Below are positions 1 to 63,183 of a DNA stretch of 63,183 nt, one piece after another. The translations under genes and the position numbers were made by a program. Every line of letters starts with the position of its first letter. Within the stretch, counting starts at the first letter, position 1. A model generated the notes under the pieces. It was not told the DNA's origin. It was given only the letters and a program-made list of their open reading frames with translations, and ran no database searches. The DNA is from a virus. The stretch covers positions 1 to 63,183 of IMG/VR virus record IMGVR_UViG_3300017963_000287. One strand, written 5' to 3'.

Positions 1-84
1 ACCGGCAACAAGTCGCTGCTTTCCGCGCTGGTCCTCGCCAAGCGCCTCAAGCAGGGCATCGGCAAGAAGGCCGAGGTCGCCTAG
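1..84 (+). CDS. 3' end of an upstream gene
   Basis: The first 84 bases are an open frame ending in TAG. It encodes the last 27 residues of a protein whose start lies outside the window. The visible part is basic and helical in character (ALVLAKRLKQ). It is followed after eight bases by the next gene, whose ribosome binding site AGGAGA overlaps this stop. No family can be named from so little sequence. Confidence 0.6.
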   Translation, partial: TGNKSLLSALVLAKRLKQGIGKKAEVA

Positions 85-92
85 GAGATCTC

Positions 93-818
93 GTGCCCAC
101 GGAAACGAACGACGGAGAGGCTCGGGGGCCGGAGGAACCCCAGTCCGAAGAGAGGCCGCGGGAGAGGTCCGACCAGTCCAAGGGCGAGAACGACGGTGGG
201 GAATCCAAGGACCAGGGTGAAAAGTCCAAGGACGAGGGTGAGGAAGAGACCGAGACCGGTTCTAAGCCGGAGGACACGGAAGAGAAAGGCTCCGAAGCAC
301 CGGAAGAGCCCGAGGAGGAACCCATGAAACAGCTCGAACGCATGACTGCCGAGCTGCGGGAGATCATGGACTCGGCCTCCGGACGCGAGGCGGCGCTGAA
401 CCTCGTGAGGGAGGCCGCAGCTTTGTTCGGTGCCGACACGAAGAACCCCGGCGGTCATCAGTGGAAAGGACCACTTCCGAAGGGTTGGACGGACGAGTCG
501 CGCAGGAAGTTCTGGGACAGTCTCACCGGGAGGGCCCCGAAGCACAAGGTCACGCAGTGCATCAAGAGAATGAAGGGCAAGGTCGGAGATCCAGGCGCCT
601 TCTGTGCCGCGTTGGCCGACCGTGAAACTCCCGGCTGGCGCGCGGAGGCGGCGAAGGAGCGCAAGAAGAGCGCGGCGCTCGGCCTCGTCCACGAGGCGGC
701 CATCCTGATGGGCAGGCCCCTGCGCACGCGTCGGGACTACGGTGAGCGTTCGCCCTCTCCCACGAAGGAGAGCCCGCACTCCGAGCTCCCGACAGAGGAC
801 GAGACGAGGAAGTCCTGA
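93..818 (+). CDS. Acidic phage protein with a DPGAFCA-type small domain
   Basis: 241 residues, GTG start behind AGGAGA. Residues 1-75 are low-complexity and very acidic (Glu, Asp, Ser, Lys). A helical segment follows around 76-115. Around 125-185 there is a compact domain with LPKGWTDESRRKFWDSL and KGKVGDPGAFCAALADR, which I recognise as a small domain recurring in phage virion or unknown proteins, without a known function. The motif LVREAAALFG before it and LVHEAAILMG after it look like a short repeated helix. Role unknown; a structural or scaffold-associated role is possible from the acidic disordered arm, but this is inference. Confidence 0.75.
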   Translation: MPTETNDGEARGPEEPQSEERPRERSDQSKGENDGGESKDQGEKSKDEGEEETETGSKPEDTEEKGSEAPEEPEEEPMKQLERMTAELREIMDSASGREAALNLVREAAALFGADTKNPGGHQWKGPLPKGWTDESRRKFWDSLTGRAPKHKVTQCIKRMKGKVGDPGAFCAALADRETPGWRAEAAKERKKSAALGLVHEAAILMGRPLRTRRDYGERSPSPTKESPHSELPTEDETRKS

Positions 819-842
819 CGCGCTTTTCCGGTAAAGTGCCCC

Positions 843-1259
843 ATGGTCCCCTGGACGAAGGGAACGCATCCCGACTACTCCGCGTTCGTGATCGAGGTCC
901 ACGTTCGGAAGGACGCCGAGACCGGCGCGCTTCGCAGTCTCCACCGTCTTCAGGACGAGCAGGACGTCGAGGTCACGGCGACCTTGACGCCGTCGGGCGG
1001 CATGGCCGAGGGATCGTGGGCCCTCCTCACGGAGGCTATTCGCGCCGAGGCCCTGCTTCAGCTCCTCCTGAAACTCTCCAACGACGCGGAATTCAAGGAG
1101 AAAATGGAGTCGGCGGAAGAGGTGCCGGAGGATTTCATCGAAAACTTGTCGAAAAGTGCGCTACAACAAGTTCAGCGCGGGCTCAACGAGCTCGCGTCCC
1201 CTCTCGCTCACGAAGCGATCAGCGCGGTGCATGATGGACTGCGAAACCAAACCGAGTAA
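843..1259 (+). CDS. Hypothetical protein, 138 aa
   Basis: 138 residues, ATG start 24 bases after the preceding stop, same strand. The first half looks like a beta-rich domain (FVIEVHVRKDAETG, EVTATLTPSGGMAEG) and the second half is helical (LLQLLLKLSNDAEFKEKME). Third codon positions are strongly G/C, as in its neighbours, which supports coding. No family recognised and no motif that suggests an enzyme. It sits in a run of small phage genes before the cysteine peptidase. Confidence 0.65.
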   Translation: MVPWTKGTHPDYSAFVIEVHVRKDAETGALRSLHRLQDEQDVEVTATLTPSGGMAEGSWALLTEAIRAEALLQLLLKLSNDAEFKEKMESAEEVPEDFIENLSKSALQQVQRGLNELASPLAHEAISAVHDGLRNQTE

Positions 1260-1281
1260 AAGCCAGGAGGAGAAGACTTCC

Positions 1282-1518
1282 GTGCTCGGCGTCATCCGGG
1301 AGAGGCTGAGACCCCTGTTCCTGACGAAGTTCAGGCACTCGCGGTCATCCGCTAGGGAGCAGGTCGTCGCGCAGGGGATGACCGAGACCGAGGCGAAACT
1401 GTTCATGGCCGGATTCTCGCGAGGCTGGCTCAAGGGCGCCCTGGACGCCTCGATCATCAGCTCTCGGGATCTTCGTCCGGCGCGGAAATCGGAATGTCCT
1501 CCGCCAGAGGTTCACTAG
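1282..1518 (+). CDS. Small hypothetical protein, 78 aa
   Basis: The GTG start at 1282 was chosen because AGGAGGAGAAG lies just upstream with good spacing. An in-frame ATG at 1231 would overlap the preceding gene. The product is basic and helical (REQVVAQGMTETEAKLFMAGF). Its last 20 codons overlap the 3' end of the opposite-strand gene 1457-2017, so the two genes converge tail to tail. The C-terminal stretch in the overlap may carry little constraint. Function unknown. Confidence 0.45.
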   Translation: MLGVIRERLRPLFLTKFRHSRSSAREQVVAQGMTETEAKLFMAGFSRGWLKGALDASIISSRDLRPARKSECPPPEVH

Positions 1519-2017
1519 GGCCTTCCGGCACCTGGCGCTGGAGTCGTTTGCCGGGACGGATCCTCGCCTGGATCCGCTCGGCAGCGTGCGTCCAGAGCCC
1601 TGAGGGACAGCGGACTCGCTTGCGCCGGCGTCGGACGATCCTGAAGACGCCGAAGGGCGTCCTGACCTGGCCGCCCTCCTCGCACTCCATCACCGCGTCC
1701 GGAAACACGTGTAGGACCCTCTTCACCGCCGCGCCGTCTACCCCTTCGTCGTAGATCTCCCACTCGACGCCCCTCCCCCGCACCTCGAACACGTGGTCGA
1801 TCTCGATCTCCCCCGCGTGCGTGAGGGCGACCACCCGGTAAGTGCCGGGCGCCGAGGCTCCGAGGAGCCTCAGATAGAAGCCTGACCTCACGTTCCCGGC
1901 GAGGTCACAACCCGTGCGGAAGACGGAACCGCCCTGCTCGAACTCGCCCTGAGTCCCCGACTGCACGAGGGTCCGAGACAGCTCGGAGACCCGAGAGACG
2001 AGCGTTTCGTACAGCAT
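1457..2017 (-). CDS. Hypothetical protein on the minus strand, 186 aa
   Basis: 186 residues read leftward from an ATG at 2017. The first 120 residues look like a beta-rich fold with alternating hydrophobic strands (YRVVALTHAGEIEIDHVFEV, GVEWEIYDEG). A basic stretch (RRRRKRVRC) and an acidic tail follow. No recognised family. It is the only minus-strand gene in this stretch and has its own promoter-like box at 2055-2041, facing away from the promoter of the next plus-strand operon. A regulatory role is possible but unproven. Confidence 0.65.
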   Translation of the reverse strand: MLYETLVSRVSELSRTLVQSGTQGEFEQGGSVFRTGCDLAGNVRSGFYLRLLGASAPGTYRVVALTHAGEIEIDHVFEVRGRGVEWEIYDEGVDGAAVKRVLHVFPDAVMECEEGGQVRTPFGVFRIVRRRRKRVRCPSGLWTHAAERIQARIRPGKRLQRQVPEGPSEPLAEDIPISAPDEDPES

Positions 2018-2040
2018 TGACCACTTGAGAACGCGCGACC

Positions 2041-2055
2041 CATAGAGGCATTACC
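2041..2055 (-). promoter_or_regulatory. Candidate phage promoter box, leftward
   Basis: Read on the minus strand this is GGTAATGCCTCTATG. It matches the pattern GGT-N7-CTAT(C/G) seen before other operon-leading genes, and CTAT lies about 28 bases before the ATG at 2017. It forms the left arm of an inverted repeat (CATAGAGG / CCTCTATG) with the rightward box at 2061-2075. Confidence 0.45.
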
Positions 2056-2060
2056 GGCCC

Positions 2061-2075
2061 GATAGTCCCTCTATG
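2061..2075 (+). promoter_or_regulatory. Candidate phage promoter box, rightward
   Basis: GATAGTCCCTCTATG, with CTATG about 32-36 bases before the ATG at 2107. The CCTCTATG half is the exact reverse complement of the leftward box at 2041-2048, so this 89-base intergenic region looks like a back-to-back promoter pair. The upstream GGTTTTC part of the consensus is missing here. Confidence 0.4.
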
Positions 2076-2106
2076 TCCTTCCTTCCGTAGAACACGCGGT
2101 CTCGCC

Positions 2107-2448
2107 ATGCAAGTTACCGACGTCACGGGCGCCCTCCTTCGGCTGTGTCGAGAGGATCAGGAGTTTCAGCGGAGGCTGGCCGCGGAGCTCGGAAGGACGA
2201 AGCTCGCGGCCGTCGACCGGGAGTACATGGTCTGGCAGTCGCTCCAGAAGATCATGGATCTGACACCCAAGGTGCTCGACATGGCCCGGGCGGACCTCGA
2301 CGGGTTGGAGGACTGGCAGGAATACAAGCTCAACCTCGCCGCCGAGTACCTCGACGCCGTGCACGACTCGCTGAAGTACAGGCCCGAGGAGATCGAGGTC
2401 GAGGGCACGCGCATCGTGACCAACGACACGGCTCCCGCAGGGGGATGA
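2107..2448 (+). CDS. Hypothetical helical protein, 113 aa
   Basis: 113 residues, ATG start, first gene of a rightward group behind the box at 2061-2075. Mostly alpha-helical and amphipathic (REDQEFQRRLAAELGRTKL, LNLAAEYLDAVHDSLKYR), ending in a short acidic and polar tail. The stop is one base before the start of the peptidase gene, so the two are likely translated together. No family recognised. Confidence 0.65.
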   Translation: MQVTDVTGALLRLCREDQEFQRRLAAELGRTKLAAVDREYMVWQSLQKIMDLTPKVLDMARADLDGLEDWQEYKLNLAAEYLDAVHDSLKYRPEEIEVEGTRIVTNDTAPAGG

Positions 2449-2449
2449 C

Positions 2450-3466
2450 GTGAGCGAACGCTTGGCAGAGGCGTTCAAGGAGTTCGCGCTCGGGCGCAGG
2501 TTTCGGCATCCTCGGACCGGCAACCAGGTGCTCTTCGCCTCCCTCCCCCCGGAGGAGCAGCGGCGCCTTTTCCAGCAGTGGATGAGAGGCCGCGAGCAGC
2601 TCGAGGGGATCCGCCGGTCGCCGCGGGCTCTGCAGAAGATGAAGGAGCAGCAGGAGCAGATGCGCCTGGCTCGGGCCGACGTGGAGCCCGTCCGGCAGCG
2701 GAGCCAGTACTCGTGCATGAGCGCGAGCATGGCGATGTGCCTGCGCGCTCTCGGCGTCGACTGCCTCGAGGACGAGGTGAACCGGGTCATGGGATCGCGT
2801 CCGATGAAGGGCGCCTCCTGGGAGAACGCCCTCGCGTGTGGTCAACACTACGGCATGCGCTGCACGCTCGTCTGTCCGGCTACCACGCCGCAGCTCAGGG
2901 AGTGGACGGACCGGGGCGTCCCCGTGATGATCGCGTGGAATCCCGAGAACAGGCCGTGGTCCCACGCCTCGGTGGTGTTCGACGTGGACGAGGACCTGAA
3001 CGTCCACGTGGCCGACCCGAACATCCCGGACCCCGACGAGACCGTGCGCGTGGTTCCGAAGTCGGAGTTCTACCGCAAGTGGTACGAGAAGTGGCCAGAC
3101 TACCTGGTGAGGAGACCGGCCATGGCGGTGGAGCGCGAGGTCACGACCGACGGGCGTCAGGTCGTGGCCTTCGACGGCCGCAGGGTCGCGGCGCGCCACG
3201 GAACGCAGGCTAGGGAGGCCCTGGAGGACTACGTCCAGGCCGTGACGAACCTCGAGACGAGCACGGACCTCGTTATGCTCGCGACGAACAGGCTGCGGTT
3301 CCTCGGCCTTGAACCGCACGAGGACGAATACCCCTTCGCGGAGCCCATAGATCACGTGGCGTCCGACATCTTCCGGTGGCGCGGCGAGGTGGACGCCAAG
3401 TACGCCCCGGACGGCACCGTAAAGATCGCCCGCCGCGTGGCCCACAGATACCTGGAGAGGAAGTGA
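2450..3466 (+). CDS. C39-like cysteine peptidase with HPxTGN module
   Basis: 338 residues, GTG start at 2450. Residues 17-44 carry the module FRHPRTGNQVLFASLP followed by EEQ and QQW, which recurs in two large proteins at 7767-13028. Around 80-200 is a papain-like peptidase core of the C39 type: the nucleophile context RQRSQYSCMSASMAMCLRAL (Cys89), a histidine in WSHASVVFDVD (His172) and an aspartate in HVADPN (Asp189). The C-terminus ends in RVAHRYLERK, a short helix motif also found at domain boundaries of other enzymes here. It probably cleaves peptides, perhaps other virion proteins; the substrate is unknown. Catalytic residues are read by pattern only. Confidence 0.6.
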   Translation: MSERLAEAFKEFALGRRFRHPRTGNQVLFASLPPEEQRRLFQQWMRGREQLEGIRRSPRALQKMKEQQEQMRLARADVEPVRQRSQYSCMSASMAMCLRALGVDCLEDEVNRVMGSRPMKGASWENALACGQHYGMRCTLVCPATTPQLREWTDRGVPVMIAWNPENRPWSHASVVFDVDEDLNVHVADPNIPDPDETVRVVPKSEFYRKWYEKWPDYLVRRPAMAVEREVTTDGRQVVAFDGRRVAARHGTQAREALEDYVQAVTNLETSTDLVMLATNRLRFLGLEPHEDEYPFAEPIDHVASDIFRWRGEVDAKYAPDGTVKIARRVAHRYLERK

Positions 3467-3467
3467 C

Positions 3468-4379
3468 ATGCCGGCTCAGTACGCACACCTCGATGGCCGC
3501 CGCTACGTGAACCAGGACTTCGTCGACGAGGTCCGTCAGGCGTACCCCGCCACGACGAAGAAGATCCCGCTAGGCTTCATCACCTACGTCGGGTGGACCG
3601 GGAAGGACGAGGTGCTCTTCACCCAGCAGGAGCCCCTGCCGGACGTCGAGATGGAGGGCCCCGTGTTCCAGGTGAATTTCCAGCCCGACAATCCGCGCGC
3701 CTTCACGGACGGCATCCTCGCCAAGGTCAAGCACACGACGAAGTCGGCCAGCTCCGGGGCCCGCGTCCGCGCGCGGTCTCGGGAGGCGACGCTCGACCGG
3801 TGGGGTCCGACCCTCGGCCTCTCGAAGGAGGCCCGGGCCGCGGGAGGCCTGTACGGCTACACCCGCGCCGTGCAGGCCTCCTGCGAGGCCGCGGTTCGCA
3901 GGCTCAACCGTGCCGCCGCGAAACTCGCCAGCGGGGCCGCGGCTCGCGACCGTCGAGTCGTGGACTTCCTCCAGACCCACGCCGGCAGAGGCCAGAGCCT
4001 CCCCGCCCGAGTCCTGCTCGCCGCCTACAAGAACGCGCTTCCGAGGCTCGCCGCCGACGAGGGAGGCGTCGACAAGGAGGCCGCTCCATCTCGTCGCGGG
4101 ATGTACGGCTACCCCGTGAAGACCGCCAAGCGCGGCCTGAGCCTCTGCGCGGCTCTCCGGGAGACCGCCGGCATCATCGGCGCCGAGATGCACGCGCGTC
4201 GGGCGGCACTTCACGGGTCGATCACCGGCTTCTTCGGGCAACACGGCGACATCGGCAAGTGCGCCGCGAGCAGCCTCATCCTGTCCTCGTACCCCGACGC
4301 GAGCGTTCGGCTGCGGCGCGCCTCGGAGGAGGCGCCCACGAGCGTCGGCGACTGGCTCGACTACGACCTCTCGCGCTAG
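3468..4379 (+). CDS. Hypothetical protein, 303 aa
   Basis: 303 residues; ATG one base after the preceding stop. The N-terminal 90 residues look beta-rich and ordered (IPLGFITYVGWTGKDEVLFT, PVFQVNFQPDNPRAFTDG). The rest is Ala/Arg-rich and helical, with two similar Gly-Tyr motifs (AAGGLYGYTRAVQ and RRGMYGYPVKTAK). No family recognised. The stop codon overlaps the stop of the converging sigma-like gene. Transcriptional coupling with 2107-3466 suggests a shared phage function. Confidence 0.65.
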   Translation: MPAQYAHLDGRRYVNQDFVDEVRQAYPATTKKIPLGFITYVGWTGKDEVLFTQQEPLPDVEMEGPVFQVNFQPDNPRAFTDGILAKVKHTTKSASSGARVRARSREATLDRWGPTLGLSKEARAAGGLYGYTRAVQASCEAAVRRLNRAAAKLASGAAARDRRVVDFLQTHAGRGQSLPARVLLAAYKNALPRLAADEGGVDKEAAPSRRGMYGYPVKTAKRGLSLCAALRETAGIIGAEMHARRAALHGSITGFFGQHGDIGKCAASSLILSSYPDASVRLRRASEEAPTSVGDWLDYDLSR

Positions 4380-6205
4380 GGAGCCAGGAACTCGTCCAGC
4401 TCGCCCTCGTCGCGGGCACGCAGCATCACGTCGCGGACGCGGTTCAGCGCGGCCGTGATCTTGTTGCGGTCGTGCTCGTAGGAGAGCCCATGCTCCTCCG
4501 CGATCTCGCGCAGGGTCATCTCGCGCACGAACTTGTCGTGGACGAGCTGGCGGTGCCACTCGGGATCCTGCTCCTCATCGATCTCGTCGAGCAGGATCTC
4601 CGAGACGCGCTCCAGGACGTGCTCGAAGGCGTCGGAGTTCAGGACTTCGTTCTCGAGGTCGATGCCGTCGGCGATGCTCTCGATCATGTCCGTGGCGGCG
4701 TCGTCATCCTCGCTGTGCTCGGTGCAGCGGTTCGCGCCCAGGTGCTCGTGCTGGTTGATCGTCCGCGGGACGTGCTCCGTGGTCCAGCGCGACGCGTCGT
4801 AGTCGCCGAGCTCGCGCTTCGTGAGGGCCCCGTGAAAGACGCGGCAGACGGGTTCGCGTCCCTCGTTTCGGATGTCCGTGTAGGCTCCCCTCCGTGCCCA
4901 GGCACAGACCCGCGACGGGGCGAGGTTCTGACCCAGTCCGACGTGCTTGCGGAGGCCGTCCCGGTGGATTACTCGGGTAATCCAGTTCATCGCATGGTCA
5001 TCGATCTTGTCGAACATCTCCGAGCGACGCATGGTCCGGCGCAGGTGCAGGGTGATGCGTCCGTAGAGTTCATCGAAGTTCTCGGCCAGGTACTCCGCGC
5101 TGACGTTCGCGCAGGGGGTAAAGGCGAGCTGCCCCGCGACGATCTTCAGGCCCTTGGCTCTCCTGACGCCCTGTTCCGTCAGCGCCCACTCCCCGCGGGC
5201 GCCGCTCGTGGGTTTGGCGCACATCGCCACGCGAGAGCGACAGTACTCGCGACGCTGGTTTCTCCACGCGAAGTGGACGCGCCGGTAGAGCCCGTCGCGG
5301 ACCTCGGAGGAGGTATCCTTCAAACGTCCCATGAACTTCGTCAGGTCGACGCCTAGCATCTGCAGGGCCTCGTCGAGGATCTTCTGTTGCGGCACCGGGA
5401 CGTACGCCCTGAACTTCGAGTGCTTCCCCAGAAGGTACACGACTGGATCGAAGAGCTGTCTCGCCGTGATCTTGGTTTTGTAGATCGCGTAGAGGTCGTC
5501 GTACACGTCGCAGAGCTCTGATGCCCTCTCCACCCCGGCCTCGGTGAGGCCCCACTGCCCCGGGCCCGCGCCCGGTGGCCTCACGCACAGGCCCTCTCCG
5601 TTCGGACCGCCGCTCGTCCTCTGTTCCATCCACGCGGACTGGACGCGCCGACGCATGAACGCGCGAACGCCCGGAGGCCACTCGGAGAGCCGGGTCACGT
5701 CGACGCCCGCGAGGCGCAGCGCGTCCTCGAAGATCTCGTCTTGGGCCACGGCGACTCCGACCTGGAAGCCCGCGCGGCGACCGAGGAGGTACACGACCGG
5801 ATCGAACAGCTGCCTCGCCGTGATCTTGCTGTGGCACAGGTCGTAGGCCCCGTCGTGCGTCCTCCGCAGCGCCCGAGCCTGCTCGACGCCCGCCTCGGTG
5901 AGGGTCCAACCCTCGCCTTTTTCTTTCCCGACGACCCCACACAGGGGCCCTTGAGGGCCCGGGTTCCGACACATCTCGCGCCATGCCTCTCGAGCCAGCG
6001 ATCGCCCCTGTTCGGCGGAGCCGCGCCTGCGTCTTTGACAGGCCGCGAGGGCGTCGGGCCCCACCAGACGCAGGGCGTCGTTCACGACGCGCTCGGGCGA
6101 GACAGGAACGTTGGCACGGTAGCCGGAGAGCCTGCCGACGAGATAGAGAACGACGTCGTGGAAGAGGGAGGCGGTGGGTCGGGGACCCGAGGCGGCTTTT
6201 CGCAT
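4376..6205 (-). CDS. Sigma-70-like protein with three winged-helix-like repeats
   Basis: 609 residues on the minus strand, ATG at 6205. Three tandem repeats of about 118 residues lie at roughly 14-113, 133-231 and 251-352. Each has a helix of the type LFDPVVYLLGRR, a second helix EDALRLAGVD, and ends with LTEAGVERASEL or a close variant, the shape of a winged helix. Residues 371-445 resemble sigma region 2 (ENFDELYGRITLHLRR, CAWARRGAYTDIRNEG). Residues 557-597 resemble a region 4 helix-turn-helix (REMTLREIAEEHGLSYEHDR). Sigma factors direct RNA polymerase to promoters; the repeats may bind DNA or the polymerase. It is isolated, antisense to its neighbours, and preceded by a host-type promoter at 6343-6315, fitting an early transcription switch. 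Assignment is by pattern; the repeat architecture is new to me. Confidence 0.55.
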   Translation of the reverse strand: MRKAASGPRPTASLFHDVVLYLVGRLSGYRANVPVSPERVVNDALRLVGPDALAACQRRRRGSAEQGRSLAREAWREMCRNPGPQGPLCGVVGKEKGEGWTLTEAGVEQARALRRTHDGAYDLCHSKITARQLFDPVVYLLGRRAGFQVGVAVAQDEIFEDALRLAGVDVTRLSEWPPGVRAFMRRRVQSAWMEQRTSGGPNGEGLCVRPPGAGPGQWGLTEAGVERASELCDVYDDLYAIYKTKITARQLFDPVVYLLGKHSKFRAYVPVPQQKILDEALQMLGVDLTKFMGRLKDTSSEVRDGLYRRVHFAWRNQRREYCRSRVAMCAKPTSGARGEWALTEQGVRRAKGLKIVAGQLAFTPCANVSAEYLAENFDELYGRITLHLRRTMRRSEMFDKIDDHAMNWITRVIHRDGLRKHVGLGQNLAPSRVCAWARRGAYTDIRNEGREPVCRVFHGALTKRELGDYDASRWTTEHVPRTINQHEHLGANRCTEHSEDDDAATDMIESIADGIDLENEVLNSDAFEHVLERVSEILLDEIDEEQDPEWHRQLVHDKFVREMTLREIAEEHGLSYEHDRNKITAALNRVRDVMLRARDEGELDEFLAP

Positions 6206-6314
6206 GTGTTCCTCGCTTGGGTGCTCGGCACCTCAGCTAAGCGTTTCAGGCGACGTGCTCAGGGTCCGGGACGAGCCTTGAACGACCGGTCAAGTGGACG
6301 AGAGCACGGAGAGA

Positions 6315-6343
6315 AAAGTAGGAGGTTGCGTGCGGCGTGTCAA
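6315..6343 (-). promoter_or_regulatory. Sigma-70-type promoter for the sigma-like gene
   Basis: On the minus strand a perfect -35 TTGACA (6343-6338) is followed after exactly 17 bases by TACTTT (6320-6315), which keeps the key T, A and final T of a -10 element. Transcription would start near 6308, leaving a leader of about 100 bases before the ATG at 6205. This looks like a promoter for the host polymerase. Confidence 0.55.
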
Positions 6344-6484
6344 GAATTTCCCGAACGGGGCGCCCGTCTGCGATTTTCTCCGTGAAGTCGGGCGCTTCAG
6401 ATCCCATAGCTAAACTATTGCTGTCTCGATGCCCTCTGGGGATCTCCTGTGGAAAACCGAGGGCGAGATCTCGCCTTCGCATTC

Positions 6485-6500
6485 CATTTTCCCTTCTATC
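6485..6500 (+). promoter_or_regulatory. Candidate phage promoter box
   Basis: CATTTTCCCTTCTATC, close to GGTTTTC-N3-CTATC but with one extra base in the spacer. CTATC lies 50 bases before the ATG at 6546, further than in the other examples. Confidence 0.4.
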
Positions 6501-6545
6501 GACCGGCCAAGGTGAGGCCCTGAACGCGCCCCGAGAGCCACCCAC

Positions 6546-7763
6546 ATGCCGCAGCCGAGCCACGAAGCCCTGACGCACGAGGTGGCGCTTCGCTACCTCC
6601 GTGCCGCTGTCCGTCGCAAGGTCGGCGCCTTCACGATGGACATGCTCGCTCGGCTATCCGTCCTCGAGGGCGCGGCGGGCAAGGCCCCCGGCACGTGGCT
6701 CCGGCTGAAGGAGCGGGGCTTCGGACACGCTCTCGACCACTTCGGCCCGAAGCTCGCGGCTTCCTGGACGGCGGCGACCGACCAGGGCGTCTACGACAGG
6801 GCGCTCGCCGTGGCGTCCCGGACTCTGCGCAACGTGTCGGGCATGGACGCCGACGAGCTCGTGCAGGAGATGACCACGCACTCGGGCACGTCCGCCGGAC
6901 CCGACCGCAAGCGGCTGTTCCACTCCGTCGGCAAGGCCCTGCGTCGGTACGAGAACGACCTCGGCCAGGGCGCCATCACCCCCGACCACTCCCGGGTCAA
7001 GGGGACCATCGACAGGTGGGTGACCAACGCCGCCAGGGACGTCATCGGATCATGGCGGGAGCGCCACATCAGGACCTTCGGCCCGAGCACGCCCGGAGGC
7101 TACGATCCGACCCGGACCGTGGGGCGCGGAGGCCTGGACGCCGAGAAGCGCCAAAACCTCCTCCTGCTGGCTCTCCAGAGCCCCGGAGGCCCCGGAACGA
7201 AACTCAGGTTGGTCATCGACCACCTGATCCGCAGGAACTTCCCCAAGTCCGAGGTCCCCATCGTGCGGATGTTCCTGAACAAGATCGCGGAGCCCAAGTA
7301 CAGGTCTGCCGACCAGATGAGGCAAATGGTCCAGAGGTTCGACCCCAACGCCTGGTTCACCCAGGCCTACAGCCGGGTCCGTCGGGAGATGATGGACGAG
7401 TTGGGCGTGAGTGCGCAGAGGCTCACCAACGTGCTCGGCGGCAACGCCCGGAACGTGTTCCACTTCATGGCGACGAAGGTCGGAACGCATCCGACGGTCA
7501 GGCGTCTCATCAACAACCTCGCCGAAGAGATCGAGCTCCTCGAGCCGGCCGCGTCGCGCATCGCGGTCGAGCGCGAGGAGGACGACGACAGCCGCGAGGC
7601 CGAGGTCAGTTCGGACCCGACCCTGGCGAGCGTCCGCGCCGTGCTCGAGCAATGGTTCGAGAAGGACGAGTACGACGGGTGGGACCGTCAGGTCGGACCC
7701 CACCCCCAGCACGGGCGCGGTCCCGTCCCCCTCCGGGTGGCCCGCGCGTGGATGGTGTCGTAG
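6546..7763 (+). CDS. Large unknown protein, possibly sigma-like core
   Basis: 405 residues, ATG at 6546. The N-terminus contains VALRYLRAAVRRK and the C-terminus ends LRVARAWMVS, both resembling the RVAxRYL-type helices seen in other proteins of this phage. The middle has sigma-region-2-like phrases (SGMDADELVQEM, then VTNAARDVIGSWRERH), but no clear region 4. The region 270-340 is helical and basic, and 345-375 is acidic. It opens the operon of large modular proteins and could be a virion protein delivered with the DNA; this is inference. Apart from a weak resemblance to sigma factors I do not recognise it. Confidence 0.6.
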   Translation: MPQPSHEALTHEVALRYLRAAVRRKVGAFTMDMLARLSVLEGAAGKAPGTWLRLKERGFGHALDHFGPKLAASWTAATDQGVYDRALAVASRTLRNVSGMDADELVQEMTTHSGTSAGPDRKRLFHSVGKALRRYENDLGQGAITPDHSRVKGTIDRWVTNAARDVIGSWRERHIRTFGPSTPGGYDPTRTVGRGGLDAEKRQNLLLLALQSPGGPGTKLRLVIDHLIRRNFPKSEVPIVRMFLNKIAEPKYRSADQMRQMVQRFDPNAWFTQAYSRVRREMMDELGVSAQRLTNVLGGNARNVFHFMATKVGTHPTVRRLINNLAEEIELLEPAASRIAVEREEDDDSREAEVSSDPTLASVRAVLEQWFEKDEYDGWDRQVGPHPQHGRGPVPLRVARAWMVS

Positions 7764-7766
7764 GCC

Positions 7767-10700
7767 ATGGCGAGTCCTCTCGACCTCCGTCGCCTGGCGA
7801 CCCGCATCGAGGAGCTGCAGCGCGTGCGCACCCACGGCTGGCATCCGGCGGACGAGATGCGCTTCAAGAGCCGGCTTCCCGCCGGACGCGACAGGCTCAG
7901 GCTCCCCGATCCGGTCGAGCTGCGAGCCCGAGCCGATGAGATCGCCCGCGGGGACCGCTCGCGGATGGCGGAGATCGCGAGGAGCTGGCGTGCGTGGATG
8001 CAGACGGCGCTCGACATGGAGGGCCTCGTCCACGACAACGATCCCCGCAACCCCGGGCGCCTGGTCCGCGATCTCCAGCGCGGGAAGTTTCCTCGTCGGT
8101 TCGCGCGGCTCCTGGTCAGCCAGGCCCTCTCGAGGACGGCTCGGTTCGTGAGCCGAGAGTTCCTCCACTGGGTCGACCGGCAAAGGTTCCGGCATCCGCA
8201 GACGGGCAACCGCGTGAAGTACAAGTCGCTGCCCGCCCGGGAGCAGAGGCGCATCCACGAGCAGTGGTCTCGACGGCAGTCCCCGGGAGCCGCCTCCTTC
8301 CCGGCCGAAAACGTACAGGAGCCCAAGCCGGGGAAACGACGAGAGGAACCCTGGAAGTGGGGGGACATCGACGAGACGGCTCACGTGGACCGCGGCTCGA
8401 TCACGTACAAGCAGTCCGAGGTCTCCGGGAGGGCTAGGGTCGAGGGGAAGAGCCGGGTGCGGGGACGCGTGGCCGACGAGGCCGTAGTGCGCAACGCGGT
8501 CATCGGCGACGGAGCCTCCGTGTCGGGCAGCGCGACCGTCGAGGACGCCGTCGTGAACGGGCCAGCTCGCGTTGAGGGAAGGGCTCGCGTGGGGCCTGGC
8601 GGCCGCGTTCAGGGAAGGGCCACGGTTGGAGGCGACACGGAGGTCAGGCGCGCGACCCTTCGGGGCGGCAAGTGGAACGGCCAGAAACTCACCAAGGCCG
8701 GAGAGTGGCACGACTCCTACGACCAGGAGACCATCGACGCACTCGAGCGAGAGTTCGAGGAGCCCGGCAGCCAGGGGGCGGCGGCCGCGGGAGACCTGCC
8801 GATCCGGCTCATGAGTCACTACCTGGTCTCGGGAGGGAGCACGAAGGGACTGCTCGGGGGCGACGCCAGTCGCGAGAGAATGGCGAGGCGGCTGCGGAAG
8901 CACGCGATCCGCAACCGGGGCGAGCTCGGGTCCGGGGCGGCACGCGTCGCCGACCGTTTCGCGGAGATCTCCGACGAGGGGTGGGACGTGGTGATGAGAC
9001 ACGCCAGGCGCGGTGCCGAAGCGAAGAAGAGGAGGGCGTTCATGCTTTACCAGATCGTGAAACTCGCGCTTGAAGAGCCGGAGCATCGCCCGGTGGTGAT
9101 GCCCCTGGTTCGGATGGCCCGGGAGAGACGCGTCGCGGCGAATGTTTCCGAGCTGCGGACCGCGGTGATCCGTGCGGCGTACGACGCGGCGAGCGCCGCG
9201 ACGCGTGCCGCCCTAGTCCGTGCCGTGAAGGCGGCAGACCATCTCCTGGCGAGCGAGGCCGCAGATCTCGAGGGGGCCATCACGCTGACCCGCGAGGAGC
9301 GCGCCGGACTCGTCAGAATTGCCTTCACGACGCCGGACGCCGGACGCCGCAGGCAGATCCTCGGCATTCTGAAGGAGGCCAGGTACAGCAAGGGGTTCCT
9401 CAAGTGGGTGCAGAACAAGGAGTTCAAGCATCCCGAGACGGGGAACATGGTCCAGTTCATCTCGCTGCCTTCCCAGGCCCAGAAGGAGGTCCACAAGCAG
9501 TGGAAGGCGGGCAAGAAGGAGTGGGCGCAGCAGCACAAGCCCGAGGGGCTCTCCAAGAAGACCGAGCTCACGCCCGAGAAGTTCGACGCGCTCAAGGAGG
9601 GCGACCTCCTCTGGATTTCCTGGCAGCCGTTCGTGTTCCACAAGGTCACGGGCAAGAGCAAGACCTCGACCGGAAAGGCGACGGTCAGGCTCTCCCGCGT
9701 GGACAAGGAGGACCCCTCTAAGGTGGTGGAGGACGAGGACTTCTGGCTCCACCGCTCGTCGGCTGGCAGCAAGACCCACGATATCCACGTGGTACCCCCC
9801 GACCTCGCGAAGCCGAAGGCGGAGGAGCCGAAGGAGGAGGCGGAGGAGCCGAAGGCACCTCCAGCGGGGCCCGAGATTCCCACGCCGGAAACCGAGGCGC
9901 CGGAGGAACCACAGAAGCCCGAGCCGCAGGCCGAGAAGCCGGAACCTGAGGAGCCGAAGGAACCCGACATCGACAGCCCGTCCTCGATCAAGCCGGGGAT
10001 GTTCCTACAGAACGCCTGGGGCACCGTCGGCAAGGTGACGAGCATGCTGCCCGACGGCGGCTTCCGCTTCCGTACGTGGGACTCTAAGGCGGGCAAATAC
10101 AGCGGTACCAAGAAGATAACGCAGCAGGCAGCGCAGGAGTGGTTCGACAAGGGCAACAAGTTCACGTCCGTCGAGGATCCCGCGCCCGCGAAGCCAAAGA
10201 AGAAAAAGAAGAAGAAGGAGGAGGAGGAGAAGCCCGCGTTCAAACCCACCGGTAAGCACAAGGACCGCGAGGAGCTCCGCGGCAAGGCGCAGAAGGAGTC
10301 GACGCCCGAGACCAAGATCGAGGCACCCAAGTGGCTACACGACCAGATCATAGCGGTGGGGGCGCCTCCCACCATGGCGCCCGAGATGAAGAAGGAGACG
10401 GTGGAGAAGTTCGAGAACATCACCGTCGGTGCCGGGCACAAAATGCTCGGCAACATCGAGCAGGCCCTGGCCAGCCCCGGTGGTGAATACCTGGAGGCCC
10501 TAGAGACTCTCGGGTACAGCCCCGCGGGCCTCAAGACGCTGCAGAGGAAGCTGCGGAAGGCCCTGAGACCCTACGCGGGACGCAGGTACAACCAGGCCGT
10601 GCTCGGGGTCGCCAACGAGTGGGACCTCGAGGGCGAGGACGCCGACGAGCTGTACGACTTCAAGGCCGACAAGCCCGCGTGGGGCAAGAAGCTCACCGAC

Positions 10701-10838
10701 GCCCAGCTCATGCAGAAGTTCCTCTCCAAGGCCAGCCCCGAGACTAGGGAACGGATGCAGGGCATGTCGGTGGCCGACTTCATGATCATGTACAAGTCGA
10801 TCATGGCCGAGGACGAGGAGGAAGAGGAGGCGACATAG
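7767..10838 (+). CDS. Modular protein with beta-helix and two HPxTGN modules
   Basis: 1023 residues. Module 1 (130-170): REFLHWVDRQRFRHPQTGN then VKYKSLP and EQW. Residues about 204-298 form hexapeptide repeats (VSGRARVEGKSRVRGRV, ASVSGSATVEDAVV) typical of a left-handed beta-helix. A helical region carries repeats of the type LVRIAFTTPDAGRRRQILG (513-532), leading into module 2 (540-580): FLKWVQNKEFKHPETGN, ISLP, KQW. A Pro/Glu/Lys-rich linker (about 680-745), an SH3-like segment (PGMFLQNAWGTVGKVTSMLP) and a C-terminal helical domain follow. The last 330 residues are paralogous to the next gene. It ends in an acidic tail. Probably a virion or injected protein by architecture; no enzyme motif seen. 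Confidence 0.7.
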   Translation: MASPLDLRRLATRIEELQRVRTHGWHPADEMRFKSRLPAGRDRLRLPDPVELRARADEIARGDRSRMAEIARSWRAWMQTALDMEGLVHDNDPRNPGRLVRDLQRGKFPRRFARLLVSQALSRTARFVSREFLHWVDRQRFRHPQTGNRVKYKSLPAREQRRIHEQWSRRQSPGAASFPAENVQEPKPGKRREEPWKWGDIDETAHVDRGSITYKQSEVSGRARVEGKSRVRGRVADEAVVRNAVIGDGASVSGSATVEDAVVNGPARVEGRARVGPGGRVQGRATVGGDTEVRRATLRGGKWNGQKLTKAGEWHDSYDQETIDALEREFEEPGSQGAAAAGDLPIRLMSHYLVSGGSTKGLLGGDASRERMARRLRKHAIRNRGELGSGAARVADRFAEISDEGWDVVMRHARRGAEAKKRRAFMLYQIVKLALEEPEHRPVVMPLVRMARERRVAANVSELRTAVIRAAYDAASAATRAALVRAVKAADHLLASEAADLEGAITLTREERAGLVRIAFTTPDAGRRRQILGILKEARYSKGFLKWVQNKEFKHPETGNMVQFISLPSQAQKEVHKQWKAGKKEWAQQHKPEGLSKKTELTPEKFDALKEGDLLWISWQPFVFHKVTGKSKTSTGKATVRLSRVDKEDPSKVVEDEDFWLHRSSAGSKTHDIHVVPPDLAKPKAEEPKEEAEEPKAPPAGPEIPTPETEAPEEPQKPEPQAEKPEPEEPKEPDIDSPSSIKPGMFLQNAWGTVGKVTSMLPDGGFRFRTWDSKAGKYSGTKKITQQAAQEWFDKGNKFTSVEDPAPAKPKKKKKKKEEEEKPAFKPTGKHKDREELRGKAQKESTPETKIEAPKWLHDQIIAVGAPPTMAPEMKKETVEKFENITVGAGHKMLGNIEQALASPGGEYLEALETLGYSPAGLKTLQRKLRKALRPYAGRRYNQAVLGVANEWDLEGEDADELYDFKADKPAWGKKLTDAQLMQKFLSKASPETRERMQGMSVADFMIMYKSIMAEDEEEEEAT

Positions 10839-13028
10839 ATGGCGCTTGAACTCGACTCCTCGGGGCGCCGTCTCGTGCGGATGGCCTACCGCGTCACCGA
10901 TCCCGAGCTGCGACGTCGGATCCTGGAGGATCTCCGCGCTGCTCGACAGCCCTCCCTCTCGCCGCTGGCTCGGAAACTCGTACGCGTGGCGTTCGCCACG
11001 ACGGACGAGACGCTGCGGCGCGGCATCCTCGATTCCATCCGCACGGCCGCATACGCGCCCGAGTTCCTCGAGTGGGCCAGAGCTCGCAAGCATCGCAAGT
11101 CGACCACCGGGAACCGGGTCAAGTGGGACTCGCTGACCTCGCAGGAGAAGGCTCAGGTCCACGCCCAGTGGCAGCAGCAGGCGCAGGGGCAGCCCGCCGA
11201 GGGAAAACCTGCGCAGCCCCAGGCGCCCTTCACCGGGGTGTCGGGGGAAGTCTACGAGAAGCTGAGCGAGTTCTACCCCCGCAGGCCGAAGGACATGGAC
11301 GAGCTTCGCGAGATGCACGAGAAGGGCGAGGCGTGGCACCTTCCGGCCGTCGCCATGACGGCGGGCGGAGGCATGAAGTTCTGGGAGGCGCGGGGGGAGG
11401 ACGGCAAGATCTCGATTCGGTGGGGACCTGTCGGAGGCTGGCAGCAGAGCAAGCCGGGCAAGAGCCTTGAGGACGCCATGAAGCGTTTCCAGGCCAAGGC
11501 GCACAAGGGCTACATGGTCGCCGGGCCGGGCCTCGCCATGTCCTTCTCCGGCGGCCCTGTCGGCATGAGCGGAGACACGCTCTGGAAACGTCTCGAGAAG
11601 GACTACGGGGACGATCCCGCGAAGATGCGGAAAGTGGTCGAGGCGGCCGTGTCGCACCTGGAGAACCTTGACTCCACGGATCCGGGCCAGTGGCCCGACC
11701 TCGCGAGCACGGCCAAGGAGCTCCGCGAGAGGTTGAAGGAACAGGCCAAGGAGCCGGAGAAGCCGGAGAAGCCGAAGAAACCCGAGAAGAAGAAGGTGCA
11801 GCCGAAGCAGACCGATCCCCTCACGAAGACGCAGAGGGAGGAGGTGGACGAGCTCGTCATGACGATGAGCGGCGAGGTCACCGCGGTCGGCGACCTCGTC
11901 AAATACGTCGACAAGATCGACGCGATCCTGCCAGAGGGCCTCACGACCGCGCAGCGCCGCGGGATCTTCGAGGGCGTCGCGAAGGATCTGGCCGACCACC
12001 TCGACACGGCGGCGTTCACCGTCGACGATCCTGGCGATTCCCAGCTCTATCACGACACGGCCTACACCATTCGCCAGCACGCGAAGGAGTGGGCCAAGCA
12101 ACAGTCCGAGAAGAAGCCGGTGAAGAAGGAGCCCGAGAAGGAGCCCGAGAAGCCGAAGGAGAAACTCGAGATCGGAACCGAAGTGACGAGCACCGATCAG
12201 ATGGTCCCGGGCATGTTCATCTCGAACAGCGCGGGCATTGTCGGCAAGATTACTAGCATCCTCCCTGACGGCGGGGTTCGCTTTCGCACTTTCGACACGG
12301 GCGCCGGCGAGTACCGGAAGGGTACCAAGACGATGTCGAAGGAAGATGCGGAGGCGTGGTTCGCGAAGGGCAACTCCTTCACGGTCACCGAGGATCCGGC
12401 GCCGAAGAAACCCAAGAAGCCCGAGAAGAAGGAGCCCGGGGCTCCGAAACCGACCGGCAAGTACAAGGACCGCAAGGAGCTCCGCGGCAAGGGCAAGAAG
12501 AAACCGACCGACAAGGTCGAGGCCAAGACGGCGCTGGGCGAGAAGTTGATCCCGCCGGGGCTCAAAGGACCGCAGCGGGACGCGGCCGAGAAACAGCTCG
12601 AGGGCCTCACCTACGAGGGGCTCTCCAAGATCCGTGGTCACCTGGCAGCGGCGCTTGCCAGCCCCGACAGTCCCTACGCCAAGGGCCTCGCGAAGGCGGG
12701 CTACGACACGAGCGAGAAGGCCCTCAAGGGCCTCCAGGCACTTATCGACGAGCGGCTTGAGGACGTCAAGGGACGTAGGTACCACTCGGACGTGCTGGGA
12801 GTCGCCAACAAGCACGACATGGAGGGAGAGGACGCCGACGCGCTTCACGAATTCAAGGCGAGCAAGCCGAAGCGCGGCAAGAAGCTCACCGACCAGGAGC
12901 TCATGCAGAGGTTCCTGTCCAAAGCCAGTCCCGAGACGCGGGAGCGCATGCAGGACATGCCCGTGGCCGACTTCATGGTAGCCTACAAGGCCATCATGGC
13001 CGACGAGGAAGAAGAGGAGGCCGCATGA
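10839..13028 (+). CDS. Paralogous modular protein with WGR-like domain
   Basis: 729 residues, ATG directly after the preceding stop. Two helical repeats at 10-37 and 44-71 (RLVRMAYRVTDPELRRRILE, KLVRVAFATTDETLRRGILD) lead into a module at 71-111 (FLEWARARKH, TTGNRVKWDSL, HAQW) in which HP is replaced. Residues about 178-228 (FWEARGEDGKISIRWGPVGG, then EDAMKRFQAKAHKGY) resemble a WGR domain, a nucleic-acid-associated fold known from PARPs, with WGP in place of WGR. Lys/Pro/Glu linkers follow. From residue about 440 the protein matches the C-terminal part of the preceding gene (LPDGGVRFRTFDTGAGEY, LTDQELMQRFLSKASPETRE). Function unknown; likely a tandem duplication with N-terminal diversification. 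Confidence 0.7.
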   Translation: MALELDSSGRRLVRMAYRVTDPELRRRILEDLRAARQPSLSPLARKLVRVAFATTDETLRRGILDSIRTAAYAPEFLEWARARKHRKSTTGNRVKWDSLTSQEKAQVHAQWQQQAQGQPAEGKPAQPQAPFTGVSGEVYEKLSEFYPRRPKDMDELREMHEKGEAWHLPAVAMTAGGGMKFWEARGEDGKISIRWGPVGGWQQSKPGKSLEDAMKRFQAKAHKGYMVAGPGLAMSFSGGPVGMSGDTLWKRLEKDYGDDPAKMRKVVEAAVSHLENLDSTDPGQWPDLASTAKELRERLKEQAKEPEKPEKPKKPEKKKVQPKQTDPLTKTQREEVDELVMTMSGEVTAVGDLVKYVDKIDAILPEGLTTAQRRGIFEGVAKDLADHLDTAAFTVDDPGDSQLYHDTAYTIRQHAKEWAKQQSEKKPVKKEPEKEPEKPKEKLEIGTEVTSTDQMVPGMFISNSAGIVGKITSILPDGGVRFRTFDTGAGEYRKGTKTMSKEDAEAWFAKGNSFTVTEDPAPKKPKKPEKKEPGAPKPTGKYKDRKELRGKGKKKPTDKVEAKTALGEKLIPPGLKGPQRDAAEKQLEGLTYEGLSKIRGHLAAALASPDSPYAKGLAKAGYDTSEKALKGLQALIDERLEDVKGRRYHSDVLGVANKHDMEGEDADALHEFKASKPKRGKKLTDQELMQRFLSKASPETRERMQDMPVADFMVAYKAIMADEEEEEAA

Positions 13029-13441
13029 CTCCCCGCGACCGAAAGCTGATCCGACTGGCCTTCCACGCTCGGGATCCCGACCTGCGGCGTCGGGCCGTCG
13101 GGCACCTGCGCAGCGCGAGGGAGAAGCTTCCGAGGCAGCCGTGGTCGGTGATGCAGGAGGCCCGGGAGGAGGGGTTGATCGCTGGCGAGGACGAGGATGA
13201 CCTTGAACTCGAGGCCGTCACCCTGTTCGACTCCCCCGAGGAGGTTGTGGAGGAGGTCTTGAAGACGGCCGCGTACGCCAAAGAATTCCTTCAGGGGGCG
13301 GACGGCACGAAGACCGAGAAGAAGTCGAAAAAGACTTCGTTGAACTCGGAGGATCGCGCGCTCATCAAGATGGCCCGCGCGACCGGGTGCCCGGAGTTGC
13401 GCCGCAGGCTCGTGAGGCTCGTCATCCCGTCCGACGGCTGA
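13025..13441 (+). CDS. Small protein with LVRxAF-type helical repeats
   Basis: 138 residues, ATG overlapping the preceding stop as ATGA, so translationally coupled. It contains the helix repeat found in its two upstream neighbours at both ends: KLIRLAFHARDPDLRRRAVG (residues 7-26) and ALIKMARATGCPELRRRLVR (112-131). Between them, KTAAYAKEFLQGADGTKTEK resembles the linker before the HPxTGN module, but the module itself is missing. It looks like a cut-down member of the same family. Function unknown. Confidence 0.65.
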   Translation: MTPRDRKLIRLAFHARDPDLRRRAVGHLRSAREKLPRQPWSVMQEAREEGLIAGEDEDDLELEAVTLFDSPEEVVEEVLKTAAYAKEFLQGADGTKTEKKSKKTSLNSEDRALIKMARATGCPELRRRLVRLVIPSDG

Positions 13442-13500
13442 GCCCGAACCGCTCCGCGGGTGTACAACCACCGGGACCTCACATCCCAGGTAGGTTTAGC

Positions 13501-14037
13501 GTGCCCGAAACCCTCGAACAGAGGTACGACCGAGTTTCTAGGGAACAGAAACGTACCCTGGTCGTCCGCGCCGACGACTTCCGGTGCGACGAAAGGGGCG
13601 TCTACGACCACGGGGGCGACATGGGCGTGATCGCGTGGCGCATGGCGGAGCGCGTGTTCAGGGAGCTGCTGCCGGCCGTGGACGAGGTCAGGGCTCTGGT
13701 TGGGGCGCCCGGAGCCGGAAAGACGACCTGGTTAGAGCTTTGCGGCGTTCGTGGCGTCCTGTACCTCGACACCACGCTGTCTCGCAGGCTGTCGCGTCGC
13801 CAGGTGTGCATGGCCGCGCTGGCGGCGGACAGGGTGATCGACTGCGTGTTCATCGACACCGAGCTCGAGGTGTGCCTCGCGCGCAACCGGAAGAGATCTC
13901 CCTCGCGGCGGGTGCCCGACGACCGGGTGCGAGACGCACACCACAGACTCGTCCTGTGTCCGCCTGACGTGGACGAGGGCTGGCGCAGGGTCTTGCATGT
14001 CTCCGGGGGCCCGGACCTCACCTGGGTGCTCCTGTGA
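13501..14037 (+). CDS. P-loop kinase, polynucleotide-kinase-like
   Basis: 178 residues from a GTG at 13501; an earlier in-frame ATG would overlap the preceding gene and adds only Arg/Pro-rich sequence. Walker A is ALVGAPGAGKTTWLEL; a Walker B-like strand is DCVFIDTELEVCLARN, followed by an Arg-rich lid (RNRKRSPSRRVPDDRV). This arrangement fits zeta-toxin or polynucleotide kinase-type P-loop kinases, and the lid with R-x-VP is close to that of phage 5' kinases. In T4, such a kinase repairs cut tRNA together with an RNA ligase. The phosphatase half of T4 Pnk is not present. The substrate (DNA, RNA or small molecule) cannot be told from sequence. It lies just before the candidate non-coding RNA. 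Confidence 0.6.
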   Translation: MPETLEQRYDRVSREQKRTLVVRADDFRCDERGVYDHGGDMGVIAWRMAERVFRELLPAVDEVRALVGAPGAGKTTWLELCGVRGVLYLDTTLSRRLSRRQVCMAALAADRVIDCVFIDTELEVCLARNRKRSPSRRVPDDRVRDAHHRLVLCPPDVDEGWRRVLHVSGGPDLTWVLL

Positions 14038-14055
14038 ACGCAGGTGACTAAGCGC

Positions 14056-14084
14056 TTGACACGGGCTCGCACGATCTCTAGTGT
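14056..14084 (+). promoter_or_regulatory. Sigma-70-type promoter for the structured RNA
   Basis: TTGACA at 14056-14061, a 17-base spacer, then TAGTGT at 14079-14084, which keeps T, A and the final T of a -10 element. The predicted start at about 14091 coincides with the first base of the longest-range helix in the RNA downstream. It begins 19 bases after the stop of the kinase gene. Confidence 0.55.
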
Positions 14085-14090
14085 GCGTCG

Positions 14091-14600
14091 GCCGTCTCCC
14101 CTCCGCCTCGTGCGGAGGCGAACCCCCGCGGGTGGAACGAGCTAACGCAAGTAGCGCGTTCTGGGGGTCGAGCGGAACGCTCGGGCGCGTCTAACGCCAA
14201 GCATTCAGGTTCCCCGACGCAATCCTCGACGGGAACTCTTGGTATCGGCGCCCACGGGTGGGGAAGCTGGGGAAACCCAGGAGGGACGACGAAGCCTCCG
14301 AGACGGCCCCTCAGGCCACCTACGCAAGAGGTCACGAACCGGCGAGGGAAAAGGTTGCACTGGACGGGCTGACCCTCCGAAAGCTGGGTCCTCAGGATGA
14401 CTCGCCACGACCAAGCCTCCGACCGACGACCTCCTTCGTGCCCAGGGCGCGAAGGAGACCCATCGATCAGGGCGCGGTCCGCGGGGCACTCCCACCTCGC
14501 CTCTCGCCCTCGAGAGCGGGACTCCGTCGACGTCCTCTGGATGGGACCCGACGGTCGTCCTGCCTCAGGTTCAATTAGGGTTTGTAGAGAGGTGTCGTCT
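14091..14600 (+). ncRNA. Candidate large structured non-coding RNA
   Basis: No credible reading frame here, yet the DNA is full of complementary stems. Domain 1 (14091-14307) is closed by an exact 8-base pairing, GCCGTCTC (14091-14098) with GAGACGGC (14300-14307). Inside are CCTCCGC/GCGGAGG (14100-14118), ACCCCC/GGGGGT (14122/14168) around a nested hairpin, CGAGCG-GAA-CGCTCG (14169-14183), GGTTCCC/GGGAACT (14208/14237), CTGGG-GAAA-CCCAG (14267-14280, a GNRA loop) and GGAGG/CCTCC (14280/14299). Domain 2 is closed by GGCGAG/CTCGCC (14341/14406). Domain 3 is closed by GACGACC/GGTCGTC (14425/14559) and holds CTCCTTCG/CGAAGGAG (14431/14457) and CTCTCG-CCCT-CGAGAG (14501-14516). Two hairpins share the loop ACGCAAG. 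Size and setting recall giant phage RNAs such as GOLLD and ROOL, but I cannot assign a class; it does not match tmRNA or RNase P signatures. The 3' end is uncertain. Confidence 0.6.
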
Positions 14601-14826
14601 GTCCGAAGTCATCATCTGACGAACACGAGTCCTGAAAATCCATCCTCACGTTTCACGAATCTTCACCATCATCCCCATTCACCTTCTCACGGTAGTCACG
14701 ACGGGGAAGCGAGCTGGACCACGACCACGGGGAGGAAACTCGAGACCTAGGAGGAGCGGAAGAGGCTAAAAACCCTGACGGGGGAGGCTAGTCGGGTAGC
14801 CCGTCTATGCCCCTCTTTAATGGAAG
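14601..14826 (+). other. Gene-free leader between RNA and next gene
   Basis: About 225 bases with no credible gene. The part 14620-14700 is pyrimidine- and A-rich with little obvious pairing. A hairpin GGCTA-GTCGGG-TAGCC lies at 14786-14801, enclosed by AAGAGG (14760-14765) and CCTCTT (14812-14817). I see no U-run terminator, so the RNA may run on into the next gene or end by another route. Confidence 0.35.
14795..14809 (+). promoter_or_regulatory. Weak candidate phage promoter box
   Basis: GGTAGCCCGTCTATG, matching GGT-N3-C-N3-CTAT(C/G) but without the T-run. CTATG lies 22 bases before the ATG at 14827. It overlaps the hairpin described for this leader, so the match could be chance. Confidence 0.3.
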
Positions 14827-15234
14827 ATGTCCGACAAGCGCAGGGCGCGGCAGGGGAGCGTCGGGGGGAACCTGACCCCGAAGCAGGCCAAGACCGTGCT
14901 GGCAGCTCCCGTCTACGCCATCCTGTCGGGACGTGCGGTTCCCATCTTTCCGGGAACCAACCTGGCGAGCTCGTCGGGGTTGGTGGGCATATTCAGGAAA
15001 CCCGGCAACCACTGGCGCGCCATCTCGGGCCGCGTGGCCGCCGGGTATCCGGTCTGGGTCAACGGGAGGCAGTGGAACCGCGCCGTGGTTCCGGTGCTGA
15101 CCGACCCTCGCTGGTCGACCGCGAACCCCGTGTTCGCCCAGACGGCCTCGACCAACCTCAATCACGTGATCGACTTGATCGGGGAGGCCCTCGCCCAGAG
15201 CTTCCACGAGGCCGGATACGGACCGCTGCCCTGA
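14827..15234 (+). CDS. Hypothetical protein, 135 aa
   Basis: 135 residues, ATG at 14827. The N-terminus is basic (MSDKRRARQGSVGGNLTPKQ). The rest contains ordered hydrophobic stretches (VLAAPVYAILSGRAVPIFPG, HWRAISGRVAAGYPVWVNG) and a helical end (LNHVIDLIGEALAQSF). An ATG at 14820 in another frame was rejected because that frame has no protein-like character until 15234. First protein gene after the candidate RNA; its stop overlaps the next start as TGATG. No family recognised. Confidence 0.65.
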   Translation: MSDKRRARQGSVGGNLTPKQAKTVLAAPVYAILSGRAVPIFPGTNLASSSGLVGIFRKPGNHWRAISGRVAAGYPVWVNGRQWNRAVVPVLTDPRWSTANPVFAQTASTNLNHVIDLIGEALAQSFHEAGYGPLP

Positions 15235-15464
15235 TGGCCTCGGTATCGTGGCCCGACATGGGCGAGAACAAGCCTCCTTCCCAGCTCGCTCCCGGCGCCG
15301 TTGAGCGCCCTGAGAACGAGGTCGTGTGGGTCTCCTGCCGCGCCAAGAACTCCTGCAACGGGCGGCGCGCCAGGGTTCTTTTGAAGAAGAACGACGGGAT
15401 TCACGGAACGTGGATTCAGTACGTCTGCCTGACGTGCAACACCCCGTTTTCCATCCGCGTCTAG
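15234..15464 (+). CDS. Small zinc-ribbon-like protein, 76 aa
   Basis: 76 residues, ATG overlapping the previous stop. The C-terminal half carries two cysteine pairs, VSCRAKNSC and YVCLTCNTPF, separated by a basic hairpin (NGRRARVLLKKNDGIHGTW). This is the pattern of a small zinc ribbon that binds nucleic acid or a partner protein. No closer family recognised. Strong codon bias to G/C at third positions up to the cysteine region supports coding. Confidence 0.6.
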   Translation: MASVSWPDMGENKPPSQLAPGAVERPENEVVWVSCRAKNSCNGRRARVLLKKNDGIHGTWIQYVCLTCNTPFSIRV

Positions 15465-15477
15465 GTGTATAAGGAAG

Positions 15478-16092
15478 GTGGAGACCTACCGCTCTTCCCT
15501 CCTTTTCCACGGTCCGACCGCCCGCGCTCAAGCGCTCGCGATGGTGCCGAGTCTGGGGCGTCTCCTGCATGAGCCGTTCGGCGACGACGGGCTCAAGATC
15601 GCCGAGAGCAGGGAGGTCGTCGAGCTAATGAACCATGCGCCCGTCGGCGACCGCCCGGGGGTGGTCGTGATCGGACCCGTCTGTCGCGCGCCGCCCTTCT
15701 CGACGGACGTGCTGCTCAAGAGCATCGAGGAGTTCGACCAGCGGACCGTGCGGCCCGTGCTGTGGGCGTTCGACGAGGCCGAGGTGAGCGCGACCCTCCG
15801 TTCGCGCTGTCTGGCCCGTTGGTGTCCCGGAACCCGCGAGGTCGTGCCCGACGCGGCAGAGGCCGCGAGACGGGCCGTGGACGCGGTGCTCCTCGGGGAC
15901 GCCGCGGCCGTCATCGAGGCGCTTCACGAGACCGATGGGCGCCTCGTGCTCGAGGCGGCCGCGGGCGTGTTGCTCGGGCGCGGATTGGACGACGTCGCGG
16001 GACTCCTCTGGGAATCCGTGAGGCTGCCCCTGCGCTATCGCGATCCGACACCGACCGAGGCCCTGGCCGCGTTCCTGGGGGCGATCCCGTGA
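15478..16092 (+). CDS. holB: DNA polymerase III delta'-like clamp-loader subunit
   Basis: 204 residues, GTG start behind AAGGAAGG. The segment STDVLLKSIEEFDQRTVRPV followed by LWAFDEAEVSATLRSRCLAR is the hallmark of the AAA+ core of bacterial delta' subunits: the LLKxLEE helix, the sensor strand, and the SRC motif that contacts a neighbouring ATP site. There is no Walker A, as is usual for delta'. It is shorter than bacterial HolB. The next gene is delta, overlapping by GTGA, which supports a clamp-loader operon. The third subunit (DnaX) and the beta clamp are encoded further on. The complex would open the clamp and load it on primed DNA. Confidence 0.65.
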   Translation: METYRSSLLFHGPTARAQALAMVPSLGRLLHEPFGDDGLKIAESREVVELMNHAPVGDRPGVVVIGPVCRAPPFSTDVLLKSIEEFDQRTVRPVLWAFDEAEVSATLRSRCLARWCPGTREVVPDAAEAARRAVDAVLLGDAAAVIEALHETDGRLVLEAAAGVLLGRGLDDVAGLLWESVRLPLRYRDPTPTEALAAFLGAIP

Positions 16093-17093
16093 GTCAGTGG
16101 CGCAATCCACCCCCCGTCGTCGTGCTGTCGGGCTCCGAGAACTTCTTGCGCAGGCGCGAGCTCCGGGAGGCGGTCTCCGTGTCCGAGGCGTGCGGTCGTA
16201 CCGTCGAGTACGCCCACGGCCGAGACCGGGACGAGATCTCTCGCGTCCTGTCGAGCACGGGGGTCTTTTTCGACCAGAAGGTCCTGCTGGTCGTGGAAGA
16301 ACCCGAGAAGGTCGACGCCGAGCTAGTCCTCCGGCACCATGAGGCGGGCGACTCGTCCGCGGCCGTCGTCCTTCACCAGGAGGGCGCGATCAAGGCGAAG
16401 TCGGGCCTCGGGCGCGTGGCGAAGGAGCTCCCCGAGCGTCTCGTCGCGCGCTTCGAGAAGCCGAAACCGTGGGAGGAGACGGACAGGGCGATCTCCTTCT
16501 GCGTGAAGGAGGCCACGCGCCTAAACGTCAATCTCTCGGAGCAGCTCGCGACGGCCGTCGTGCGGGCAGTGGGAACCGAGCTGGGGGTGCTCGCGTTCGA
16601 GATCGAGAAGATCGCGCTGTTCCTGCGATCGGTGGGCGAGAGGACGGTCACCCTCGCCCACGTGGGGGGCACCGTGGGCGCCCTCGGGGGGTTGGGCCCG
16701 AGGCCGGTGGTCGAGGCGCTCGGGCGCAGGGATCTCGCGGCGACGGGGCGCGCGCTCACCAGCGTGCGGAGGGCGCACGGCGGTCACGAGGGCGGCGCCG
16801 TGCTCCGCGTCTGCGCATTCGTCGGGCCCGCCGCGACGCAGTGGATGCACGTCGCGTCCCTCCTTCGCGCGGGCCTCTCCGCCGACGCCGTCGCCGAGAG
16901 GGTCGGTGTGCACCCCTTTGCGCTCCGCAAGAACCTCCTTCCCGCCGCAAAGCGGTGGGGCCAGGTACGATTAACCTCCCTACTAAGGTCGCTGGCTCGT
17001 GTGCAGCGATCTGTAAGGAGCGGTCACGTCAATCCGTGGGTCGAGCTCGAGTGCGCGTTGCTTCGCTCGCTATGCGAGGGGTCGTCGGGGTAA
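16089..17093 (+). CDS. holA: DNA polymerase III delta-like clamp-loader subunit
   Basis: 334 residues from the GTG at 16089 that overlaps the upstream stop. Bacterial delta features appear in order: a beta strand VVVLSGSENFLRRREL at the start, a degenerate AAA+ core, the middle domain NLSEQLATAVVRAVGTELGV followed by LAFEIEKIALFL, and the collar domain GVHPFALRKNLLPAAKRWG with SLLRSLARVQRSVRSGHVNP. Length and order match HolA. Delta is the wrench that binds and opens the sliding clamp. Few phages carry bacterial-type delta and delta'; T4 uses the unrelated-looking gp44/gp62. Confidence 0.75.
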   Translation: MSQWRNPPPVVVLSGSENFLRRRELREAVSVSEACGRTVEYAHGRDRDEISRVLSSTGVFFDQKVLLVVEEPEKVDAELVLRHHEAGDSSAAVVLHQEGAIKAKSGLGRVAKELPERLVARFEKPKPWEETDRAISFCVKEATRLNVNLSEQLATAVVRAVGTELGVLAFEIEKIALFLRSVGERTVTLAHVGGTVGALGGLGPRPVVEALGRRDLAATGRALTSVRRAHGGHEGGAVLRVCAFVGPAATQWMHVASLLRAGLSADAVAERVGVHPFALRKNLLPAAKRWGQVRLTSLLRSLARVQRSVRSGHVNPWVELECALLRSLCEGSSG

Positions 17094-17100
17094 GGTGCGG

Positions 17101-17250
17101 ATGGCGCTCGTTATTGACCACGGCGACGTTAGGCACCTTATACACGTGCCTTCTATGCGCGCGGTGGTGCGGAGGCGCCTTGGCCTTCGTGTAGAACCGG
17201 CAGACCCACTATCGAGAATGGTCGAGGTCAAGGATGTTGCAGCAGGCTGA
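17101..17250 (+). CDS. Possible small protein before the reductase
   Basis: An open frame of 49 codons starting ATG GCG CTC, with AAGG about 5-9 bases upstream, ending 17 bases inside the next gene. The product MALVIDHGDVRHLIHVP... looks protein-like. Third-position G/C is clearly weaker than in neighbouring genes, and the region also holds promoter-like sites, so it may be leader DNA rather than a gene. Confidence 0.25.
   Translation: MALVIDHGDVRHLIHVPSMRAVVRRRLGLRVEPADPLSRMVEVKDVAAG
17114..17143 (+). promoter_or_regulatory. Possible sigma-70-type promoter before nrdJ
   Basis: TTGACC at 17114-17119 and TTATAC at 17138-17143 with an 18-base spacer; a 19-base spacer gives TATACA. Weaker than the two other host-type promoters in this window, and it overlaps the doubtful small frame at 17101-17250. 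Confidence 0.3.
17199..17213 (+). promoter_or_regulatory. Candidate phage promoter box before nrdJ
   Basis: GGCAGACCCACTATC fits GG-N4-C-N3-CTATC, with CTATC 25 bases before the ATG at 17234. The T-run of the best boxes is not present. Confidence 0.4.
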
Positions 17251-19843
17251 AAGCACTGTCGTCATGAAGGACTCTCCCGACGTTTCCAAGAAGACCGGCG
17301 AAGACGGAAGCGGAAACGGGAAGCACGCCACGACGGTGCATGGGACGTACTCTCACGAGGAGGTGAGCGCCGCGACCCTGGAGTTCTTCGACGGAGACGA
17401 GTTGGCGGCAGACACGTGGGTCTCGAAGTACGCGCTGCGAGACGGCGACGGGCGGTACGTCGAGAAGACCCCCCCCGACATGCACTGCAGGCTCGCGCGA
17501 GAGTTCGCCAGGATCGAGAAAAGCTACGAGAACCCGATGTCCGAGGAGGAGATCTTCGGCCTGCTGAGCGACTGGACAGTCGTGGCCCAGGGTTCTCCGA
17601 TGAGCGGCGTCGGCAACCCGTTCCAGCTCCAGAGCGTCTCCAACTGTTTCGGAATATCGCCGCCGTTCGACTCCTATGGTGGGATCCTGCTCACGGACCA
17701 GCAGCAGGCGCAGATCATGAAACGTCGCGGGGGCGTCGGAACCGACATCTCGACGTTGCGTCCCAAGGGGATGCCCACGGCCAACGCGGCCCACACGACG
17801 GACGGCCTCGGGATCTTCATGGAGAGGTTCAGCCACACCTGTGGCGAGGTCGGCCAGGGCGGACGACGCGGGGCCCTCATGCTCACCTGCGACGTGCACC
17901 ATCCCGAGATTCGACGGTTCATCGGCATCAAGGATGAGCGCTCCTCCTGCCGCGTCTGCGGCCACGAGGAGCGCACGCGCGTCACGAAGGCGAACGTGAG
18001 CGTGCGCCTGAGCGACGAGTTCCTCGAGGCAGTCGAGAAGGGGGAGAAGTACCAGATGCGCTGGCCGTGCGACCCGGATCAGAAGCCGGTCCTGGAGGAG
18101 TGGACCGACGCGCAAGAGATCTGGGACGACATCAACCAGCACGCGCGAGACAGCGCCGAGCCCGGGCTCCTGTTCTGGGATCGCATCCTCCGCGAGAGCC
18201 CGGCGGACTGCTACGCGGACGTGGGCTTCAGGACGATCACCACGAACCCGTGCTCGGAGATTCCCCTGAGCGGCGCGGACGCGTGCCGGCTGCTGCTCGT
18301 GAACCTCGCGAAGTTCGTGAAGGACCCCTTCACCGACAAGGCGACGTTCGAGTGGGCGCGCCTGCACGAGGTCACCAAGAAGGCTCAGCGCCTCATGGAC
18401 GACCTCGTGGACATTGAGCTCGAGCAGGTCGACAAGATCATCGCGAAGATCGAGGCCGACCCGGAACCCCCCGAGGTCAAGACCGTCGAGCTCGGGCTCT
18501 GGCGGAAGATCCGGGCCTCCGGACACAACGGCCGCCGCACGGGCCTCGGCGTCACGGCGGTCGGGGACACCATCGCGATGCTCGGTCACAAATACGGCAG
18601 CGATGAGTCGATAGATCTCGTCGAGAAGATCTACAGGGCGCTGGCCGTGGCCTCCTACGAGTCCTCGATCGAGATGGCCGGAGAGCGCGGGTGCTTCCCC
18701 GTCTACAACTACAAGAAGGAGGAGGGACATCCCTTCATCGAGCGCGTCCTCGAGGCGGGGGGCGAGGAGCTGCGCACCAAGTATGAGCGGCACGGACGCA
18801 GGAACATCGCGAACCTGACGACGGCGCCCACAGGAAGCGTCAGCCTGCTGACCCAGACCTCGAGCGGCATCGAGCCGATCTACAGGGCCATCTACACGCG
18901 TCGCAAGAAGATCAACTCCGGGGATCCTGACGCCCGGATCGACTACGTGGACGCGTCGGGCGAGGCGTGGTCCGAGTACACGGTGCGTCACCACGGACTC
19001 GTCAGGTGGGAGCAGGTCACCGGCAAGGGGGACGAGGACTTCGAGGAGAGTCCCTACCACGGGGCCGAGGCCCACGACCTGGACTGGAACCAGCGCGTCA
19101 GGTTTCAGGCGGCGGCGACCCGGTGGCTCGACCACGCCGTGAGTTCTACGATCAACCTACCGGAGGACGTGTCCGTCGACACGGTCAAGCAGATCCACTG
19201 GATGGCGTGGAAGTCGGGATGCAAGGGCATCACGACCTACCGCGAAAACTCGCGGGACGGCGTGCTCGTCGAGAAGCGCGAGTTCCTCCAGCACAGCGCG
19301 CCTAAGCGTCCCGAGCGGCTGCCCTGCGACATTCACCGCAGCCGCGTCAAGCGGGAGGACGGCGAGTACGAGGACTGGATCATCTTCGTCGGACTGTTCG
19401 AGGGCAAGCCGTACGAGGTCTTCGGCGGCACGACCGAGAACATCGAGCTCCCGAAGAAGGTCACCGAGGGTCACATCGTGAAGCGGGCGCTGAGGTCGGG
19501 CGGCAAGTACGATCTTCACTATGGAGAGGCCGACGACCCGCTCAAGATCAAGGATATCGTCCGGCAGTTCGACAACGCCGATAGGGGCTGGGCGACCCGC
19601 ATGATCTCACTGGCCCTCCGACACGGGTCTCCGCCGCAGTACATGGTCGAGCAACTCCAGCACGATAAGGACAGCGACCTCTACGACTTCGCGAAGGCCG
19701 TCGCCCGCGTCCTCAAGAAGTACATCCAGGACGGGACGAAGTCGGGGAAGAAGATCTGTCCGAAGTGCGAGGCACACGACAGCCTCCGGTATCAAGAGGG
19801 GTGCCTGCTCTGCATCTCGTGCGGCTACAGCAAGTGCATGTAG
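17234..19843 (+). CDS. nrdJ: Class II (B12-dependent) ribonucleotide reductase
   Basis: 869 residues. It converts ribonucleoside phosphates to deoxy forms for DNA synthesis, using adenosylcobalamin. Visible signatures: VSNCFGISPP (first redox Cys138), MKRRGGVGTDISTLRPKGMP, ERFSHTCGEVGQGGRRGALM, the active-site loop TTNPCSEIPLSGAD with Asn338, Cys340 and Glu342, RNIANLTTAPTGSVSLL, and a C-terminal CPKC...CISCGYSKC cysteine cluster that is probably the redox and zinc-binding tail. An extra cysteine pair, SSCRVCGHEE, is inserted near residue 238. No small subunit gene (nrdB) is visible, consistent with class II, which works in both oxygen and anoxia. It starts a transcription unit right after the clamp-loader genes. 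Confidence 0.9.
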   Translation: MLQQAESTVVMKDSPDVSKKTGEDGSGNGKHATTVHGTYSHEEVSAATLEFFDGDELAADTWVSKYALRDGDGRYVEKTPPDMHCRLAREFARIEKSYENPMSEEEIFGLLSDWTVVAQGSPMSGVGNPFQLQSVSNCFGISPPFDSYGGILLTDQQQAQIMKRRGGVGTDISTLRPKGMPTANAAHTTDGLGIFMERFSHTCGEVGQGGRRGALMLTCDVHHPEIRRFIGIKDERSSCRVCGHEERTRVTKANVSVRLSDEFLEAVEKGEKYQMRWPCDPDQKPVLEEWTDAQEIWDDINQHARDSAEPGLLFWDRILRESPADCYADVGFRTITTNPCSEIPLSGADACRLLLVNLAKFVKDPFTDKATFEWARLHEVTKKAQRLMDDLVDIELEQVDKIIAKIEADPEPPEVKTVELGLWRKIRASGHNGRRTGLGVTAVGDTIAMLGHKYGSDESIDLVEKIYRALAVASYESSIEMAGERGCFPVYNYKKEEGHPFIERVLEAGGEELRTKYERHGRRNIANLTTAPTGSVSLLTQTSSGIEPIYRAIYTRRKKINSGDPDARIDYVDASGEAWSEYTVRHHGLVRWEQVTGKGDEDFEESPYHGAEAHDLDWNQRVRFQAAATRWLDHAVSSTINLPEDVSVDTVKQIHWMAWKSGCKGITTYRENSRDGVLVEKREFLQHSAPKRPERLPCDIHRSRVKREDGEYEDWIIFVGLFEGKPYEVFGGTTENIELPKKVTEGHIVKRALRSGGKYDLHYGEADDPLKIKDIVRQFDNADRGWATRMISLALRHGSPPQYMVEQLQHDKDSDLYDFAKAVARVLKKYIQDGTKSGKKICPKCEAHDSLRYQEGCLLCISCGYSKCM

Positions 19844-19849
19844 CGGCCG

Positions 19850-20014
19850 CTAGACGTAGCAGCTGAAGCTCACGTCGACGCTGAAGTCGACCTTCGGGTC
19901 CCGTCTCGGTCGCTCCTCCTCGCGCCTCGTCGCGGGCGCGTCGTCCTCGGGGGGAGGCGCCGGCGGGGGCGCGCGGGGCTCGTCTTGGGTCGGAATGGGC
20001 CGGGTCGGTCTCAC
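19850..20014 (-). CDS. Possible small Pro-rich protein, minus strand
   Basis: In the 255-base gap after nrdJ a minus-strand frame starts with GTG at 20014 and runs 54 codons to a stop at 19850. The product is proline- and arginine-rich with an orderly end (KVDFSVDVSFSCYV). The ribosome binding site is weak and the start is close to an upstream stop, so it may be chance. Apart from this I see nothing in the gap except the box at 20056. Confidence 0.3.
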   Translation of the reverse strand: MRPTRPIPTQDEPRAPPPAPPPEDDAPATRREEERPRRDPKVDFSVDVSFSCYV

Positions 20015-20055
20015 GCCCTCTGCACGAGGCGTCGGAGTAATTTACAGGAAACGCC

Positions 20056-20071
20056 GGTTTTCACGTTCTAC
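20056..20071 (+). promoter_or_regulatory. Candidate phage promoter box
   Basis: GGTTTTCACGTTCTAC: the GGTTTTC half is perfect, but the CTA(C) half is two bases further away than in the best boxes. CTAC lies 31 bases before the ATG at 20099. Confidence 0.4.
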
Positions 20072-20098
20072 GGGATCCTGAGGGGGTAAATTCCGTAG

Positions 20099-20644
20099 AT
20101 GACGACCCCGCTCAAGGGACTCAAGGTCGTGGACGCGCTGGGCGCGTTCTACCGCGACGGCGACCGCCTCATGGTGGCCGACGAGCTCGAGGGTACGCGC
20201 GACGTGGACAAGATTTTGAGCGCGTTCGAGGGTCACGAGGTGAGGCTCCTGGCGCACCATCGACCGCCTGACGTCCCGCTGCGAGACAGGTGGGGAGCGG
20301 GCTGCTGCCTGCTCGAGAACACGGGCCGCTGCCACTACGGGCACCACGATGATCCCGGGCTCCTGTTCGCCTTCGACTCCGTCGGCGTCCTGCGACGGGA
20401 GAAGGACGACTGGATCGTGGAGAGGTCTGACGGCGAGCGACTGCGGGTTTACGTGAACTTCTTGGTGGGGCACAGGTCGCAGGTCGTTGTCACGTCTATT
20501 CCCGACCTAGAGAGCATCGACGAAAAGATCAAGTCGTTCGATCCGTCGAACCTGGACCCTACCAACCTCGAGGACCTCACCGGGCGCCTTCACGAGATCC
20601 GCGAGTTCCTTCAGCAGGTCGAATCCCTCAAGCGAGATCTTTGA
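20099..20644 (+). CDS. Hypothetical protein, 181 aa
   Basis: 181 residues, ATG at 20099 with a G-rich stretch upstream. The N-terminal part has alternating strands and a His/Cys-rich loop (GCCLLENTGRCHYGHHDD) that could bind a metal. Residues 105-135 look beta-rich (RVYVNFLVGHRSQVVVTSIP), and the end is a helix or coiled coil (TGRLHEIREFLQQVESLKRD). The stop overlaps the start of the RecD2-like helicase by one base (TGATG), so it may act with the helicase. No family recognised. Confidence 0.65.
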   Translation: MTTPLKGLKVVDALGAFYRDGDRLMVADELEGTRDVDKILSAFEGHEVRLLAHHRPPDVPLRDRWGAGCCLLENTGRCHYGHHDDPGLLFAFDSVGVLRREKDDWIVERSDGERLRVYVNFLVGHRSQVVVTSIPDLESIDEKIKSFDPSNLDPTNLEDLTGRLHEIREFLQQVESLKRDL

Positions 20645-23600
20645 TGTCCAACTACTACGCCGGGCGCGTCCAGACGGTCGTCTTCGAGAACGACGCCCAG
20701 AGCTTCTACGTCGTCAAGATGGTCCTCGACGGTCGAAAGGGGAAGAACGCCTCGGTGACGGTCCGCGGGAACGTCCCCGGACTCGAGGTGAGGGAGGGCA
20801 GCTGGTTCGGCTTCGAGGCGAAGTGGCAGAACCATCAGACCTACGGACGCCAGCTCGTCATCTCGCGCGCTCCGGTCGTCAAGAGTTGGGACGCCCAGAC
20901 GACCGTGAAGATGCTGCAGGGCCACGGCGTGGGGAGCAGGGTGTGCGAGGCGCTGCTCGCCCACTTCGGAGAGGGGCTGCCCGACGCGCTCTCGGACAGC
21001 GAACGTCTCCAGGAGGTCCCCTCGGTCTCGGAGTTCACGGCGCACTACCTGGTGAGCAGGTGGCAGGCCGTGCGTTCCATGTTCCAGTCGCTCAAGTTCC
21101 TCTCGGACCTGAACCTGCCCAAGCGAAAGATCGAGCGGATCTACACCCGTTTCGGGGACGAGGCCGAGCAGGTCCTGAGCGAGAACCCGTGGGCGCTGGT
21201 CGAGATCGACGGGATCACGTTCGACCAGGCCGACGAGGTCGCGATGCGCCTCGGACTCGACCTGAAGTGTGCCGGACGCATCAGGGGCGCGGTCCTCCAC
21301 ACCTGCAAGGTGCGCCGCGGCATGGGGCACCTGTACCTGAACTCCGGCGAGATCGTGCAGGGCGTGCACCAGTACGCGCCCGACACGGAGCGACAGCGCA
21401 TCGCGGAGACCCTCAAGGGGCTCCACGACGAGTCCCTGCTCGTGCTCGACAACCAGACCCGGCCACAGACCACGGCCATCTACGAGCCCTGGTTCCACGA
21501 GGTCGAGAGGGAGAGCGCCCGTCTCCTAGCGGAGAGGATGGAGCACGCGAGCTTCGAGGACGACGACGACTTCGCGGAGTACCTCGAGAAGCTCTCCTCC
21601 GTGGGCCCCGAGACGAAGAAAGTCGCGGAGGCAGGGAGTCGCGGGCTCGGGGACGTCGCGCAGGCGGCCATCACCGAGTGGTCGAGCCACGGCGAGATCC
21701 GACTCTCCGAGGCCCAGCTCGAGGGCGCCGTCAACGCCCTAGTCGAGCCGGTGTCGATAGTGACGGGACTTCCCGGGACTGGGAAGTGCGTGGTACCCAC
21801 CACTTTAGTGAGCGGCCCCTGGGGCGCGCGGCCCATCGGAGACTTCCTACCGACGGGTCTTGCACCTGACCAAGACCAGACGCTTTCCCTCGACATTGAT
21901 ACGAGCAGGGGAATCGAAAAAACGGCGTACATCTACAATGGAGGCGTAGCTCCCACTGTCCGCATCACGACGCAATCGGGGTATACCTTGGAGGGCACTC
22001 CAGAACATCCCATCCGCATCGTTCAGGAAGGGGACTTCGTCTGGAAAAAGATGGGCGACCTGGGCGTCGGTGATGTCCCTGTCATAGTTCGGGGCAGTTT
22101 CCACTCCTCAGGGTCCGGCGGCGCGGAGCTGCCCCCGCTGACCGAAGGCGACTATCGGGAATTTCGATACCGCAGCCCTAGACGGATGTCGGAGGCTCTT
22201 GCGCGGGTCTTGGGTTACCTGATCTCAGAGGGCACCGTCACGAGTGCCTCCCACTGGGCCGTGACCAACCACGATCCTCGCGTCCGCAACGACGTCAGGC
22301 GGTGGTGCCAAGATCTGTTCGGCTACGAGGTCCGAGATCATTATGACAAGCGAGTCGGTGGCCTCGTGGGTGTCCGTCTCAACAGCGTACAGCTTATCAG
22401 GTGGTTTCGGGCGTTGGGCGTGGGTGCCGCCACCTCCTTCACTAAAACCGTCCCGCATGTCATTTTGGCGGGATCGGAAGGCGAGCGCCGAGGTTTCCTT
22501 TCCGCTCTATTTGAAGGAGACGGCACCGTGCACGCTGAGCGGTTTTCGGTTGAATATGGAACCCGGTCCGAGAAACTTGCACGCGGTATCCAGTATCTAC
22601 TTCTGACGCTCGGCATCGTCTGTTCTTTTCGTGAAGAACAGAGAGAGGGCGCCTCGTGGTACCGGCTCTCCATGTACGGGCAGGACTACGACAGGTTCCG
22701 AGAACGTGTGGGGTGCGAGTTCAAGGTCCTCCCTGAGAGAACCACGAAGACCAACACGAACCGGCACCTGATTTACAACGCCGAGTCGCTCATCGAGGCA
22801 CTCATGGCACAGACGCGTCCCAGGAAAGGAACTGATTACGATCGGTTTTACCGATATGGGAAGGGGAAAAACGGTAATGAACGGCATCCGTCCCGCGAAC
22901 ATCTGGAGCAGCTGCTGGGTTACGCGAAGAGGTCAACGCCAGTCACCGAGAGACTCCGGGCTTTGATGCGAGAGGATTTTTTCTACGACCCCATCACGAC
23001 TATTGAAAGCGGCGTTTCCCAAGTTGTCGATTTCGGTGCGCCAGAAAGTCACGAGTTTCTCTCAAACGGGTTCATCAGCCACAATACGACCCTGCTGAGG
23101 ATCGTCGTCAAGGTGCTCCAGGACGCGGGGGTGCCCTTCCTGCTCGTGGCCCCGACGGGCATCGCCGCCAAGCGCATCACGGCGGTCACGGGCGCCGAGG
23201 CGTCGACCATCCACCGGGCGTTCGGAGCCCGTGGCGCCAGGAGCGAGGACGGTCGAGAGAGCACCTACGCCGGGATCGTGGGTGACGCGGTGTCCACCGT
23301 GGACGCCGACGGCAGCGACGAGTACTGGAGCTTCTCGACGATGCGCCCGCACCCGGCGCGCGTGGTGGTCGTGGACGAGAGCAGCATGATGGACCAGCAC
23401 CTCCTCTTTCGGCTCCTGAGTTGCACCGTCTCGAGCTGCCGGCTGGTGTTCGTGGGCGACGCCGCCCAGCTGCCCTCGGTCGGGCCCGGAAACGTGCTGC
23501 GCGACTTGGTGGACAGCGAGCGTTTTCCGGTCGTGAATTTGCGGGAGATCTTCCGTCAGGACGAGGCCAGCGACATCGTGATCGCGGCTCACGCCATCAA

Positions 23601-24291
23601 CGGAGGCACCGTCCCGAGTTTCAAGGATGGCTCGAGGGACTTCACCTTCGTGGAGGTCCGAGACGAGGCGCAGGTGCTCGAGATGGTCGTGGGCACGGTC
23701 GAGAAGCTCTACGCTCGCAGAACCAACTTTCAGGTGCTCAGCCCGCGTCACAAGGGGACCCTGGGCGTCACGAACCTGAACCTGCGCATCCGCGAACTCC
23801 TGAACCCCAAAACTCCCGGCCTCCGGGAGATGCGCCTCGGCTCGGAGACGGTTCGCGAGGGAGACCGCGTGATGGTCTCCAAGAACAACTACCGCTACGA
23901 GATCTTCAACGGGGACGTAGGCAAGGTCACCCGGCTGGACGAGAGGTCGAAGTCGGTCTCCGTGAAGATCCACGGTCCTCCGGTCATGCAGGTGGAGATG
24001 CCGTTCAGGGACGCCCCTGAGCACCTTCGGCTGGCCTACTGCGTGACCATCCACAAGAGCCAGGGCCAGGAGTACGACGTCATCCTTATGCCGTGGGTGG
24101 GCGGCTTCCACCACCAGCTCCAGCGCAACCTGATCTACACGGCGATCACGCGAGCGCGGAAGAAGGTGATTCTCGTCGGACATCCCGAGGCTTTGGAAAA
24201 AGCCGTTCGTAACAGCAAGATCGATACGCGAAATACTCTCTTTCCCGACCGTCTGAGGGCGTTTCTCGGCCGATTCAGCAGGACCCCGTGA
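20644..24291 (+). CDS. recD2: RecD2-like DNA helicase, interrupted by an intein
   Basis: 1215 residues; the extein alone is 782, normal for RecD2 helicases. The N-terminal OB-like domain (YAGRVQTVVFENDAQSFYVV) is followed by helix-hairpin-helix repeats (EIDGITFDQADEVAMRLGLD). Walker A (SIVTGLPGTGK, Lys381) is split from the following TT by the intein. Motif II is VVVVDESSMMD (Asp911, Glu912). The C-terminal superfamily 1 motif is CVTIHKSQGQEYD and the last motif is NLIYTAITRARKKVILVG. RecD2 enzymes unwind DNA 5' to 3' and act in repair and replication. The ATG at 20644 was preferred to the TTG before it. The protein must splice to restore its ATP site. Confidence 0.85.
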   Translation: MSNYYAGRVQTVVFENDAQSFYVVKMVLDGRKGKNASVTVRGNVPGLEVREGSWFGFEAKWQNHQTYGRQLVISRAPVVKSWDAQTTVKMLQGHGVGSRVCEALLAHFGEGLPDALSDSERLQEVPSVSEFTAHYLVSRWQAVRSMFQSLKFLSDLNLPKRKIERIYTRFGDEAEQVLSENPWALVEIDGITFDQADEVAMRLGLDLKCAGRIRGAVLHTCKVRRGMGHLYLNSGEIVQGVHQYAPDTERQRIAETLKGLHDESLLVLDNQTRPQTTAIYEPWFHEVERESARLLAERMEHASFEDDDDFAEYLEKLSSVGPETKKVAEAGSRGLGDVAQAAITEWSSHGEIRLSEAQLEGAVNALVEPVSIVTGLPGTGKCVVPTTLVSGPWGARPIGDFLPTGLAPDQDQTLSLDIDTSRGIEKTAYIYNGGVAPTVRITTQSGYTLEGTPEHPIRIVQEGDFVWKKMGDLGVGDVPVIVRGSFHSSGSGGAELPPLTEGDYREFRYRSPRRMSEALARVLGYLISEGTVTSASHWAVTNHDPRVRNDVRRWCQDLFGYEVRDHYDKRVGGLVGVRLNSVQLIRWFRALGVGAATSFTKTVPHVILAGSEGERRGFLSALFEGDGTVHAERFSVEYGTRSEKLARGIQYLLLTLGIVCSFREEQREGASWYRLSMYGQDYDRFRERVGCEFKVLPERTTKTNTNRHLIYNAESLIEALMAQTRPRKGTDYDRFYRYGKGKNGNERHPSREHLEQLLGYAKRSTPVTERLRALMREDFFYDPITTIESGVSQVVDFGAPESHEFLSNGFISHNTTLLRIVVKVLQDAGVPFLLVAPTGIAAKRITAVTGAEASTIHRAFGARGARSEDGRESTYAGIVGDAVSTVDADGSDEYWSFSTMRPHPARVVVVDESSMMDQHLLFRLLSCTVSSCRLVFVGDAAQLPSVGPGNVLRDLVDSERFPVVNLREIFRQDEASDIVIAAHAINGGTVPSFKDGSRDFTFVEVRDEAQVLEMVVGTVEKLYARRTNFQVLSPRHKGTLGVTNLNLRIRELLNPKTPGLREMRLGSETVREGDRVMVSKNNYRYEIFNGDVGKVTRLDERSKSVSVKIHGPPVMQVEMPFRDAPEHLRLAYCVTIHKSQGQEYDVILMPWVGGFHHQLQRNLIYTAITRARKKVILVGHPEALEKAVRNSKIDTRNTLFPDRLRAFLGRFSRTP
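21787..23085 (+). mobile_element. Intein with LAGLIDADG endonuclease in the Walker A motif
   Basis: 433 codons in frame inside the helicase, between GTGK and TTLL. It starts with Cys and ends with SHN followed by Thr as the first extein residue, standard for class 1 inteins. Block B-like TLEGTPEHPIRI and block F/G-like ESHEFLSNGFISHN are visible. LAGLIDADG helices are RVLGYLISEG (522-530) and SALFEGDG (620-627), so it probably encodes an active homing endonuclease. Base composition is lower in G/C than the extein, suggesting a foreign origin. Confidence 0.9.
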
Positions 24292-24773
24292 GGGGTAAAC
24301 CCGATGAGGATTTCCACGACGGAGCCCCTGTCGAAATGTCAGAAGCGCACAGCCAGAACCCTCCCTCCAAGGACGAGGCGCGCCGGTGGCTACGCCGAGT
24401 TCGGCGGGGCATCCGCGTCACGAAGATAACGTGCACGCGCTGCGTGAAGGGCCGGAACGGAGACAGCTTCGTCGGCTTCTCGGCGGCGTGGCAGTCCGTG
24501 CAGGACGACATGGGTGGGTCGGGCGACGTCCACGTGGAGGAGGACGATGCCGAGGAGCAGGCGGCCCAGGGGCTCAACCTGAAGGACGCCAAGCTGGCGC
24601 GGCACATGCTCGCGATGGAGGTGGACCTCGCCGCGCTTGAGTCCGCGGTCGCGAACGGCACCATCAGCGCGAGCTACTTCGCGGACGCCACGAAGGGCGT
24701 CCGAAACAACTACAACGAACTCATCATGCGAGAGATGGGACTTCTGACCGATGACGGCGACCAAGGCAAGTAG
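24288..24773 (+). CDS. Hypothetical protein between helicase and coiled-coil genes
   Basis: 161 residues if the GTG at 24288 (overlapping the helicase stop as GTGA) is used; an ATG at 24336 would give 145 and fits a GGAG upstream. It contains a Cys pair (TKITCTRCVKGRNGD), an acidic stretch (GDVHVEEDDAEEQAAQG) and a helical C-terminal half (LKDAKLARHMLAMEVDLAAL). Conserved features suggest a DNA-metabolism accessory protein by context only. Its end overlaps the next gene by 23 bases. Confidence 0.6.
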   Translation: MRGKPDEDFHDGAPVEMSEAHSQNPPSKDEARRWLRRVRRGIRVTKITCTRCVKGRNGDSFVGFSAAWQSVQDDMGGSGDVHVEEDDAEEQAAQGLNLKDAKLARHMLAMEVDLAALESAVANGTISASYFADATKGVRNNYNELIMREMGLLTDDGDQGK

Positions 24774-25716
24774 CGAGCAGAAGAGGCCCGCGCCCGTCGT
24801 CGATCTCGAGCGGATCGGGCGGACGTACGCCGAGCTCAAGGACATGGAGGTCAAGCTCGACCCTAATCCCATCGAGTACGGCCCCAAGCGGTTCAACAAC
24901 CGCATCGCCCGCGTCAGGGCCCTCCTGAACCGCGTCGATCAGATCTTCCTCCAGATCTCGGAGGATCTCCACTACTTCCAGCGAGACATCAACGCCCGGC
25001 GCACCCTCTACGAGCTCGAGAAGCGCGAGCTGCTCGTGAACGATCCGAGGTGTCGGGTGGGGCGCTCGCAGCAGGAGCGCGAGGCCCTGGCCGACGTGCA
25101 GCTCAGGGACCAGATCGAGAAGATTCAGAACCTCGAGGCGCAGGCCCACGACCTGGAGACGCTCATGATCTCGGTCAAGTCCAAGCGGACGGACCTCAAG
25201 AACGTTCAGGGTCGGATGAAGGACCAGATGAAGCTCATCGAGCACGACATCGGGATGGGCGCGCGCTGGGGCGGCGATGGCGGCCCTTCGCTCCTCAGCG
25301 ACGGGGTGAAGGAGATCGACGAGATGCTTGCCAGCGTGGACGAGCGCATGAGCTGGACGGACGAGGGCGACGAGGTGGCCCCCACCTCGGGGAAGGACGC
25401 GACCGCGGACGAGCCCGACGAGGACGACGAGGAAGTCGAGGCGAGCGACGACCAGGATCCGGCCCCGCAGGCGTCCGAGGAGCCCGTGCTCGAGTTCGGG
25501 GCGCCCGACGGAGAGGCCGTTCCCGACATCGCCGAGCTGCTGCCCTCGACCGAGGAGCAGACGCCCCTTCCCGACGACGGCGTCGAGCGGGACGCCGACG
25601 ACTTCCTGACGAATTTCGATCCAGAGACGGAGGACGGCGAGGAAAGCGCGGAGGGAGGAGAAGCCCCAACCTCGGACGGGATCGATGACCTGATCGCGAG
25701 CTTCGCCGACGACTAG
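24751..25716 (+). CDS. Coiled-coil protein with long acidic tail
   Basis: 321 residues. Residues 15-180 are helical with heptad character (RVRALLNRVDQIFLQISEDL, LRDQIEKIQNLEAQAHDLET). From about 210 the chain is acidic and disordered (DEPDEDDEEVEASDDQD) and ends IDDLIASFADD. An acidic tail ending in hydrophobics recalls protein-binding tips of single-stranded DNA-binding proteins, but there is no OB fold here. It sits between the helicase and a candidate ssDNA-binding protein, so a replication or recombination accessory role is likely. No family recognised. Confidence 0.65.
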   Translation: MTATKASSEQKRPAPVVDLERIGRTYAELKDMEVKLDPNPIEYGPKRFNNRIARVRALLNRVDQIFLQISEDLHYFQRDINARRTLYELEKRELLVNDPRCRVGRSQQEREALADVQLRDQIEKIQNLEAQAHDLETLMISVKSKRTDLKNVQGRMKDQMKLIEHDIGMGARWGGDGGPSLLSDGVKEIDEMLASVDERMSWTDEGDEVAPTSGKDATADEPDEDDEEVEASDDQDPAPQASEEPVLEFGAPDGEAVPDIAELLPSTEEQTPLPDDGVERDADDFLTNFDPETEDGEESAEGGEAPTSDGIDDLIASFADD

Positions 25717-25799
25717 GCGGTCGCGGTCTCGGGGCCAAACGAATCGGCAAAGTCTGACGGACACGCCACCTGAGGAAAGAACAAGGACGAGAGGAAGCA

Positions 25800-26558
25800 A
25801 TGACCGACTCACAGGAGACCTTCGGCTTCGGCCAGAACGACGCGGGCGTAGGAGGTCGCGTCCAGAAGTTCAAGGGCGAGAAGGGGCGGACCTACAGGAT
25901 AGGGTTCGCTTGGTGGCCCGGCATGGAGGGAGGCCGAGATTTCACGCACAAGGACCTCTGTCCGAAGGAGGACCAGAACGAGGACGAGCTCACGCCGTTG
26001 TTCATCCGGGCGCCCCGGAACTTCATCAACAGCGTTGGCTACGTCATCAACAAGGGGCCCGAGTTCACTAAGCTCGCCGGGCAAGCTCCGAAGATGATGA
26101 TCGCGACGATCATCGTCTCGTGGCCACTGGGCAAGCAGGGAACCCCGACGAAGGAGTCGCTGTTCGGTCAGAAGCCGGACGTGATGCCCTGGATCTTCTC
26201 CGGCGACAAGTACGAGAAGCTGAAGAAGATGCACACGTCGGGGTACCCGATGCACGACTGGGACGTGCAGCTCGACTGCGAGGACTCGCAGTTCCAGAAG
26301 TTCGGGTTCCTGCCCGCGAAACAGTGCGTCCTCAAGGAGATGCTGAAGGCCCAGAACCCCGCGGGACAGGAGATCGCCCAGCACGTGCTCGCCCAGGTCC
26401 GCGCCCTCGCGCCCACCCTGGGCAACGAGATCGGACAGGATCTCACCATCGACCAGCTCCGCGAGCGTATGGGCCAGGACGTGGCCAGCCCGGTGGCGAA
26501 CATCGTGGCCGGGGACCAGGAGGTGGACAGCATGCTCGGCTCGCTGCTCGACGAGTAG
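25800..26558 (+). CDS. Candidate single-stranded DNA-binding protein
   Basis: 252 residues, ATG at 25800 after an AGGAAG site. The N-terminal half has basic and aromatic strands (RVQKFKGEKGRTYRIGFAWW, APRNFINSVGYVINKGPEF, KMMIATIIVSWPLGK), and GYPMHDWDVQLDCEDSQFQK resembles the core of large-phage ssDNA-binding proteins. It ends in a helical region and an acidic tip (QEVDSMLGSLLDE), as such proteins do. Position directly before RuvC-like and RecA genes fits a role in coating single strands during replication and recombination. It has no zinc-binding motif like T4 gp32. Assignment is by composition and context. Confidence 0.5.
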   Translation: MTDSQETFGFGQNDAGVGGRVQKFKGEKGRTYRIGFAWWPGMEGGRDFTHKDLCPKEDQNEDELTPLFIRAPRNFINSVGYVINKGPEFTKLAGQAPKMMIATIIVSWPLGKQGTPTKESLFGQKPDVMPWIFSGDKYEKLKKMHTSGYPMHDWDVQLDCEDSQFQKFGFLPAKQCVLKEMLKAQNPAGQEIAQHVLAQVRALAPTLGNEIGQDLTIDQLRERMGQDVASPVANIVAGDQEVDSMLGSLLDE

Positions 26559-26575
26559 GGAGCGAGACGTCCCCG

Positions 26576-27220
26576 ATGCTGGTGCTGGGACTTGATCCGT
26601 CGTTGACAAATTTCGGATGGGCCCTTCACGACACCGATGCCGAGGGAGCGCCGAGATGCGTCGAGAGAGGGCGCTTCAGGACGGGTCCCCGTGACTTCCG
26701 CGACGAGATCGACAGGTACGTGCATCTCCGCGAGGCGCTCCGCGACAAGGTCGTGGAGCTTGAGCCCGATCACATGGGTATCGAGCATCCCGTCTTCAAC
26801 GAAGACTATTCCGAGGGGATGTACGGCCTGTTCCTGTTCAGCCTGGAGGCCATCAAGGACTGCGGCCAGGACCTCGTCCTGTTCGCGCCTCCCCAGGTCA
26901 AGAAGTTCGCGAAACTCATTCTCGAGCGCCCCCGCGGCTGGTCCATGGCGAAGTCGGACATGGTGGACGCCGCGCGGGAGGACTCGGGGGGAGGCCCCTG
27001 GAACCACAACGAGGCGGACGCCTACCTGGTCGCCGCCTTCGCGGGCCGGTTCTGGAAATTCTACGAGGGGAGCCTCGTCGAGGACGACCTCACACCCTAC
27101 GAGAAGAAGACGTTCACGCACATGCGTACCATCACCAAGGGCAAGCGCGCCGGCCAGCTCGAGATCAAGGGGATCCTGCATCGCGAGTCGGAGAGGTTCT
27201 TTCTCTGGTCGATGAAGTAG
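26576..27220 (+). CDS. RuvC-like Holliday junction resolvase
   Basis: 214 residues from the ATG at 26576; frames further upstream overlap the previous gene. The RNase H-fold signature is clear: a first strand MLVLGLDPSLTNFGWAL (Asp7), a second acidic strand MGIEHPVFNEDY, and a final NHNEADAYLVAAFAGRF. RuvC cuts four-way junctions made by recombination. Here it lies just before recA and after the candidate ssDNA-binding gene. Phage versions debranch DNA before packaging. Length is near that of cellular RuvC with an extra C-terminal tail (GKRAGQLEIKGILHRES). Confidence 0.7.
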   Translation: MLVLGLDPSLTNFGWALHDTDAEGAPRCVERGRFRTGPRDFRDEIDRYVHLREALRDKVVELEPDHMGIEHPVFNEDYSEGMYGLFLFSLEAIKDCGQDLVLFAPPQVKKFAKLILERPRGWSMAKSDMVDAAREDSGGGPWNHNEADAYLVAAFAGRFWKFYEGSLVEDDLTPYEKKTFTHMRTITKGKRAGQLEIKGILHRESERFFLWSMK

Positions 27221-27229
27221 AGGGCAGCG

Positions 27230-28525
27230 ATGGTGAAGAAGAAGGAAACCAAGAAGACCTCCAAGAAGACCGCCAAGAAGAAGACCAAGAAGAAGGCCAA
27301 GGCGAAGTCTGCGCTCCTCCAGGCGAAGGGTCTGCTGAACCACGCCCTCAAGAGCAACGACTGGCAGGCGAACCTAGACCCCAAGACCGCCAACAAGCCG
27401 CTGGATATCCTCTCGACGAGCTCGATCATCATCGATCACCTCATCGGCGGCAAGTTGAACGAACGGGGAATCGCCCCCTGTCCGGGCCTCCCTCGAGGTC
27501 GCATCGTGAACGTCTACGGGCGCGAGGGCAGCGGCAAGACCACGCTAGCCCTTGGGACATCAGCCCAGACGATCCACGACGGGGGGGTCGTCTGCTACAT
27601 CGACTGGGAGCACGAGATCGTGCCCGGCTATGCCCTGGCGCTCGGCGTGCCCATCGGTGACGAGGAGAGGTTCATGCTCTGCCAGCCTGACACTCTCGAC
27701 GAGGGCATAGCCATCCTCTGGACGATGGTGAACTCCGGCGTGGACCTGGTCGTGCTCGACTCCGTCGGGGCTGGCGTTCCCAGGGCGTACTTCGAGAAGT
27801 CCATCAAGGAGACCGCCGAGCAGGGACGCGTCGGGATGAACGCCGCTGTGTGGTCGGCTTTCCTGCCGAAGCTGAAGGCCCGCACGAGCAAGACGGGTTC
27901 GGCCGTGCTCGGGGTCTCCCAGATCCGAGACGCTATCAACACTGGCGGGGGTTACGGCGACACCTTCACGGTCCAGGGTGGGAAGGCGTGGAAGTTCTAC
28001 AGCGCGATCCGCCTGCGTCTTCAGCCGATAGGCGTCGAGAAGGCGTCCGACTACTCCGCCTTGACGAACAAGGCGCAGGATCGGGTGATCGGGGCGAAGA
28101 TCCGGGCGAAACTCGACAAGTGCAAGGTCAGTCCGCAGCAGGGGAACGAGGAGATTTTCTACATCCGGTGGGGCGAGGGCATCGACGATCTACGCTCTCT
28201 CATCGAGATCGGCTGCGCCCACAGGCTCGTTCAGAAGAAGGGCTCGTGGCTCTACTGGGTCGACCCGGACGGCGAGCAGCACGGCAAGCAGGGAATGGAG
28301 AACTTCCGCAGGATGTTCGTGGACAACGAGCGTCTGGCCGTGGCCCTGGAGAAGCAGGTCAAGCCGTTCATGGGCGCCACAGGTAGCTCGAAGGACGAGG
28401 ATGAGGACGAGGACGAAAACGAGCTGTTCGCCGCCGACGCGTTCCAGGACGACGGCGAACTCAGGGAGATCCTCTCGAGCATTCAGACGGACGACCCGGA
28501 GATTCCTCCCGACGAACCCGCGTGA
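27230..28525 (+). CDS. recA: RecA/UvsX-like recombinase
   Basis: 431 residues. The first 26 are almost pure Lys/Thr (KKETKKTSKKTAKKKTKK), a basic tail that may bind DNA. Walker A is VNVYGREGSGKTTLALG (Lys103), followed by GGVVCYIDWEHEIVPGYALA with the catalytic glutamate region, Walker B VDLVVLDSVGAGVPR, loop L1 region QGRVGMNAAVWSAFLPK, and L2 region GVSQIRDAINTGGGYGD. It pairs homologous DNA strands. The acidic C-terminal tail (SSKDEDEDEDENELF) is like those that modulate RecA. Genes for its partners (ssDNA-binding, RuvC-like, Rad50/Mre11) surround it. Confidence 0.9.
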   Translation: MVKKKETKKTSKKTAKKKTKKKAKAKSALLQAKGLLNHALKSNDWQANLDPKTANKPLDILSTSSIIIDHLIGGKLNERGIAPCPGLPRGRIVNVYGREGSGKTTLALGTSAQTIHDGGVVCYIDWEHEIVPGYALALGVPIGDEERFMLCQPDTLDEGIAILWTMVNSGVDLVVLDSVGAGVPRAYFEKSIKETAEQGRVGMNAAVWSAFLPKLKARTSKTGSAVLGVSQIRDAINTGGGYGDTFTVQGGKAWKFYSAIRLRLQPIGVEKASDYSALTNKAQDRVIGAKIRAKLDKCKVSPQQGNEEIFYIRWGEGIDDLRSLIEIGCAHRLVQKKGSWLYWVDPDGEQHGKQGMENFRRMFVDNERLAVALEKQVKPFMGATGSSKDEDEDEDENELFAADAFQDDGELREILSSIQTDDPEIPPDEPA

Positions 28526-28541
28526 GGCGGTAGAGTAGGTC

Positions 28542-29783
28542 GTGCCCCTGAAGATCCGCGTGAGGAACTTCCAGAGCGTCGAGGACGCGGAGATCGTGGT
28601 GGACGGCCTGACGGTCGTCACGGGCACGAACAACGCGGGCAAGTCGGCGTTCTTCCGCGCCGTCCGCGGCGCCCTGACGAACGCGCGAGGTTCGGACTTC
28701 GTGCGGCACGGGACGAGCTCCTGCACCGTCGACGTCGAGGATCTCGAGTCCGGCCGCAAGCTCACGTGGGAGAAGGGGGCCAAGGTGAACCGCTACACGG
28801 TAGACGGCGAGGTCTTCGACCGCGTGGGACACGGGGTTCCGCCGGAGGCGCGCGTCTTCGGAGTGGAGTCCGTCGGCGCCGGCAACTCCGAGCTGTGGCC
28901 TCAGATCGCGCCCCAGATCACGGGCGTGAGCTTCCTGCTCCACGAGCCCGGCTCCGTGATCGCCGAGGCCGTGGCCGACGTGGAGCGCGTCAACCAGCTC
29001 GGCCGCGCTCTCAAGGCGTGCGAGTCTGACCGGCGCGCGGCCAAGGGCGACCTCAAGACCCGACGAGCCGACGCCGCGATTCTGAGCCGCCGCCGCGAGG
29101 GGTTCGCAGGCCTGGACGAGTTGCTGCAGCGGCTGACGGAGCTGGAGGCGCGCCGGGTGGCGGCAGATCGCGTGGCGAAGGCCCACGGCAACCTATCGAA
29201 GATGGGTCGCAGGTACCACGATGCCGCGGAGGCCGTCGAGAAACTCGCCGGACTGGAGGACCTGGAGGCCCCCGTCCCTCCGGAGGAGCGGGTCGTCGCC
29301 GTGCAGGGTGTCGCGACCGAACTCGCCGCCACGCGTTCTCTGCGGTGTCGTCATGACCTCGCGGCGACCGTCGTCCGAAATCTCGAGGGTTCGGACCAGG
29401 TGGGAGACCTCTTGCCCTCGGACGAGCGCGTCGCGTATGTCGAGAAGTTTAGGCACGCTCTCGGAATGTCCGTGGGCCTGGCCCTCCGGCACGACGAGGC
29501 CGTCGAGGAGCGAGACCGGACGCTCGAGGTAGAGGCGGCGCTCGAGGGGATCCTCCTCGACGACCAGGTCCTCGACCGCGTGGAGAAGCTCCGACGGGCC
29601 GTCGTCAACGCGCGTGGTCTCGTGAGGCGGCGCGCGGAGCTGGGTAAGGAGGTGGCGCAGCTCGAGCGTGAGCTAGCTCGACACGAGGAGGCCCTTGAGC
29701 AGACGATGCTGACGGCGGCCCAGCTGCTTGGGACGTACGAGGAGTGCCCCACCTGCGGCGGCGCGCTAGACCACGTCCACTGA
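28542..29783 (+). CDS. N-terminal half of a split Rad50/SbcC ATPase
   Basis: 413 residues, GTG start. Walker A GTNNAGKS (28-35) follows the usual strand KIRVRNFQSVEDAEI of SMC-like proteins. A Q-loop-like region (SFLLHEPG) precedes a coiled coil with SQ-poor heptads. The protein stops right after a zinc-hook motif ECPTCGG (Cys402, Cys405). There is no signature motif or Walker B; these are in a separate gene at 35958-36629. Two such halves would form one ATPase head, with the hook joining dimers. The nuclease partner Mre11/SbcD is at 32468. Splitting at the hook is unusual. Confidence 0.75.
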   Translation: MPLKIRVRNFQSVEDAEIVVDGLTVVTGTNNAGKSAFFRAVRGALTNARGSDFVRHGTSSCTVDVEDLESGRKLTWEKGAKVNRYTVDGEVFDRVGHGVPPEARVFGVESVGAGNSELWPQIAPQITGVSFLLHEPGSVIAEAVADVERVNQLGRALKACESDRRAAKGDLKTRRADAAILSRRREGFAGLDELLQRLTELEARRVAADRVAKAHGNLSKMGRRYHDAAEAVEKLAGLEDLEAPVPPEERVVAVQGVATELAATRSLRCRHDLAATVVRNLEGSDQVGDLLPSDERVAYVEKFRHALGMSVGLALRHDEAVEERDRTLEVEAALEGILLDDQVLDRVEKLRRAVVNARGLVRRRAELGKEVAQLERELARHEEALEQTMLTAAQLLGTYEECPTCGGALDHVH

Positions 29784-29786
29784 GAA

Positions 29787-30095
29787 CTACGACCCGGTGC
29801 CCGTGTCGGTTTCTCCGGTTTCGGTACCGGAGCCGTCGGTGGGGGTCTCGGTCCCTTCCGTGTCGGAGCCGTCGGTGGGGGTCTCGGTCCCTCCCGTGTC
29901 GGAGCCGTCGGTGGGGGTCTCGGTCCCTTCCGTGTCGGAGCCGTCGGTGGGGGTCTCGGTCCCTTCCGTGCTGGAGGCATCGGCGGAGGTCCCGCTGTCG
30001 GTACCCGAACCGGTCCCGTCGGTGTCGTCATCGTCCGACCCACAGCATGGAACCACGCTAAGGATCACGGCAAGTACAGCGTGCTCGATCTTCAT
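29787..30095 (-). CDS. Small repeat-rich lipoprotein-like protein, minus strand
   Basis: 102 residues on the minus strand. It has a short basic start and a hydrophobic segment, MKIEHAVLAVILSVVPCCGS, which looks like a secretion signal with cysteines where a lipid could attach; the lipobox (VVPC) is not canonical. The rest is low-complexity, acidic and Thr/Gly-rich, built from a 12-residue repeat DGSDTEGTETPT in about four copies. Such tails are disordered and surface-exposed. A phage lipoprotein could alter the infected cell surface, for example to block superinfection. The ribosome binding site is weak. It is a lone gene between plus-strand operons. Confidence 0.55.
   Translation of the reverse strand: MKIEHAVLAVILSVVPCCGSDDDDTDGTGSGTDSGTSADASSTEGTETPTDGSDTEGTETPTDGSDTGGTETPTDGSDTEGTETPTDGSGTETGETDTGTGS
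29830..29973. repeat. 36-bp tandem repeats inside the minus-strand lipoprotein gene
   Basis: About four adjacent 36-base units (29830, 29866, 29902, 29938), nearly identical except the last. The unit length is a multiple of three, so copy changes keep the frame. There are no spacers, so this is not a CRISPR array. Confidence 0.8.
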
Positions 30096-30176
30096 GGCGT
30101 AGAAGGCAATCCAATAGGGGAATCAGCGGGTTCTTTGCACCATCTCCGAGTTTCACGTAGAAACAGAGGAGGCCAG

Positions 30177-32423
30177 ATGACCACCCTGTTCGACGTGGAC
30201 CTGTACACCGTCTTCCTCGGGTTGACCGGCTCGCACGCCTACGGGACGGCGCGGCCGGGCTCCGACGTGGACGTTCGGGGAGCCTGTCTCGTCCCCGGTC
30301 GGGTCCGGGAGAGCTTCTACCAGACGTTCGAGCAGTTCCTCTCCGAGAACCAGAAGGGGCCCTGGGGCGATAACGCGCGTCGTGCGGTCGAGGTCGTCCT
30401 CCGGCACCCGACGGCGGGCCCGGCGTACACGGACGGTGGCGAGGTCCTGGACCTCTGCGTGTACTCGATCCACAAGTACGTGGCGCTCGCCGCCAACGCC
30501 AACCCAAACGTGCTCGAGCTCCTGTTCTTGGACGACCGAGACGTGCTCTTCACGACGCCGGCGTGGGACCGGCTCCGGGAACACAGAGACCTGTTCCTGT
30601 CGAAGAAGTGTCGTCACACGTACACGGGCTACGCGATGTCGCAGCTCAAGCGCATCAAGGGGCATCGAGCGTGGCTTCTGAACCCGCCGAAGGCCGAGCC
30701 CACGCGGGCGGAGTTCGGACTGCCCGAGGAGTCCGTGCTCCCGGCCGACGTACGCAACCAGATCGACGAGGCGGTGTCGAAGATCATCCGTGACTGGGGA
30801 GTCGAGGACGGTCTCGACGAGCATATCAAGGGTGCTCCACAGGACGTGCTGCGCGAGCGCATGGCCGATTTCCAGGCGACCGTCCTGAACTGCACGGAGG
30901 ACATGCTGGACGAGAGGACCTACGAGCTGGCCGGGGCGAGTCTCGGACTCACGAAGGACGTGCTCTACGCGATCAAGCAGGAGCGGCGGTACCGGGTGGC
31001 GCGGAAGCACTGGGAGCAGTTCAAGCGGTGGGAACGTGACCGCAACCCGGCCCGCGCCGAGCTCGAGGCGAAGCACGGCTACGACTGCTATTCGGCGGAC
31101 ACGCAGTTTCTGACCGACAGCGGGTGGAAGTACTTCGACGAGGTGGGTCAGGAGGACATGCTTGCGACCATGTACGTCGGCAGAGACATGCAGCACAGGC
31201 GGCTTGGTGCCCTGGAGTATCAAGAGCCTCTTGAGAGGTTCGACGGGACCTTCACAGGCAACCTGTATGCGTTCAAGGGTTACCACACCGACGTGCTCGT
31301 GACCCCCAACCACAGAATGCTTCATCGTCAGGTCTCGCGAAGGAAGGATGAGACCTACGGCATCACCATGACAGAAGCCGCGCGGCTGCCGGATGCCTTC
31401 GATTTCTTCCGAACGATCCGCCCACGCAAGAAGAGGTACTCCACACAGGACCTTTTCGCCAACCTTCCAATCAAACCGGAGGCGTTCCTCCGTCTGATGG
31501 GCTGGTATCTCTCGGACGGGACCGCGTCAAAGCCGAAGGGTTCGGCGCGCGTGAAGGATGTCCGCGTCAGCCAGAAAAAGGGAGGCCGTCTTCATCGGGG
31601 CCTTTCCCGGTTTCATGGTCAGTACGGAAAGAGCGCGAACGCCACTCTGCATTCCTACGACAGAGAGAGTGGAACGGGAGAGCGGATTACGGAGATGGTC
31701 CTGGTGGTCCGAAACAAGATTATCCGGGAGAGGCTCGTGTCGGAGTGCGGCAGGAAGAAGGACAAGCGCATCCCCCGGTGGGTGTTTGGCCTTTCGAAAC
31801 GCATGATGGAGATCCTTTTCGATGCGATGTGCGGAGGTGACGGCACCGTCCGTCCCACTTCCAAGAGAAGTTGGATCTACTACTCGTCCCTGGAGGGACT
31901 CGCGGACGACGTCAACGAGCTGGCCGTACACTGCGGCTGGGAGACGTCGCGTTGGGGGCCGTATCCGAGCCCGACCGACTGGAATCCTGATGCCGTCATG
32001 TACCAGGTCCACGTCGATAAGAAGGCGAAGCGGTTTCAGCGGTTCGTCCGGCACGGGGCCGTTGAGACGGTGCCCGTGAAGAACCATCGAATCGTGTGTT
32101 TTACGGTTCCTAACGGAACCTTGATCACCAGGCGCAACGGGCGTGTCGGCATCCATGGGAACAGCAAGCACGGGGCTCATCTCATCCGTCTCTTGAGGAC
32201 GGGACTGGAGATTCTGCGAGACGGGGAGTTGCTCGTGCGGCGTCCTGATGCCGAGGAACTTGCAAAGATCAGGGACGGTTACTACACGTACGACGACCTG
32301 ATGGCCGAGGCCGAATCGCTCCAGGAGGCGATGAAGGAGGCTGCCAAGGACTCCGCGCTGCCGGAGGCTCCCGACAGGGAGCGCATCGACGAGGTTCTTT
32401 TCTCGATCCTTGAGACCGCCTAA
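30177..32423 (+). CDS. YcgL/COG3541-like nucleotidyltransferase with intein
   Basis: 748 residues; the extein is 389. ATG at 30177 follows AGAGGAGG. The polymerase-beta-type nucleotidyltransferase signature is GLTGSHAYGTARPGSDVDVRG broken as GS (18-19) and D-x-D (Asp30, Asp32). The C-terminal half carries KHGYD and, after the intein, KHGAHLIRLLRTGLEIL, the conserved block of this family. The family occurs in bacteria and phages, and its target is not known; nucleotide transfer to RNA or protein is possible. It lies between the two Rad50 halves, just before Mre11. Confidence 0.75.
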   Translation: MTTLFDVDLYTVFLGLTGSHAYGTARPGSDVDVRGACLVPGRVRESFYQTFEQFLSENQKGPWGDNARRAVEVVLRHPTAGPAYTDGGEVLDLCVYSIHKYVALAANANPNVLELLFLDDRDVLFTTPAWDRLREHRDLFLSKKCRHTYTGYAMSQLKRIKGHRAWLLNPPKAEPTRAEFGLPEESVLPADVRNQIDEAVSKIIRDWGVEDGLDEHIKGAPQDVLRERMADFQATVLNCTEDMLDERTYELAGASLGLTKDVLYAIKQERRYRVARKHWEQFKRWERDRNPARAELEAKHGYDCYSADTQFLTDSGWKYFDEVGQEDMLATMYVGRDMQHRRLGALEYQEPLERFDGTFTGNLYAFKGYHTDVLVTPNHRMLHRQVSRRKDETYGITMTEAARLPDAFDFFRTIRPRKKRYSTQDLFANLPIKPEAFLRLMGWYLSDGTASKPKGSARVKDVRVSQKKGGRLHRGLSRFHGQYGKSANATLHSYDRESGTGERITEMVLVVRNKIIRERLVSECGRKKDKRIPRWVFGLSKRMMEILFDAMCGGDGTVRPTSKRSWIYYSSLEGLADDVNELAVHCGWETSRWGPYPSPTDWNPDAVMYQVHVDKKAKRFQRFVRHGAVETVPVKNHRIVCFTVPNGTLITRRNGRVGIHGNSKHGAHLIRLLRTGLEILRDGELLVRRPDAEELAKIRDGYYTYDDLMAEAESLQEAMKEAAKDSALPEAPDRERIDEVLFSILETA
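31086..32162 (+). mobile_element. Intein with LAGLIDADG endonuclease in the nucleotidyltransferase
   Basis: 359 codons inserted in frame between GYD and SKHGAHL. It starts CYSADTQFLTDSGW and ends GRVGIHGN with Ser as the first extein residue. Block B-like YHTDVLVTPNHRML is visible. LAGLIDADG helices are RLMGWYLSDGTA and LFDAMCGGDGTV. The site is inside the family's most conserved motif, a typical intein target. The base composition is less G/C-rich than the surrounding gene. Confidence 0.9.
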
Positions 32424-32467
32424 ACGGCAGCCGGTTTCGCGCAAATCTGGTGGGTACAAGTGAGGAG

Positions 32468-33457
32468 ATGCTTCGTCTCCTCTGGCGCACCGACGTCCAC
32501 TACTCCGACCAGACGCCTTCCTCCCGGACAGACGACTGGACGGAGACGGTCGCTCACAAACTCGCCGAGGTCGGCCGAATCGCGCGCGACCACGAGTGCA
32601 GGGCCGTGATCGACGGCGGCGACTTCTTTAACGAGAAGACTCCCGTCCGCACGAGCCACCGTCTCGTGGGGCGCATCGCCCGCATCCACGCGCACTACCC
32701 GTGCCCCGTGTTCTGCAACGTGGGCAACCACGACGTGCGCCTTGCCAGACTCGAGAACCTCGCTGAGAGCCCGCTCGGGAGCCTCTTCGACGCGGGCGTG
32801 TTCTACCCTCTGCACGACAGCAACGAGATGCTCGTGGACCACGAGGGGGTGAAGGTCCGGGCCGTCGGCATCCCGTACCACGGGCCGCGCTACGATCTCG
32901 ACAGGTTCCGCGCGATCAGTCGTCGCGACGAGGACTGGCTCCTGTGTGCGGCCCACCTGCTCGCGTCTCCGCATGGCGGAGAGATGTTCAAGAAGGAGGA
33001 CATCGTCCGCTACTCCGACCTGCCCGAGCTCGCGCCCGACGTGGACATTTTCCTGCTGAGCCACTGGCATAAGGACCAGGGCATCGAGGAGGTCGCGGAC
33101 GGCAAGTGGGTGGTGAACGTGGGGAGTTTGACGCGAGGAGCCCTGACGCAGGACAACGTGGACCGAGAGCCGGGCGTGGTGGTCATCGGCCTCTGGCCGC
33201 GATCTCGGGGGATCCCGCCCCAGCTGGAGTTCGTGAAAATCTCGGTCCGGCCCGCGAGCGAGGTCTTCGACATGGAGAAGCGCACTCGAGAGGAGGCACG
33301 GCTCATGACGGTGGATGCCTTCGTCGAGTCGGTGAGGCGCGAGCTCCAGTCGTCGTCCGACCGTCCTTTCAGCGAGATCGTCGCCGAGATGGACCTTCCC
33401 GACAGGGTGAGGGAACGGGCGATGGCGTACATCGAGGAGGCCGCGAGGCCGCGATGA
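32468..33457 (+). CDS. sbcD: Mre11/SbcD-like nuclease
   Basis: 329 residues from the ATG at 32468, chosen because MLRLLWRTDVHYSD begins exactly as SbcD proteins do; a GTG at 32450 is an alternative. Metal-binding motifs of calcineurin-like phosphoesterases appear in order: TDVHYSD, VIDGGDFFNE, NVGNHDVR, CAAHLLASPHG and LSHWHKDQG. SbcD with SbcC/Rad50 cuts DNA ends and hairpins and, in phages (T4 gp47/gp46), makes recombination-ready ends. The C-terminus is shorter than in bacterial SbcD. It overlaps the next gene by ATGA. Confidence 0.85.
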   Translation: MLRLLWRTDVHYSDQTPSSRTDDWTETVAHKLAEVGRIARDHECRAVIDGGDFFNEKTPVRTSHRLVGRIARIHAHYPCPVFCNVGNHDVRLARLENLAESPLGSLFDAGVFYPLHDSNEMLVDHEGVKVRAVGIPYHGPRYDLDRFRAISRRDEDWLLCAAHLLASPHGGEMFKKEDIVRYSDLPELAPDVDIFLLSHWHKDQGIEEVADGKWVVNVGSLTRGALTQDNVDREPGVVVIGLWPRSRGIPPQLEFVKISVRPASEVFDMEKRTREEARLMTVDAFVESVRRELQSSSDRPFSEIVAEMDLPDRVRERAMAYIEEAARPR

Positions 33458-34443
33458 GCGAGCTAGGACCGCGGGAGGCCTCGGTAGAGTGCCCCCCGAT
33501 GCCTCCCCCGCGCACCTTGTTCTGGACGCACCTCGACTCGTACGAGAAGTGCCCTCAGAAGTGCCTCTGGTCGGCGGGTTGGGGCGGCATCGACCTGGGC
33601 GCCGGTCCGGGCAAGGCGAAGCCCAAGCCGAACGACAAGTCCCGACACCACGCCGTCATGGGCATTGTGATCCAGGCCGTGCTGGAGGACCTCTACAATC
33701 AGTATCTCTGGAAGCATCGGCAGGGCCTCCAGACGCGGCTCACGCAGCTCACGCGCGAGAAGCTGTCGGCCACGTGCGCCAGGTCGTACATCGACTGGCA
33801 CCAGGCCCCCTCCTACGAGGAGATGGAGCAGATCTGCGTCGCGGGCGTGCTCGGCTACCTGAAGACGATGAAGGGTCATCGCCTCCTGGGCCAGTACGCG
33901 CGCAGCGAGGTGGAGCTATTCGGTCACGCCGCGAGCTGGCTCCCGCTCGGAGGACGCGCGGACTTCGTGATCCGTCGCGACGACACGGGCATCACCCTGC
34001 TCGACGGCAAGAACAGCGAGACGAAGATGAAGTACGTCGATCCGGACCAGCTGCGCTGGTACGCGCTGTGCTTCGTCCTGAGCTACCACCAACTCCCGCA
34101 GCGGCTCGGCTTCGTCTGGTACCGCTACCCGTTCGATGAGCAAACCGGGGAGTCGGGAGTCGACTGGGTAGAGTTCACGAAGCGCGACCTGGCCGAGCTC
34201 GTCGAGCGCGCCAAGAAGGTGCGCCGTGGACAGGAGGCCGAGAAGTTCGACGCGTCCCCGGCCTACAAGGTCTGCCGGTTCTGCGACTACGAGTCCGTGT
34301 GCCCGCAGCGCCAGGAGGCCAAGGCGAAGAACGTGGCGAAGCGCAAACGTGAAAATCCCGAATTGTACGTCTCGGGGGACGACCCTCTGGGCATCGTGGA
34401 GTTCGGGTTCGGAGGCGATTCAGCGGTCCTCCGCAAGGGGTAA
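33454..34443 (+). CDS. RecB/Cas4-like PD-(D/E)XK nuclease with iron-sulfur cysteines
   Basis: 329 residues from the ATG at 33454 overlapping the Mre11 stop. The nuclease core LGGRADFVIRRDDTGITLLD then GKNSETKMKYVDPDQLRWYA contains the D-x(n)-D-G-K motif of PD-(D/E)XK enzymes and the following QLRWYA helix (motif QxxxY). Cysteines near the N-terminus (YEKCPQKCLWSA) and C-terminus (YKVCRFCDYESVCPQR) match the four-cysteine iron-sulfur cluster of Cas4 and AddB-type nucleases. It probably digests single strands or DNA ends. No cas1 or cas2 is visible, so a recombination role beside Mre11/Rad50 is more likely than CRISPR. Confidence 0.75.
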   Translation: MSELGPREASVECPPMPPPRTLFWTHLDSYEKCPQKCLWSAGWGGIDLGAGPGKAKPKPNDKSRHHAVMGIVIQAVLEDLYNQYLWKHRQGLQTRLTQLTREKLSATCARSYIDWHQAPSYEEMEQICVAGVLGYLKTMKGHRLLGQYARSEVELFGHAASWLPLGGRADFVIRRDDTGITLLDGKNSETKMKYVDPDQLRWYALCFVLSYHQLPQRLGFVWYRYPFDEQTGESGVDWVEFTKRDLAELVERAKKVRRGQEAEKFDASPAYKVCRFCDYESVCPQRQEAKAKNVAKRKRENPELYVSGDDPLGIVEFGFGGDSAVLRKG

Positions 34444-34445
34444 CA

Positions 34446-34463
34446 GGGACAGGAGCATGTCCC
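34446..34463 (+). other. Intergenic hairpin
   Basis: GGGACA-GGAGCA-TGTCCC directly after the nuclease stop. A six-base stem without a following T-run, so it is not a classic terminator; it may affect mRNA stability or translation of the next gene. Confidence 0.35.
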
Positions 34464-34496
34464 GGCACCAATCCAGGGGCCCTCGGGAGGAGCGGC

Positions 34497-34796
34497 GTGA
34501 CCAACCTCGACCAGGAACTTGAGAACGTCGTCAGGAAGCGAAAGCAGCTCCAGGGGGAGCTCGAGCGCCTGCGCGGTCGCAAGGAGCAGGCCGAGGCTAA
34601 TCTCGAGGCCGTCGAGAAGGAGATTCGGTCCAAAGGAATCGAACCCTCCGAGATCGACGAGAAGCTCCGCCAGCTCGAGGAGAAGTACCAGACCCTCGTC
34701 GAGGAACTCAAGAAAGACACCGAAGCAGCCGAGCGGGCCCTCGCCCCGTTCGTCGGAGGAAGCGAAAACAATGAAGATCGAAGTAGCCAAGCCTGA
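34497..34796 (+). CDS. Small coiled-coil protein, 99 aa
   Basis: 99 residues, GTG start behind GGGAGGAG. Almost entirely a coiled coil (QELENVVRKRKQLQGELERL, IDEKLRQLEEKYQTLVEELK), with a short flexible end. Its last codons overlap the clamp gene by 26 bases. Since Rad50 in this phage is split, this small coiled coil lying between Mre11 and the Rad50 C-terminal half could be an extra structural piece of that complex; this is inference from context only. Confidence 0.6.
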   Translation: MTNLDQELENVVRKRKQLQGELERLRGRKEQAEANLEAVEKEIRSKGIEPSEIDEKLRQLEEKYQTLVEELKKDTEAAERALAPFVGGSENNEDRSSQA

Positions 34797-35931
34797 TCTC
34801 GAGGCGGCGCTCCAGGTCGCATCCATCGGGACCGCGTCGACCGGAAGCGACCTCACGACCCACTTCGTATTCTGGCACAGGCCAGACGGCATCGTCGAGG
34901 TTCTGTCCAGTAACAACCGTCTCGGCGTCTCGATGCCCATCGCGGGCTGCAAGGCGGTCCTCCCGGACGGCGACGACACGGGCTCGTTCACCATCGAGTC
35001 GTGGCGCCTCAACAAGTGGATCGCGGCGGTCGAGGACGCCGTGCTCGCGCTGGAGCTGGAGGACGGCGTCGTCAAGGCGACGTGCCCGAAGGGTTCGGTC
35101 AAGTTCCAGTCCCTCGATCCCTCGGAGTTCCCTCACTGGGAGGAGGCTCTCGCGGAGAGCCCGGCCGGGACCGCCATCGCGGCGCGGCGGCTCCACGCGG
35201 CCCTGTCCCACGTCAAGCTGTTCATCTCGGACAAGGACACCACCACCCCGAAGCTGGCGGTGACCGAGATCCTGAACGAGTCCCTCCAGGCGACCGACAA
35301 GGGCGCGCTCGGGGTCGTGACTATCGATGAGCTGGCCAAGAGCAACCTCCGCATCCACGGCAAGGACCTGGGCCAGGTGCTCTCCTTCCTGGCCGCGTGC
35401 GGCGACGACGAGGTGCAGGTTCGGGAGCACGAGAGGTGCCTCTTCCTCGTGCGTCAGGACGAGGGCGTCATGTCGGTCGGGCGGCCGCACCACGCCTTCC
35501 CGGACATCAAACTCGACAAGAAACCGGACGATCCGCATCACTGGACGATCAAGACGGCGGAACTTCGCATGGCAATCAACGCCCTCGCAGCCTCGGCCGC
35601 GAGGGAGGACACGCGGCTCAGCTTCGGGATCGACAGGAACATGGTCGGCCTGACGATGACCAGCGCGTCGGGAGACCGCGTCACCCTGCACTTGGAGGCG
35701 CAGGACCAGAGTTCGGGCGAGGACGCCGAGGTCCCGCTCCCGGAGAGCGGTTTCGACATCGCCTACCCCTACCTCCTCAAGCTGCTCGGCCAGTACCAGG
35801 CCGAGACCATCAAGTTCGGCCTCAATCCCCAGGTAGACCAGGCGACCGGAAAACCCCGTGGCGGCTGGGTGCGCTTCCGTGAGGATCGGGGTGGCGACGA
35901 CTACCTCACGCTGCTCGTCTGGCTGCTCTAG
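34771..35931 (+). CDS. dnaN: DNA polymerase III beta sliding clamp
   Basis: 386 residues from the ATG at 34771. Three repeated clamp domains are readable: start MKIEVAKPDLEAALQVASIG, middle TAIAARRLHAALSHVKLFIS, end HWTIKTAELRMAINALAASA, and the conserved C-terminal domain GFDIAYPYLLKLLGQYQAET with the final DDYLTLLVWLL. The length (about 370 is usual) fits a bacterial-type beta clamp rather than the T4 gp45 type. It rings DNA and tethers the polymerase. With DnaX, delta and delta' genes it makes a complete clamp and loader set. Confidence 0.75.
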   Translation: MKIEVAKPDLEAALQVASIGTASTGSDLTTHFVFWHRPDGIVEVLSSNNRLGVSMPIAGCKAVLPDGDDTGSFTIESWRLNKWIAAVEDAVLALELEDGVVKATCPKGSVKFQSLDPSEFPHWEEALAESPAGTAIAARRLHAALSHVKLFISDKDTTTPKLAVTEILNESLQATDKGALGVVTIDELAKSNLRIHGKDLGQVLSFLAACGDDEVQVREHERCLFLVRQDEGVMSVGRPHHAFPDIKLDKKPDDPHHWTIKTAELRMAINALAASAAREDTRLSFGIDRNMVGLTMTSASGDRVTLHLEAQDQSSGEDAEVPLPESGFDIAYPYLLKLLGQYQAETIKFGLNPQVDQATGKPRGGWVRFREDRGGDDYLTLLVWLL

Positions 35932-35957
35932 GAGGGGCCCTCGGGCCATCCCGAACC

Positions 35958-36629
35958 GTGACGGATCTCGCTGCCCTTCCCGACCTCACGGCCGCGCGTG
36001 CGATGGCCAACAAGGCCCTCGGGCTCCGGGACGCGCTCGACCAGCAGATCGAGGAGAACGACCGACGCATCACCGACCTGGAGAGGGAGGAGGAGCTGCT
36101 CGAGCTCGTCGGCAACCTGCTCCGACGCCTCATCGACGCCGAGGTCACGGATGGCGTCCGGGCCGTCGAGAAGCTTCAGACGGAGGGACTCCAGGAGATC
36201 TTCCACGACCAAGAGATGTCCGTGCGCGCCGAGGTAGAGGAGTCGAGGGGCAGGATCTCCGTCACTCTCCTGACGCAGCGCAGGCAGAAGGACGGTTCTT
36301 TCGTAGAGGGCGTCGTAGATCAGTCGTTCGGCGGCAGCGTGCTCACGATGCAGAGCATTCTCATGCGGATCACGGTCATCTTCCGTCGGGGACTGCGGCC
36401 GCTCCTCCTCCTGGACGAGACGCTGGGGGCCGTGGCGAACAAGTACGTCGACCGGGCGGCGCGGTTCCTGTCCACGCTCTGCCGACGCCTAGAACTCGAC
36501 ATTCTCCTGATAACCCACGACGAGGCCCTAGTGGGCGCGGGCCATCGAGCCTACTACGTGACCTACGCCAAGGACCGCGCGAGGTTCCGGGAGATCTCCT
36601 CCGAGGAGATGCAGGGAATCAGACGATGA
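35958..36629 (+). CDS. C-terminal half of a split Rad50/SbcC ATPase
   Basis: 223 residues, GTG start. Residues 20-75 are coiled coil. The ABC signature region is DQSFGGSVLTMQSIL, followed by Walker B LRPLLLLDETLGAV (Asp153, Glu154), the D-loop, and LDILLITHDEAL with the switch histidine. Walker A is absent; it is supplied by the gene at 28542-29783, which ends at the zinc hook. No cysteine hook is present here. The two halves are separated by about 6 kb holding an intein gene, Mre11, a nuclease and the clamp. Confidence 0.75.
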   Translation: MTDLAALPDLTAARAMANKALGLRDALDQQIEENDRRITDLEREEELLELVGNLLRRLIDAEVTDGVRAVEKLQTEGLQEIFHDQEMSVRAEVEESRGRISVTLLTQRRQKDGSFVEGVVDQSFGGSVLTMQSILMRITVIFRRGLRPLLLLDETLGAVANKYVDRAARFLSTLCRRLELDILLITHDEALVGAGHRAYYVTYAKDRARFREISSEEMQGIRR

Positions 36630-37144
36630 AGACGGAGGGTCAGATCAAGCAGAAGGCCAAGCAGGTGATCTTCCGTCACCGCAAGGAGTACGTCCGTCAG
36701 GGACTCGCCCGGCGGCCGCCGAACTGCCTCTACAACGAGGAGGTCACGCTTCCCGTCCACATGGCGAACCGAGCGACCATCCACGTCTGCGGATACTATC
36801 CCGGTGCCGACCGCAACAACGTCGTCTGCGACTCGACCATGGGAGGCGACCGGCAGGCGGCCGAGTGCCCCTACTTCCGCGTCCGCCGGAGTCCGGAGGC
36901 CCTCAAGGACGAGTTTCACGACAGGATAGGTCGAGGGATCGGCTACCTTGCGAAGGCGTACCCGGACGTGGCCGCGCTCATGTGGGTGATGGGTCCCGGC
37001 AAGGAGACGAGTCGGGAGGAGGCCGAGTCCGAACCCGAGCCCGAGAACCAGGGCAACATCCTCGCGTTCTTCGGCGAGGAGGAACCCGAGGACCTACCTG
37101 AGCGTCCTCTCGTGGAGGAGGGATCCGATGACGAGTCTCCTTGA
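36626..37144 (+). CDS. Hypothetical Cys-containing protein, 172 aa
   Basis: 172 residues, ATG overlapping the previous stop (ATGA). It has four spaced cysteines in the middle (PPNCLYNEEV, VCGYYPGADRNNVVCDST, AECPYFRVRR) that could hold zinc or an iron-sulfur cluster. An acidic C-terminal tail (ESEPEPENQGNILAFFGEEE) includes NILAFF, reminiscent of short clamp-binding peptides (QxxL(F)F type), which is speculative. Context is the replication operon. No family recognised. Confidence 0.65.
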   Translation: MKTEGQIKQKAKQVIFRHRKEYVRQGLARRPPNCLYNEEVTLPVHMANRATIHVCGYYPGADRNNVVCDSTMGGDRQAAECPYFRVRRSPEALKDEFHDRIGRGIGYLAKAYPDVAALMWVMGPGKETSREEAESEPEPENQGNILAFFGEEEPEDLPERPLVEEGSDDESP

Positions 37145-37667
37145 GGTGATGGACTTCGGAGCCACTATCAAGGAGACCCGGCGTGGGCGGGTAGCTCCCG
37201 CGATGATGGAGTTCGAGGTGAACCCGGAGCTCGCGCCATACCTCGTCTCGAGCACGCGCTCGGTCCTGTGGGTTCCCCACGCCTCGCAGGCGCAGACGAT
37301 CCGGGCAGCTGTCCGCAAGCGCAAGGGACTCGAGGCGGAGCTCGTCGCCGCCATCGTCAGCATGGGAGAGCAGGCGGAGTGGGGGAACGCCCATCCGCTG
37401 ACCTCCGAAGGACTCGACGCGTGCATCGAGCACCTGAAGTACTACGGCCTCGAGCAGCTCGAGATGCTCATCGCGCCCGAGACCGACGTGTCGGGACTGC
37501 TCGTTCCCGACATCCCGCTCGTCAGGGCGTCCTGGATGCCCGAGGAGGCGGTCGTGGTCGTCCCCGCCGACCGGGGGTTCGTGGGCACCCTCGGAGTCAT
37601 CGGGCAGTACAAGGCGGTCGCGGTGGTCCACAATGCGAGCCGAGGAGTCGCGGTCGCGTGGAGGTGA
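37128..37667 (+). CDS. Hypothetical protein, 179 aa
   Basis: 179 residues. The N-terminal half has beta strands (AMMEFEVNPELAPYLVSST) and a short helix that is basic (AQTIRAAVRKRKGLEAELVA). The C-terminal half contains ordered strands (EEAVVVVPADRGFVGTLGVI, YKAVAVVHNASRGVAVAW). It overlaps the gene before by 17 bases and the primase-like gene after by 10 bases, so it belongs to the replication operon. No family recognised. Confidence 0.65.
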   Translation: MTSLLEVMDFGATIKETRRGRVAPAMMEFEVNPELAPYLVSSTRSVLWVPHASQAQTIRAAVRKRKGLEAELVAAIVSMGEQAEWGNAHPLTSEGLDACIEHLKYYGLEQLEMLIAPETDVSGLLVPDIPLVRASWMPEEAVVVVPADRGFVGTLGVIGQYKAVAVVHNASRGVAVAWR

Positions 37668-38341
37668 GCGAGTGGATCGGTCGTGCGCTAGACGACTCGA
37701 CCCTGCTGGACGAGCACCGCGACTACCTCATGGGACGCGGCGCGACGCCCGACCTGATCGAGAAGTGGGGTATCCGCACCTTCGAGTGCCCCTTCTCGCG
37801 CTGTCCCGACCCAGTTCTGGCCAAGCGATACGGTCCGCACCTGGAGACTTTCAGGGAGCGCATCGTCTACCCGCTCCGGTCGCTGCGCGGACGCCTGCTG
37901 GGCTTCGACAGCCGTCATGTGGACCAGAAGGACGACTTGCGGCTGCTCCTCGCCGAGAGCCGCTGGAACTGCGTCTGGATCGGGGCCCCCCAGGGAATGG
38001 ACCTGATCTGGGCGGGCTCGGATCTCGTCGTCGTCGAGGGCCGCTACGACGTGTTCGCCATGCTCCAGATCGTCGGCGACAAGGCGGTCTGGGGTTCGGG
38101 ACCGGCTCACCTGTCGTGGAAACACGTCGAGTCCGTGCGCCGCTGGGTGCGCGGGACCGTGCACGTAGTCTACGACCAGGACGAAGCGGGACGCAGGGGC
38201 ACCGAGAAGGGGTTAGGAGAGATGCGGCGGCACGAGGTAAGGTGCATCGAGGTTCCTTACGGCGCGTCCGGGGACGACCCCGGCGCAATCTGGGATCGCG
38301 GAGGGAGAGAGGCACTCCGCGAGGCATTCCCGTCCCTCTGA
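37658..38341 (+). CDS. Minimal DnaG-like primase core (Toprim)
   Basis: 227 residues from the GTG at 37658 (37664 is an alternative). It has the DnaG catalytic core only: DYLMGRGATPDLIEKWGIRT, then FRERIVYPLRSLRGRLLGFD, and the Toprim domain with VVVEGRYDVFAML (catalytic Glu) and VHVVYDQDEAGRRG (D-x-D). The N-terminal zinc finger and C-terminal helicase-binding domain of bacterial DnaG are missing. It would make RNA primers, perhaps with the zinc-finger-like small proteins nearby acting as template readers, which is inference. Alternatively it is a Toprim nuclease, but the RGRLLGF stretch favours primase. Confidence 0.7.
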   Translation: MEVSEWIGRALDDSTLLDEHRDYLMGRGATPDLIEKWGIRTFECPFSRCPDPVLAKRYGPHLETFRERIVYPLRSLRGRLLGFDSRHVDQKDDLRLLLAESRWNCVWIGAPQGMDLIWAGSDLVVVEGRYDVFAMLQIVGDKAVWGSGPAHLSWKHVESVRRWVRGTVHVVYDQDEAGRRGTEKGLGEMRRHEVRCIEVPYGASGDDPGAIWDRGGREALREAFPSL

Positions 38342-38354
38342 AGGAGACATCGTC

Positions 38355-38888
38355 ATGGAGATCTACAAGGCCGGTGCCGAAGTGATGGACCGGGTCAAGA
38401 AGCTCGTCGCGGACTATCATCCTCACCTCGCGCTCATCCTGGACGACATCGGGGTGGTGTTCCGCGAGAAGGCGATCGAGAAGGGCGGGAAGGTGCTCCT
38501 CGGCGCCACGAAGAAGGCACCGCCCCTGCTCCCCGTGCTGACCGACAAGAAGTTCAACTACAAGTTCATCATCGAGATCGGGGAGGACGTGTGGAAGGAG
38601 CTGACCCCCGCGCAGCAGACGGCCCTGCTCGACCACCACCTGTGCGCGATGAGGGTCGAGGAAGACGCCGAGAGTGGCACGATGAAGTGCTCGATCCGGC
38701 CGCCCGACTTCGTCGGCTACCGCGAGGAGGTCGAGCGCCACGGGATGTGGCGCCCCATGGATGACGACACCCTGTCGGTCATCGAGGAGATGTTCGGCAA
38801 GAAAGCCGAGGAGGTCCAGCAGGCCAGCGCGGCCTCGGAGACGGCGGACGAGGACGTAGAGGACATCGTCGAGGCGCTGAATGCCTGA
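38355..38888 (+). CDS. Phage metallopeptidase-like protein, degenerate site
   Basis: 177 residues, ATG behind AAGGAGA. The fold pattern LALILDDIGVVFREKAIEKG, then FIIEIGEDVWKELTPAQQTA and SIRPPDFVGYREEVERHGMW, matches a family of small phage proteins annotated as putative metallopeptidases. In that family the motif is DHELCH, giving HExxH; here it reads DHHLCAM, so both Glu and the second His are lost. It is therefore probably not an active peptidase and may have a binding role. The C-terminal 30 residues are acidic and disordered. Confidence 0.6.
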   Translation: MEIYKAGAEVMDRVKKLVADYHPHLALILDDIGVVFREKAIEKGGKVLLGATKKAPPLLPVLTDKKFNYKFIIEIGEDVWKELTPAQQTALLDHHLCAMRVEEDAESGTMKCSIRPPDFVGYREEVERHGMWRPMDDDTLSVIEEMFGKKAEEVQQASAASETADEDVEDIVEALNA

Positions 38889-39207
38889 GGCTAGGGTCGC
38901 TTCCGAGGCCGAGATCGACAGGATCCTCGGGGACTTTTTCGAGCGGGACCCGTACGCAGAGCGGCACTATGGGCTGCACCCGGATGGCTCGGTATCGACG
39001 CTGAGCCGTGGCACCACCCTGCATTGTCCTCTCTGTCACGAGAAACCGACGGGGCGCATGCCTATCGTGAAAATCGAGGGGACCGACGGCACGATGCTGT
39101 TCGATGGGTGCGTGCGCTGCCTTGACCGGCATGTGCAGGAACCTCTGGCTAGAGCCTTCGTTCAGATAGCGCTGGCCACGCCCAAGCACACGGGATTTCA
39201 AGCCTAG
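38881..39207 (+). CDS. Small zinc-finger-like protein, 108 aa
   Basis: 108 residues, ATG overlapping the previous gene by eight bases. It carries two cysteine pairs, TLHCPLCHEKPTG and DGCVRCLDRHVQEP, with a histidine nearby, the pattern of a zinc-binding fold. The N-terminus is helical and acidic (ASEAEIDRILGDFFERDPYA). It sits between the primase-like core and dnaX, so a replication role is plausible. No family recognised. Confidence 0.6.
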   Translation: MPEARVASEAEIDRILGDFFERDPYAERHYGLHPDGSVSTLSRGTTLHCPLCHEKPTGRMPIVKIEGTDGTMLFDGCVRCLDRHVQEPLARAFVQIALATPKHTGFQA

Positions 39208-39228
39208 CCTGGGTGTAGAAAGAGGGCG

Positions 39229-40701
39229 GTGAGTCTCGCGACGAAATACCGGCCCCTGCACTACGCCGACGTGCTCGGTCAGGAGGCGACCATCGCCGTC
39301 TGTCGGCAATACGTCAAGGAAGGTAAGGGATTCCAGCAGAGTTACGTGTTTGCCGGGGCGCACGGGGGCGGCAAGACCACCATCGCGCGCATCCTCGGTC
39401 GCGCCCTCCTGTGCGAGAATCCCCGGGACGGCGAACCCTGCGACGAGTGCTCTCAGTGTGCCGCAATGCTCGCGGACAAGTCGGAAAACCTGATCGAGGT
39501 CGACGCGGCGACGAACAGCGGCAAGGAGGACATGAAGCGCATCACCGAGGAGGCGCAGTTCGGGAGCTTCTCGGGACGCCGGAAGATCTACATACTCGAC
39601 GAGGCGCACGAGCTCAGTCGGCAGGCGATGGACGCCCTCCTCAAGCCGCTCGAGGACAATCGACGAGGGACGAGCGAGAAGCAGATCGTCTGCCTCTTCT
39701 GCACGACGGAGCCCGAAAAGATGCGCCCGGCGATCCTGAGCCGCTGCGCCCCCCTGTTCCGCATCCGGGCCAACACGCCCCAGGAGATCGCCGCGCGCCT
39801 GAGGCACATCTGCGAGAAGGAGGGGATCGACCACGACCCCGAGGTGCTGCCGCTGATCGCGGAGGTGACCGAGTGTCACGTCCGGGATGCCATCCAGGCC
39901 GTCGAGGGCGTCTCCATGCTCGGTCGAATCGACCGGGACAACGTGGCCCGCTACCTGCACCTGGACGCCAACGCCCTGTACCTCGACGTGCTCGAGAACC
40001 TGGGATCGGATCTCCCGGCCCTGCTCGCGACCATCGAGAAACTCGACGAGAAGGTCTCCCCGGCCGTCCGCTACGAGCGCATGGCCGACGTGTGCATGCT
40101 GGCCTACCGGCTCGTCAACCTCGGAGAGGCGTCGATCCCCTCCTACTGGGATCGACAGCGACTCGAGGCCGTCGGGAAGTTGCACCGGGAGTTTTTGATC
40201 GAGTTCGCCCAGCGGTTCGCCCAGCGCCCCGTTCGCTCGACCTCGGCCATGTTCGCCTGCGACGTCTCGGCGCTGCACCAGCGACGTGCGGGCATCGTCG
40301 TTCGAACCGAGCGGTCCGAGGTCGTCGTGCCCTCGCACGCCTCGGTTCGGGCCTCTCCTACGCCGACGGATCCTCCGGCGCCGACCGAGGCGACCGCGGC
40401 CCCTATCGAACCATCACCGAAGCCCGGGTCCCCCACGTCGCCTGGGACCGAGAACCTCTCCGCGAGCGTTGGTAGTATGAGCGCTGATCCCTACCTCACC
40501 GAGACGGGGATCGGCATCAACCCGCTTGCGCAGAACACCCGTCGCGCCCACGAGGCGCGGCGGCCAAACCCCGAAGAGACCATGCCGGCGATGCCGGCAG
40601 ACGAGTTCGTGAAAACGCTGAAGCGCCGGGTCATTGAGCTGTTGGAGGAGCAGTCATCCAGTGGCAGACCGGCGCGACGAAACGACCTGGGTAGCCCTTG
40701 A
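39229..40701 (+). CDS. dnaX: DNA polymerase III gamma/tau (DnaX)-like clamp-loader ATPase
   Basis: 490 residues, GTG start with AAGAGGG upstream. It starts in the family manner, TKYRPLHYADVLGQEATIA. Walker A is GAHGGGKTT (Lys49), a zinc-binding group PCDECSQC follows, Walker B is KIYILDEAHELS, and ILSRCAPLFRI gives the SRC arginine finger (Arg172). Then lid and collar domains (RERM-like, QRFAQRPV) lead to a Pro/Thr/Ala-rich linker (about 375-420) and a short C-terminal helix. It is the ATPase motor of the clamp loader with the delta and delta' genes at 15478-17093. It lacks the full tau region that binds the polymerase. Confidence 0.9.
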   Translation: MSLATKYRPLHYADVLGQEATIAVCRQYVKEGKGFQQSYVFAGAHGGGKTTIARILGRALLCENPRDGEPCDECSQCAAMLADKSENLIEVDAATNSGKEDMKRITEEAQFGSFSGRRKIYILDEAHELSRQAMDALLKPLEDNRRGTSEKQIVCLFCTTEPEKMRPAILSRCAPLFRIRANTPQEIAARLRHICEKEGIDHDPEVLPLIAEVTECHVRDAIQAVEGVSMLGRIDRDNVARYLHLDANALYLDVLENLGSDLPALLATIEKLDEKVSPAVRYERMADVCMLAYRLVNLGEASIPSYWDRQRLEAVGKLHREFLIEFAQRFAQRPVRSTSAMFACDVSALHQRRAGIVVRTERSEVVVPSHASVRASPTPTDPPAPTEATAAPIEPSPKPGSPTSPGTENLSASVGSMSADPYLTETGIGINPLAQNTRRAHEARRPNPEETMPAMPADEFVKTLKRRVIELLEEQSSSGRPARRNDLGSP

Positions 40702-41191
40702 GCTCACGCACCACGGTGAGAAGCTAGTCGACGACGGAGTCCTCGCGGACGAGCTGCGCGCCGAACTCGACGTCGGGCCCGAGTGGCCGGTCTTCATTCC
40801 GGCTCGGGCCTTCGAGAAGAAGGGGCGACGAATCACCGTCCATCTCCTTGAGGGGTACGCGTTCGTCGCCACCGGACTGGACGAGGTCTGTTACTTTCGG
40901 CTCGAGCAGACCAAGCTCGTCAGCCAGGTCCTGGCCTCGCGCGGGCCGCGCGGCCTGCGGGTCTTGTCGGTGATCTCGGACGACAAAGTGGCCGAACTTC
41001 GGAGGCAGCTGAACGAGGAAGTGGCCTCCGACATCGTCCCCGGCATGGAGGTGCTCGTGACGGACGGGACATACTGCAAATTGACGGGTACAGTCATGGA
41101 CACGGAGGGCGATCACGCGGTCGTCCGCTTTGAGCTGCGTTCCCTGAGGATCCTGTCGAAGATCCCCAAGGTGTTCTTGGACACCGCGTGA
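40661..41191 (+). CDS. NusG-like transcription elongation protein
   Basis: 176 residues from the GTG at 40661, preceded by GGAGGAG at good spacing and overlapping the dnaX end by 41 bases. The N-terminal part (WPVFIPARAFEKKGRRITVH, GYAFVATGLDEVCYFRLEQT) resembles a NusG N-terminal domain. The C-terminal DIVPGMEVLVTDGTYCKLTG followed by TVMDTEGDHAVVRFELRS is a KOW motif. NusG proteins ride on RNA polymerase and affect pausing and termination. A phage copy may modify host polymerase or protect late transcription. It lies next to a sigma-like gene. Confidence 0.7.
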   Translation: MADRRDETTWVALELTHHGEKLVDDGVLADELRAELDVGPEWPVFIPARAFEKKGRRITVHLLEGYAFVATGLDEVCYFRLEQTKLVSQVLASRGPRGLRVLSVISDDKVAELRRQLNEEVASDIVPGMEVLVTDGTYCKLTGTVMDTEGDHAVVRFELRSLRILSKIPKVFLDTA

Positions 41192-41195
41192 CACG

Positions 41196-41807
41196 ATGAC
41201 ATCGAGCTGGGCGGATTGCAGGACGGTCGACCCCTCCGAGCTGGAGAGCCGGGTCAGCACCGAGGACAACATCGAGTTCCTCGAGCAGATCCTCTCCGAG
41301 GAGCCGAGCGAGGAGTCGCAGCGCAACCTCGAGCGCGTGCGGGAGATCATGGAGGAGCTGCCGCCCCGCGAGGCCGACTTCGTCGACCTCTACTTCTTCT
41401 CCCACAAGACGCAGACCGACATCGCGGAGATCTTCAAGGTCTCGCAGCCCACCGTCTGCTACCGGCTCCAGCGCGCGACGGCCCGGATCCGGTTCGTGCT
41501 CGGGCTCCCCGACGTTTCCGAGGAGGAGATGCTCACCGCCCTGCGCGGTTTCCTCTCCGACAACGAGGACGTTCAGATCATGCGGCTGATGTACGAGACC
41601 ACGTGTCAGTCGGCCGTCGCCAAGCGCCTCGGCGTGACCCAAGGAAAGGTCCGGCATCGTTTCATGCGTTCCACGAAGCGGATGCTCGATCATCCTGGCA
41701 TGCACAAGCTCGCGAAGATCTTCGCGAGCATCGCGGAAAACCTGAACATCCTGCACGAGGTGGACAGGCCCTCCTGGGACGAGAAGATCAGCTACGTCCT
41801 GGATTAG
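41196..41807 (+). CDS. Sigma-region-4-like regulator with two helix-turn-helix units
   Basis: 203 residues, ATG at 41196. The first DNA-binding unit, LPPREADFVDLYFFSHKTQT then DIAEIFKVSQPTVCYRLQRA (55-100), reads like sigma-70 region 4. A second unit lies at about 125-165 (QIMRLMYETTCQSAVAKRLG, VTQGKVRHRFMRSTKR). There is no region 2, so it may act as an anti-sigma partner, a late activator or a minimal sigma. It ends the replication part, just before the first phage-type promoter of the structural genes, which makes a role in late transcription attractive. Confidence 0.65.
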   Translation: MTSSWADCRTVDPSELESRVSTEDNIEFLEQILSEEPSEESQRNLERVREIMEELPPREADFVDLYFFSHKTQTDIAEIFKVSQPTVCYRLQRATARIRFVLGLPDVSEEEMLTALRGFLSDNEDVQIMRLMYETTCQSAVAKRLGVTQGKVRHRFMRSTKRMLDHPGMHKLAKIFASIAENLNILHEVDRPSWDEKISYVLD

Positions 41808-41811
41808 GGCC

Positions 41812-41826
41812 GGTTTTCCTCCTATC
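41812..41826 (+). promoter_or_regulatory. Phage promoter box, one of the best examples
   Basis: GGTTTTCCTCCTATC. It shares 13 of 15 bases with the box at 56997 and lies 31 bases (CTATC to ATG) before the lipoprotein gene at 41853. It marks the change from replication to structural genes. Confidence 0.55.
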
Positions 41827-41846
41827 CGAGGTCCCCGGTTAGGAGG
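41818..41846 (+). promoter_or_regulatory. Ribosome-site-hiding hairpin overlapping the promoter
   Basis: CCTCCTA (41818-41824) pairs with TAGGAGG (41840-41846), which contains the AGGAGG ribosome binding site of the gene at 41853. The left arm is part of the promoter box. Transcripts from further upstream would hide the ribosome site, while transcripts started at this promoter would lack the left arm. T4 uses a similar trick for some late genes. Confidence 0.45.
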
Positions 41847-41852
41847 CCAGCC

Positions 41853-42617
41853 ATGTCCCGTTTCGGCAAAATCAGCACGGTCGTCATGCTCGCGCTGCCC
41901 CTCGTCGTGGGAGGTTGCAGACCCAACAGGAAGACGGCGACTCCCGAGGACTACTATCCCCTCATCCAGGTCGCCTTCGAGGCCGGCGCGGTGGGTGCCA
42001 TGATCGCGCGCAACGAGGCCATCGAGAAGAAGAATTTCGCGGCCTGCGTCGCCGCCGACGTGCTCGCGGACGCGTTCGACAGCGCCGGAGACGCCCTCCA
42101 GGCGCGCATCTCCGACAAGATCGAGATCCCGGCCTTCGAGATGGACCTGACCGACTGTCTCGCCCTGCGTCCCGCGACCGATGAGGGGGACGAGAGCGCC
42201 CGCCTTGCGGGTCCCGTCGTCCTGATGACCATGGGCCCGGCCGAGGAGGAGAAGCCGACCGAGGAAGCGGCCCCGGCCGAGGAGGAGAAGCCGACCGAGG
42301 AAGCGGCCCCGGCCGAGGAGGAGAAGCCGACCGAAGAGGCCGCGGCGGAGACTCCGGCCGAGGAGGTGGACGCCACGCTCGACAAGGGCAACCCGGACGC
42401 CGCCGTGCTCGTCGAGGCGATAGCAGGTATCACCCTGACCGCGGCCCTGTACTACGCGAACAAGCTCAAGACAGCGAACTGCAAGAAGGGGGTCGCGGCG
42501 CTCGCGGCCATCCACTACGTCAACGGCATGATCAAGCCGATCGCGGACGAGATCGCGGAACCCGACGGAAAGGTGTCGGTCCCGGCGGTCACCATCGACT
42601 TCTCGGAGTGCAAGTGA
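41853..42617 (+). CDS. Lipoprotein with acidic 12-residue repeats
   Basis: 254 residues. The N-terminus MSRFGKISTVVMLALPLVVG is a secretion signal followed by a lipobox ending at Cys22 (VGGC), so a lipid-anchored envelope protein is likely. Residues 26-115 hold two cysteines (AACVAADVLADAF, LTDCLAL). Residues about 129-164 are three copies of PAEEEKPTEEAA. A helical or membrane-like stretch follows (AVLVEAIAGITLTAALYYAN), and the end is FSECK. It may change the host surface or act in lysis or superinfection exclusion; none of these is shown. AGGAGG precedes the ATG. Confidence 0.7.
   Translation: MSRFGKISTVVMLALPLVVGGCRPNRKTATPEDYYPLIQVAFEAGAVGAMIARNEAIEKKNFAACVAADVLADAFDSAGDALQARISDKIEIPAFEMDLTDCLALRPATDEGDESARLAGPVVLMTMGPAEEEKPTEEAAPAEEEKPTEEAAPAEEEKPTEEAAAETPAEEVDATLDKGNPDAAVLVEAIAGITLTAALYYANKLKTANCKKGVAALAAIHYVNGMIKPIADEIAEPDGKVSVPAVTIDFSECK
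42237..42344. repeat. Three 36-bp tandem repeats in the lipoprotein gene
   Basis: Units start at 42237, 42273 and 42309; the first two are identical and the third differs at a few bases near its end. Each encodes PAEEEKPTEEAA. The unit length equals that of the repeat in the other lipoprotein at 29787, but the sequences are unrelated. Confidence 0.8.
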
Positions 42618-42649
42618 GGAGCTGACGCGACGGCCACGCGAGGAGGCAC

Positions 42650-42955
42650 ATGACCGATAGACCCTCAGCACGTCGAATCGTGATGTCCAAATCGGTGGCC
42701 CGGCAGTGGCTCATCAAGCAGGCCCGCCCCGAGTACCGCATCAAGGTGTTCAACCCCAACGCCCGAGACTACCCGTCCGTCCTGCGCGCTTTCCGGGACG
42801 AGAGGCTGAGGATGGCCGGGGTGTCGCCCCTCCCCGACCTCGGCGTGAGGGAGGACTTCGGCGGCTTCTACGTCTGGTCGTCCGACCGAGAGGCCCTCGC
42901 CACCCTCCAGGGGTGGTTCGAGAAGCGCGGCCTGGAGACCTCCTGGATCTGGTGA
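42650..42955 (+). CDS. Hypothetical protein, 101 aa
   Basis: 101 residues, ATG behind GAGGAGG. The start is basic (RPSARRIVMSKSVARQWLIK) and the rest is a small alpha/beta chain (YRIKVFNPNARDYPSVLRAF, GGFYVWSSDREALATLQGWF). The stop is one base before the next start, so it is coupled to the following tail-type gene. No family recognised; a minor virion protein is possible by position. Confidence 0.6.
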   Translation: MTDRPSARRIVMSKSVARQWLIKQARPEYRIKVFNPNARDYPSVLRAFRDERLRMAGVSPLPDLGVREDFGGFYVWSSDREALATLQGWFEKRGLETSWIW

Positions 42956-42956
42956 G

Positions 42957-43400
42957 ATGGCCGCCGTTCGCACTCGCCTCCAGAGCTGCTTCGTCTACAA
43001 CGTGCGGATCGATGATCCGTGCAACCCGTCGTGGCAGTTCACCATCATCGTCAACCAGGACGGCACGTACGGAGTCGAGAACATCCGCTCACCGAACGGG
43101 AGCATCTGCGACCCCAACACCCAGCTCCCGGCGGAGGTCCTCGACGAGATCAACGCCGCCAAGGGAGACGTGGAGAACATCTTGGCACAGACGAGCGCAG
43201 TCAACGGAACCCTGACCTTCACGGCCCAGACCAGTCAGTCGATAGTGTTCGCCACGCCGTTCGCGAACACGCAGTACAGGGTCTACGTGTCGCTGCCGGA
43301 CTTCGTCGACTGGAAGATCACCAACAAGACCCTCACCGGCTTCGACCTGGAGATCAATACCACCTACACCGGGACGGTCGGCTACGACGTGTTCGTCTAG
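42957..43400 (+). CDS. Tail or fibre-associated protein with shared C-terminal domain
   Basis: 147 residues. It is beta-rich throughout (WQFTIIVNQDGTYGVENIRS, TLTFTAQTSQSIVFATPF). The C-terminal 50 residues (FANTQYRVYVSLPDFVDWKI, TGFDLEINTTYTGTVGYDVF) share a pattern with the end of the 43498 gene: a strand with Y-x-V, then GFD-I, then T-V-x-Y-x-V. Such domains are typical of phage fibre or receptor-binding proteins. No exact family is recognised. Confidence 0.6.
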   Translation: MAAVRTRLQSCFVYNVRIDDPCNPSWQFTIIVNQDGTYGVENIRSPNGSICDPNTQLPAEVLDEINAAKGDVENILAQTSAVNGTLTFTAQTSQSIVFATPFANTQYRVYVSLPDFVDWKITNKTLTGFDLEINTTYTGTVGYDVFV

Positions 43401-43408
43401 GAGGAAGC

Positions 43409-43477
43409 ATGTCTCGTGCCGACGAGAAGGACATGGTGAGCCACGACCCGCCCGAGGTGCGGCTCTGGTGGGACTAG
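43409..43477 (+). CDS. Tiny protein, 22 aa
   Basis: ATG at 43409 is preceded by GAGGAAG, an excellent ribosome site at correct spacing, and the 22-codon frame fits exactly between two tail genes. The product (MSRADEKDMVSHDPPEVRLW...) is charged with two tryptophans at the end. It may be a real small gene or a leader peptide coupling translation of the next gene. Confidence 0.4.
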   Translation: MSRADEKDMVSHDPPEVRLWWD

Positions 43478-43497
43478 AAGCCTGAGAGGAACCTGAT

Positions 43498-45105
43498 ATG
43501 GCCGTTCAACCCCCATTCAGAAGCGACGTCTACGAGGTCGAGAACGCCGATGCGCCGGTCGGTCCACGACTGATCGAGGCCGACGAGAACGACGGCTCGC
43601 TCCGTTTCACCGATCCGAGGATCCCCGGGGGCATCGACCTATTCGAGCTCGCCGGACTCCAGCAGGCGAACAATACCATTGTCGTCTCGCCCACGGGGGC
43701 GGCGGCGAGCAAGGACGCGAACGGCGACTCCATCACCACGGTCCAGGCCGGACTCGATGCCGTACCCACCTCGGCCGACGTGAACGACCCTTGGACGGTT
43801 CTCCTGGCCCCCGGCATCTACGCCGAGGACGTGCTCTTCATCCGCGACGGGACGGTTCTGCGAGGACTCGGCAACGTCACGCTCCGATCCGCGGGCGCGT
43901 TCAGCACCGTCCGCATCGGCGCGGGACCGGCCAGCGTCCCCCGTCGGATCAGGCTCCAGGATCTCAGGATCGAGAACTCCGTGGCGTCCGAGGCGTGCGT
44001 GGACATCGGCAGCGCGACGTTCGCCACGGGGACTTTCACGGTGGCCTCGGTTCCGAACGTGGGCGACCAGGTGACCGTGGACGTGACGACGCTGACGGCC
44101 ATCGCCAACGGCGGTGTCCCGGCCCCCGGCGAGTTCGAGCTCGGAACGGACGCGGCCTCGACCGCCACGAACTTGGCCGACGCCATCAACGACCCCGTCA
44201 ACGGGCTGAACGCCATCGTGGTGGCGACCGTGGTCGGGACCGTCGTCACCGTCCGGGCCCTGAATCCGGGCGTCGCGGGCAACCTCGTCGCCATCGCCTC
44301 GAGCGTCCCCCTGGTCCTCGTGCCCTCCGGCGCCACCCTCGCGGGCGGCGCGGACGCCAGTGCCGGCTCGACGGTCGGAAACGACCTTATCGAGATCGTC
44401 GACTGCGACCTCGTGGCTACCGGCGTCAACGGCTTCCAGATCCGGGCCGTCTCGATCAACAACGTCTCCGTGAGGGGCGGCGACTGGAGTGGCGGCGTCA
44501 CCACGAGCTCGGTGTGGGTCTCCGAGTGCGCCTCCTTCAGCCTGGTAGACCAGCAGGCCCTGTTCGGCGTCACCACGAACTACAACTCGGCCGCACCTAA
44601 CATCCCGAGCATCGCGACCTCGGCCTACAGCCTCCAGCGGGTTCGCAGCGGCTACGCCTTCGCCTCGAACCTGGCCGGAGCGGGCAGCGTCACCATGCAG
44701 GACGTGACGTTCCTCGGGGCCGTCGGCTACACTGGAGACGCGGCCCTGCGTACGTTCGAGGCCACCCGGTGCCGATTCGGTCCCCTGACGCTCGGGGGGA
44801 CCGGGACCGTCACCCTGAGCAACTCCACCCGCGGAGGTCTGGTCGCGGCCGGGACCGGCACCCTAGCCGAGACCTCCGCGCAGGGGAGCGCGGCATTCGT
44901 CGCCGTCCCGGTGGTCACGGTGCCCTTCGTGGAACCCCAGCCCGACACCGCTTACACGGTGGCGCTCGAGTGGGACGGGCCGCCGGCCGCGATCACCGAC
45001 GTTCCCTCGGTTCCGGCGTCGTCGAAGCTGACGAGCGGCTTCGACATCGCCTTCGGAGCGGCTCAGACCATGACCGTACACTACGTGATCAGGCGGGACG
45101 TCTAG
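43498..45105 (+). CDS. Beta-helix tail spike or fibre protein
   Basis: 535 residues. The region 60-150 (ITTVQAGLDAVPTSADVNDP, VLLAPGIYAEDVLFIRDGTV) is the entry of a right-handed parallel beta-helix, as in pectate-lyase-like tail spikes. An inserted domain at about 165-290 (FTVASVPNVGDQVTVDVTTL, STATNLADAINDP, GVAGNLVAIASSVP) is of the type found in many phage tail proteins. The beta-helix resumes, and the C-terminal 55 residues are the fibre domain shared with the preceding gene. It probably binds or cuts a cell-surface glycan; no catalytic residues can be named. Confidence 0.7.
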   Translation: MAVQPPFRSDVYEVENADAPVGPRLIEADENDGSLRFTDPRIPGGIDLFELAGLQQANNTIVVSPTGAAASKDANGDSITTVQAGLDAVPTSADVNDPWTVLLAPGIYAEDVLFIRDGTVLRGLGNVTLRSAGAFSTVRIGAGPASVPRRIRLQDLRIENSVASEACVDIGSATFATGTFTVASVPNVGDQVTVDVTTLTAIANGGVPAPGEFELGTDAASTATNLADAINDPVNGLNAIVVATVVGTVVTVRALNPGVAGNLVAIASSVPLVLVPSGATLAGGADASAGSTVGNDLIEIVDCDLVATGVNGFQIRAVSINNVSVRGGDWSGGVTTSSVWVSECASFSLVDQQALFGVTTNYNSAAPNIPSIATSAYSLQRVRSGYAFASNLAGAGSVTMQDVTFLGAVGYTGDAALRTFEATRCRFGPLTLGGTGTVTLSNSTRGGLVAAGTGTLAETSAQGSAAFVAVPVVTVPFVEPQPDTAYTVALEWDGPPAAITDVPSVPASSKLTSGFDIAFGAAQTMTVHYVIRRDV

Positions 45106-45115
45106 GAGGAGAGCC

Positions 45116-45682
45116 ATGGCAGACGACGACTTCTGGACCGAGTTGACGCAGGGGCCTCAGACCCGAACGGCCTCGTCGCTCGACGCCCACCTCCAGGGGC
45201 GTGACGCGGGGGACTCGGGACTCCGGGTGCTCACCGACAAGGGACGCGCCGAGGCGGCCCTCCCGACGCCCGCGGAGGCAGGGACGAGGGTCCAGTTCGT
45301 CACCAATATCGGCAGCGTCCTCACCTACCCGAATCCTCCGCTCCCGGAGGCCGAGGGCACCGTCGTCATGGTGCGGACCGCGGAGGGAGACCAGACCGGC
45401 CTGGACGAGATGGTCTTCGTGAAGTTCGACGACGGCAAGTTCCTCGCCGTCCACGCGGAGCACCTCAGGAGGGCATCGAGCGGCTCCAAGGTCGCGACGA
45501 GCTTCGCTCGCCGCGTGGGCTGCCTGGGTGATCTGAGCGGATTCCTGCGATGGGGTCAGGAGGAGGACAACGAGCTCGTGCACAGGGCCACGAGGGACCT
45601 CTGGTCCTACCAGCAGACCGAGGACGGAGACTTCGTGATCGCTCGTCTGTTCGACGACACCGGAGAGCCGCTTCGGGTGTGA
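45116..45682 (+). CDS. Hypothetical structural-region protein, 188 aa
   Basis: 188 residues, ATG behind AGGAGAG. An SH3-like or beta-barrel segment is readable in the middle (GTRVQFVTNIGSVLTYPNPP, GTVVMVRTAEGDQTGLDEMV, FVKFDDGKFLAVHAEHLRRA). The end is acidic and helical (WSYQQTEDGDFVIARLFDD). Similar small barrels occur in virion proteins. It closes the group that starts at 41853. No family recognised. Confidence 0.65.
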   Translation: MADDDFWTELTQGPQTRTASSLDAHLQGRDAGDSGLRVLTDKGRAEAALPTPAEAGTRVQFVTNIGSVLTYPNPPLPEAEGTVVMVRTAEGDQTGLDEMVFVKFDDGKFLAVHAEHLRRASSGSKVATSFARRVGCLGDLSGFLRWGQEEDNELVHRATRDLWSYQQTEDGDFVIARLFDDTGEPLRV

Positions 45683-45734
45683 TGCCATCGTCTCGCGGTC
45701 TTTGCGCCACGCCTCGAACGAGCCGTGGATTGGT

Positions 45735-45749
45735 GGTTTTCCCTTTATA
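45735..45749 (+). promoter_or_regulatory. Candidate phage promoter box
   Basis: GGTTTTCCCTTTATA: perfect GGTTTTC and a TATA in place of CTATC at the same spacing. It lies 27-31 bases before the GTG at 45776. Confidence 0.5.
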
Positions 45750-45775
45750 GGCCCCCGTTGGCAGGAACTTTCGTC

Positions 45776-46717
45776 GTGCCCACTCCCGACCCGAAGAGAG
45801 TCGCCGCGGCCTACCGCCAGGACCTCGTGAAGACCGCCGGCGAGGTCATTTTCAAGAAGGACCGAAGCGGCGACGTGGGCTCGTGGGCCTACACGGACGT
45901 CGCGCCGAGTCGTCGCGAGATCCCGGCCGACTTCAACTACTCCCCGAAGAACCGCAAGTCGCTCGCGAAGATCCTGCGAGGGACGCTCGCGGGCCTCGGG
46001 CACGTGCTCGCCGCCTACACGCAGTTCGCGAAGCTGAAGTCCGCTCGCCTGAGCCCCGACGGGAGCCTCGGCGGCCGCGGCTACATCCAGAACATCGCGG
46101 ACATGCGCAAGCAGTACATGAACTGCGTCGAGGCCCTGTCGGCCCTGAGCGACACGGTCTACGACGAGCTCCACGCCCCGCACTGGGCCGTCGTCTCTCG
46201 CCAGGAGGACGACGGGGAGAAGGCGGAGGTCTCCGCCATCATCGACGACGCCGAGACCATCCGTCGGGACCCGCAGGAGTGGGCCGAGGAGGTGGAGGCC
46301 GACGAGGCGATGCAGGGGAAGCGGAGGGGTCCTCGACCGCAGGTGCCGAAGATACGGGTGCCCGAGATGGAGCCTCACGAGATGCAGGAACGGGGAAGGG
46401 GACAGCCACCCGACCTGTTCGATGCCCAGAACCTGGTCCCGGCCACCATGGGCAAGGTGGCCTCTCTCGAGGAGAGCGTGCGACGAGTCGCCTACGGCTG
46501 GATCGCGGGAGAGTACAGGGATCGCATCCCGGGCGGACTGGCCGACGAGAAGCGGCCGTCCGACTTCGATCCCGTCCAGCTCGAGAAGGGAATCAAGGTC
46601 GAGCGCGAACATGCCGGGAAGGACACGGCCCTAGCCCGGGAGATCGCGATGGATCATCTCACCGAGGACCCCGACTATTACCGGAAGCTCGAGAAGATAG
46701 AGGAGGGAGCTCACTGA
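45776..46717 (+). CDS. Protein with C-terminal DUF5661-like domain
   Basis: 313 residues from the GTG at 45776, preceded by AGGAA; earlier frames overlap the promoter box. The N-terminal 150 residues are helical (VAAAYRQDLVKTAGEVIFKK, MRKQYMNCVEALSALSDTVY). A proline-rich and acidic linker follows. The last 55 residues (DFDPVQLEKGIKVEREHAGK, ALAREIAMDHLTEDPDYYRK) match the small DUF5661 domain found in phages and mobile elements, function unknown. The stop overlaps the next start by one base. Confidence 0.65.
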   Translation: MPTPDPKRVAAAYRQDLVKTAGEVIFKKDRSGDVGSWAYTDVAPSRREIPADFNYSPKNRKSLAKILRGTLAGLGHVLAAYTQFAKLKSARLSPDGSLGGRGYIQNIADMRKQYMNCVEALSALSDTVYDELHAPHWAVVSRQEDDGEKAEVSAIIDDAETIRRDPQEWAEEVEADEAMQGKRRGPRPQVPKIRVPEMEPHEMQERGRGQPPDLFDAQNLVPATMGKVASLEESVRRVAYGWIAGEYRDRIPGGLADEKRPSDFDPVQLEKGIKVEREHAGKDTALAREIAMDHLTEDPDYYRKLEKIEEGAH

Positions 46718-48963
46718 TGGGTTCCAAGAAGGCCAATTCCACCCTCCCGAGCGAGCTCAACGAGGACTGGGGCTCGAACTACATGATGGACGGCTTCTGG
46801 CACGACATGGAGTACGAGCACGGACTCCGCGAGAACCCGGCGCGTGACCCGGTGCCGCAACCTTCGACCTCGGGTTTCGCCCAGCTGCCGGGAGCGCTGA
46901 TCGTGGGCGACGAGGAGACGGAGCCTCCTCAGGAGGTCGAGCAGGAGGCGCTCATCGACCTCGAGGCCCTGGGCATCGTCGCCTCGGTCGATCCCGACGT
47001 CGACCGCAGCGACGTGGGCGTCGTCGACTTCTCGTGGATCGGAGAGGCGCGTCAGGACCTCGACCGCCTGCCGAATCAGCCGGTCGACAACGGCATCCCA
47101 GAACTGCAGGAGGCGTGGGGGGACCGCACGGACGGCATCCATCGGATCGACCTGTACGACCGGGACGAGACTCACTACGAGGACGCGGACCAGCGGAAGG
47201 AGGACGACGACCGCCTCAATCGCGAGAAGCTCGCGGGCCTCGTCGGCGCCGCCATGAGGCGCTCGGCGGCCGGAGATCCGCTGCAATCCATCAAGGCGGA
47301 CCTCGCGGCCCACGTCGACTCCGAGGACGTGCCGAAGATCGTCCGAGCGGTTCGCGCCGTCGAGGCAGAGCACGGGCTTGTCGGCAACGTTTACGTCCGG
47401 GCCTCGGCGTACCCCGGTCTCCACAAGGGACGGCACCGGGAGGCGATGCAGCGAGCCGCCAAGGGGGCTCGGTACCTCGTGGCGCACGAGGGCTGCGACT
47501 GCACCGACTGTGCCTGTGCCCTGGGCCTGCGCGTCGTGGATCATGCGAATGAGATCGACTGGAACGACGCCTACGAGCACTACGCGCCTCAGCTCGAGGC
47601 GACGGGACGTCTTGATAGGATGGCGACCATCATGGACAAGCGCGAGTCGCTCCGCAGGGCCTTCTTGGCCCACGAGGTCGCGCCTCGCCTCGCCGTCGAG
47701 AGCACCAAGGTGCGGCCCACGATGCCGGCCGACCGCGTGTCCTCCGAGGAGGCTCGCGCCGCCCTGGCGGCGCTGAAGACTGGCGAGCGCGAGACGTTGA
47801 CGAACGAGGCGAGGGAGCACGCGGTCGTGATCCGGAACCTCGGGGTCAGGCTCGGAGCACTCGTCAAGGCCAGCCTCATCACGCAGGAGGAGGCGGACAG
47901 GCTGTTCAAGTCGGAGGCTCCCGCAGAGATGCGTCTCCGCATGGCCCACCTGCTCGCCGCGCGGACGAAGCGGGCGAGTTACTCGGGAGCGAGCCTCCAG
48001 GACGCTCGAGTCAGGATCTCCGCCGAGCAGTTCGCCCGGGCGGCGGCGGACGCGTCGCGACACGAGCACATGGCCCGGACGGCGTCTGCCGCCGAGGGGG
48101 CCGAGCGCCTGCGCCTTCTCGAGGGGTTCAGGCGCGTCGAGGCCCGCTACGAGCAGGCGCGGAGGAAGTTCGCCCAGGTGCTCGAGGCCGTCGAGAAGGG
48201 AGACGTCAAGGGCGCGGCCCTGCGGAAGATGGTCGACGGCCTTTTCGACGGGCTAGAGCGCAGGATGGTCGCATTCGAGCTCGACCCCGTGCTCGCGAGG
48301 AACGGCTACTACGAGCAGTCCGAGGCTCCTCGGGACTACCAGGACGCGGCGGTCCGCGAGGCGGTGCCGGCGAGACACGAGCCCGTAGTCTCCGCTGGGG
48401 AGGTCTCGGGGGCGGTGCGCTGGACGCGGCGGCAGATGAGCGAGGGCGCGGCGGGGCGCGAGCTCGACCGCCTCCTTCGGGCAAGGTTCGAGCCGCGCGT
48501 GATGAAGGCCGCGAGCGAGAAGATTGCCGCCGCCAGACGCGAGCACGAGGGGTTGTCGGGTCACCTCTACGCCGATGCGGGCGCGTACGCGACGAGGAAG
48601 ACGGCCAAGGGCTGCGAGGAGGGTGGACTGCGCCATCGGGCCAACGGGCTGAAGTACGTCCTGGCGATGCCCCGCTGCGAGGGGTGCGTCTTCAAGAACG
48701 CCGACGGCGTCTGCCAGAAGTACAACAAGGTCCTGGCCGACGAGTTCTCCGGCGACGACGTCGAGCAGCTTCGGCGCCGCACGATCGCGTCGCACGAGAT
48801 GACCGACCAGGAGCAGACGGCGGCGATGTTCGCGGTCGGGACTCAGGCGGCCGACGAGGCCACCCGGTTCGGCCTCCACAACGCCATGCTCGACGACGTG
48901 GAGACCGAGGAACCCGAGCACGGGCTCCTCGACGGGATCTTCTTCGGAGGCTTCGAGATATGA
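46717..48963 (+). CDS. Large virion-region protein with duplicated Cys-cluster domain
   Basis: 748 residues. Two copies of a domain are visible: GNVYVRASAYPGLHKGRHRE, then ARYLVAHEGCDCTDCACALG (about 210-270), and near the end GHLYADAGAYATRKTAKGCE, then LKYVLAMPRCEGCVFKNADG with VCQKYNK (about 610-680). The cysteine groups C-x-C-x2-C-x-C and C-x2-C-x8-C look like metal sites. Between them lies a long helical region. Start and middle are acidic or charged. By position it is probably a large structural or injected protein. No family recognised. Confidence 0.65.
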   Translation: MGSKKANSTLPSELNEDWGSNYMMDGFWHDMEYEHGLRENPARDPVPQPSTSGFAQLPGALIVGDEETEPPQEVEQEALIDLEALGIVASVDPDVDRSDVGVVDFSWIGEARQDLDRLPNQPVDNGIPELQEAWGDRTDGIHRIDLYDRDETHYEDADQRKEDDDRLNREKLAGLVGAAMRRSAAGDPLQSIKADLAAHVDSEDVPKIVRAVRAVEAEHGLVGNVYVRASAYPGLHKGRHREAMQRAAKGARYLVAHEGCDCTDCACALGLRVVDHANEIDWNDAYEHYAPQLEATGRLDRMATIMDKRESLRRAFLAHEVAPRLAVESTKVRPTMPADRVSSEEARAALAALKTGERETLTNEAREHAVVIRNLGVRLGALVKASLITQEEADRLFKSEAPAEMRLRMAHLLAARTKRASYSGASLQDARVRISAEQFARAAADASRHEHMARTASAAEGAERLRLLEGFRRVEARYEQARRKFAQVLEAVEKGDVKGAALRKMVDGLFDGLERRMVAFELDPVLARNGYYEQSEAPRDYQDAAVREAVPARHEPVVSAGEVSGAVRWTRRQMSEGAAGRELDRLLRARFEPRVMKAASEKIAAARREHEGLSGHLYADAGAYATRKTAKGCEEGGLRHRANGLKYVLAMPRCEGCVFKNADGVCQKYNKVLADEFSGDDVEQLRRRTIASHEMTDQEQTAAMFAVGTQAADEATRFGLHNAMLDDVETEEPEHGLLDGIFFGGFEI

Positions 48964-49499
48964 GCACGGAGCGATGGACCTTCATGGGTGGCCGCAACGC
49001 GGCCGATGACCGCGCCCAGGCGGTGGAGATCCTGCGGTGGCTCCTCGCGTGCCTGCGCGGCCAGTACTGGTCGTACCAGCAGTCTCACTGGCAAGCTCAG
49101 GGAGCGCCCGCGTACGGCGACCACCTCCTGTTCCAGCGGCTCTACGAGAGCGTCCAGGACCACGTCGACACGCTCGCGGAGAAGATGGTCGGCCTGTACG
49201 GGAACGAGGCGGTGAACACCCTGAGCCTCGCGCCGAAGTTCGACTCCTGGGTCGCCCGGTGGGCGGAGGTCCAGTGCCTCCACAAGCGCGGGCTGCTCTC
49301 CGAGGACGACTTCCAGAAGGCGTGTCGGCAGACCTACGACAAGCTCGGAGACCTGGGCGAGCTGTCGCTGGGCATGGACGACTACCTGATGGCGACGGCT
49401 AGCGACCACGAGACGAACCAGTTCCTGCTGCGCCAGGTCCTCCGGCAGAAGCAGGCGTCGGCCGACTGGGCCGAGCTCAGGAGGAGCTTGAAGGAGTAG
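48960..49499 (+). CDS. Dps/ferritin-like protein
   Basis: 179 residues from the ATG at 48960, which overlaps the upstream stop. The helix ILRWLLACLRGQYWSYQQSH followed by WQAQGAPAYGDHLLFQRLYE and SVQDHVDTLAEKMVGLYGNE follows the Dps pattern, with His, Asp and Glu residues of the ferroxidase site at the expected spacing (H-x(11)-H region, D, D-x3-E). Dps proteins store iron and shield DNA. The C-terminal half differs from cellular Dps. In a structural-gene region it may be packaged or modify DNA compaction; unproven. Confidence 0.6.
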   Translation: MSTERWTFMGGRNAADDRAQAVEILRWLLACLRGQYWSYQQSHWQAQGAPAYGDHLLFQRLYESVQDHVDTLAEKMVGLYGNEAVNTLSLAPKFDSWVARWAEVQCLHKRGLLSEDDFQKACRQTYDKLGDLGELSLGMDDYLMATASDHETNQFLLRQVLRQKQASADWAELRRSLKE

Positions 49500-49503
49500 T
49501 CGC

Positions 49504-50133
49504 ATGCCAACCGCCGCCAAAGTCGGGTACGAGATCCTCGTCGCGAACTTCTCGCGACCCTTCCCGAGCTCGATCACGGGGGCGGACCCCGTTCACGACG
49601 CCCCGACGAAGACGCGCACGGGTTTCGAGTTCACCCACGTGCAGACCCTCGGGTTCGCCTTGGACCACACGCAGGCAGGCGCCGCGCGGTCGGTCGTGGT
49701 CAGCAGCCTGCAGCAGGGGTTCGAGCCCTTTCCGCCGACCGCGCTGCCGCAGGCGAGCCTCGACGTCGTGGACAACACGTTCGCCGGACTCTCCGCGATC
49801 CTGTACCTCGGTCCCTATGAGTTAGTCTCCAACCGCGACTACGTGGTCGGGGCCGGCGTCAACGCGACGGCGGCGGCGATAGGCGCGGCCATCGACAACC
49901 TTCCCGGCTACAGTACCGTGGTCGCGCTCGCGAACGTGGCCGTGAGCGGTCCGCGAGGCCAGGTCGGGCTGCGTTTCGACGCGACCTACAGGGGAGGCAA
50001 CGACAACTTCACGTTCAACTATCCGGCAGGCTCCCCGGACGGGGTCCTCGGCTACGGACCCTCCCCGGGCGACGGGCCGATCAAGCCGCCGCACATCCTG
50101 CCGCCGGGCCTGCCGAACGGCGTGGCCCCCTAG
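49504..50133 (+). CDS. Probable virion protein with tail-type domain, 209 aa
   Basis: 209 residues, ATG after GGAG. Beta-rich with alternating strands (GFEFTHVQTLGFALDHTQAG, ARSVVVSSLQQGFEPFPPTA). The segment VVGAGVNATAAAIGAAIDNL followed by PGYSTVVALANVAVSGPRGQ resembles the ATNLADAIN domain inserted in the tail spike at 43498. The C-terminus is Gly/Pro-rich (GYGPSPGDGPIKPPHILPPG). It directly precedes the terminase genes. No exact family recognised. Confidence 0.6.
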   Translation: MPTAAKVGYEILVANFSRPFPSSITGADPVHDAPTKTRTGFEFTHVQTLGFALDHTQAGAARSVVVSSLQQGFEPFPPTALPQASLDVVDNTFAGLSAILYLGPYELVSNRDYVVGAGVNATAAAIGAAIDNLPGYSTVVALANVAVSGPRGQVGLRFDATYRGGNDNFTFNYPAGSPDGVLGYGPSPGDGPIKPPHILPPGLPNGVAP

Positions 50134-50147
50134 CCCGCGGAGGCTGA

Positions 50148-50843
50148 ATGGAAGCAGAGAGGCAGAGCACCCGCGACGAGATCCTCGCCCTCATTCCCGA
50201 CGACGCCAAGCGCGTGAAGGTGAAGACGGAGAAGGGCGGCGAGCGCTGGCGCGACATCGAGGGAGGCAACCTGAGCGGCATCCTCGAGGGCGACGAGATC
50301 GTCGTTCTGAACGGGAAGCCCGTGGTCATGAAGACAAAGCCGGGTCGCAAGGCCAAACCCCCGGCCCCGAAGGCACCTCCTCCCGTGACCCAGACGGTCG
50401 CGCAGCTCCAGGTCGCGAAGCAGCACTTCTTCGACATGGACCCCCTGCTCCGGCAGCTCTCGAAGGGAGTCGACTCGGAGGACGTGCTGCACCTCGTCAT
50501 GCACGGGTTCGCGCAGGAGGCGGCGTCGCTTGAGTTCGAGCGGCAGGAGGCCGAGCGCACCGGCAAGGAGACGAGCCAACTCTCCATCCGCCGAATCAAC
50601 GCCCTCAAGGCCCTGGCCGAGACGTGGATCAAGCGGAAGGAGCAGCTCTCCGGGAAGACCATCGACATGGACAGTCCCGCGTTCCGCGAGCTGTTCAGCT
50701 TCATGCTCGACAACTTCCGCGAGGCCATGCACAAGGGCGGCGTTCCACGGGACCAGGCCGAGACCGTGTTCGTGAGTTTGTCGGAGCGGATGAGCGACGA
50801 GTCCTGGGAGCAGGAGGCGCGCAACCGGATGAAGGGAGGATGA
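50148..50843 (+). CDS. Protein before large terminase, possible small terminase
   Basis: 231 residues. A small beta domain at 15-60 (KRVKVKTEKGGERWRDIEGG, LEGDEIVVLNGKPVVMKT) is joined by a Pro/Lys-rich linker to a helical domain (VDSEDVLHLVMHGFAQEAAS, INALKALAETWIKRKEQLSG, FSFMLDNFREAMHKGGVP). The place before the large terminase and the helical C-terminal part fit a small terminase subunit, which recognises phage DNA, but there is no clear helix-turn-helix. The assignment rests mainly on context. Confidence 0.4.
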   Translation: MEAERQSTRDEILALIPDDAKRVKVKTEKGGERWRDIEGGNLSGILEGDEIVVLNGKPVVMKTKPGRKAKPPAPKAPPPVTQTVAQLQVAKQHFFDMDPLLRQLSKGVDSEDVLHLVMHGFAQEAASLEFERQEAERTGKETSQLSIRRINALKALAETWIKRKEQLSGKTIDMDSPAFRELFSFMLDNFREAMHKGGVPRDQAETVFVSLSERMSDESWEQEARNRMKGG

Positions 50844-50847
50844 GGCG

Positions 50848-52749
50848 TTGGCGAAGGGCACGGCCAACCTGGCTCGGATGGCCCTCAACGCCGGGCGACG
50901 GTCGGAGAACGCGGGGCAGCGCGACGTCGTAGACATCATCACGTTCGTCGAGGCCGAGTGGGGCCTCGACATGCGCCTGTACCCCGTCCAGCGCGTCATC
51001 CTGAAGGCCCACTACGGGATCCCGCTCGACGACAACCTGGCGAACAGCTTCGTCATCACGGACTGGAGGCGGGAGAATCCCCGGAGGTTCACGGAGGCCG
51101 AGTACCTCCGGTACCTCAACGACGAGGGCCGCTGCAACATCCGAGAGGTCGTGCCGGGACAGGAACGCCGACAGATGATCCTGAGCGTCGGACGCCGGAG
51201 TGGCAAGACCTTGATCAGCTCTTGCGTCGCGGCCTACGAGACCTACAAGCTGATCAACAAGGGCAACCCGCAGCACTACTACGGCCTGAGCCCGTCGAGC
51301 AACATCCAGCTCATCTCGGTCGCGACCGGCAAGGACCAGGCGGGCCTCCTCTACCAGGAGGTGTCGGGCCACTATGCGAAGTGCTCGTTCTTCAGGCGCT
51401 ACACGGCGAACCACACGATGTCGTACGCGCGGTTCCAGACCCCCCACGACATCGAAGAGTTCGGCCCGTACTCCGAGAACCCCCAGGCGCGGGCGAGCAT
51501 CAAGGCCACTTTCCATGCTTGCAACGCCAAGGGCCTGCGCGGCGCGGGGAACGTGGTCGTCATCCTCGACGAGGTGGCCCACTTCGTCGAGCAGGGCGGG
51601 AGCTCGGCCGAGGACGTCTGGAAGGCTATCGCACCCTCGATAGGTACGTTCACCCCGAAGGACGAGTACGGCGAGCCGATCGATGGTCCCGGCACCCCCT
51701 CGGAGGGTCGCACGATCCTCATCTCCTCCCCGCTCGGCACGCAGGGCCTGTTCTACAACAAGTTCCGACAGGGGATGTCGGGCGGCGAGTCGTCCGAGCA
51801 CATGCTGTGCGTTCAGGCCCCGACCTGGGAGGTCAACCCGACGGTCTCGGCGTCCGTGTTCAAGGACGCCTACGCCGAGGATCCCCGGATCTTCTTCACC
51901 GAGTGGGGGGGCGAGTTCAGGAGCGCCACCCTGGGCTGGCTGGAGGACCCGAAAGACCTCTTCGACTGCGTGGATCCGCATCTGCGTCCCCGGTCTCGGG
52001 GACAGGCGAGGCGCCCGTACTTCGTGGGATTCGACCTCGGCCTGGCGGGGAACGGGAGCGCCCTGGCCATCGTCCACATCGACGAGCTCAACCGGATCGT
52101 CCTCGACTTCGTCGGCCAGATGAAGGCCGGAGAGGGAGAGCACGCCGACAAGGAGCGCCTCGACTTCGAGGAGGTCGCGGCCTGGATCTTCTCCCTGTCG
52201 CGGCGCTTTCACTTCTACAAGGGCCTCTTCGACCAGTGGGGCGCGATCCCTCTCGAGCAGGCGCTCGCGAAGAAGGGCCTCAAGCAGTTCGAGGGCAAGC
52301 TGTTCTCGCCGCAGGAGAGGTCCCAGATCTGGCAGAACTTCAAGTCGATCCTCTGGGACCGCGTGAACGGAAAGCCGCGCCTCGTCCTGTACGACATCAC
52401 TCCGGAGGAGAAGGCGAGGTACGAGGCTCGAGACGAGAAGCCGCCCGAGCACCTCCTCTACCTCACGCAGCTGACCGAGCTGCAGGCGACCTACAGGAGC
52501 AAGTACGTCATCCACGTGGAGGCGCCCCAGGTCGAGGGCAAGCACGACGACATGCCCGACGCCCTGTCGCGAGCCGTGTGGCTCGCGAGCCAGCATCTCG
52601 GCAAGATGAAGCACATCGCGCGGTCGAAGAACGGCATCAACCCAAGCTGGCCGCAACCCTCGTCGAAGGTCCGGCGTGCGAACCATCGCAAGAGGCTCCT
52701 CGGAGGCTCGGACCCGAAGAGGCAGGTCCCGCGGAGGCGCTACAGGTAG
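50848..52749 (+). CDS. Terminase large subunit
   Basis: 633 residues, TTG start at 50848 behind GGGAGG. The ATPase part has a Walker A variant MILSVGRRSGKTLISSCVAA (G115-T121) and Walker B NVVVILDEVAHFV (Asp241, Glu242), with coupling motif ILISSPLGTQG. The nuclease part has FVGFDLGLAGNGSALAIVHI (Asp396) and EGKHDDMPDALSRAVWLA (Asp567, Asp568, Asp571). It pumps DNA into the head and cuts concatemers. The C-terminus is basic. Gene order (helper, large terminase, small genes, portal) is normal for tailed phages. Confidence 0.9.
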   Translation: MAKGTANLARMALNAGRRSENAGQRDVVDIITFVEAEWGLDMRLYPVQRVILKAHYGIPLDDNLANSFVITDWRRENPRRFTEAEYLRYLNDEGRCNIREVVPGQERRQMILSVGRRSGKTLISSCVAAYETYKLINKGNPQHYYGLSPSSNIQLISVATGKDQAGLLYQEVSGHYAKCSFFRRYTANHTMSYARFQTPHDIEEFGPYSENPQARASIKATFHACNAKGLRGAGNVVVILDEVAHFVEQGGSSAEDVWKAIAPSIGTFTPKDEYGEPIDGPGTPSEGRTILISSPLGTQGLFYNKFRQGMSGGESSEHMLCVQAPTWEVNPTVSASVFKDAYAEDPRIFFTEWGGEFRSATLGWLEDPKDLFDCVDPHLRPRSRGQARRPYFVGFDLGLAGNGSALAIVHIDELNRIVLDFVGQMKAGEGEHADKERLDFEEVAAWIFSLSRRFHFYKGLFDQWGAIPLEQALAKKGLKQFEGKLFSPQERSQIWQNFKSILWDRVNGKPRLVLYDITPEEKARYEARDEKPPEHLLYLTQLTELQATYRSKYVIHVEAPQVEGKHDDMPDALSRAVWLASQHLGKMKHIARSKNGINPSWPQPSSKVRRANHRKRLLGGSDPKRQVPRRRYR

Positions 52750-52752
52750 ACG

Positions 52753-53013
52753 ATGTCGAAGGGGATCATGCCGGGAGACCCGTCCAGGGCCGATCACAGG
52801 CTCGTGGGTTACGTCCTCAAGACCTTCTTCAAGGACAGGAAGGTCCTGCACGTGCCCGAAGAGTTCGACCGCGTGGGGCGCGTGTTCGAGCGGGCCGGGG
52901 GTTCCTGGGAGCACCTGTTCAAGGGCTCGATCAGGGACATCAACCTCCTCAAGCGGATCGTGAAGATCGCGATCAAAGAGGGTTTCATGTCGAAGGCTCC
53001 GCGCTTTCGGTAG
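52753..53013 (+). CDS. Small hypothetical protein, 86 aa
   Basis: 86 residues, ATG three bases after the terminase stop. Basic and helical (RADHRLVGYVLKTFFKDRKV, IRDINLLKRIVKIAIKEGFM). One base separates it from the next gene. Conserved position between terminase and portal suggests a packaging or assembly function, but there is no recognised family. Confidence 0.6.
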   Translation: MSKGIMPGDPSRADHRLVGYVLKTFFKDRKVLHVPEEFDRVGRVFERAGGSWEHLFKGSIRDINLLKRIVKIAIKEGFMSKAPRFR

Positions 53014-53014
53014 G

Positions 53015-53497
53015 ATGACGAGCGACGTGACCGATACGCCCGACAGCACGCCCGAGACCGAGCCCAAGCCCCGGACGGAGGACGCCGAGGTCGAGCGCGA
53101 GACCATCCGGGAGGCCGTCGTCGCCCAGCAGGAGCTCGAGCGCGAGCAGCGGATCGCGGTCGAGCGAGCGGAGGCTCGGAGGGCACGGGATCGCCGCGCC
53201 GAGCAGCGTCGGGAGGAGCGCGTCGCGCAGGCCAGGGAGGCCCAGGCGCGGCGCGTAAGGGCCCTCGAGGAGGCCAACGACAGGGTCGCGGCGAACGTCG
53301 CGGAAGCCTCACGGGCTCTCAGAGGCGCCCTGAGAGCGGCCTCGGAGGTGCCCCTAGGGCGCCAGTCGGTCGAGGGACGCGAGCAGCGGCGCCTCGTGCG
53401 GAGCATCGAGGACGCCATGGGTGCCCTGCGCCGCATCCGGCGCGGGACTTTTCACGAAGGAGAGCTCGAGCTCGACCTGGATCTTCACATCGACTGA
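53015..53497 (+). CDS. Arg/Glu-rich coiled-coil protein, 160 aa
   Basis: 160 residues, ATG at 53015. Residues 10-30 are acidic and Pro/Thr-rich; 30-115 are an extended helix full of Arg, Glu and Ala (AVVAQQELEREQRIAVERAE, REAQARRVRALEEANDRVAA), likely a long coiled coil. The end is acidic (EGELELDLDLHID). Composition recalls scaffold or assembly proteins. It precedes the portal gene by 46 bases. No family recognised. Confidence 0.6.
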   Translation: MTSDVTDTPDSTPETEPKPRTEDAEVERETIREAVVAQQELEREQRIAVERAEARRARDRRAEQRREERVAQAREAQARRVRALEEANDRVAANVAEASRALRGALRAASEVPLGRQSVEGREQRRLVRSIEDAMGALRRIRRGTFHEGELELDLDLHID

Positions 53498-53543
53498 ACC
53501 ACCCACAGGAGCACAGAACACAGGACCCCAGGAGTAGCGAGCG

Positions 53544-56500
53544 ATGGCAGCGGAAGGCAGCAAGAACGCAATCGCGGGATCGGCGTCCCCGTCCTCACAG
53601 AGGAAGAACGAGGACGAGCGCGTCGTGGCGGACGTCCCGAACACCCGGCCCGAGCTGCACATCGGCAAACCCACCCGCGTCGTCGTCGGATCTATGAGAT
53701 CGAGGGGCGGCCCTACCAGCTTCCGCGCGAGGGTGGCGAGCTGCGGGCCGGGCACCGGCAGCTACGGCGGCGTCAGTGCCGGAGGCGGCGGCACCGGCTA
53801 CGGAGGGTACGGAGGCTTCGGAGGGAACTTCGGAGCCGGAGCCGTCATGCAGGCGAGCTCCGGAAACTTCTACTCCCCCGAGCTGAGCACCGACTTCCTT
53901 GAGCTTCCCCAGTCGCTCAACGAGCAGTGGAACTACTACAGGTTCTTCTACGACAACGAACCGTTCGTCGGGCAGGCGCTCGACCTGCACACCGAGCTGC
54001 CGCTGTCCAAGGTCCGGCTCGGGCGCCCGAAGGCCAACGACAGGCGGATGGCCGAGGCGTCTCTGCGGTTCTGCGAGAAGTGGGTGAAGCGCATCGGGCT
54101 GCTCCAGCGTCTGCTCGAGATCGTCCACGACTACTTCAAGATCGGAGAGGTCTACATCTTCTGCGAGGACGCCAACCCGGAGATCCCACAGGACGTCCGG
54201 AAGAAGGTCGTGAGGCGCGTCGAGGCGGACGGCACGCTGACGGAGACGTGGGTCGACCGCGAGGACGCGAACGAGCGCACCGTCAGGTGGATGAAGCAGC
54301 ACTACAAGGGGTGGACCAGCATCAGGACCGTCCCGCCCGAGCAGATCCACCTCCAGACGTTCCCGTTCACCGACGAGGTGTTGATCGATCTGATCCCCGA
54401 CTCGAAGAGCAGGCACCTGCTCGACATGGCCGACCAGGGCGACAAGTACGCCGCGCGCGTCGTCAAGTCCATGGATCCGGTCGTGGTGGAGGCCCTTCGC
54501 AGGGGAGAAAACGTCCCGCTCAGCACCGACCCGGACGGCGGCTCCTTCGTCCACTACATGGCGAACAAGAAGTCGCAGTACGAGCCGAGGGGCCACAGCA
54601 TCCTCCAGCGGTGCCTTCTTCCCGGCACGCTCATAACCGTCCAGCGCAACGGGATCGTGCGGCAGGTCCCCGTGGAGGACGTCGACACGACTACGGATCT
54701 CCTGTTGACCCACAAGGGTCGGTTCCGTCGGGCCACGGCAGGTTCTCGCCCGGTGCGCGAGAGGGTCGCGGTCCTGCGCATCGAAGGCGTCGAAGACCCC
54801 TTGGCCCTCACCACTGACCACGAGGTGCTCCTCGTGCGGGAAGACGGCACCGAGGCGTGGGTGCCCGCGGGCGAAGTGCGCGAGGGCGACATCGTGCGCG
54901 AGAGTCACGTTGTCCCGGAGAACGAGCCCGTCCCTGAGATCGACCTCGCGACGTGGTGGAGTAATCGGAGGCTCAACGTTGCGCGACGTTTCCGTGAAAA
55001 CGCGAAGGAAGTCGAAATCCGCAACCGTGAGGTTCGCGTCATCGACGTCGAGGATGGTCCCGATGGGCTCACCGTCACCTTCGAGCACGACAACGACGAC
55101 GCGGGTCAGATCGAGGCGACTGAGGGGATGCGTCGGTTCGTGGCATGGCTCAAGAACCTGGACGCGCCCACGGAGGCCACCTATGACGAGATCGCGGCCG
55201 TCACCGGAGTCGACAAGTCGAAACTCAGGAACTACGCGCACCTCCTCCGAAGGGAAGCGGATCTGCGCACCGAGAGTCGGAGCCTTGGACGGGGTCGAGG
55301 TCGTCGCACGACCTGGTGGCCCCTCTCTGGCGACGCGGTCGTCCCGCGAGAGACCCGCTGCGTCACGATGACGTCCCCCGTCGCCCGGATCGAGGTGGAC
55401 GAGGGATTCTGTTACCTGCTCGGCACGTGGGTCGGAAACGGCAACATCTGGACCTCGGACGAGTTGGTCCTCAATTCTCATTCCGTCGCTTGGACCGCGG
55501 GCACCGGCGACCTGGAGCAGGAAATCAAGGCAGAGGAGATGAGGCTCGCCAGTGCCTCCTTCGGCGACCAGTGCTCGGACGGCCACCTGTTTGGAGAGGA
55601 GTCCGGCTCCGACGCGTTCAGGATTGAGGATCCGCTCCTGGCGCGGTGGTTTATGGATGAGTTCGGGCACTCGGCCCAGAGCAAGCGGATCCCGAGGTGG
55701 CTCTTCGACCTCGACGAGGCTCGCGTGTTGGCGTTCCTGCGGGGACTGCTCGACACGGACGGGAATCTCCAGGAGAGGACGACACAGACGACCATCAGGT
55801 TTGAGATGGATAACCGCGTCCTCCTCGACCAGGTGCATCTCCTCTGCAACAGGCTCGGGATAAAGACCCAGGTCAGGAACTATGTGAAACCCGCGCGGTC
55901 GTGGACGCGGCGCTGGAAGACCAAGAGGGGTTGGAAAGAGAAGAGTTACCATTACGATGCCAAGGCGTACGCGACTCTCACGGCGACGCGCCACGCTGAC
56001 GTGCGTCGTTGGGCCGAGGGGTCCGTCAAGGGATCGAAGGTCGAGTGGCAGGACAAGACGCACCCGAACGCCCTGCGTACACAGTTCGTGAACGGATGGC
56101 TCACGCGGAGGGTCGAAGGCACCGGTTTGGTGCCATACGAAGGACTCGTGTTCTCGTTCGATGTCGAGGGAGACGAGTCTCACGTAACACATCAAATGGT
56201 GACCCATAACTGCTTGAGAACATTAGTATTTTTTGATAAGTTGAGACAGGCCCAGACCAGCATCGCCTCCCGGCACATGACGCCGATCCGGCTCGTCTAC
56301 GCCGAGGACATGGACGAGGAGAACACCGAGGCCCTCCGCGACCAGATCGACCTCGCCCTCCAGGACCCGGACTACACCATCGTCACCAACTTCCAGGTGA
56401 CGTGGGAGGAGATGAACTCGAACGGGCGCCTCCTCGAACTCTCGAGCGAGTACGACCTCATCGCGCGGCAGCTCTACGCGGGGCTCGGCGTCACCGAGAC

Positions 56501-56993
56501 CCTCCTGAACGGAGAGTCGAGCTACAGCGGCGACCGCATCAACCTCGAGGTCATCAACACGCGCTACATGCTGCTCCGCGAGAACGTCCAGCGCCTCGTC
56601 GAGGAGTACTTCTTCAAGCCCATGTGTCGTCGGATGGGCTTCGTCGAGGAGGACGAGGACGGCCAGCTCGAAGTGATCTACCCGCGCCTGAGCTTCACGC
56701 GGCTCGCCCTGCGCGACAACCAGGACACCTTCGACGCGCTGTTCAACCTCTACCAGAAGGGGAGCCTCGACATAGAGACGATCCTCGACCTGCTCAACAT
56801 CGACCCGGTGGTCGTCCGTGAGAGGCTCGAGGCCGACTTCGGGACCTTCAACGACTCGCAGTTCAACGAGGTCCTGCGCTCCGCCTACGGGCGCGTCGGC
56901 GACCAGCTCGTCGAGGGGTCCGACATCGTTCAGAAGATCGCCGACGTCCTGGGCGTGGACTACAAGAAGCCCGAGGAACCCGGACGGTTCTAG
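53544..56993 (+). CDS. Portal protein interrupted by an intein
   Basis: 1149 residues, of which 616 are extein. After a disordered, Gly-rich start (YGGYGGFGGNFGAGAV) comes the portal core: QSLNEQWNYYRFFYDNEPFV, IVHDYFKIGEVYIFCED, and the basic stem region before the intein; after it LVFFDKLRQAQTSIASRHMT, EYDLIARQLYAGLGVTETLL and INTRYMLLRENVQRLVEEYF. This is the pattern of large-phage portals, the ring at the head vertex through which DNA passes. The intein splits it after GHSILQR. The ATG at 53544 follows AGGAG. Confidence 0.75.
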   Translation: MAAEGSKNAIAGSASPSSQRKNEDERVVADVPNTRPELHIGKPTRVVVGSMRSRGGPTSFRARVASCGPGTGSYGGVSAGGGGTGYGGYGGFGGNFGAGAVMQASSGNFYSPELSTDFLELPQSLNEQWNYYRFFYDNEPFVGQALDLHTELPLSKVRLGRPKANDRRMAEASLRFCEKWVKRIGLLQRLLEIVHDYFKIGEVYIFCEDANPEIPQDVRKKVVRRVEADGTLTETWVDREDANERTVRWMKQHYKGWTSIRTVPPEQIHLQTFPFTDEVLIDLIPDSKSRHLLDMADQGDKYAARVVKSMDPVVVEALRRGENVPLSTDPDGGSFVHYMANKKSQYEPRGHSILQRCLLPGTLITVQRNGIVRQVPVEDVDTTTDLLLTHKGRFRRATAGSRPVRERVAVLRIEGVEDPLALTTDHEVLLVREDGTEAWVPAGEVREGDIVRESHVVPENEPVPEIDLATWWSNRRLNVARRFRENAKEVEIRNREVRVIDVEDGPDGLTVTFEHDNDDAGQIEATEGMRRFVAWLKNLDAPTEATYDEIAAVTGVDKSKLRNYAHLLRREADLRTESRSLGRGRGRRTTWWPLSGDAVVPRETRCVTMTSPVARIEVDEGFCYLLGTWVGNGNIWTSDELVLNSHSVAWTAGTGDLEQEIKAEEMRLASASFGDQCSDGHLFGEESGSDAFRIEDPLLARWFMDEFGHSAQSKRIPRWLFDLDEARVLAFLRGLLDTDGNLQERTTQTTIRFEMDNRVLLDQVHLLCNRLGIKTQVRNYVKPARSWTRRWKTKRGWKEKSYHYDAKAYATLTATRHADVRRWAEGSVKGSKVEWQDKTHPNALRTQFVNGWLTRRVEGTGLVPYEGLVFSFDVEGDESHVTHQMVTHNCLRTLVFFDKLRQAQTSIASRHMTPIRLVYAEDMDEENTEALRDQIDLALQDPDYTIVTNFQVTWEEMNSNGRLLELSSEYDLIARQLYAGLGVTETLLNGESSYSGDRINLEVINTRYMLLRENVQRLVEEYFFKPMCRRMGFVEEDEDGQLEVIYPRLSFTRLALRDNQDTFDALFNLYQKGSLDIETILDLLNIDPVVVRERLEADFGTFNDSQFNEVLRSAYGRVGDQLVEGSDIVQKIADVLGVDYKKPEEPGRF
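54612..56210 (+). mobile_element. Intein with LAGLIDADG endonuclease in the portal gene
   Basis: 533 codons, starting CLLPGTLITVQRNG and ending HQMVTHN with Cys as the first extein residue. Block B-like DPLALTTDHEVLLV is present. LAGLIDADG helices are CYLLGTWVGNGNIW and LAFLRGLLDTDGNL. An extra region (TYDEIAAVTGVDKSKLRNYA) between splicing and endonuclease parts looks like a DNA-binding helix-turn-helix. It is the longest of the three inteins. Splicing must occur for the portal ring to form. Confidence 0.9.
56211..56250 (+). other. A/T-rich co-conversion footprint after the portal intein
   Basis: The first 13 codons after the intein (ttg aga aca tta gta ttt ttt gat aag ttg aga) use A/T-rich codons that are almost absent elsewhere in this gene, while encoding a conserved portal sequence. 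Right after it, normal G/C-rich codons resume. This is the mark expected when homing copies flanking DNA from an A/T-rich donor genome. Confidence 0.6.
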
Positions 56994-56996
56994 GAC

Positions 56997-57011
56997 GGTT
57001 TTCGCCCTATC
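56997..57011 (+). promoter_or_regulatory. Phage promoter box, one of the best examples
   Basis: GGTTTTCGCCCTATC, beginning just after the portal stop. CTATC lies 28 bases before the GTG at 57035. It differs from the 41812 box at only two spacer positions. Confidence 0.55.
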
Positions 57012-57015
57012 GTGC

Positions 57016-57032
57016 GGCCTCTAGCGGAGGCC
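57016..57032 (+). promoter_or_regulatory. Ribosome-site hairpin before the 2H/CCA gene
   Basis: GGCCTC (57016-57021), loop TAGCG, GAGGCC (57027-57032). The right arm contains the GGAGG ribosome binding site of the GTG start at 57035, so translation may be restrained until the stem opens. Confidence 0.45.
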
Positions 57033-57034
57033 CC

Positions 57035-59599
57035 GTGCCCTCGCTCATCCCCGACAATTTCACGAAGGAGACGCCTCCCGAGCCGGTGCGTCAGCTCGCG
57101 GAGGCGTGGCTTCGCGCGAGGCTTCGGGGTGCCGAGCCCGACTTCCTCGACGTGGCGGACGGGGCGGTGATCGGCGTCTACCGGCTGCCCTGCGGCCTCG
57201 TCAGGCGGGCGAGCCACAGCTTCTCGCGGTGCATGGCGAAGGGCTGCCAGAAGCCGCCCGAGGTGGAGTGCCTCTGGGCCGAGGGTCGCGGCCGTGCCTG
57301 GCACTGTCAGAAGCACCACGACGCCTGGGTGAAGGAGGACGGTCCGGACGGGCGCGACATCATCAAGCAGCAGAAGATTCCCGACGGCGTCGTGGGCGAG
57401 AAGTACGGCGAGTATCCGGCGAAGAAGACGGCCGGGGACGGCGACGAGTTCAAGAAGGGCGACAGGATCGTCTACGGCCCGCTCGTGCCGCCCGGCCCCA
57501 GGTACCTGCCGGGGATCGTCGTGAAACCGCAGGCCCCCTCGAGCCTCGACAACCCCGTGACGATCAGGGTGAAGGGAGAGGGCACGTTCGAGACCGACCC
57601 CGACAGCGTGACTCCGCTGTCCCGGTGGAAGCGAAACCCGGATCTCGGCAAGACGGCCAAGGCGACAGGCAAGAAGACCGGCGTCGGCGAGCACGTCGGG
57701 CTGTTCATCCCGCTTCCGAAGGATCTAGCCAAGAAGTTCCCGTCGCTCGGCGAGGACGACCCGTCCCCGTCCCACGTGACCTTCCTCTACATCGGCGACT
57801 GCAAGGGCAAGCGCGACCAGAAGGTCCTGGTCGACACGCTCCGGGACGCCTGTCGGCGCTGGTGGCCCGGCGCCAAGGCCACGCTCGGGGGCCTCGAGTA
57901 CTTCACCCACGAAGACAAGGATCGTCGCGTCCCCCACGTCTCCGTGGACTTCGACAAGGACCTGTCGGGTTTCAAGCACCGCATCAGGCAGGAGCTCGAG
58001 GAGAACGGCGTCGAAGTCGAGGACAGCTGGCCCGACTTCAAACCCCACGTGACGCTCGGATACCTACCGGGTACGGACTCCGAGTGGAAGGGCAAGGTTC
58101 CGAAGGGTTCCTGGAGTTTCGACGAGATGGAGGTCTGGGGTCTCCCGAAGGTCCACAAGCTCAAGCTCGGTCCCTCCATCTACAAGATCTCCGACACGTG
58201 GCTCCGCGGGAGGTTGCACCGCTACGTTGCCGCGCGCTACCTCGTTCGCAAGATCGCCGGATGGTGGGCCATCAGGCCGGGCAGTCCGGGAATCAACTGC
58301 CCGCCCGTGGACAAGGGCGGCCTCATGAATGCCATCCCCGGCACGGACCCGCCGGACGCCCGCTACAACGGGGACGGCCCGGCCGACATCATGGACGCCG
58401 CGCTCGCGGACGTCGACATGGAGTACCTGATGGAGTGGGGGCGCCCCGCGACCAAGCAGGAGCTCCAGGCGGTGTTCGACTTCTGCACTGGGGCCCTCCG
58501 CGAGGACGGTTCGAGGGACTACGGCAAGCACGAGCACGTGAATCAGTGGTTCGTCGAGTTCGCGGAATGGCTTGGCAAGAGGCCGAATGAGATCCGGTTC
58601 TTTCAGGGCGACAGCGACATCGTGGACGCCCTCCGGCAGAACTGGGACGGTACGGGCGAGTCCCTGGACGCCTACAAGAAGGAGATCCTGGACCTCGTCG
58701 ACAAGACCAAGAAGTTCGAGGGCGGTCTCGAGGCCAAGGACCTGGCAGAGCGTCTGAAGGCCAGAACCCAGGTGATCCACGACGAGACCTTCCGGGGCGA
58801 GGACTGCCTGGAGGGGGGAGAAGATCCCGAGATCGTCATAAAGCGGGTAGCATCGAGGTACATGGCCTCGATCCCGCACGGCAAGAACGTCGCCCTGATG
58901 AAGTGGCTCTCGGACGTGACCAGGCGCCTGGGCGTCGCCCGGGACACCTACGTCGTCGGGGGTGCGGTCAGGAACTTCCTCATCGGTCGGCCCATCAAGG
59001 ATCTCGACGTGGTGATCGACTCGGTTCGGGCCGGACGCGACTCCGCGTGGCTGGCGGCTCAGATCTCCCGGCACGTGCCCGCTCCGACGAACGTCACGAC
59101 GAACCAGTACGGCGTCGCCATCCTGACGATCAAGGGGAGCTGGGTCCTCGACGGCGAGGACATGCGAGGCGAGGTGATCGAGATCGCCAACGCCCGCAAG
59201 GAGAGCTACGCGGAGGGACTCGGGAAGGGGCACAAACCCCATACGGTTGCCCCGGCCACCATCGAGGAGGACGTCAGGCGTCGAGACTTTACGATGAACG
59301 CGCTTCTCTGGCGTCTGATGGACCTGGCGCACGGGCCCGAGAAGGCCGAGGTGATCGACCTCACCGGCTGCGGCCGGCGCGACCTTGAGCAGGGGGTCCT
59401 GCGGTGCCCGCAGCCGCCCGACAAGGTGTTCTCTGACGATCCGACGAGGATGCTGCGTCTTGTTCGACTCGCCTCCAAGTACAATCTGAAAATCCCACCT
59501 GATGTGGCTGCCTCAGTACGCCGGAATGCAAGCAAACTGAAGAGAATGCCTTGGGAGGCGGTCGCGACGATCCTCATGCAGACACTGGAGGGCAGGTAA
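57035..59599 (+). CDS. 2H phosphoesterase fused to CCA-adding enzyme N-terminal part
   Basis: 854 residues, GTG start. Order: a Cys/His cluster (CMAKGCQKPP, WHCQKHHDAW, about 65-105); a small barrel (KGDRIVYGPLVPPGPRYLPG); a 2H phosphoesterase with two H-x-T motifs, SHVTFLYIGD (His247) and KPHVTLGYLPG (His338), the fold that opens cyclic RNA phosphates or ligates RNA; the helix YVAARYLVRKIAGWW; an unknown domain; the helix KRVASRYMAS; and a CCA-adding nucleotidyltransferase: VVGGAVRNFLIGRPIKDLDV, RRRDFTMNALLW, FSDDPTRMLRLVRLASKY. The last enzyme rebuilds tRNA 3' ends. The gene stops early at LMQTLEGR; the missing helices continue in 60422-60862 beyond a homing endonuclease gene. The codons before the break are A/T-richer than normal. 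Confidence 0.75.
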   Translation: MPSLIPDNFTKETPPEPVRQLAEAWLRARLRGAEPDFLDVADGAVIGVYRLPCGLVRRASHSFSRCMAKGCQKPPEVECLWAEGRGRAWHCQKHHDAWVKEDGPDGRDIIKQQKIPDGVVGEKYGEYPAKKTAGDGDEFKKGDRIVYGPLVPPGPRYLPGIVVKPQAPSSLDNPVTIRVKGEGTFETDPDSVTPLSRWKRNPDLGKTAKATGKKTGVGEHVGLFIPLPKDLAKKFPSLGEDDPSPSHVTFLYIGDCKGKRDQKVLVDTLRDACRRWWPGAKATLGGLEYFTHEDKDRRVPHVSVDFDKDLSGFKHRIRQELEENGVEVEDSWPDFKPHVTLGYLPGTDSEWKGKVPKGSWSFDEMEVWGLPKVHKLKLGPSIYKISDTWLRGRLHRYVAARYLVRKIAGWWAIRPGSPGINCPPVDKGGLMNAIPGTDPPDARYNGDGPADIMDAALADVDMEYLMEWGRPATKQELQAVFDFCTGALREDGSRDYGKHEHVNQWFVEFAEWLGKRPNEIRFFQGDSDIVDALRQNWDGTGESLDAYKKEILDLVDKTKKFEGGLEAKDLAERLKARTQVIHDETFRGEDCLEGGEDPEIVIKRVASRYMASIPHGKNVALMKWLSDVTRRLGVARDTYVVGGAVRNFLIGRPIKDLDVVIDSVRAGRDSAWLAAQISRHVPAPTNVTTNQYGVAILTIKGSWVLDGEDMRGEVIEIANARKESYAEGLGKGHKPHTVAPATIEEDVRRRDFTMNALLWRLMDLAHGPEKAEVIDLTGCGRRDLEQGVLRCPQPPDKVFSDDPTRMLRLVRLASKYNLKIPPDVAASVRRNASKLKRMPWEAVATILMQTLEGR

Positions 59600-59601
59600 T
59601 C

Positions 59602-60429
59602 GTGGCCGGAAGACCTTGGACGGAAGGAGAGGAGAGGCTTCTTCGCCACTTATGGAAGTCCGACCTCACGCGGGAGGAGGTCGCGGCACGGTTGCTAGGA
59701 CGAACGCCGGTCGCCATACAGGTGAGGGCAAAGCGTCTTGGTCTTCGCCATACGGATGAGCAGTTCCGCCGGATCCTTTCGAAGAAAAGCAAGGGGGAGA
59801 ACAATGGGATGTTCGGACGTGAGGGGCCGCGCAGAGGTGTAGTGCTCACTGTTACCCAGCGAGATCTTCTCAGAAAGAAGGCGCTCAACTCCTACAAGAA
59901 TGGGCGACCCAAGATGGTCGGTGCTCGAAACCCGATGTTTGGTAAGCCGGGCACGATGCGCGGCAAGAAGTTGCCACCGTCGGCCAAGGCCACCCTCTCC
60001 GAGAAAGCCAAAGTCCGTTGGTGTCAGGCATCGGACGAGGAAAAGGCCAAGAAAGTCGCTCAGCTTCGTGAGGGTCGCGAGCGTCTCGGACGTGACAGCC
60101 CCTCATCGATCGAGGTGGCGATGAGGGAATGGTTGTCAGACTTGCAAACTGACTTTGAAGCACAGGTCGTGATTGGGTTCTACACCGTCGATTTCCTTGT
60201 ATCGGAGAACAAGGTCATCGAGTGTCACGGCGACTATTGGCACGCGCACCCTGAGAAGTACGCGAGCGGCGACCTTGATGAGACGCAACGGCATAATGTT
60301 CACCGAGACCGCCGCAAGGCCACTTTTCTCCGAAATCGGGGTTATGGGCTGCTTGTGATGTGGGAGAGTGACATCAAGGAGCGTCCTTCGTGGTGCGTCT
60401 CGCAAGTGGAGGATTTTCTTCATGGGTGA
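59602..60429 (+). CDS. Free-standing homing endonuclease, Vsr/EDxHD-like
   Basis: 275 residues from the GTG at 59602, three bases after the stop of the CCA fragment. N-terminal helix-turn-helix (GRPWTEGEERLLRHLWKSDL) is followed by two NUMOD3-like DNA-binding motifs (GENNGMFGREGPRRG, GARNPMFGKPGTMRGKK) and a C-terminal nuclease (SSIEVAMREWLSDL, YTVDFLVSENKVIECHGDYW, KATFLRNRGYGLLVMWESDI) resembling the Vsr-like EDxHD homing enzymes such as I-Bth0305I. Base composition is A/T-richer than the phage genes. It sits exactly where the CCA-adding gene is broken. Confidence 0.75.
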   Translation: MAGRPWTEGEERLLRHLWKSDLTREEVAARLLGRTPVAIQVRAKRLGLRHTDEQFRRILSKKSKGENNGMFGREGPRRGVVLTVTQRDLLRKKALNSYKNGRPKMVGARNPMFGKPGTMRGKKLPPSAKATLSEKAKVRWCQASDEEKAKKVAQLREGRERLGRDSPSSIEVAMREWLSDLQTDFEAQVVIGFYTVDFLVSENKVIECHGDYWHAHPEKYASGDLDETQRHNVHRDRRKATFLRNRGYGLLVMWESDIKERPSWCVSQVEDFLHG

Positions 60430-60862
60430 TCCCAGGAAGGCTCTTCAGCAGATGAAGCAGCTCGGGCTGCTCGAGGTGGTCTCCGAGATGATCAGGTCGA
60501 GCAAGCCCTTCTCCGCCTACATGGCGAACCAGCTGCGGACGAACAGGAGGGTCCCCCTCCTCCTCGACCTCATGGACATGGGGGTCCCCGCGACCACGCC
60601 CCTCTCGTTCCTCGACCGCGCGGGACAGCAGCGCGTCCGCGAGGTCACGATGCCGATGACAGAGCGCGAGGCCGCGGACTTCGTGAACCTCCTGATCAAG
60701 CCGCCCGTGGACAACAGGCGGATCATCGAGGAGCTCGGGCTCCCAGGTCCCGAGCGGCGCCTCATCCTGCCGATGGCGCGCGACCTGATCCTCAAGAACC
60801 CCCCTCTCGCGGCCGACGGGCGCAGGCTGACCGAGGAGGTCCTCCGAGCATGGCCGCGCTAG
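60422..60862 (+). CDS. C-terminal fragment of the split CCA-adding enzyme
   Basis: 146 residues, ATG at 60422 overlapping the end of the endonuclease gene. MGDPRKALQQMKQLGLLEVV continues the helical neck expected directly after ILMQTLEG in CCA-adding enzymes (there it reads about as E-ll-sGdPv-al-ll-elGll). The rest (TPLSFLDRAGQQRVREVTMP, ELGLPGPERRLILPMARDL) is helical and would form the body and tail that bind tRNA. It probably assembles with the 57035 product into one enzyme, as in the split NrdA of Aeromonas phage Aeh1. It overlaps the next start by 13 bases. Confidence 0.6.
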   Translation: MGDPRKALQQMKQLGLLEVVSEMIRSSKPFSAYMANQLRTNRRVPLLLDLMDMGVPATTPLSFLDRAGQQRVREVTMPMTEREAADFVNLLIKPPVDNRRIIEELGLPGPERRLILPMARDLILKNPPLAADGRRLTEEVLRAWPR

Positions 60863-63183
60863 CACAGCTGGCCCTCCGCGTCGCCGCGAGGCACCTCGCA
60901 GCCGACGCCTACTTCGAGGTCGGCGAGGAGGTGCTGTACGGCAAGTTCAAGAACCGTCGCGGTCGGGTCGTCAGGATCTTCGACGACGAGCGCGGCGTCC
61001 CCTCCGTGGAGATTGAGCCGATCCCGAAGGGCCGCAGGCAGAACAGGATGGTGGGCCTCTACGGGATCTGGAAGCTGCCCGAGGCGCGGAAGACCGCAGC
61101 GATGGACCGCGAGGCCTGCATCATCGCGGGCCGCAAGTTCGGGGACGGCCTGTGCCTCATGAAGACCCGCGACCGGGCCTACGATCCGAAGCTCCAGGTG
61201 CTCCACGTCGAGCGGGACGGCACCGAGATGGCCGTGGTGTTCGACAAGACCACGGGCTACCTGGAGGGCGTCAACGAGCACGGCATCGGCATCGTCAACA
61301 CGACGCTCATGGTCGTCCGGGACGAGCAGGAGGGCGTCAAGAAGACCAAGGGCGACAAGCAGAAGGGGCCCAAGAGGTCCAAGGACGGTCCCAAGATCTT
61401 CAAGGCGCTCGAGGCCGAGACCCTCGACGACGCCATCCGCTCCCTCGTCTCCTTCCGCGGCGGCATCAAGGGTCACACGTTCGTGGCGGACGGCGAGCGC
61501 ATGGTCTGCATCGAGCGCAGCGGCAGGCATCCGGCCAAGATCCACCGCCTCGACCCGACGCGCGTGAACACGCGCACCAACCACGGAGTCGCCTACCCCG
61601 ACGCCGGCTACACCCACGGGGACGACTACGTGTCGTCCATCGTGCGGCGCTGGGAGGCCCAGAAGCGCCTCCAGAACGTGAACAATCCCGAGGTCGTGGC
61701 CCCGGCCCTGGTCCAGGCGATCCACGAGGCCGACAGCCCGTTCAACCCGGTCCGCTGCACCGACAAGATGCGGACCACGAGCCAGCTCACCATCGACACG
61801 ACGAACCCGACGCTCTACCTGTACGTCATCCCCGGGCACGCCGACCTCTCCCCCCCGCGCAACGTCCTCCCCGACGGCCGACGCCCCAAGATCCCCGTGC
61901 GGACCTTCCGCTACCGGCAGAGGATGGAGGACCGCACGGAGCAGCCGGGCCGGAAGACCGCGCGGGAGGTGCTCGCGCGCTACAAGTCGAAGAAGAAGGT
62001 CAGGTCCGAGGACGGCGACGAGACGACCGTCTACGAGTACTCCGAGCGCCAGGTCCAGCACCGCAACCGCGAGAAGGCCGAGCGCATCGAGAGGCTCCGT
62101 GGATCGATAGGCAAACTCCGCGCGCAGCTCGAGAAGGACATCAGATCCGACGACCCCAAGAAGCGCGACGTCGCGGCCGCCGTGGGCCTCATGGATCACA
62201 CGTACGAGCGTCCCGGCAACGACGAGTCGGCGTCCGACGGCCACTATGGCGTGACCAACTGGAAGGTGCGGCACGTCAGGTTCGGCGACGGCCAGGCCAA
62301 GATCAGCTACGTCGGCAAGTCGGGCGTCAGGCAGCAGAAGTCCGTCACGGACCGAGACCTCGTGAAGGCGCTCAGGGCCGCCTGCGCCGACAAGGGCGCC
62401 GAAGCGACCTGCCTGGACGTGAGCGCCGACGAGGTCAACGAGTACCTCAGGCCCTTCGGCGTCACGGCGAAGGACCTGCGAGGGCTGCACGCCAACGGGG
62501 AGATGAAGGACCGGCTCAGGCGCGTGCGCCGGGAGGGCGGCCCGCTGCCCGAGGACCCGGAGAAGCGCGAGGAGAAGCTCAGGAAGGAGTTCGACAGGGC
62601 CCTGGACGAGGCCGCGGAGACGGTGGGCCACGAGCCTTCGACCCTCAAGAGCCAGTACCTCGTGCCCGGCCTGGAGGAAGACTACAAGAGGGACGGCACC
62701 GTGAGCGAGAGCCACGCCAAGAAGGCGGCCGAGGCCGTGACCGACACGGCGTCCTTCTACGTGATCGCGCCCGAGGCGCTCAGGGGCATGCTCGACGACA
62801 CCGACTGGCTCGAGCTCGCTCACGACCTATGGCCTGGAGAAGGGCGCCCGGGCGGCGACGCCGAGGTGCTCGTGCCCGAGATGGAACGCCAGGTCCGCGA
62901 GAGCGGTGGCGCCGTGCTCGACACCGGATGGGACGGCGGCTTCGACGTCGGCGTGAGGGGCAAGTACGACGAGCTGGGCCGGATCGAGCCCTTCGACCTG
63001 CCCGTTCGCGAGAAGGGCGCGGTGCCTCCCTACGGGTTGCGCAAGAGCGCGTCGCTGCTGCGCGTCGCCGCCGAGGAGGGGACCTCGGCCGAGCGCAGGA
63101 TCCTCGCCAACGCCCTGGTGGCCCCCGTGCTCGTGGCCCGGACGCGCGAGTGGTGGCTCCGCGAGGCGCCCCACCTGTACCGG
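60850..63183 (+). CDS. Ntn-hydrolase-like domain fused to type IB topoisomerase (partial)
   Basis: ATG at 60850 behind GAGGAGG; 778 residues are visible and the frame is open at the window end. N-terminal helix LRVAARHLAAD, then a small barrel (EEVLYGKFKNRRGRVVRIFD, VEIEPIPKGRRQN). About 88-330 resembles an Ntn or choloylglycine/C45 acylase fold: ACIIAGRKFGDGLCLMKTRD (possible nucleophile Cys90), GYLEGVNEHGIGIVNTTLM and RTNHGVAYPDAGYTH. About 430-615 is a type IB topoisomerase with all five catalytic residues in vaccinia-like contexts: Arg454 (TYERPGN), Lys490 (YVGKSGV), Arg544 (AKDLRGLHAN), His594 (VGHEPS) and Tyr603 (KSQYLV), nine residues after the histidine as in vaccinia. It relaxes supercoils. 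The C-terminal part includes LLRVAAEEG. Confidence 0.75.
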   Translation, partial: MAALAQLALRVAARHLAADAYFEVGEEVLYGKFKNRRGRVVRIFDDERGVPSVEIEPIPKGRRQNRMVGLYGIWKLPEARKTAAMDREACIIAGRKFGDGLCLMKTRDRAYDPKLQVLHVERDGTEMAVVFDKTTGYLEGVNEHGIGIVNTTLMVVRDEQEGVKKTKGDKQKGPKRSKDGPKIFKALEAETLDDAIRSLVSFRGGIKGHTFVADGERMVCIERSGRHPAKIHRLDPTRVNTRTNHGVAYPDAGYTHGDDYVSSIVRRWEAQKRLQNVNNPEVVAPALVQAIHEADSPFNPVRCTDKMRTTSQLTIDTTNPTLYLYVIPGHADLSPPRNVLPDGRRPKIPVRTFRYRQRMEDRTEQPGRKTAREVLARYKSKKKVRSEDGDETTVYEYSERQVQHRNREKAERIERLRGSIGKLRAQLEKDIRSDDPKKRDVAAAVGLMDHTYERPGNDESASDGHYGVTNWKVRHVRFGDGQAKISYVGKSGVRQQKSVTDRDLVKALRAACADKGAEATCLDVSADEVNEYLRPFGVTAKDLRGLHANGEMKDRLRRVRREGGPLPEDPEKREEKLRKEFDRALDEAAETVGHEPSTLKSQYLVPGLEEDYKRDGTVSESHAKKAAEAVTDTASFYVIAPEALRGMLDDTDWLELAHDLWPGEGRPGGDAEVLVPEMERQVRESGGAVLDTGWDGGFDVGVRGKYDELGRIEPFDLPVREKGAVPPYGLRKSASLLRVAAEEGTSAERRILANALVAPVLVARTREWWLREAPHLYR

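Follow-up and report, generated by a model that had tools for sequence, protein, structure and literature searches.

Few large structured RNAs of phages are known, and their function is unknown. OLE RNA is known from bacterial chromosomes and not from phages, and long riboswitch-type leaders precede nucleotide-metabolism operons. According to a published account, many GOLLD RNAs exceed 800 nt and their 3' region is conserved in all members, ROOL forms a homo-octameric nanocage with multiple pseudoknots, and both are often found near tRNA islands (PMC12286853). Two large structured phage RNAs are described there as building RNA-only cages (PMC12286853). In the available main text of a survey of huge phages, 'non-coding' occurs once and 'structured RNA' and 'GOLLD' do not occur (PMC7162821). 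Among the matches listed from the open PMC literature, no title or abstract start reports a huge-phage RNA such as the one described here, which is not proof of absence.

Here we describe a structured RNA in the window, by which we mean the whole 63,183-base virus record IMGVR_UViG_3300017963_000287. The window encodes terminase, portal, ribonucleotide reductase, clamp loader, recombinase, primase and exonucleases, a gene set that points to a large tailed phage. An initial annotation, made from the letters of the window, had proposed a giant structured non-coding RNA with its own promoter in a gap of about 790 bases between two genes. The gap is there, 789 bases long (14038-14826), and a structured RNA starting at or next to position 14091 is supported by covariation, by a conserved distance between the promoter-like site and the first helix, and by the finding that the relatives keep no reading frame in common; the word 'giant' is generous for some 500 nt. 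We are nearly certain that there is a real structured RNA here, with putative limits at 14091 and about 14592. It is probably a stand-alone non-coding RNA of a new family that would act in trans, rather than a leader. The family is so far found in three huge-phage genomes, an indication that huge phages contain RNA genes unrecognised by Rfam.

That no class signature could be recognised agrees with the database searches. Rfam 15 yields no family at gathering score in the window or in its relatives, and a search up to E 10 over 14000-14850 returns a sole, unrelated match, PyrR209 (E 5.1). Covariance models of GOLLD, ROOL, group I and group II introns, HEARO, RNase P and tmRNA find no match, and ARAGORN finds no tmRNA. 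The suggested likeness to GOLLD and ROOL is therefore one of kind and not of membership. Like GOLLD, the RNA is a large structured phage RNA with one part far more conserved than the rest, a GAAA loop and a disordered linker; unlike GOLLD as described, it measures about 500 nt, carries its conserved part at the 5' and not the 3' side, and lies before replication and nucleotide genes of huge phages instead of beside tRNA genes (PMC12286853). With ROOL it shares large size, structure, a phage host and the lack of a known function or protein partner, whereas it has no Rfam match and no tRNA island (PMC12286853). OLE RNA is likewise large and structured (PMC12286853), and here too an Rfam match is missing. 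The one tRNA predicted in the window is more than 10 kb away, a tRNA-Ser(GCU) called by ARAGORN at 25025-25105 on the minus strand, which lies within long ORFs on both strands and is probably a false positive. As a riboswitch-type leader would, the RNA precedes a series of genes ending in ribonucleotide reductase, whereas no conserved expression platform was seen and no Rfam riboswitch matches.

The locus and its relatives

The gap separates a gene resembling AAA proteins and polynucleotide kinases from a gene for a 135-aa protein (Table 1), which is followed by a small ORF with paired cysteines, clamp-loader-like genes and the ribonucleotide reductase gene. The 135-aa protein has no match in Pfam or PHROGs, and its predicted structure (pLDDT 76.9) has none at E 0.001 in PDB or BFVD. 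Among nine flanking ORFs scanned for families, none is a nuclease or reverse transcriptase.

An identical copy of the gap (100% over 787 bases) is present in the 230,069-base contig G001 (L002), and the twin and the window were counted as one sequence. Homologues were sought among terminase relatives (11 loci, including the twin), and whole records were searched with the gap DNA. One relative, IMGVR_UViG_3300009529_000010 (55,204 bases; hereafter G007), gave one stray match and three collinear ones (E 1.5e-13, 1.3e-4 and 0.07), the latter immediately before the counterpart of the 135-aa gene. A second, IMGVR_UViG_3300022719_000283 (618,736 bases; hereafter G013), was found by a loop-pattern scan of viral sequences, which returned four stretches: the twin, G007, G013 and one false. 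Scored with R1, a covariance model made from just the window and G007 sequences, G013 reaches 111.8 bits (E 7.5e-28). Over the P1 domain, nucleotides are identical at 138 of 199 aligned positions between the window and G013, at 118 of 187 between the window and G007, and at 131 of 190 between G013 and G007.

Both relatives share the order kinase-like gene, RNA, 135-aa gene, clamp-loader-like gene and, further on, reductase. The kinase-like gene is 40% identical over 181 residues in G007 and 57% over 176 in G013, and the 135-aa protein 51% and 47% identical, respectively.

With a model of all three sequences (R2), strong matches among 49 records were confined to the twin, G007 and G013, and weak ones in LR745208.1 (E 0.475) and G001 (E 0.74) were taken as chance. 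A candidate in L122 (15.6 bits) was rejected, as mainly its loop letters agree and it is apparently coding sequence; nine matches to an 18-letter pattern in species genomes, none above 21.4 bits and mostly the P8 hairpin alone, were likewise attributed to chance. At the sensitivity used, collections of phages, plasmids and species genomes yielded no further member, and blastn of the gap DNA gave no match in the phage and plasmid collections. A search by the 135-aa protein family led to the window, G007 and G013 genomes only, and one with the kinase-like gene to the twin contig only. The clamp-loader-like gene occurs in 6 of the 11 records searched, of which G007 and G013 carry the RNA. The more distant LR745208.1, G005 and G011 have this gene and no detectable RNA copy, with nothing above chance at the like place. 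In G004 the gene begins 399 bases from the contig start, so that the site of the RNA is not covered, and G003 and G008, which start inside the reductase gene, were left out of the judgement of presence or absence.

Table 1. Features of the RNA locus and its flanking genes (positions in the window)
Feature	Position	Strand	Evidence or remark
AAA/polynucleotide-kinase-like gene, upstream	13387..14037	+	Pfam AAA_33, E 3.7e-7; true start possibly further in
Promoter-like TTGACA-N17-TAGTGT	TTGACA 14056-14061, TAGTGT 14079-14084	+	putative function
Structured RNA	14091..14592	+	homologues in L091 and L124, covariation; predicted 5' end taken from promoter-like site
5' domain closed by P1	14091..14307 (P1 14091-14098 with 14300-14307)	+	P1 strands GCCGTCTC and GAGACGGC; paired in 3/3
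Hairpin P2	14100..14118 (14100-14106 with 14112-14118)	+	3/7 pairs doubly changed
P3, variable apical part	14122..14168 (14122-14127 with 14163-14168)	+	paired in 3/3; 1/7 pairs doubly changed
Invariant CGAGCGGAACG	14169..14179	+	identical in 3/3
P5	14183..14253 (14183-14188 with 14248-14253)	+	encloses invariant TAACG / TAT internal loop and P6
P6 and extension P6c	14197..14242 (P6 14197-14201 with 14238-14242; P6c 14209-14213 with 14232-14236)	+	covariation
Most conserved block	14258..14299	+	GTGGGGAAGC; P7 with GAAA tetraloop; P8 with loop GACRACGAAG
Conserved AAAGGTTGCAC, loop or junction	14350..14360	+	AAGGTTGCAC in 3/3
Conserved TCAGGATGA	14392..14400	+	TCARGATGA in 3/3
Tentative closing helix P13	14500..14592 (CCTCTC 14500-14505 with GAGAGG 14587-14592)	+	1/6 pairs doubly changed
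Hairpin P12	14524..14554	+	conserved loop TCTGGATG (14536-14543); covariation
Unstructured G-poor, C-rich linker	14611..14690	+	7 G in 80 nt
135-aa gene, downstream	14827..15234	+	adjoins RNA in 3/3 genomes

A conserved fold on the plus strand

The lack of a credible protein, as first annotated, extends to the relatives. Stop codons interrupt 17 of the 18 frames over the three RNAs, the exception being an antisense frame of 166 residues in the window, and the spacing of conserved blocks differs by non-multiples of three. Translation gives matches in more than one frame and equally on either strand, the pattern to be expected if the DNA letters themselves are conserved, and no protein frame is conserved across the relatives.

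The folding energy of the window sequence gives little guidance. For 14091-14600 the z score is -1.76, with 6 of 100 shuffles folding equally well, and the opposite strand reaches -1.40; a repeat over 14092-14592 with 60 shuffles gave -1.41 for the window, -2.12 for G013 and -3.0 for G007. Folding better than shuffled sequence had been proposed as a check on the RNA; in the window this measure is weak (z -1.8 and -1.4) and would have misled, so that comparative evidence is needed. Nor do the dozen or more perfect stems of the first description count by themselves in DNA as GC-rich as this, although the helices it named are in place. Seven helices were examined by single-sequence partition functions, and all reach a pairing of at least 0.8 in every sequence apart from two cases, P5 of the window (0.30) and P3 of G013 (0.48).

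Comparison of the three sequences is far more informative. A hand alignment of the 5' domain (A4; three rows with N padding, fitted to the structure) contains 48 pairs in nine helices, with standard pairs in 97.8% of 139 cells. Compensatory changes, proposed at the outset as a further check, are present: both sides differ in 20 of the 48 pairs, and none of 500 shuffles reaches any of five covariation measures. When the partners are slid by 1-3 columns, 0-4 doubly changed pairs are left. RNAalifold on this alignment gives z -10 (0/500), against -1.0 for a neighbouring coding gene. To guard against this fitting of A4, a MAFFT alignment made blind to structure was also scored, with z -8.4 on the sense strand (none of 300 column shuffles as good) and -5.4 on the other. 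The same fold, written in different letters in distant relatives, indicates that the fold matters. Conserved on the plus strand are the fold of a 5' domain of about 215 nt (P1-P8) and the 3' hairpin P12.

The 8-base helix said to close a large domain is where it was first placed, and it pairs with compensatory changes in both relatives. In P1, three of the seven counted pairs are doubly changed (CCGTCTC/GAGACGG in the window, CTGCCTT/AGGGCAG in G013 and CTGTCTT/AAGACAG in G007), the eighth pair is G-C in the window and G-U in G013 and G007, and the single-sequence pairing probability is 0.92-0.95. P5 is changed on both sides in five of six pairs with every cell paired (GGGCGC/GCGCCC, GAGAGC/GCTCTC and GCTCTG/CAGAGC in the same order), its low probability in the window alone notwithstanding, and every cell is likewise paired in P6 and P6c (6 of 10 pairs doubly changed). 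P2 is less regular, with 85% of its cells paired and three non-standard cells, all in G013. With a downstream CTCG, the segment CGAGCGGAACG could form a perfect hairpin in the window and in G007. In G013 it could not, which makes the hairpin doubtful although the letters are conserved. Between 14258 and 14299, 39 of 42 columns are identical in all three sequences. The GNRA hairpin noticed in the window is present in this block as GAAA (14268-14279), and the outer pair of P7 changes from T-A to A-T; P8 is invariant and thus uninformative on pairing.

Conservation is patchy over 14308-14592, and a blind alignment of the whole region 3' of P1 gives z -2.5, with 4 of 300 shuffles equally good. Pairs of P12 and P13 were counted by script on hand-chosen strands. 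P12 has five of eight pairs doubly changed, no non-standard cell among 24, and a loop that reads TCTGGATG or TCTGGTTG; P13 has one non-standard cell among 18 and, by eye, a rival local hairpin in the window. Two further domains had been delimited in this part. The strands GGCGAG (14341-14346) and CTCGCC (14401-14406) exist, but their conservation is unconfirmed and the relatives show, by eye, shorter alternatives; GACGACC (14425-14431) and GGTCGTC (14553-14559) also exist, but no counterpart was seen in the relatives. Kissing loops formed by palindromes near 14509 do not exceed chance by a rough estimate and were therefore dropped.

Ends of the RNA and competing readings

The promoter proposed earlier has its two hexamers and 17-base spacing in place, and its distance to the first helix is conserved, but a consensus promoter scan calls none in any of the three loci, and G007 lacks TTGACA. 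G013 has TTGACA-N17-TAGTTT, spaced exactly as in the window, and G007 has TAATGT at the same distance. From the second hexamer, kept as TARTKT, to the equivalent of C14092, the first of the seven counted P1 pairs, there are 7 nt in all three sequences. TAGTGT agrees with TATAAT at three of six places. Both strands of the 63-kb window together contain a single TTGACA-N17-TAGTNT, as does the 8.8-kb G013 locus, and in each case it lies at the RNA; the looser TTGACA-N15..19-TANNNT is found twice in the window, both strands included. Transcription would start at about G14091, which would leave the first base sealed in P1.

The 3' limit is uncertain and was placed at the last tentative helix. A scan of 13300-15300 of the window shows no terminator-like site. 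Immediately before the promoter site of G007 is a terminator-like hairpin with tail TTTCCTTTTA, which would separate the site from the upstream gene; another match there overlaps the presumed RNA start (L091 2352-2334), and the G007 locus has five such matches for 1.9 expected. In G013 one terminator-like site follows P12; with 2 such sites found for 1.8 expected, it does not exceed chance. Beyond the last helix is the linker, whose G content is among the lowest 0.005% of the window's 80-nt stretches. The like place has about 1 G in 80 in G007 and about 9 in G013, where it is not the most C-over-G stretch of its locus (16 vs 22 elsewhere). The transcript may end or be trimmed in this linker, and its rut-like composition makes Rho a candidate for ending it.

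The principal competing reading, which we hold to be rather unlikely, is a long cis-acting leader: the 5' part of an mRNA running from the 135-aa gene to the reductase, acting by ligand or protein binding, attenuation or processing. The RNA directly precedes the same gene series in all three genomes, and no terminator-like site was found after it in the window. Its last helix and the start codon are some 230-300 nt apart. The shared operon is equally expected of a leader; other neighbouring genes keep their order as well, so that gene order does not discriminate between the two readings. Against a leader, those 230-300 nt include the unstructured linker, and their alignment, a poor one of three sequences, yields no consensus fold (z +1.1; 265 of 300 shuffles equally good). 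Hence no conserved expression platform is seen, and no conserved structure was found to reach a ribosome-binding site or terminator. Moreover, a leader switch of 500 nt would be a large one.

A mobile or catalytic RNA that has degenerated or escaped recognition (a group I or II intron, a HEARO/omega RNA, or an RNA like RNase P or tmRNA) would suit the size and the GNRA hairpin. Huge phages carry such elements, and group II introns are reported in phages. The failure of every Rfam family, the missing nuclease and reverse transcriptase genes in the nine flanking ORFs scanned and the identical position in three of three genomes make this reading highly improbable. That there is no RNA at all, and that the stems belong to a DNA element such as an origin of replication or a packaging region, or are palindromes arising by chance at high GC content, is scarcely credible: the window's own sequence at this place does fold within 2 sd of its shuffles with both strands alike, but covariation exceeds every shuffle, the consensus fold is better on one strand, and the G-U pairs retained in P1, P2, P3 and P6 would not be kept by DNA pairing or by an RNA from the other strand.

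We therefore favour a stand-alone RNA, for a start sealed in a helix at promoter distance, an unstructured linker and the lack of a conserved expression platform all point that way; this reading draws on three independent sequences and a hand-fitted alignment of 48 pairs. Such an RNA could act in trans during infection, serving as a compact scaffold of RNA or RNP. Perhaps the GAAA tetraloop of P7 docks into the internal loop (UAACG/UAU) that lies between P5 and P6 and that we take to resemble a tetraloop receptor. A new family of about 500 nt lends itself to study: RNAs of this length are convenient for in vitro transcription and cryo-EM, the 135-aa neighbour is an obvious candidate partner, and the sharply conserved core, the constant neighbouring gene and the likely start add to its tractability.

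Like places in more distant genomes and other observations

More tentatively, the RNA could represent a new large phage RNA class of one huge-phage lineage that folds, alone or with the 135-aa protein, into a particle as GOLLD and ROOL do, with diverged versions possibly held in stretches of 0.75-0.87 kb in LR745208.1 and in G005 and G011, which are 99.96% identical to each other. In G011 (L146 3283-4032), and nearly identically in G005 (L147), 750 bases without an ORF of 80 aa lie before a gene whose 106-aa product is related to the 135-aa protein (hhalign E 1.8e-5). This stretch is AT-rich and without a strong fold (z -0.8 over 511 bases); perhaps it holds a diverged RNA, perhaps not. The like place in LR745208.1 comprises 870 bases before a 108-aa ORF, the relation of which to the 135-aa protein is unsure (hhalign E 0.007, probability 5%). 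An ORF of 195 aa in these bases is of doubtful reality. The stretch folds strongly (z -5.2 over 537 bases), to which an 18-nt inverted repeat that looks perfect contributes.

Several features at these loci were noted in passing. At the like place of LR745208.1 (L145 4242-4370) a 24-nt repeat that ends in GTGGATTGAAACA occurs twice; the copies are 92% alike, their starts lie 105 nt apart, and each begins, by eye, within a small hairpin; we take them to look like CRISPR-type repeats. The reductase gene of G007 (L149, about 2853-4043, minus strand) has an in-frame insert of about 397 aa whose first residue is Cys and which ends in His-Asn before a Ser. It contains a LAGLIDADG domain (Pfam E 2.7e-15) and resembles intein/Hint families weakly, below their cut-offs; to judge by its sequence the insert is an intein, absent from the 869-aa copy of the window. 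Upstream in the window, two adjacent long genes (7767-13028) share a part of about 307 residues at 52% identity; in the first, a stretch resembling bactofilin scores below the Pfam cut-off, and pieces of it recur in several proteins of relatives. Finally, two neighbouring proteins of LR745208.1 (L145 1547 and 2301) carry a motif like LRxxVIRLAHENPALRPHLLPLLK, which recurs more loosely at 13361 in the window and is possibly a shared terminal signal.
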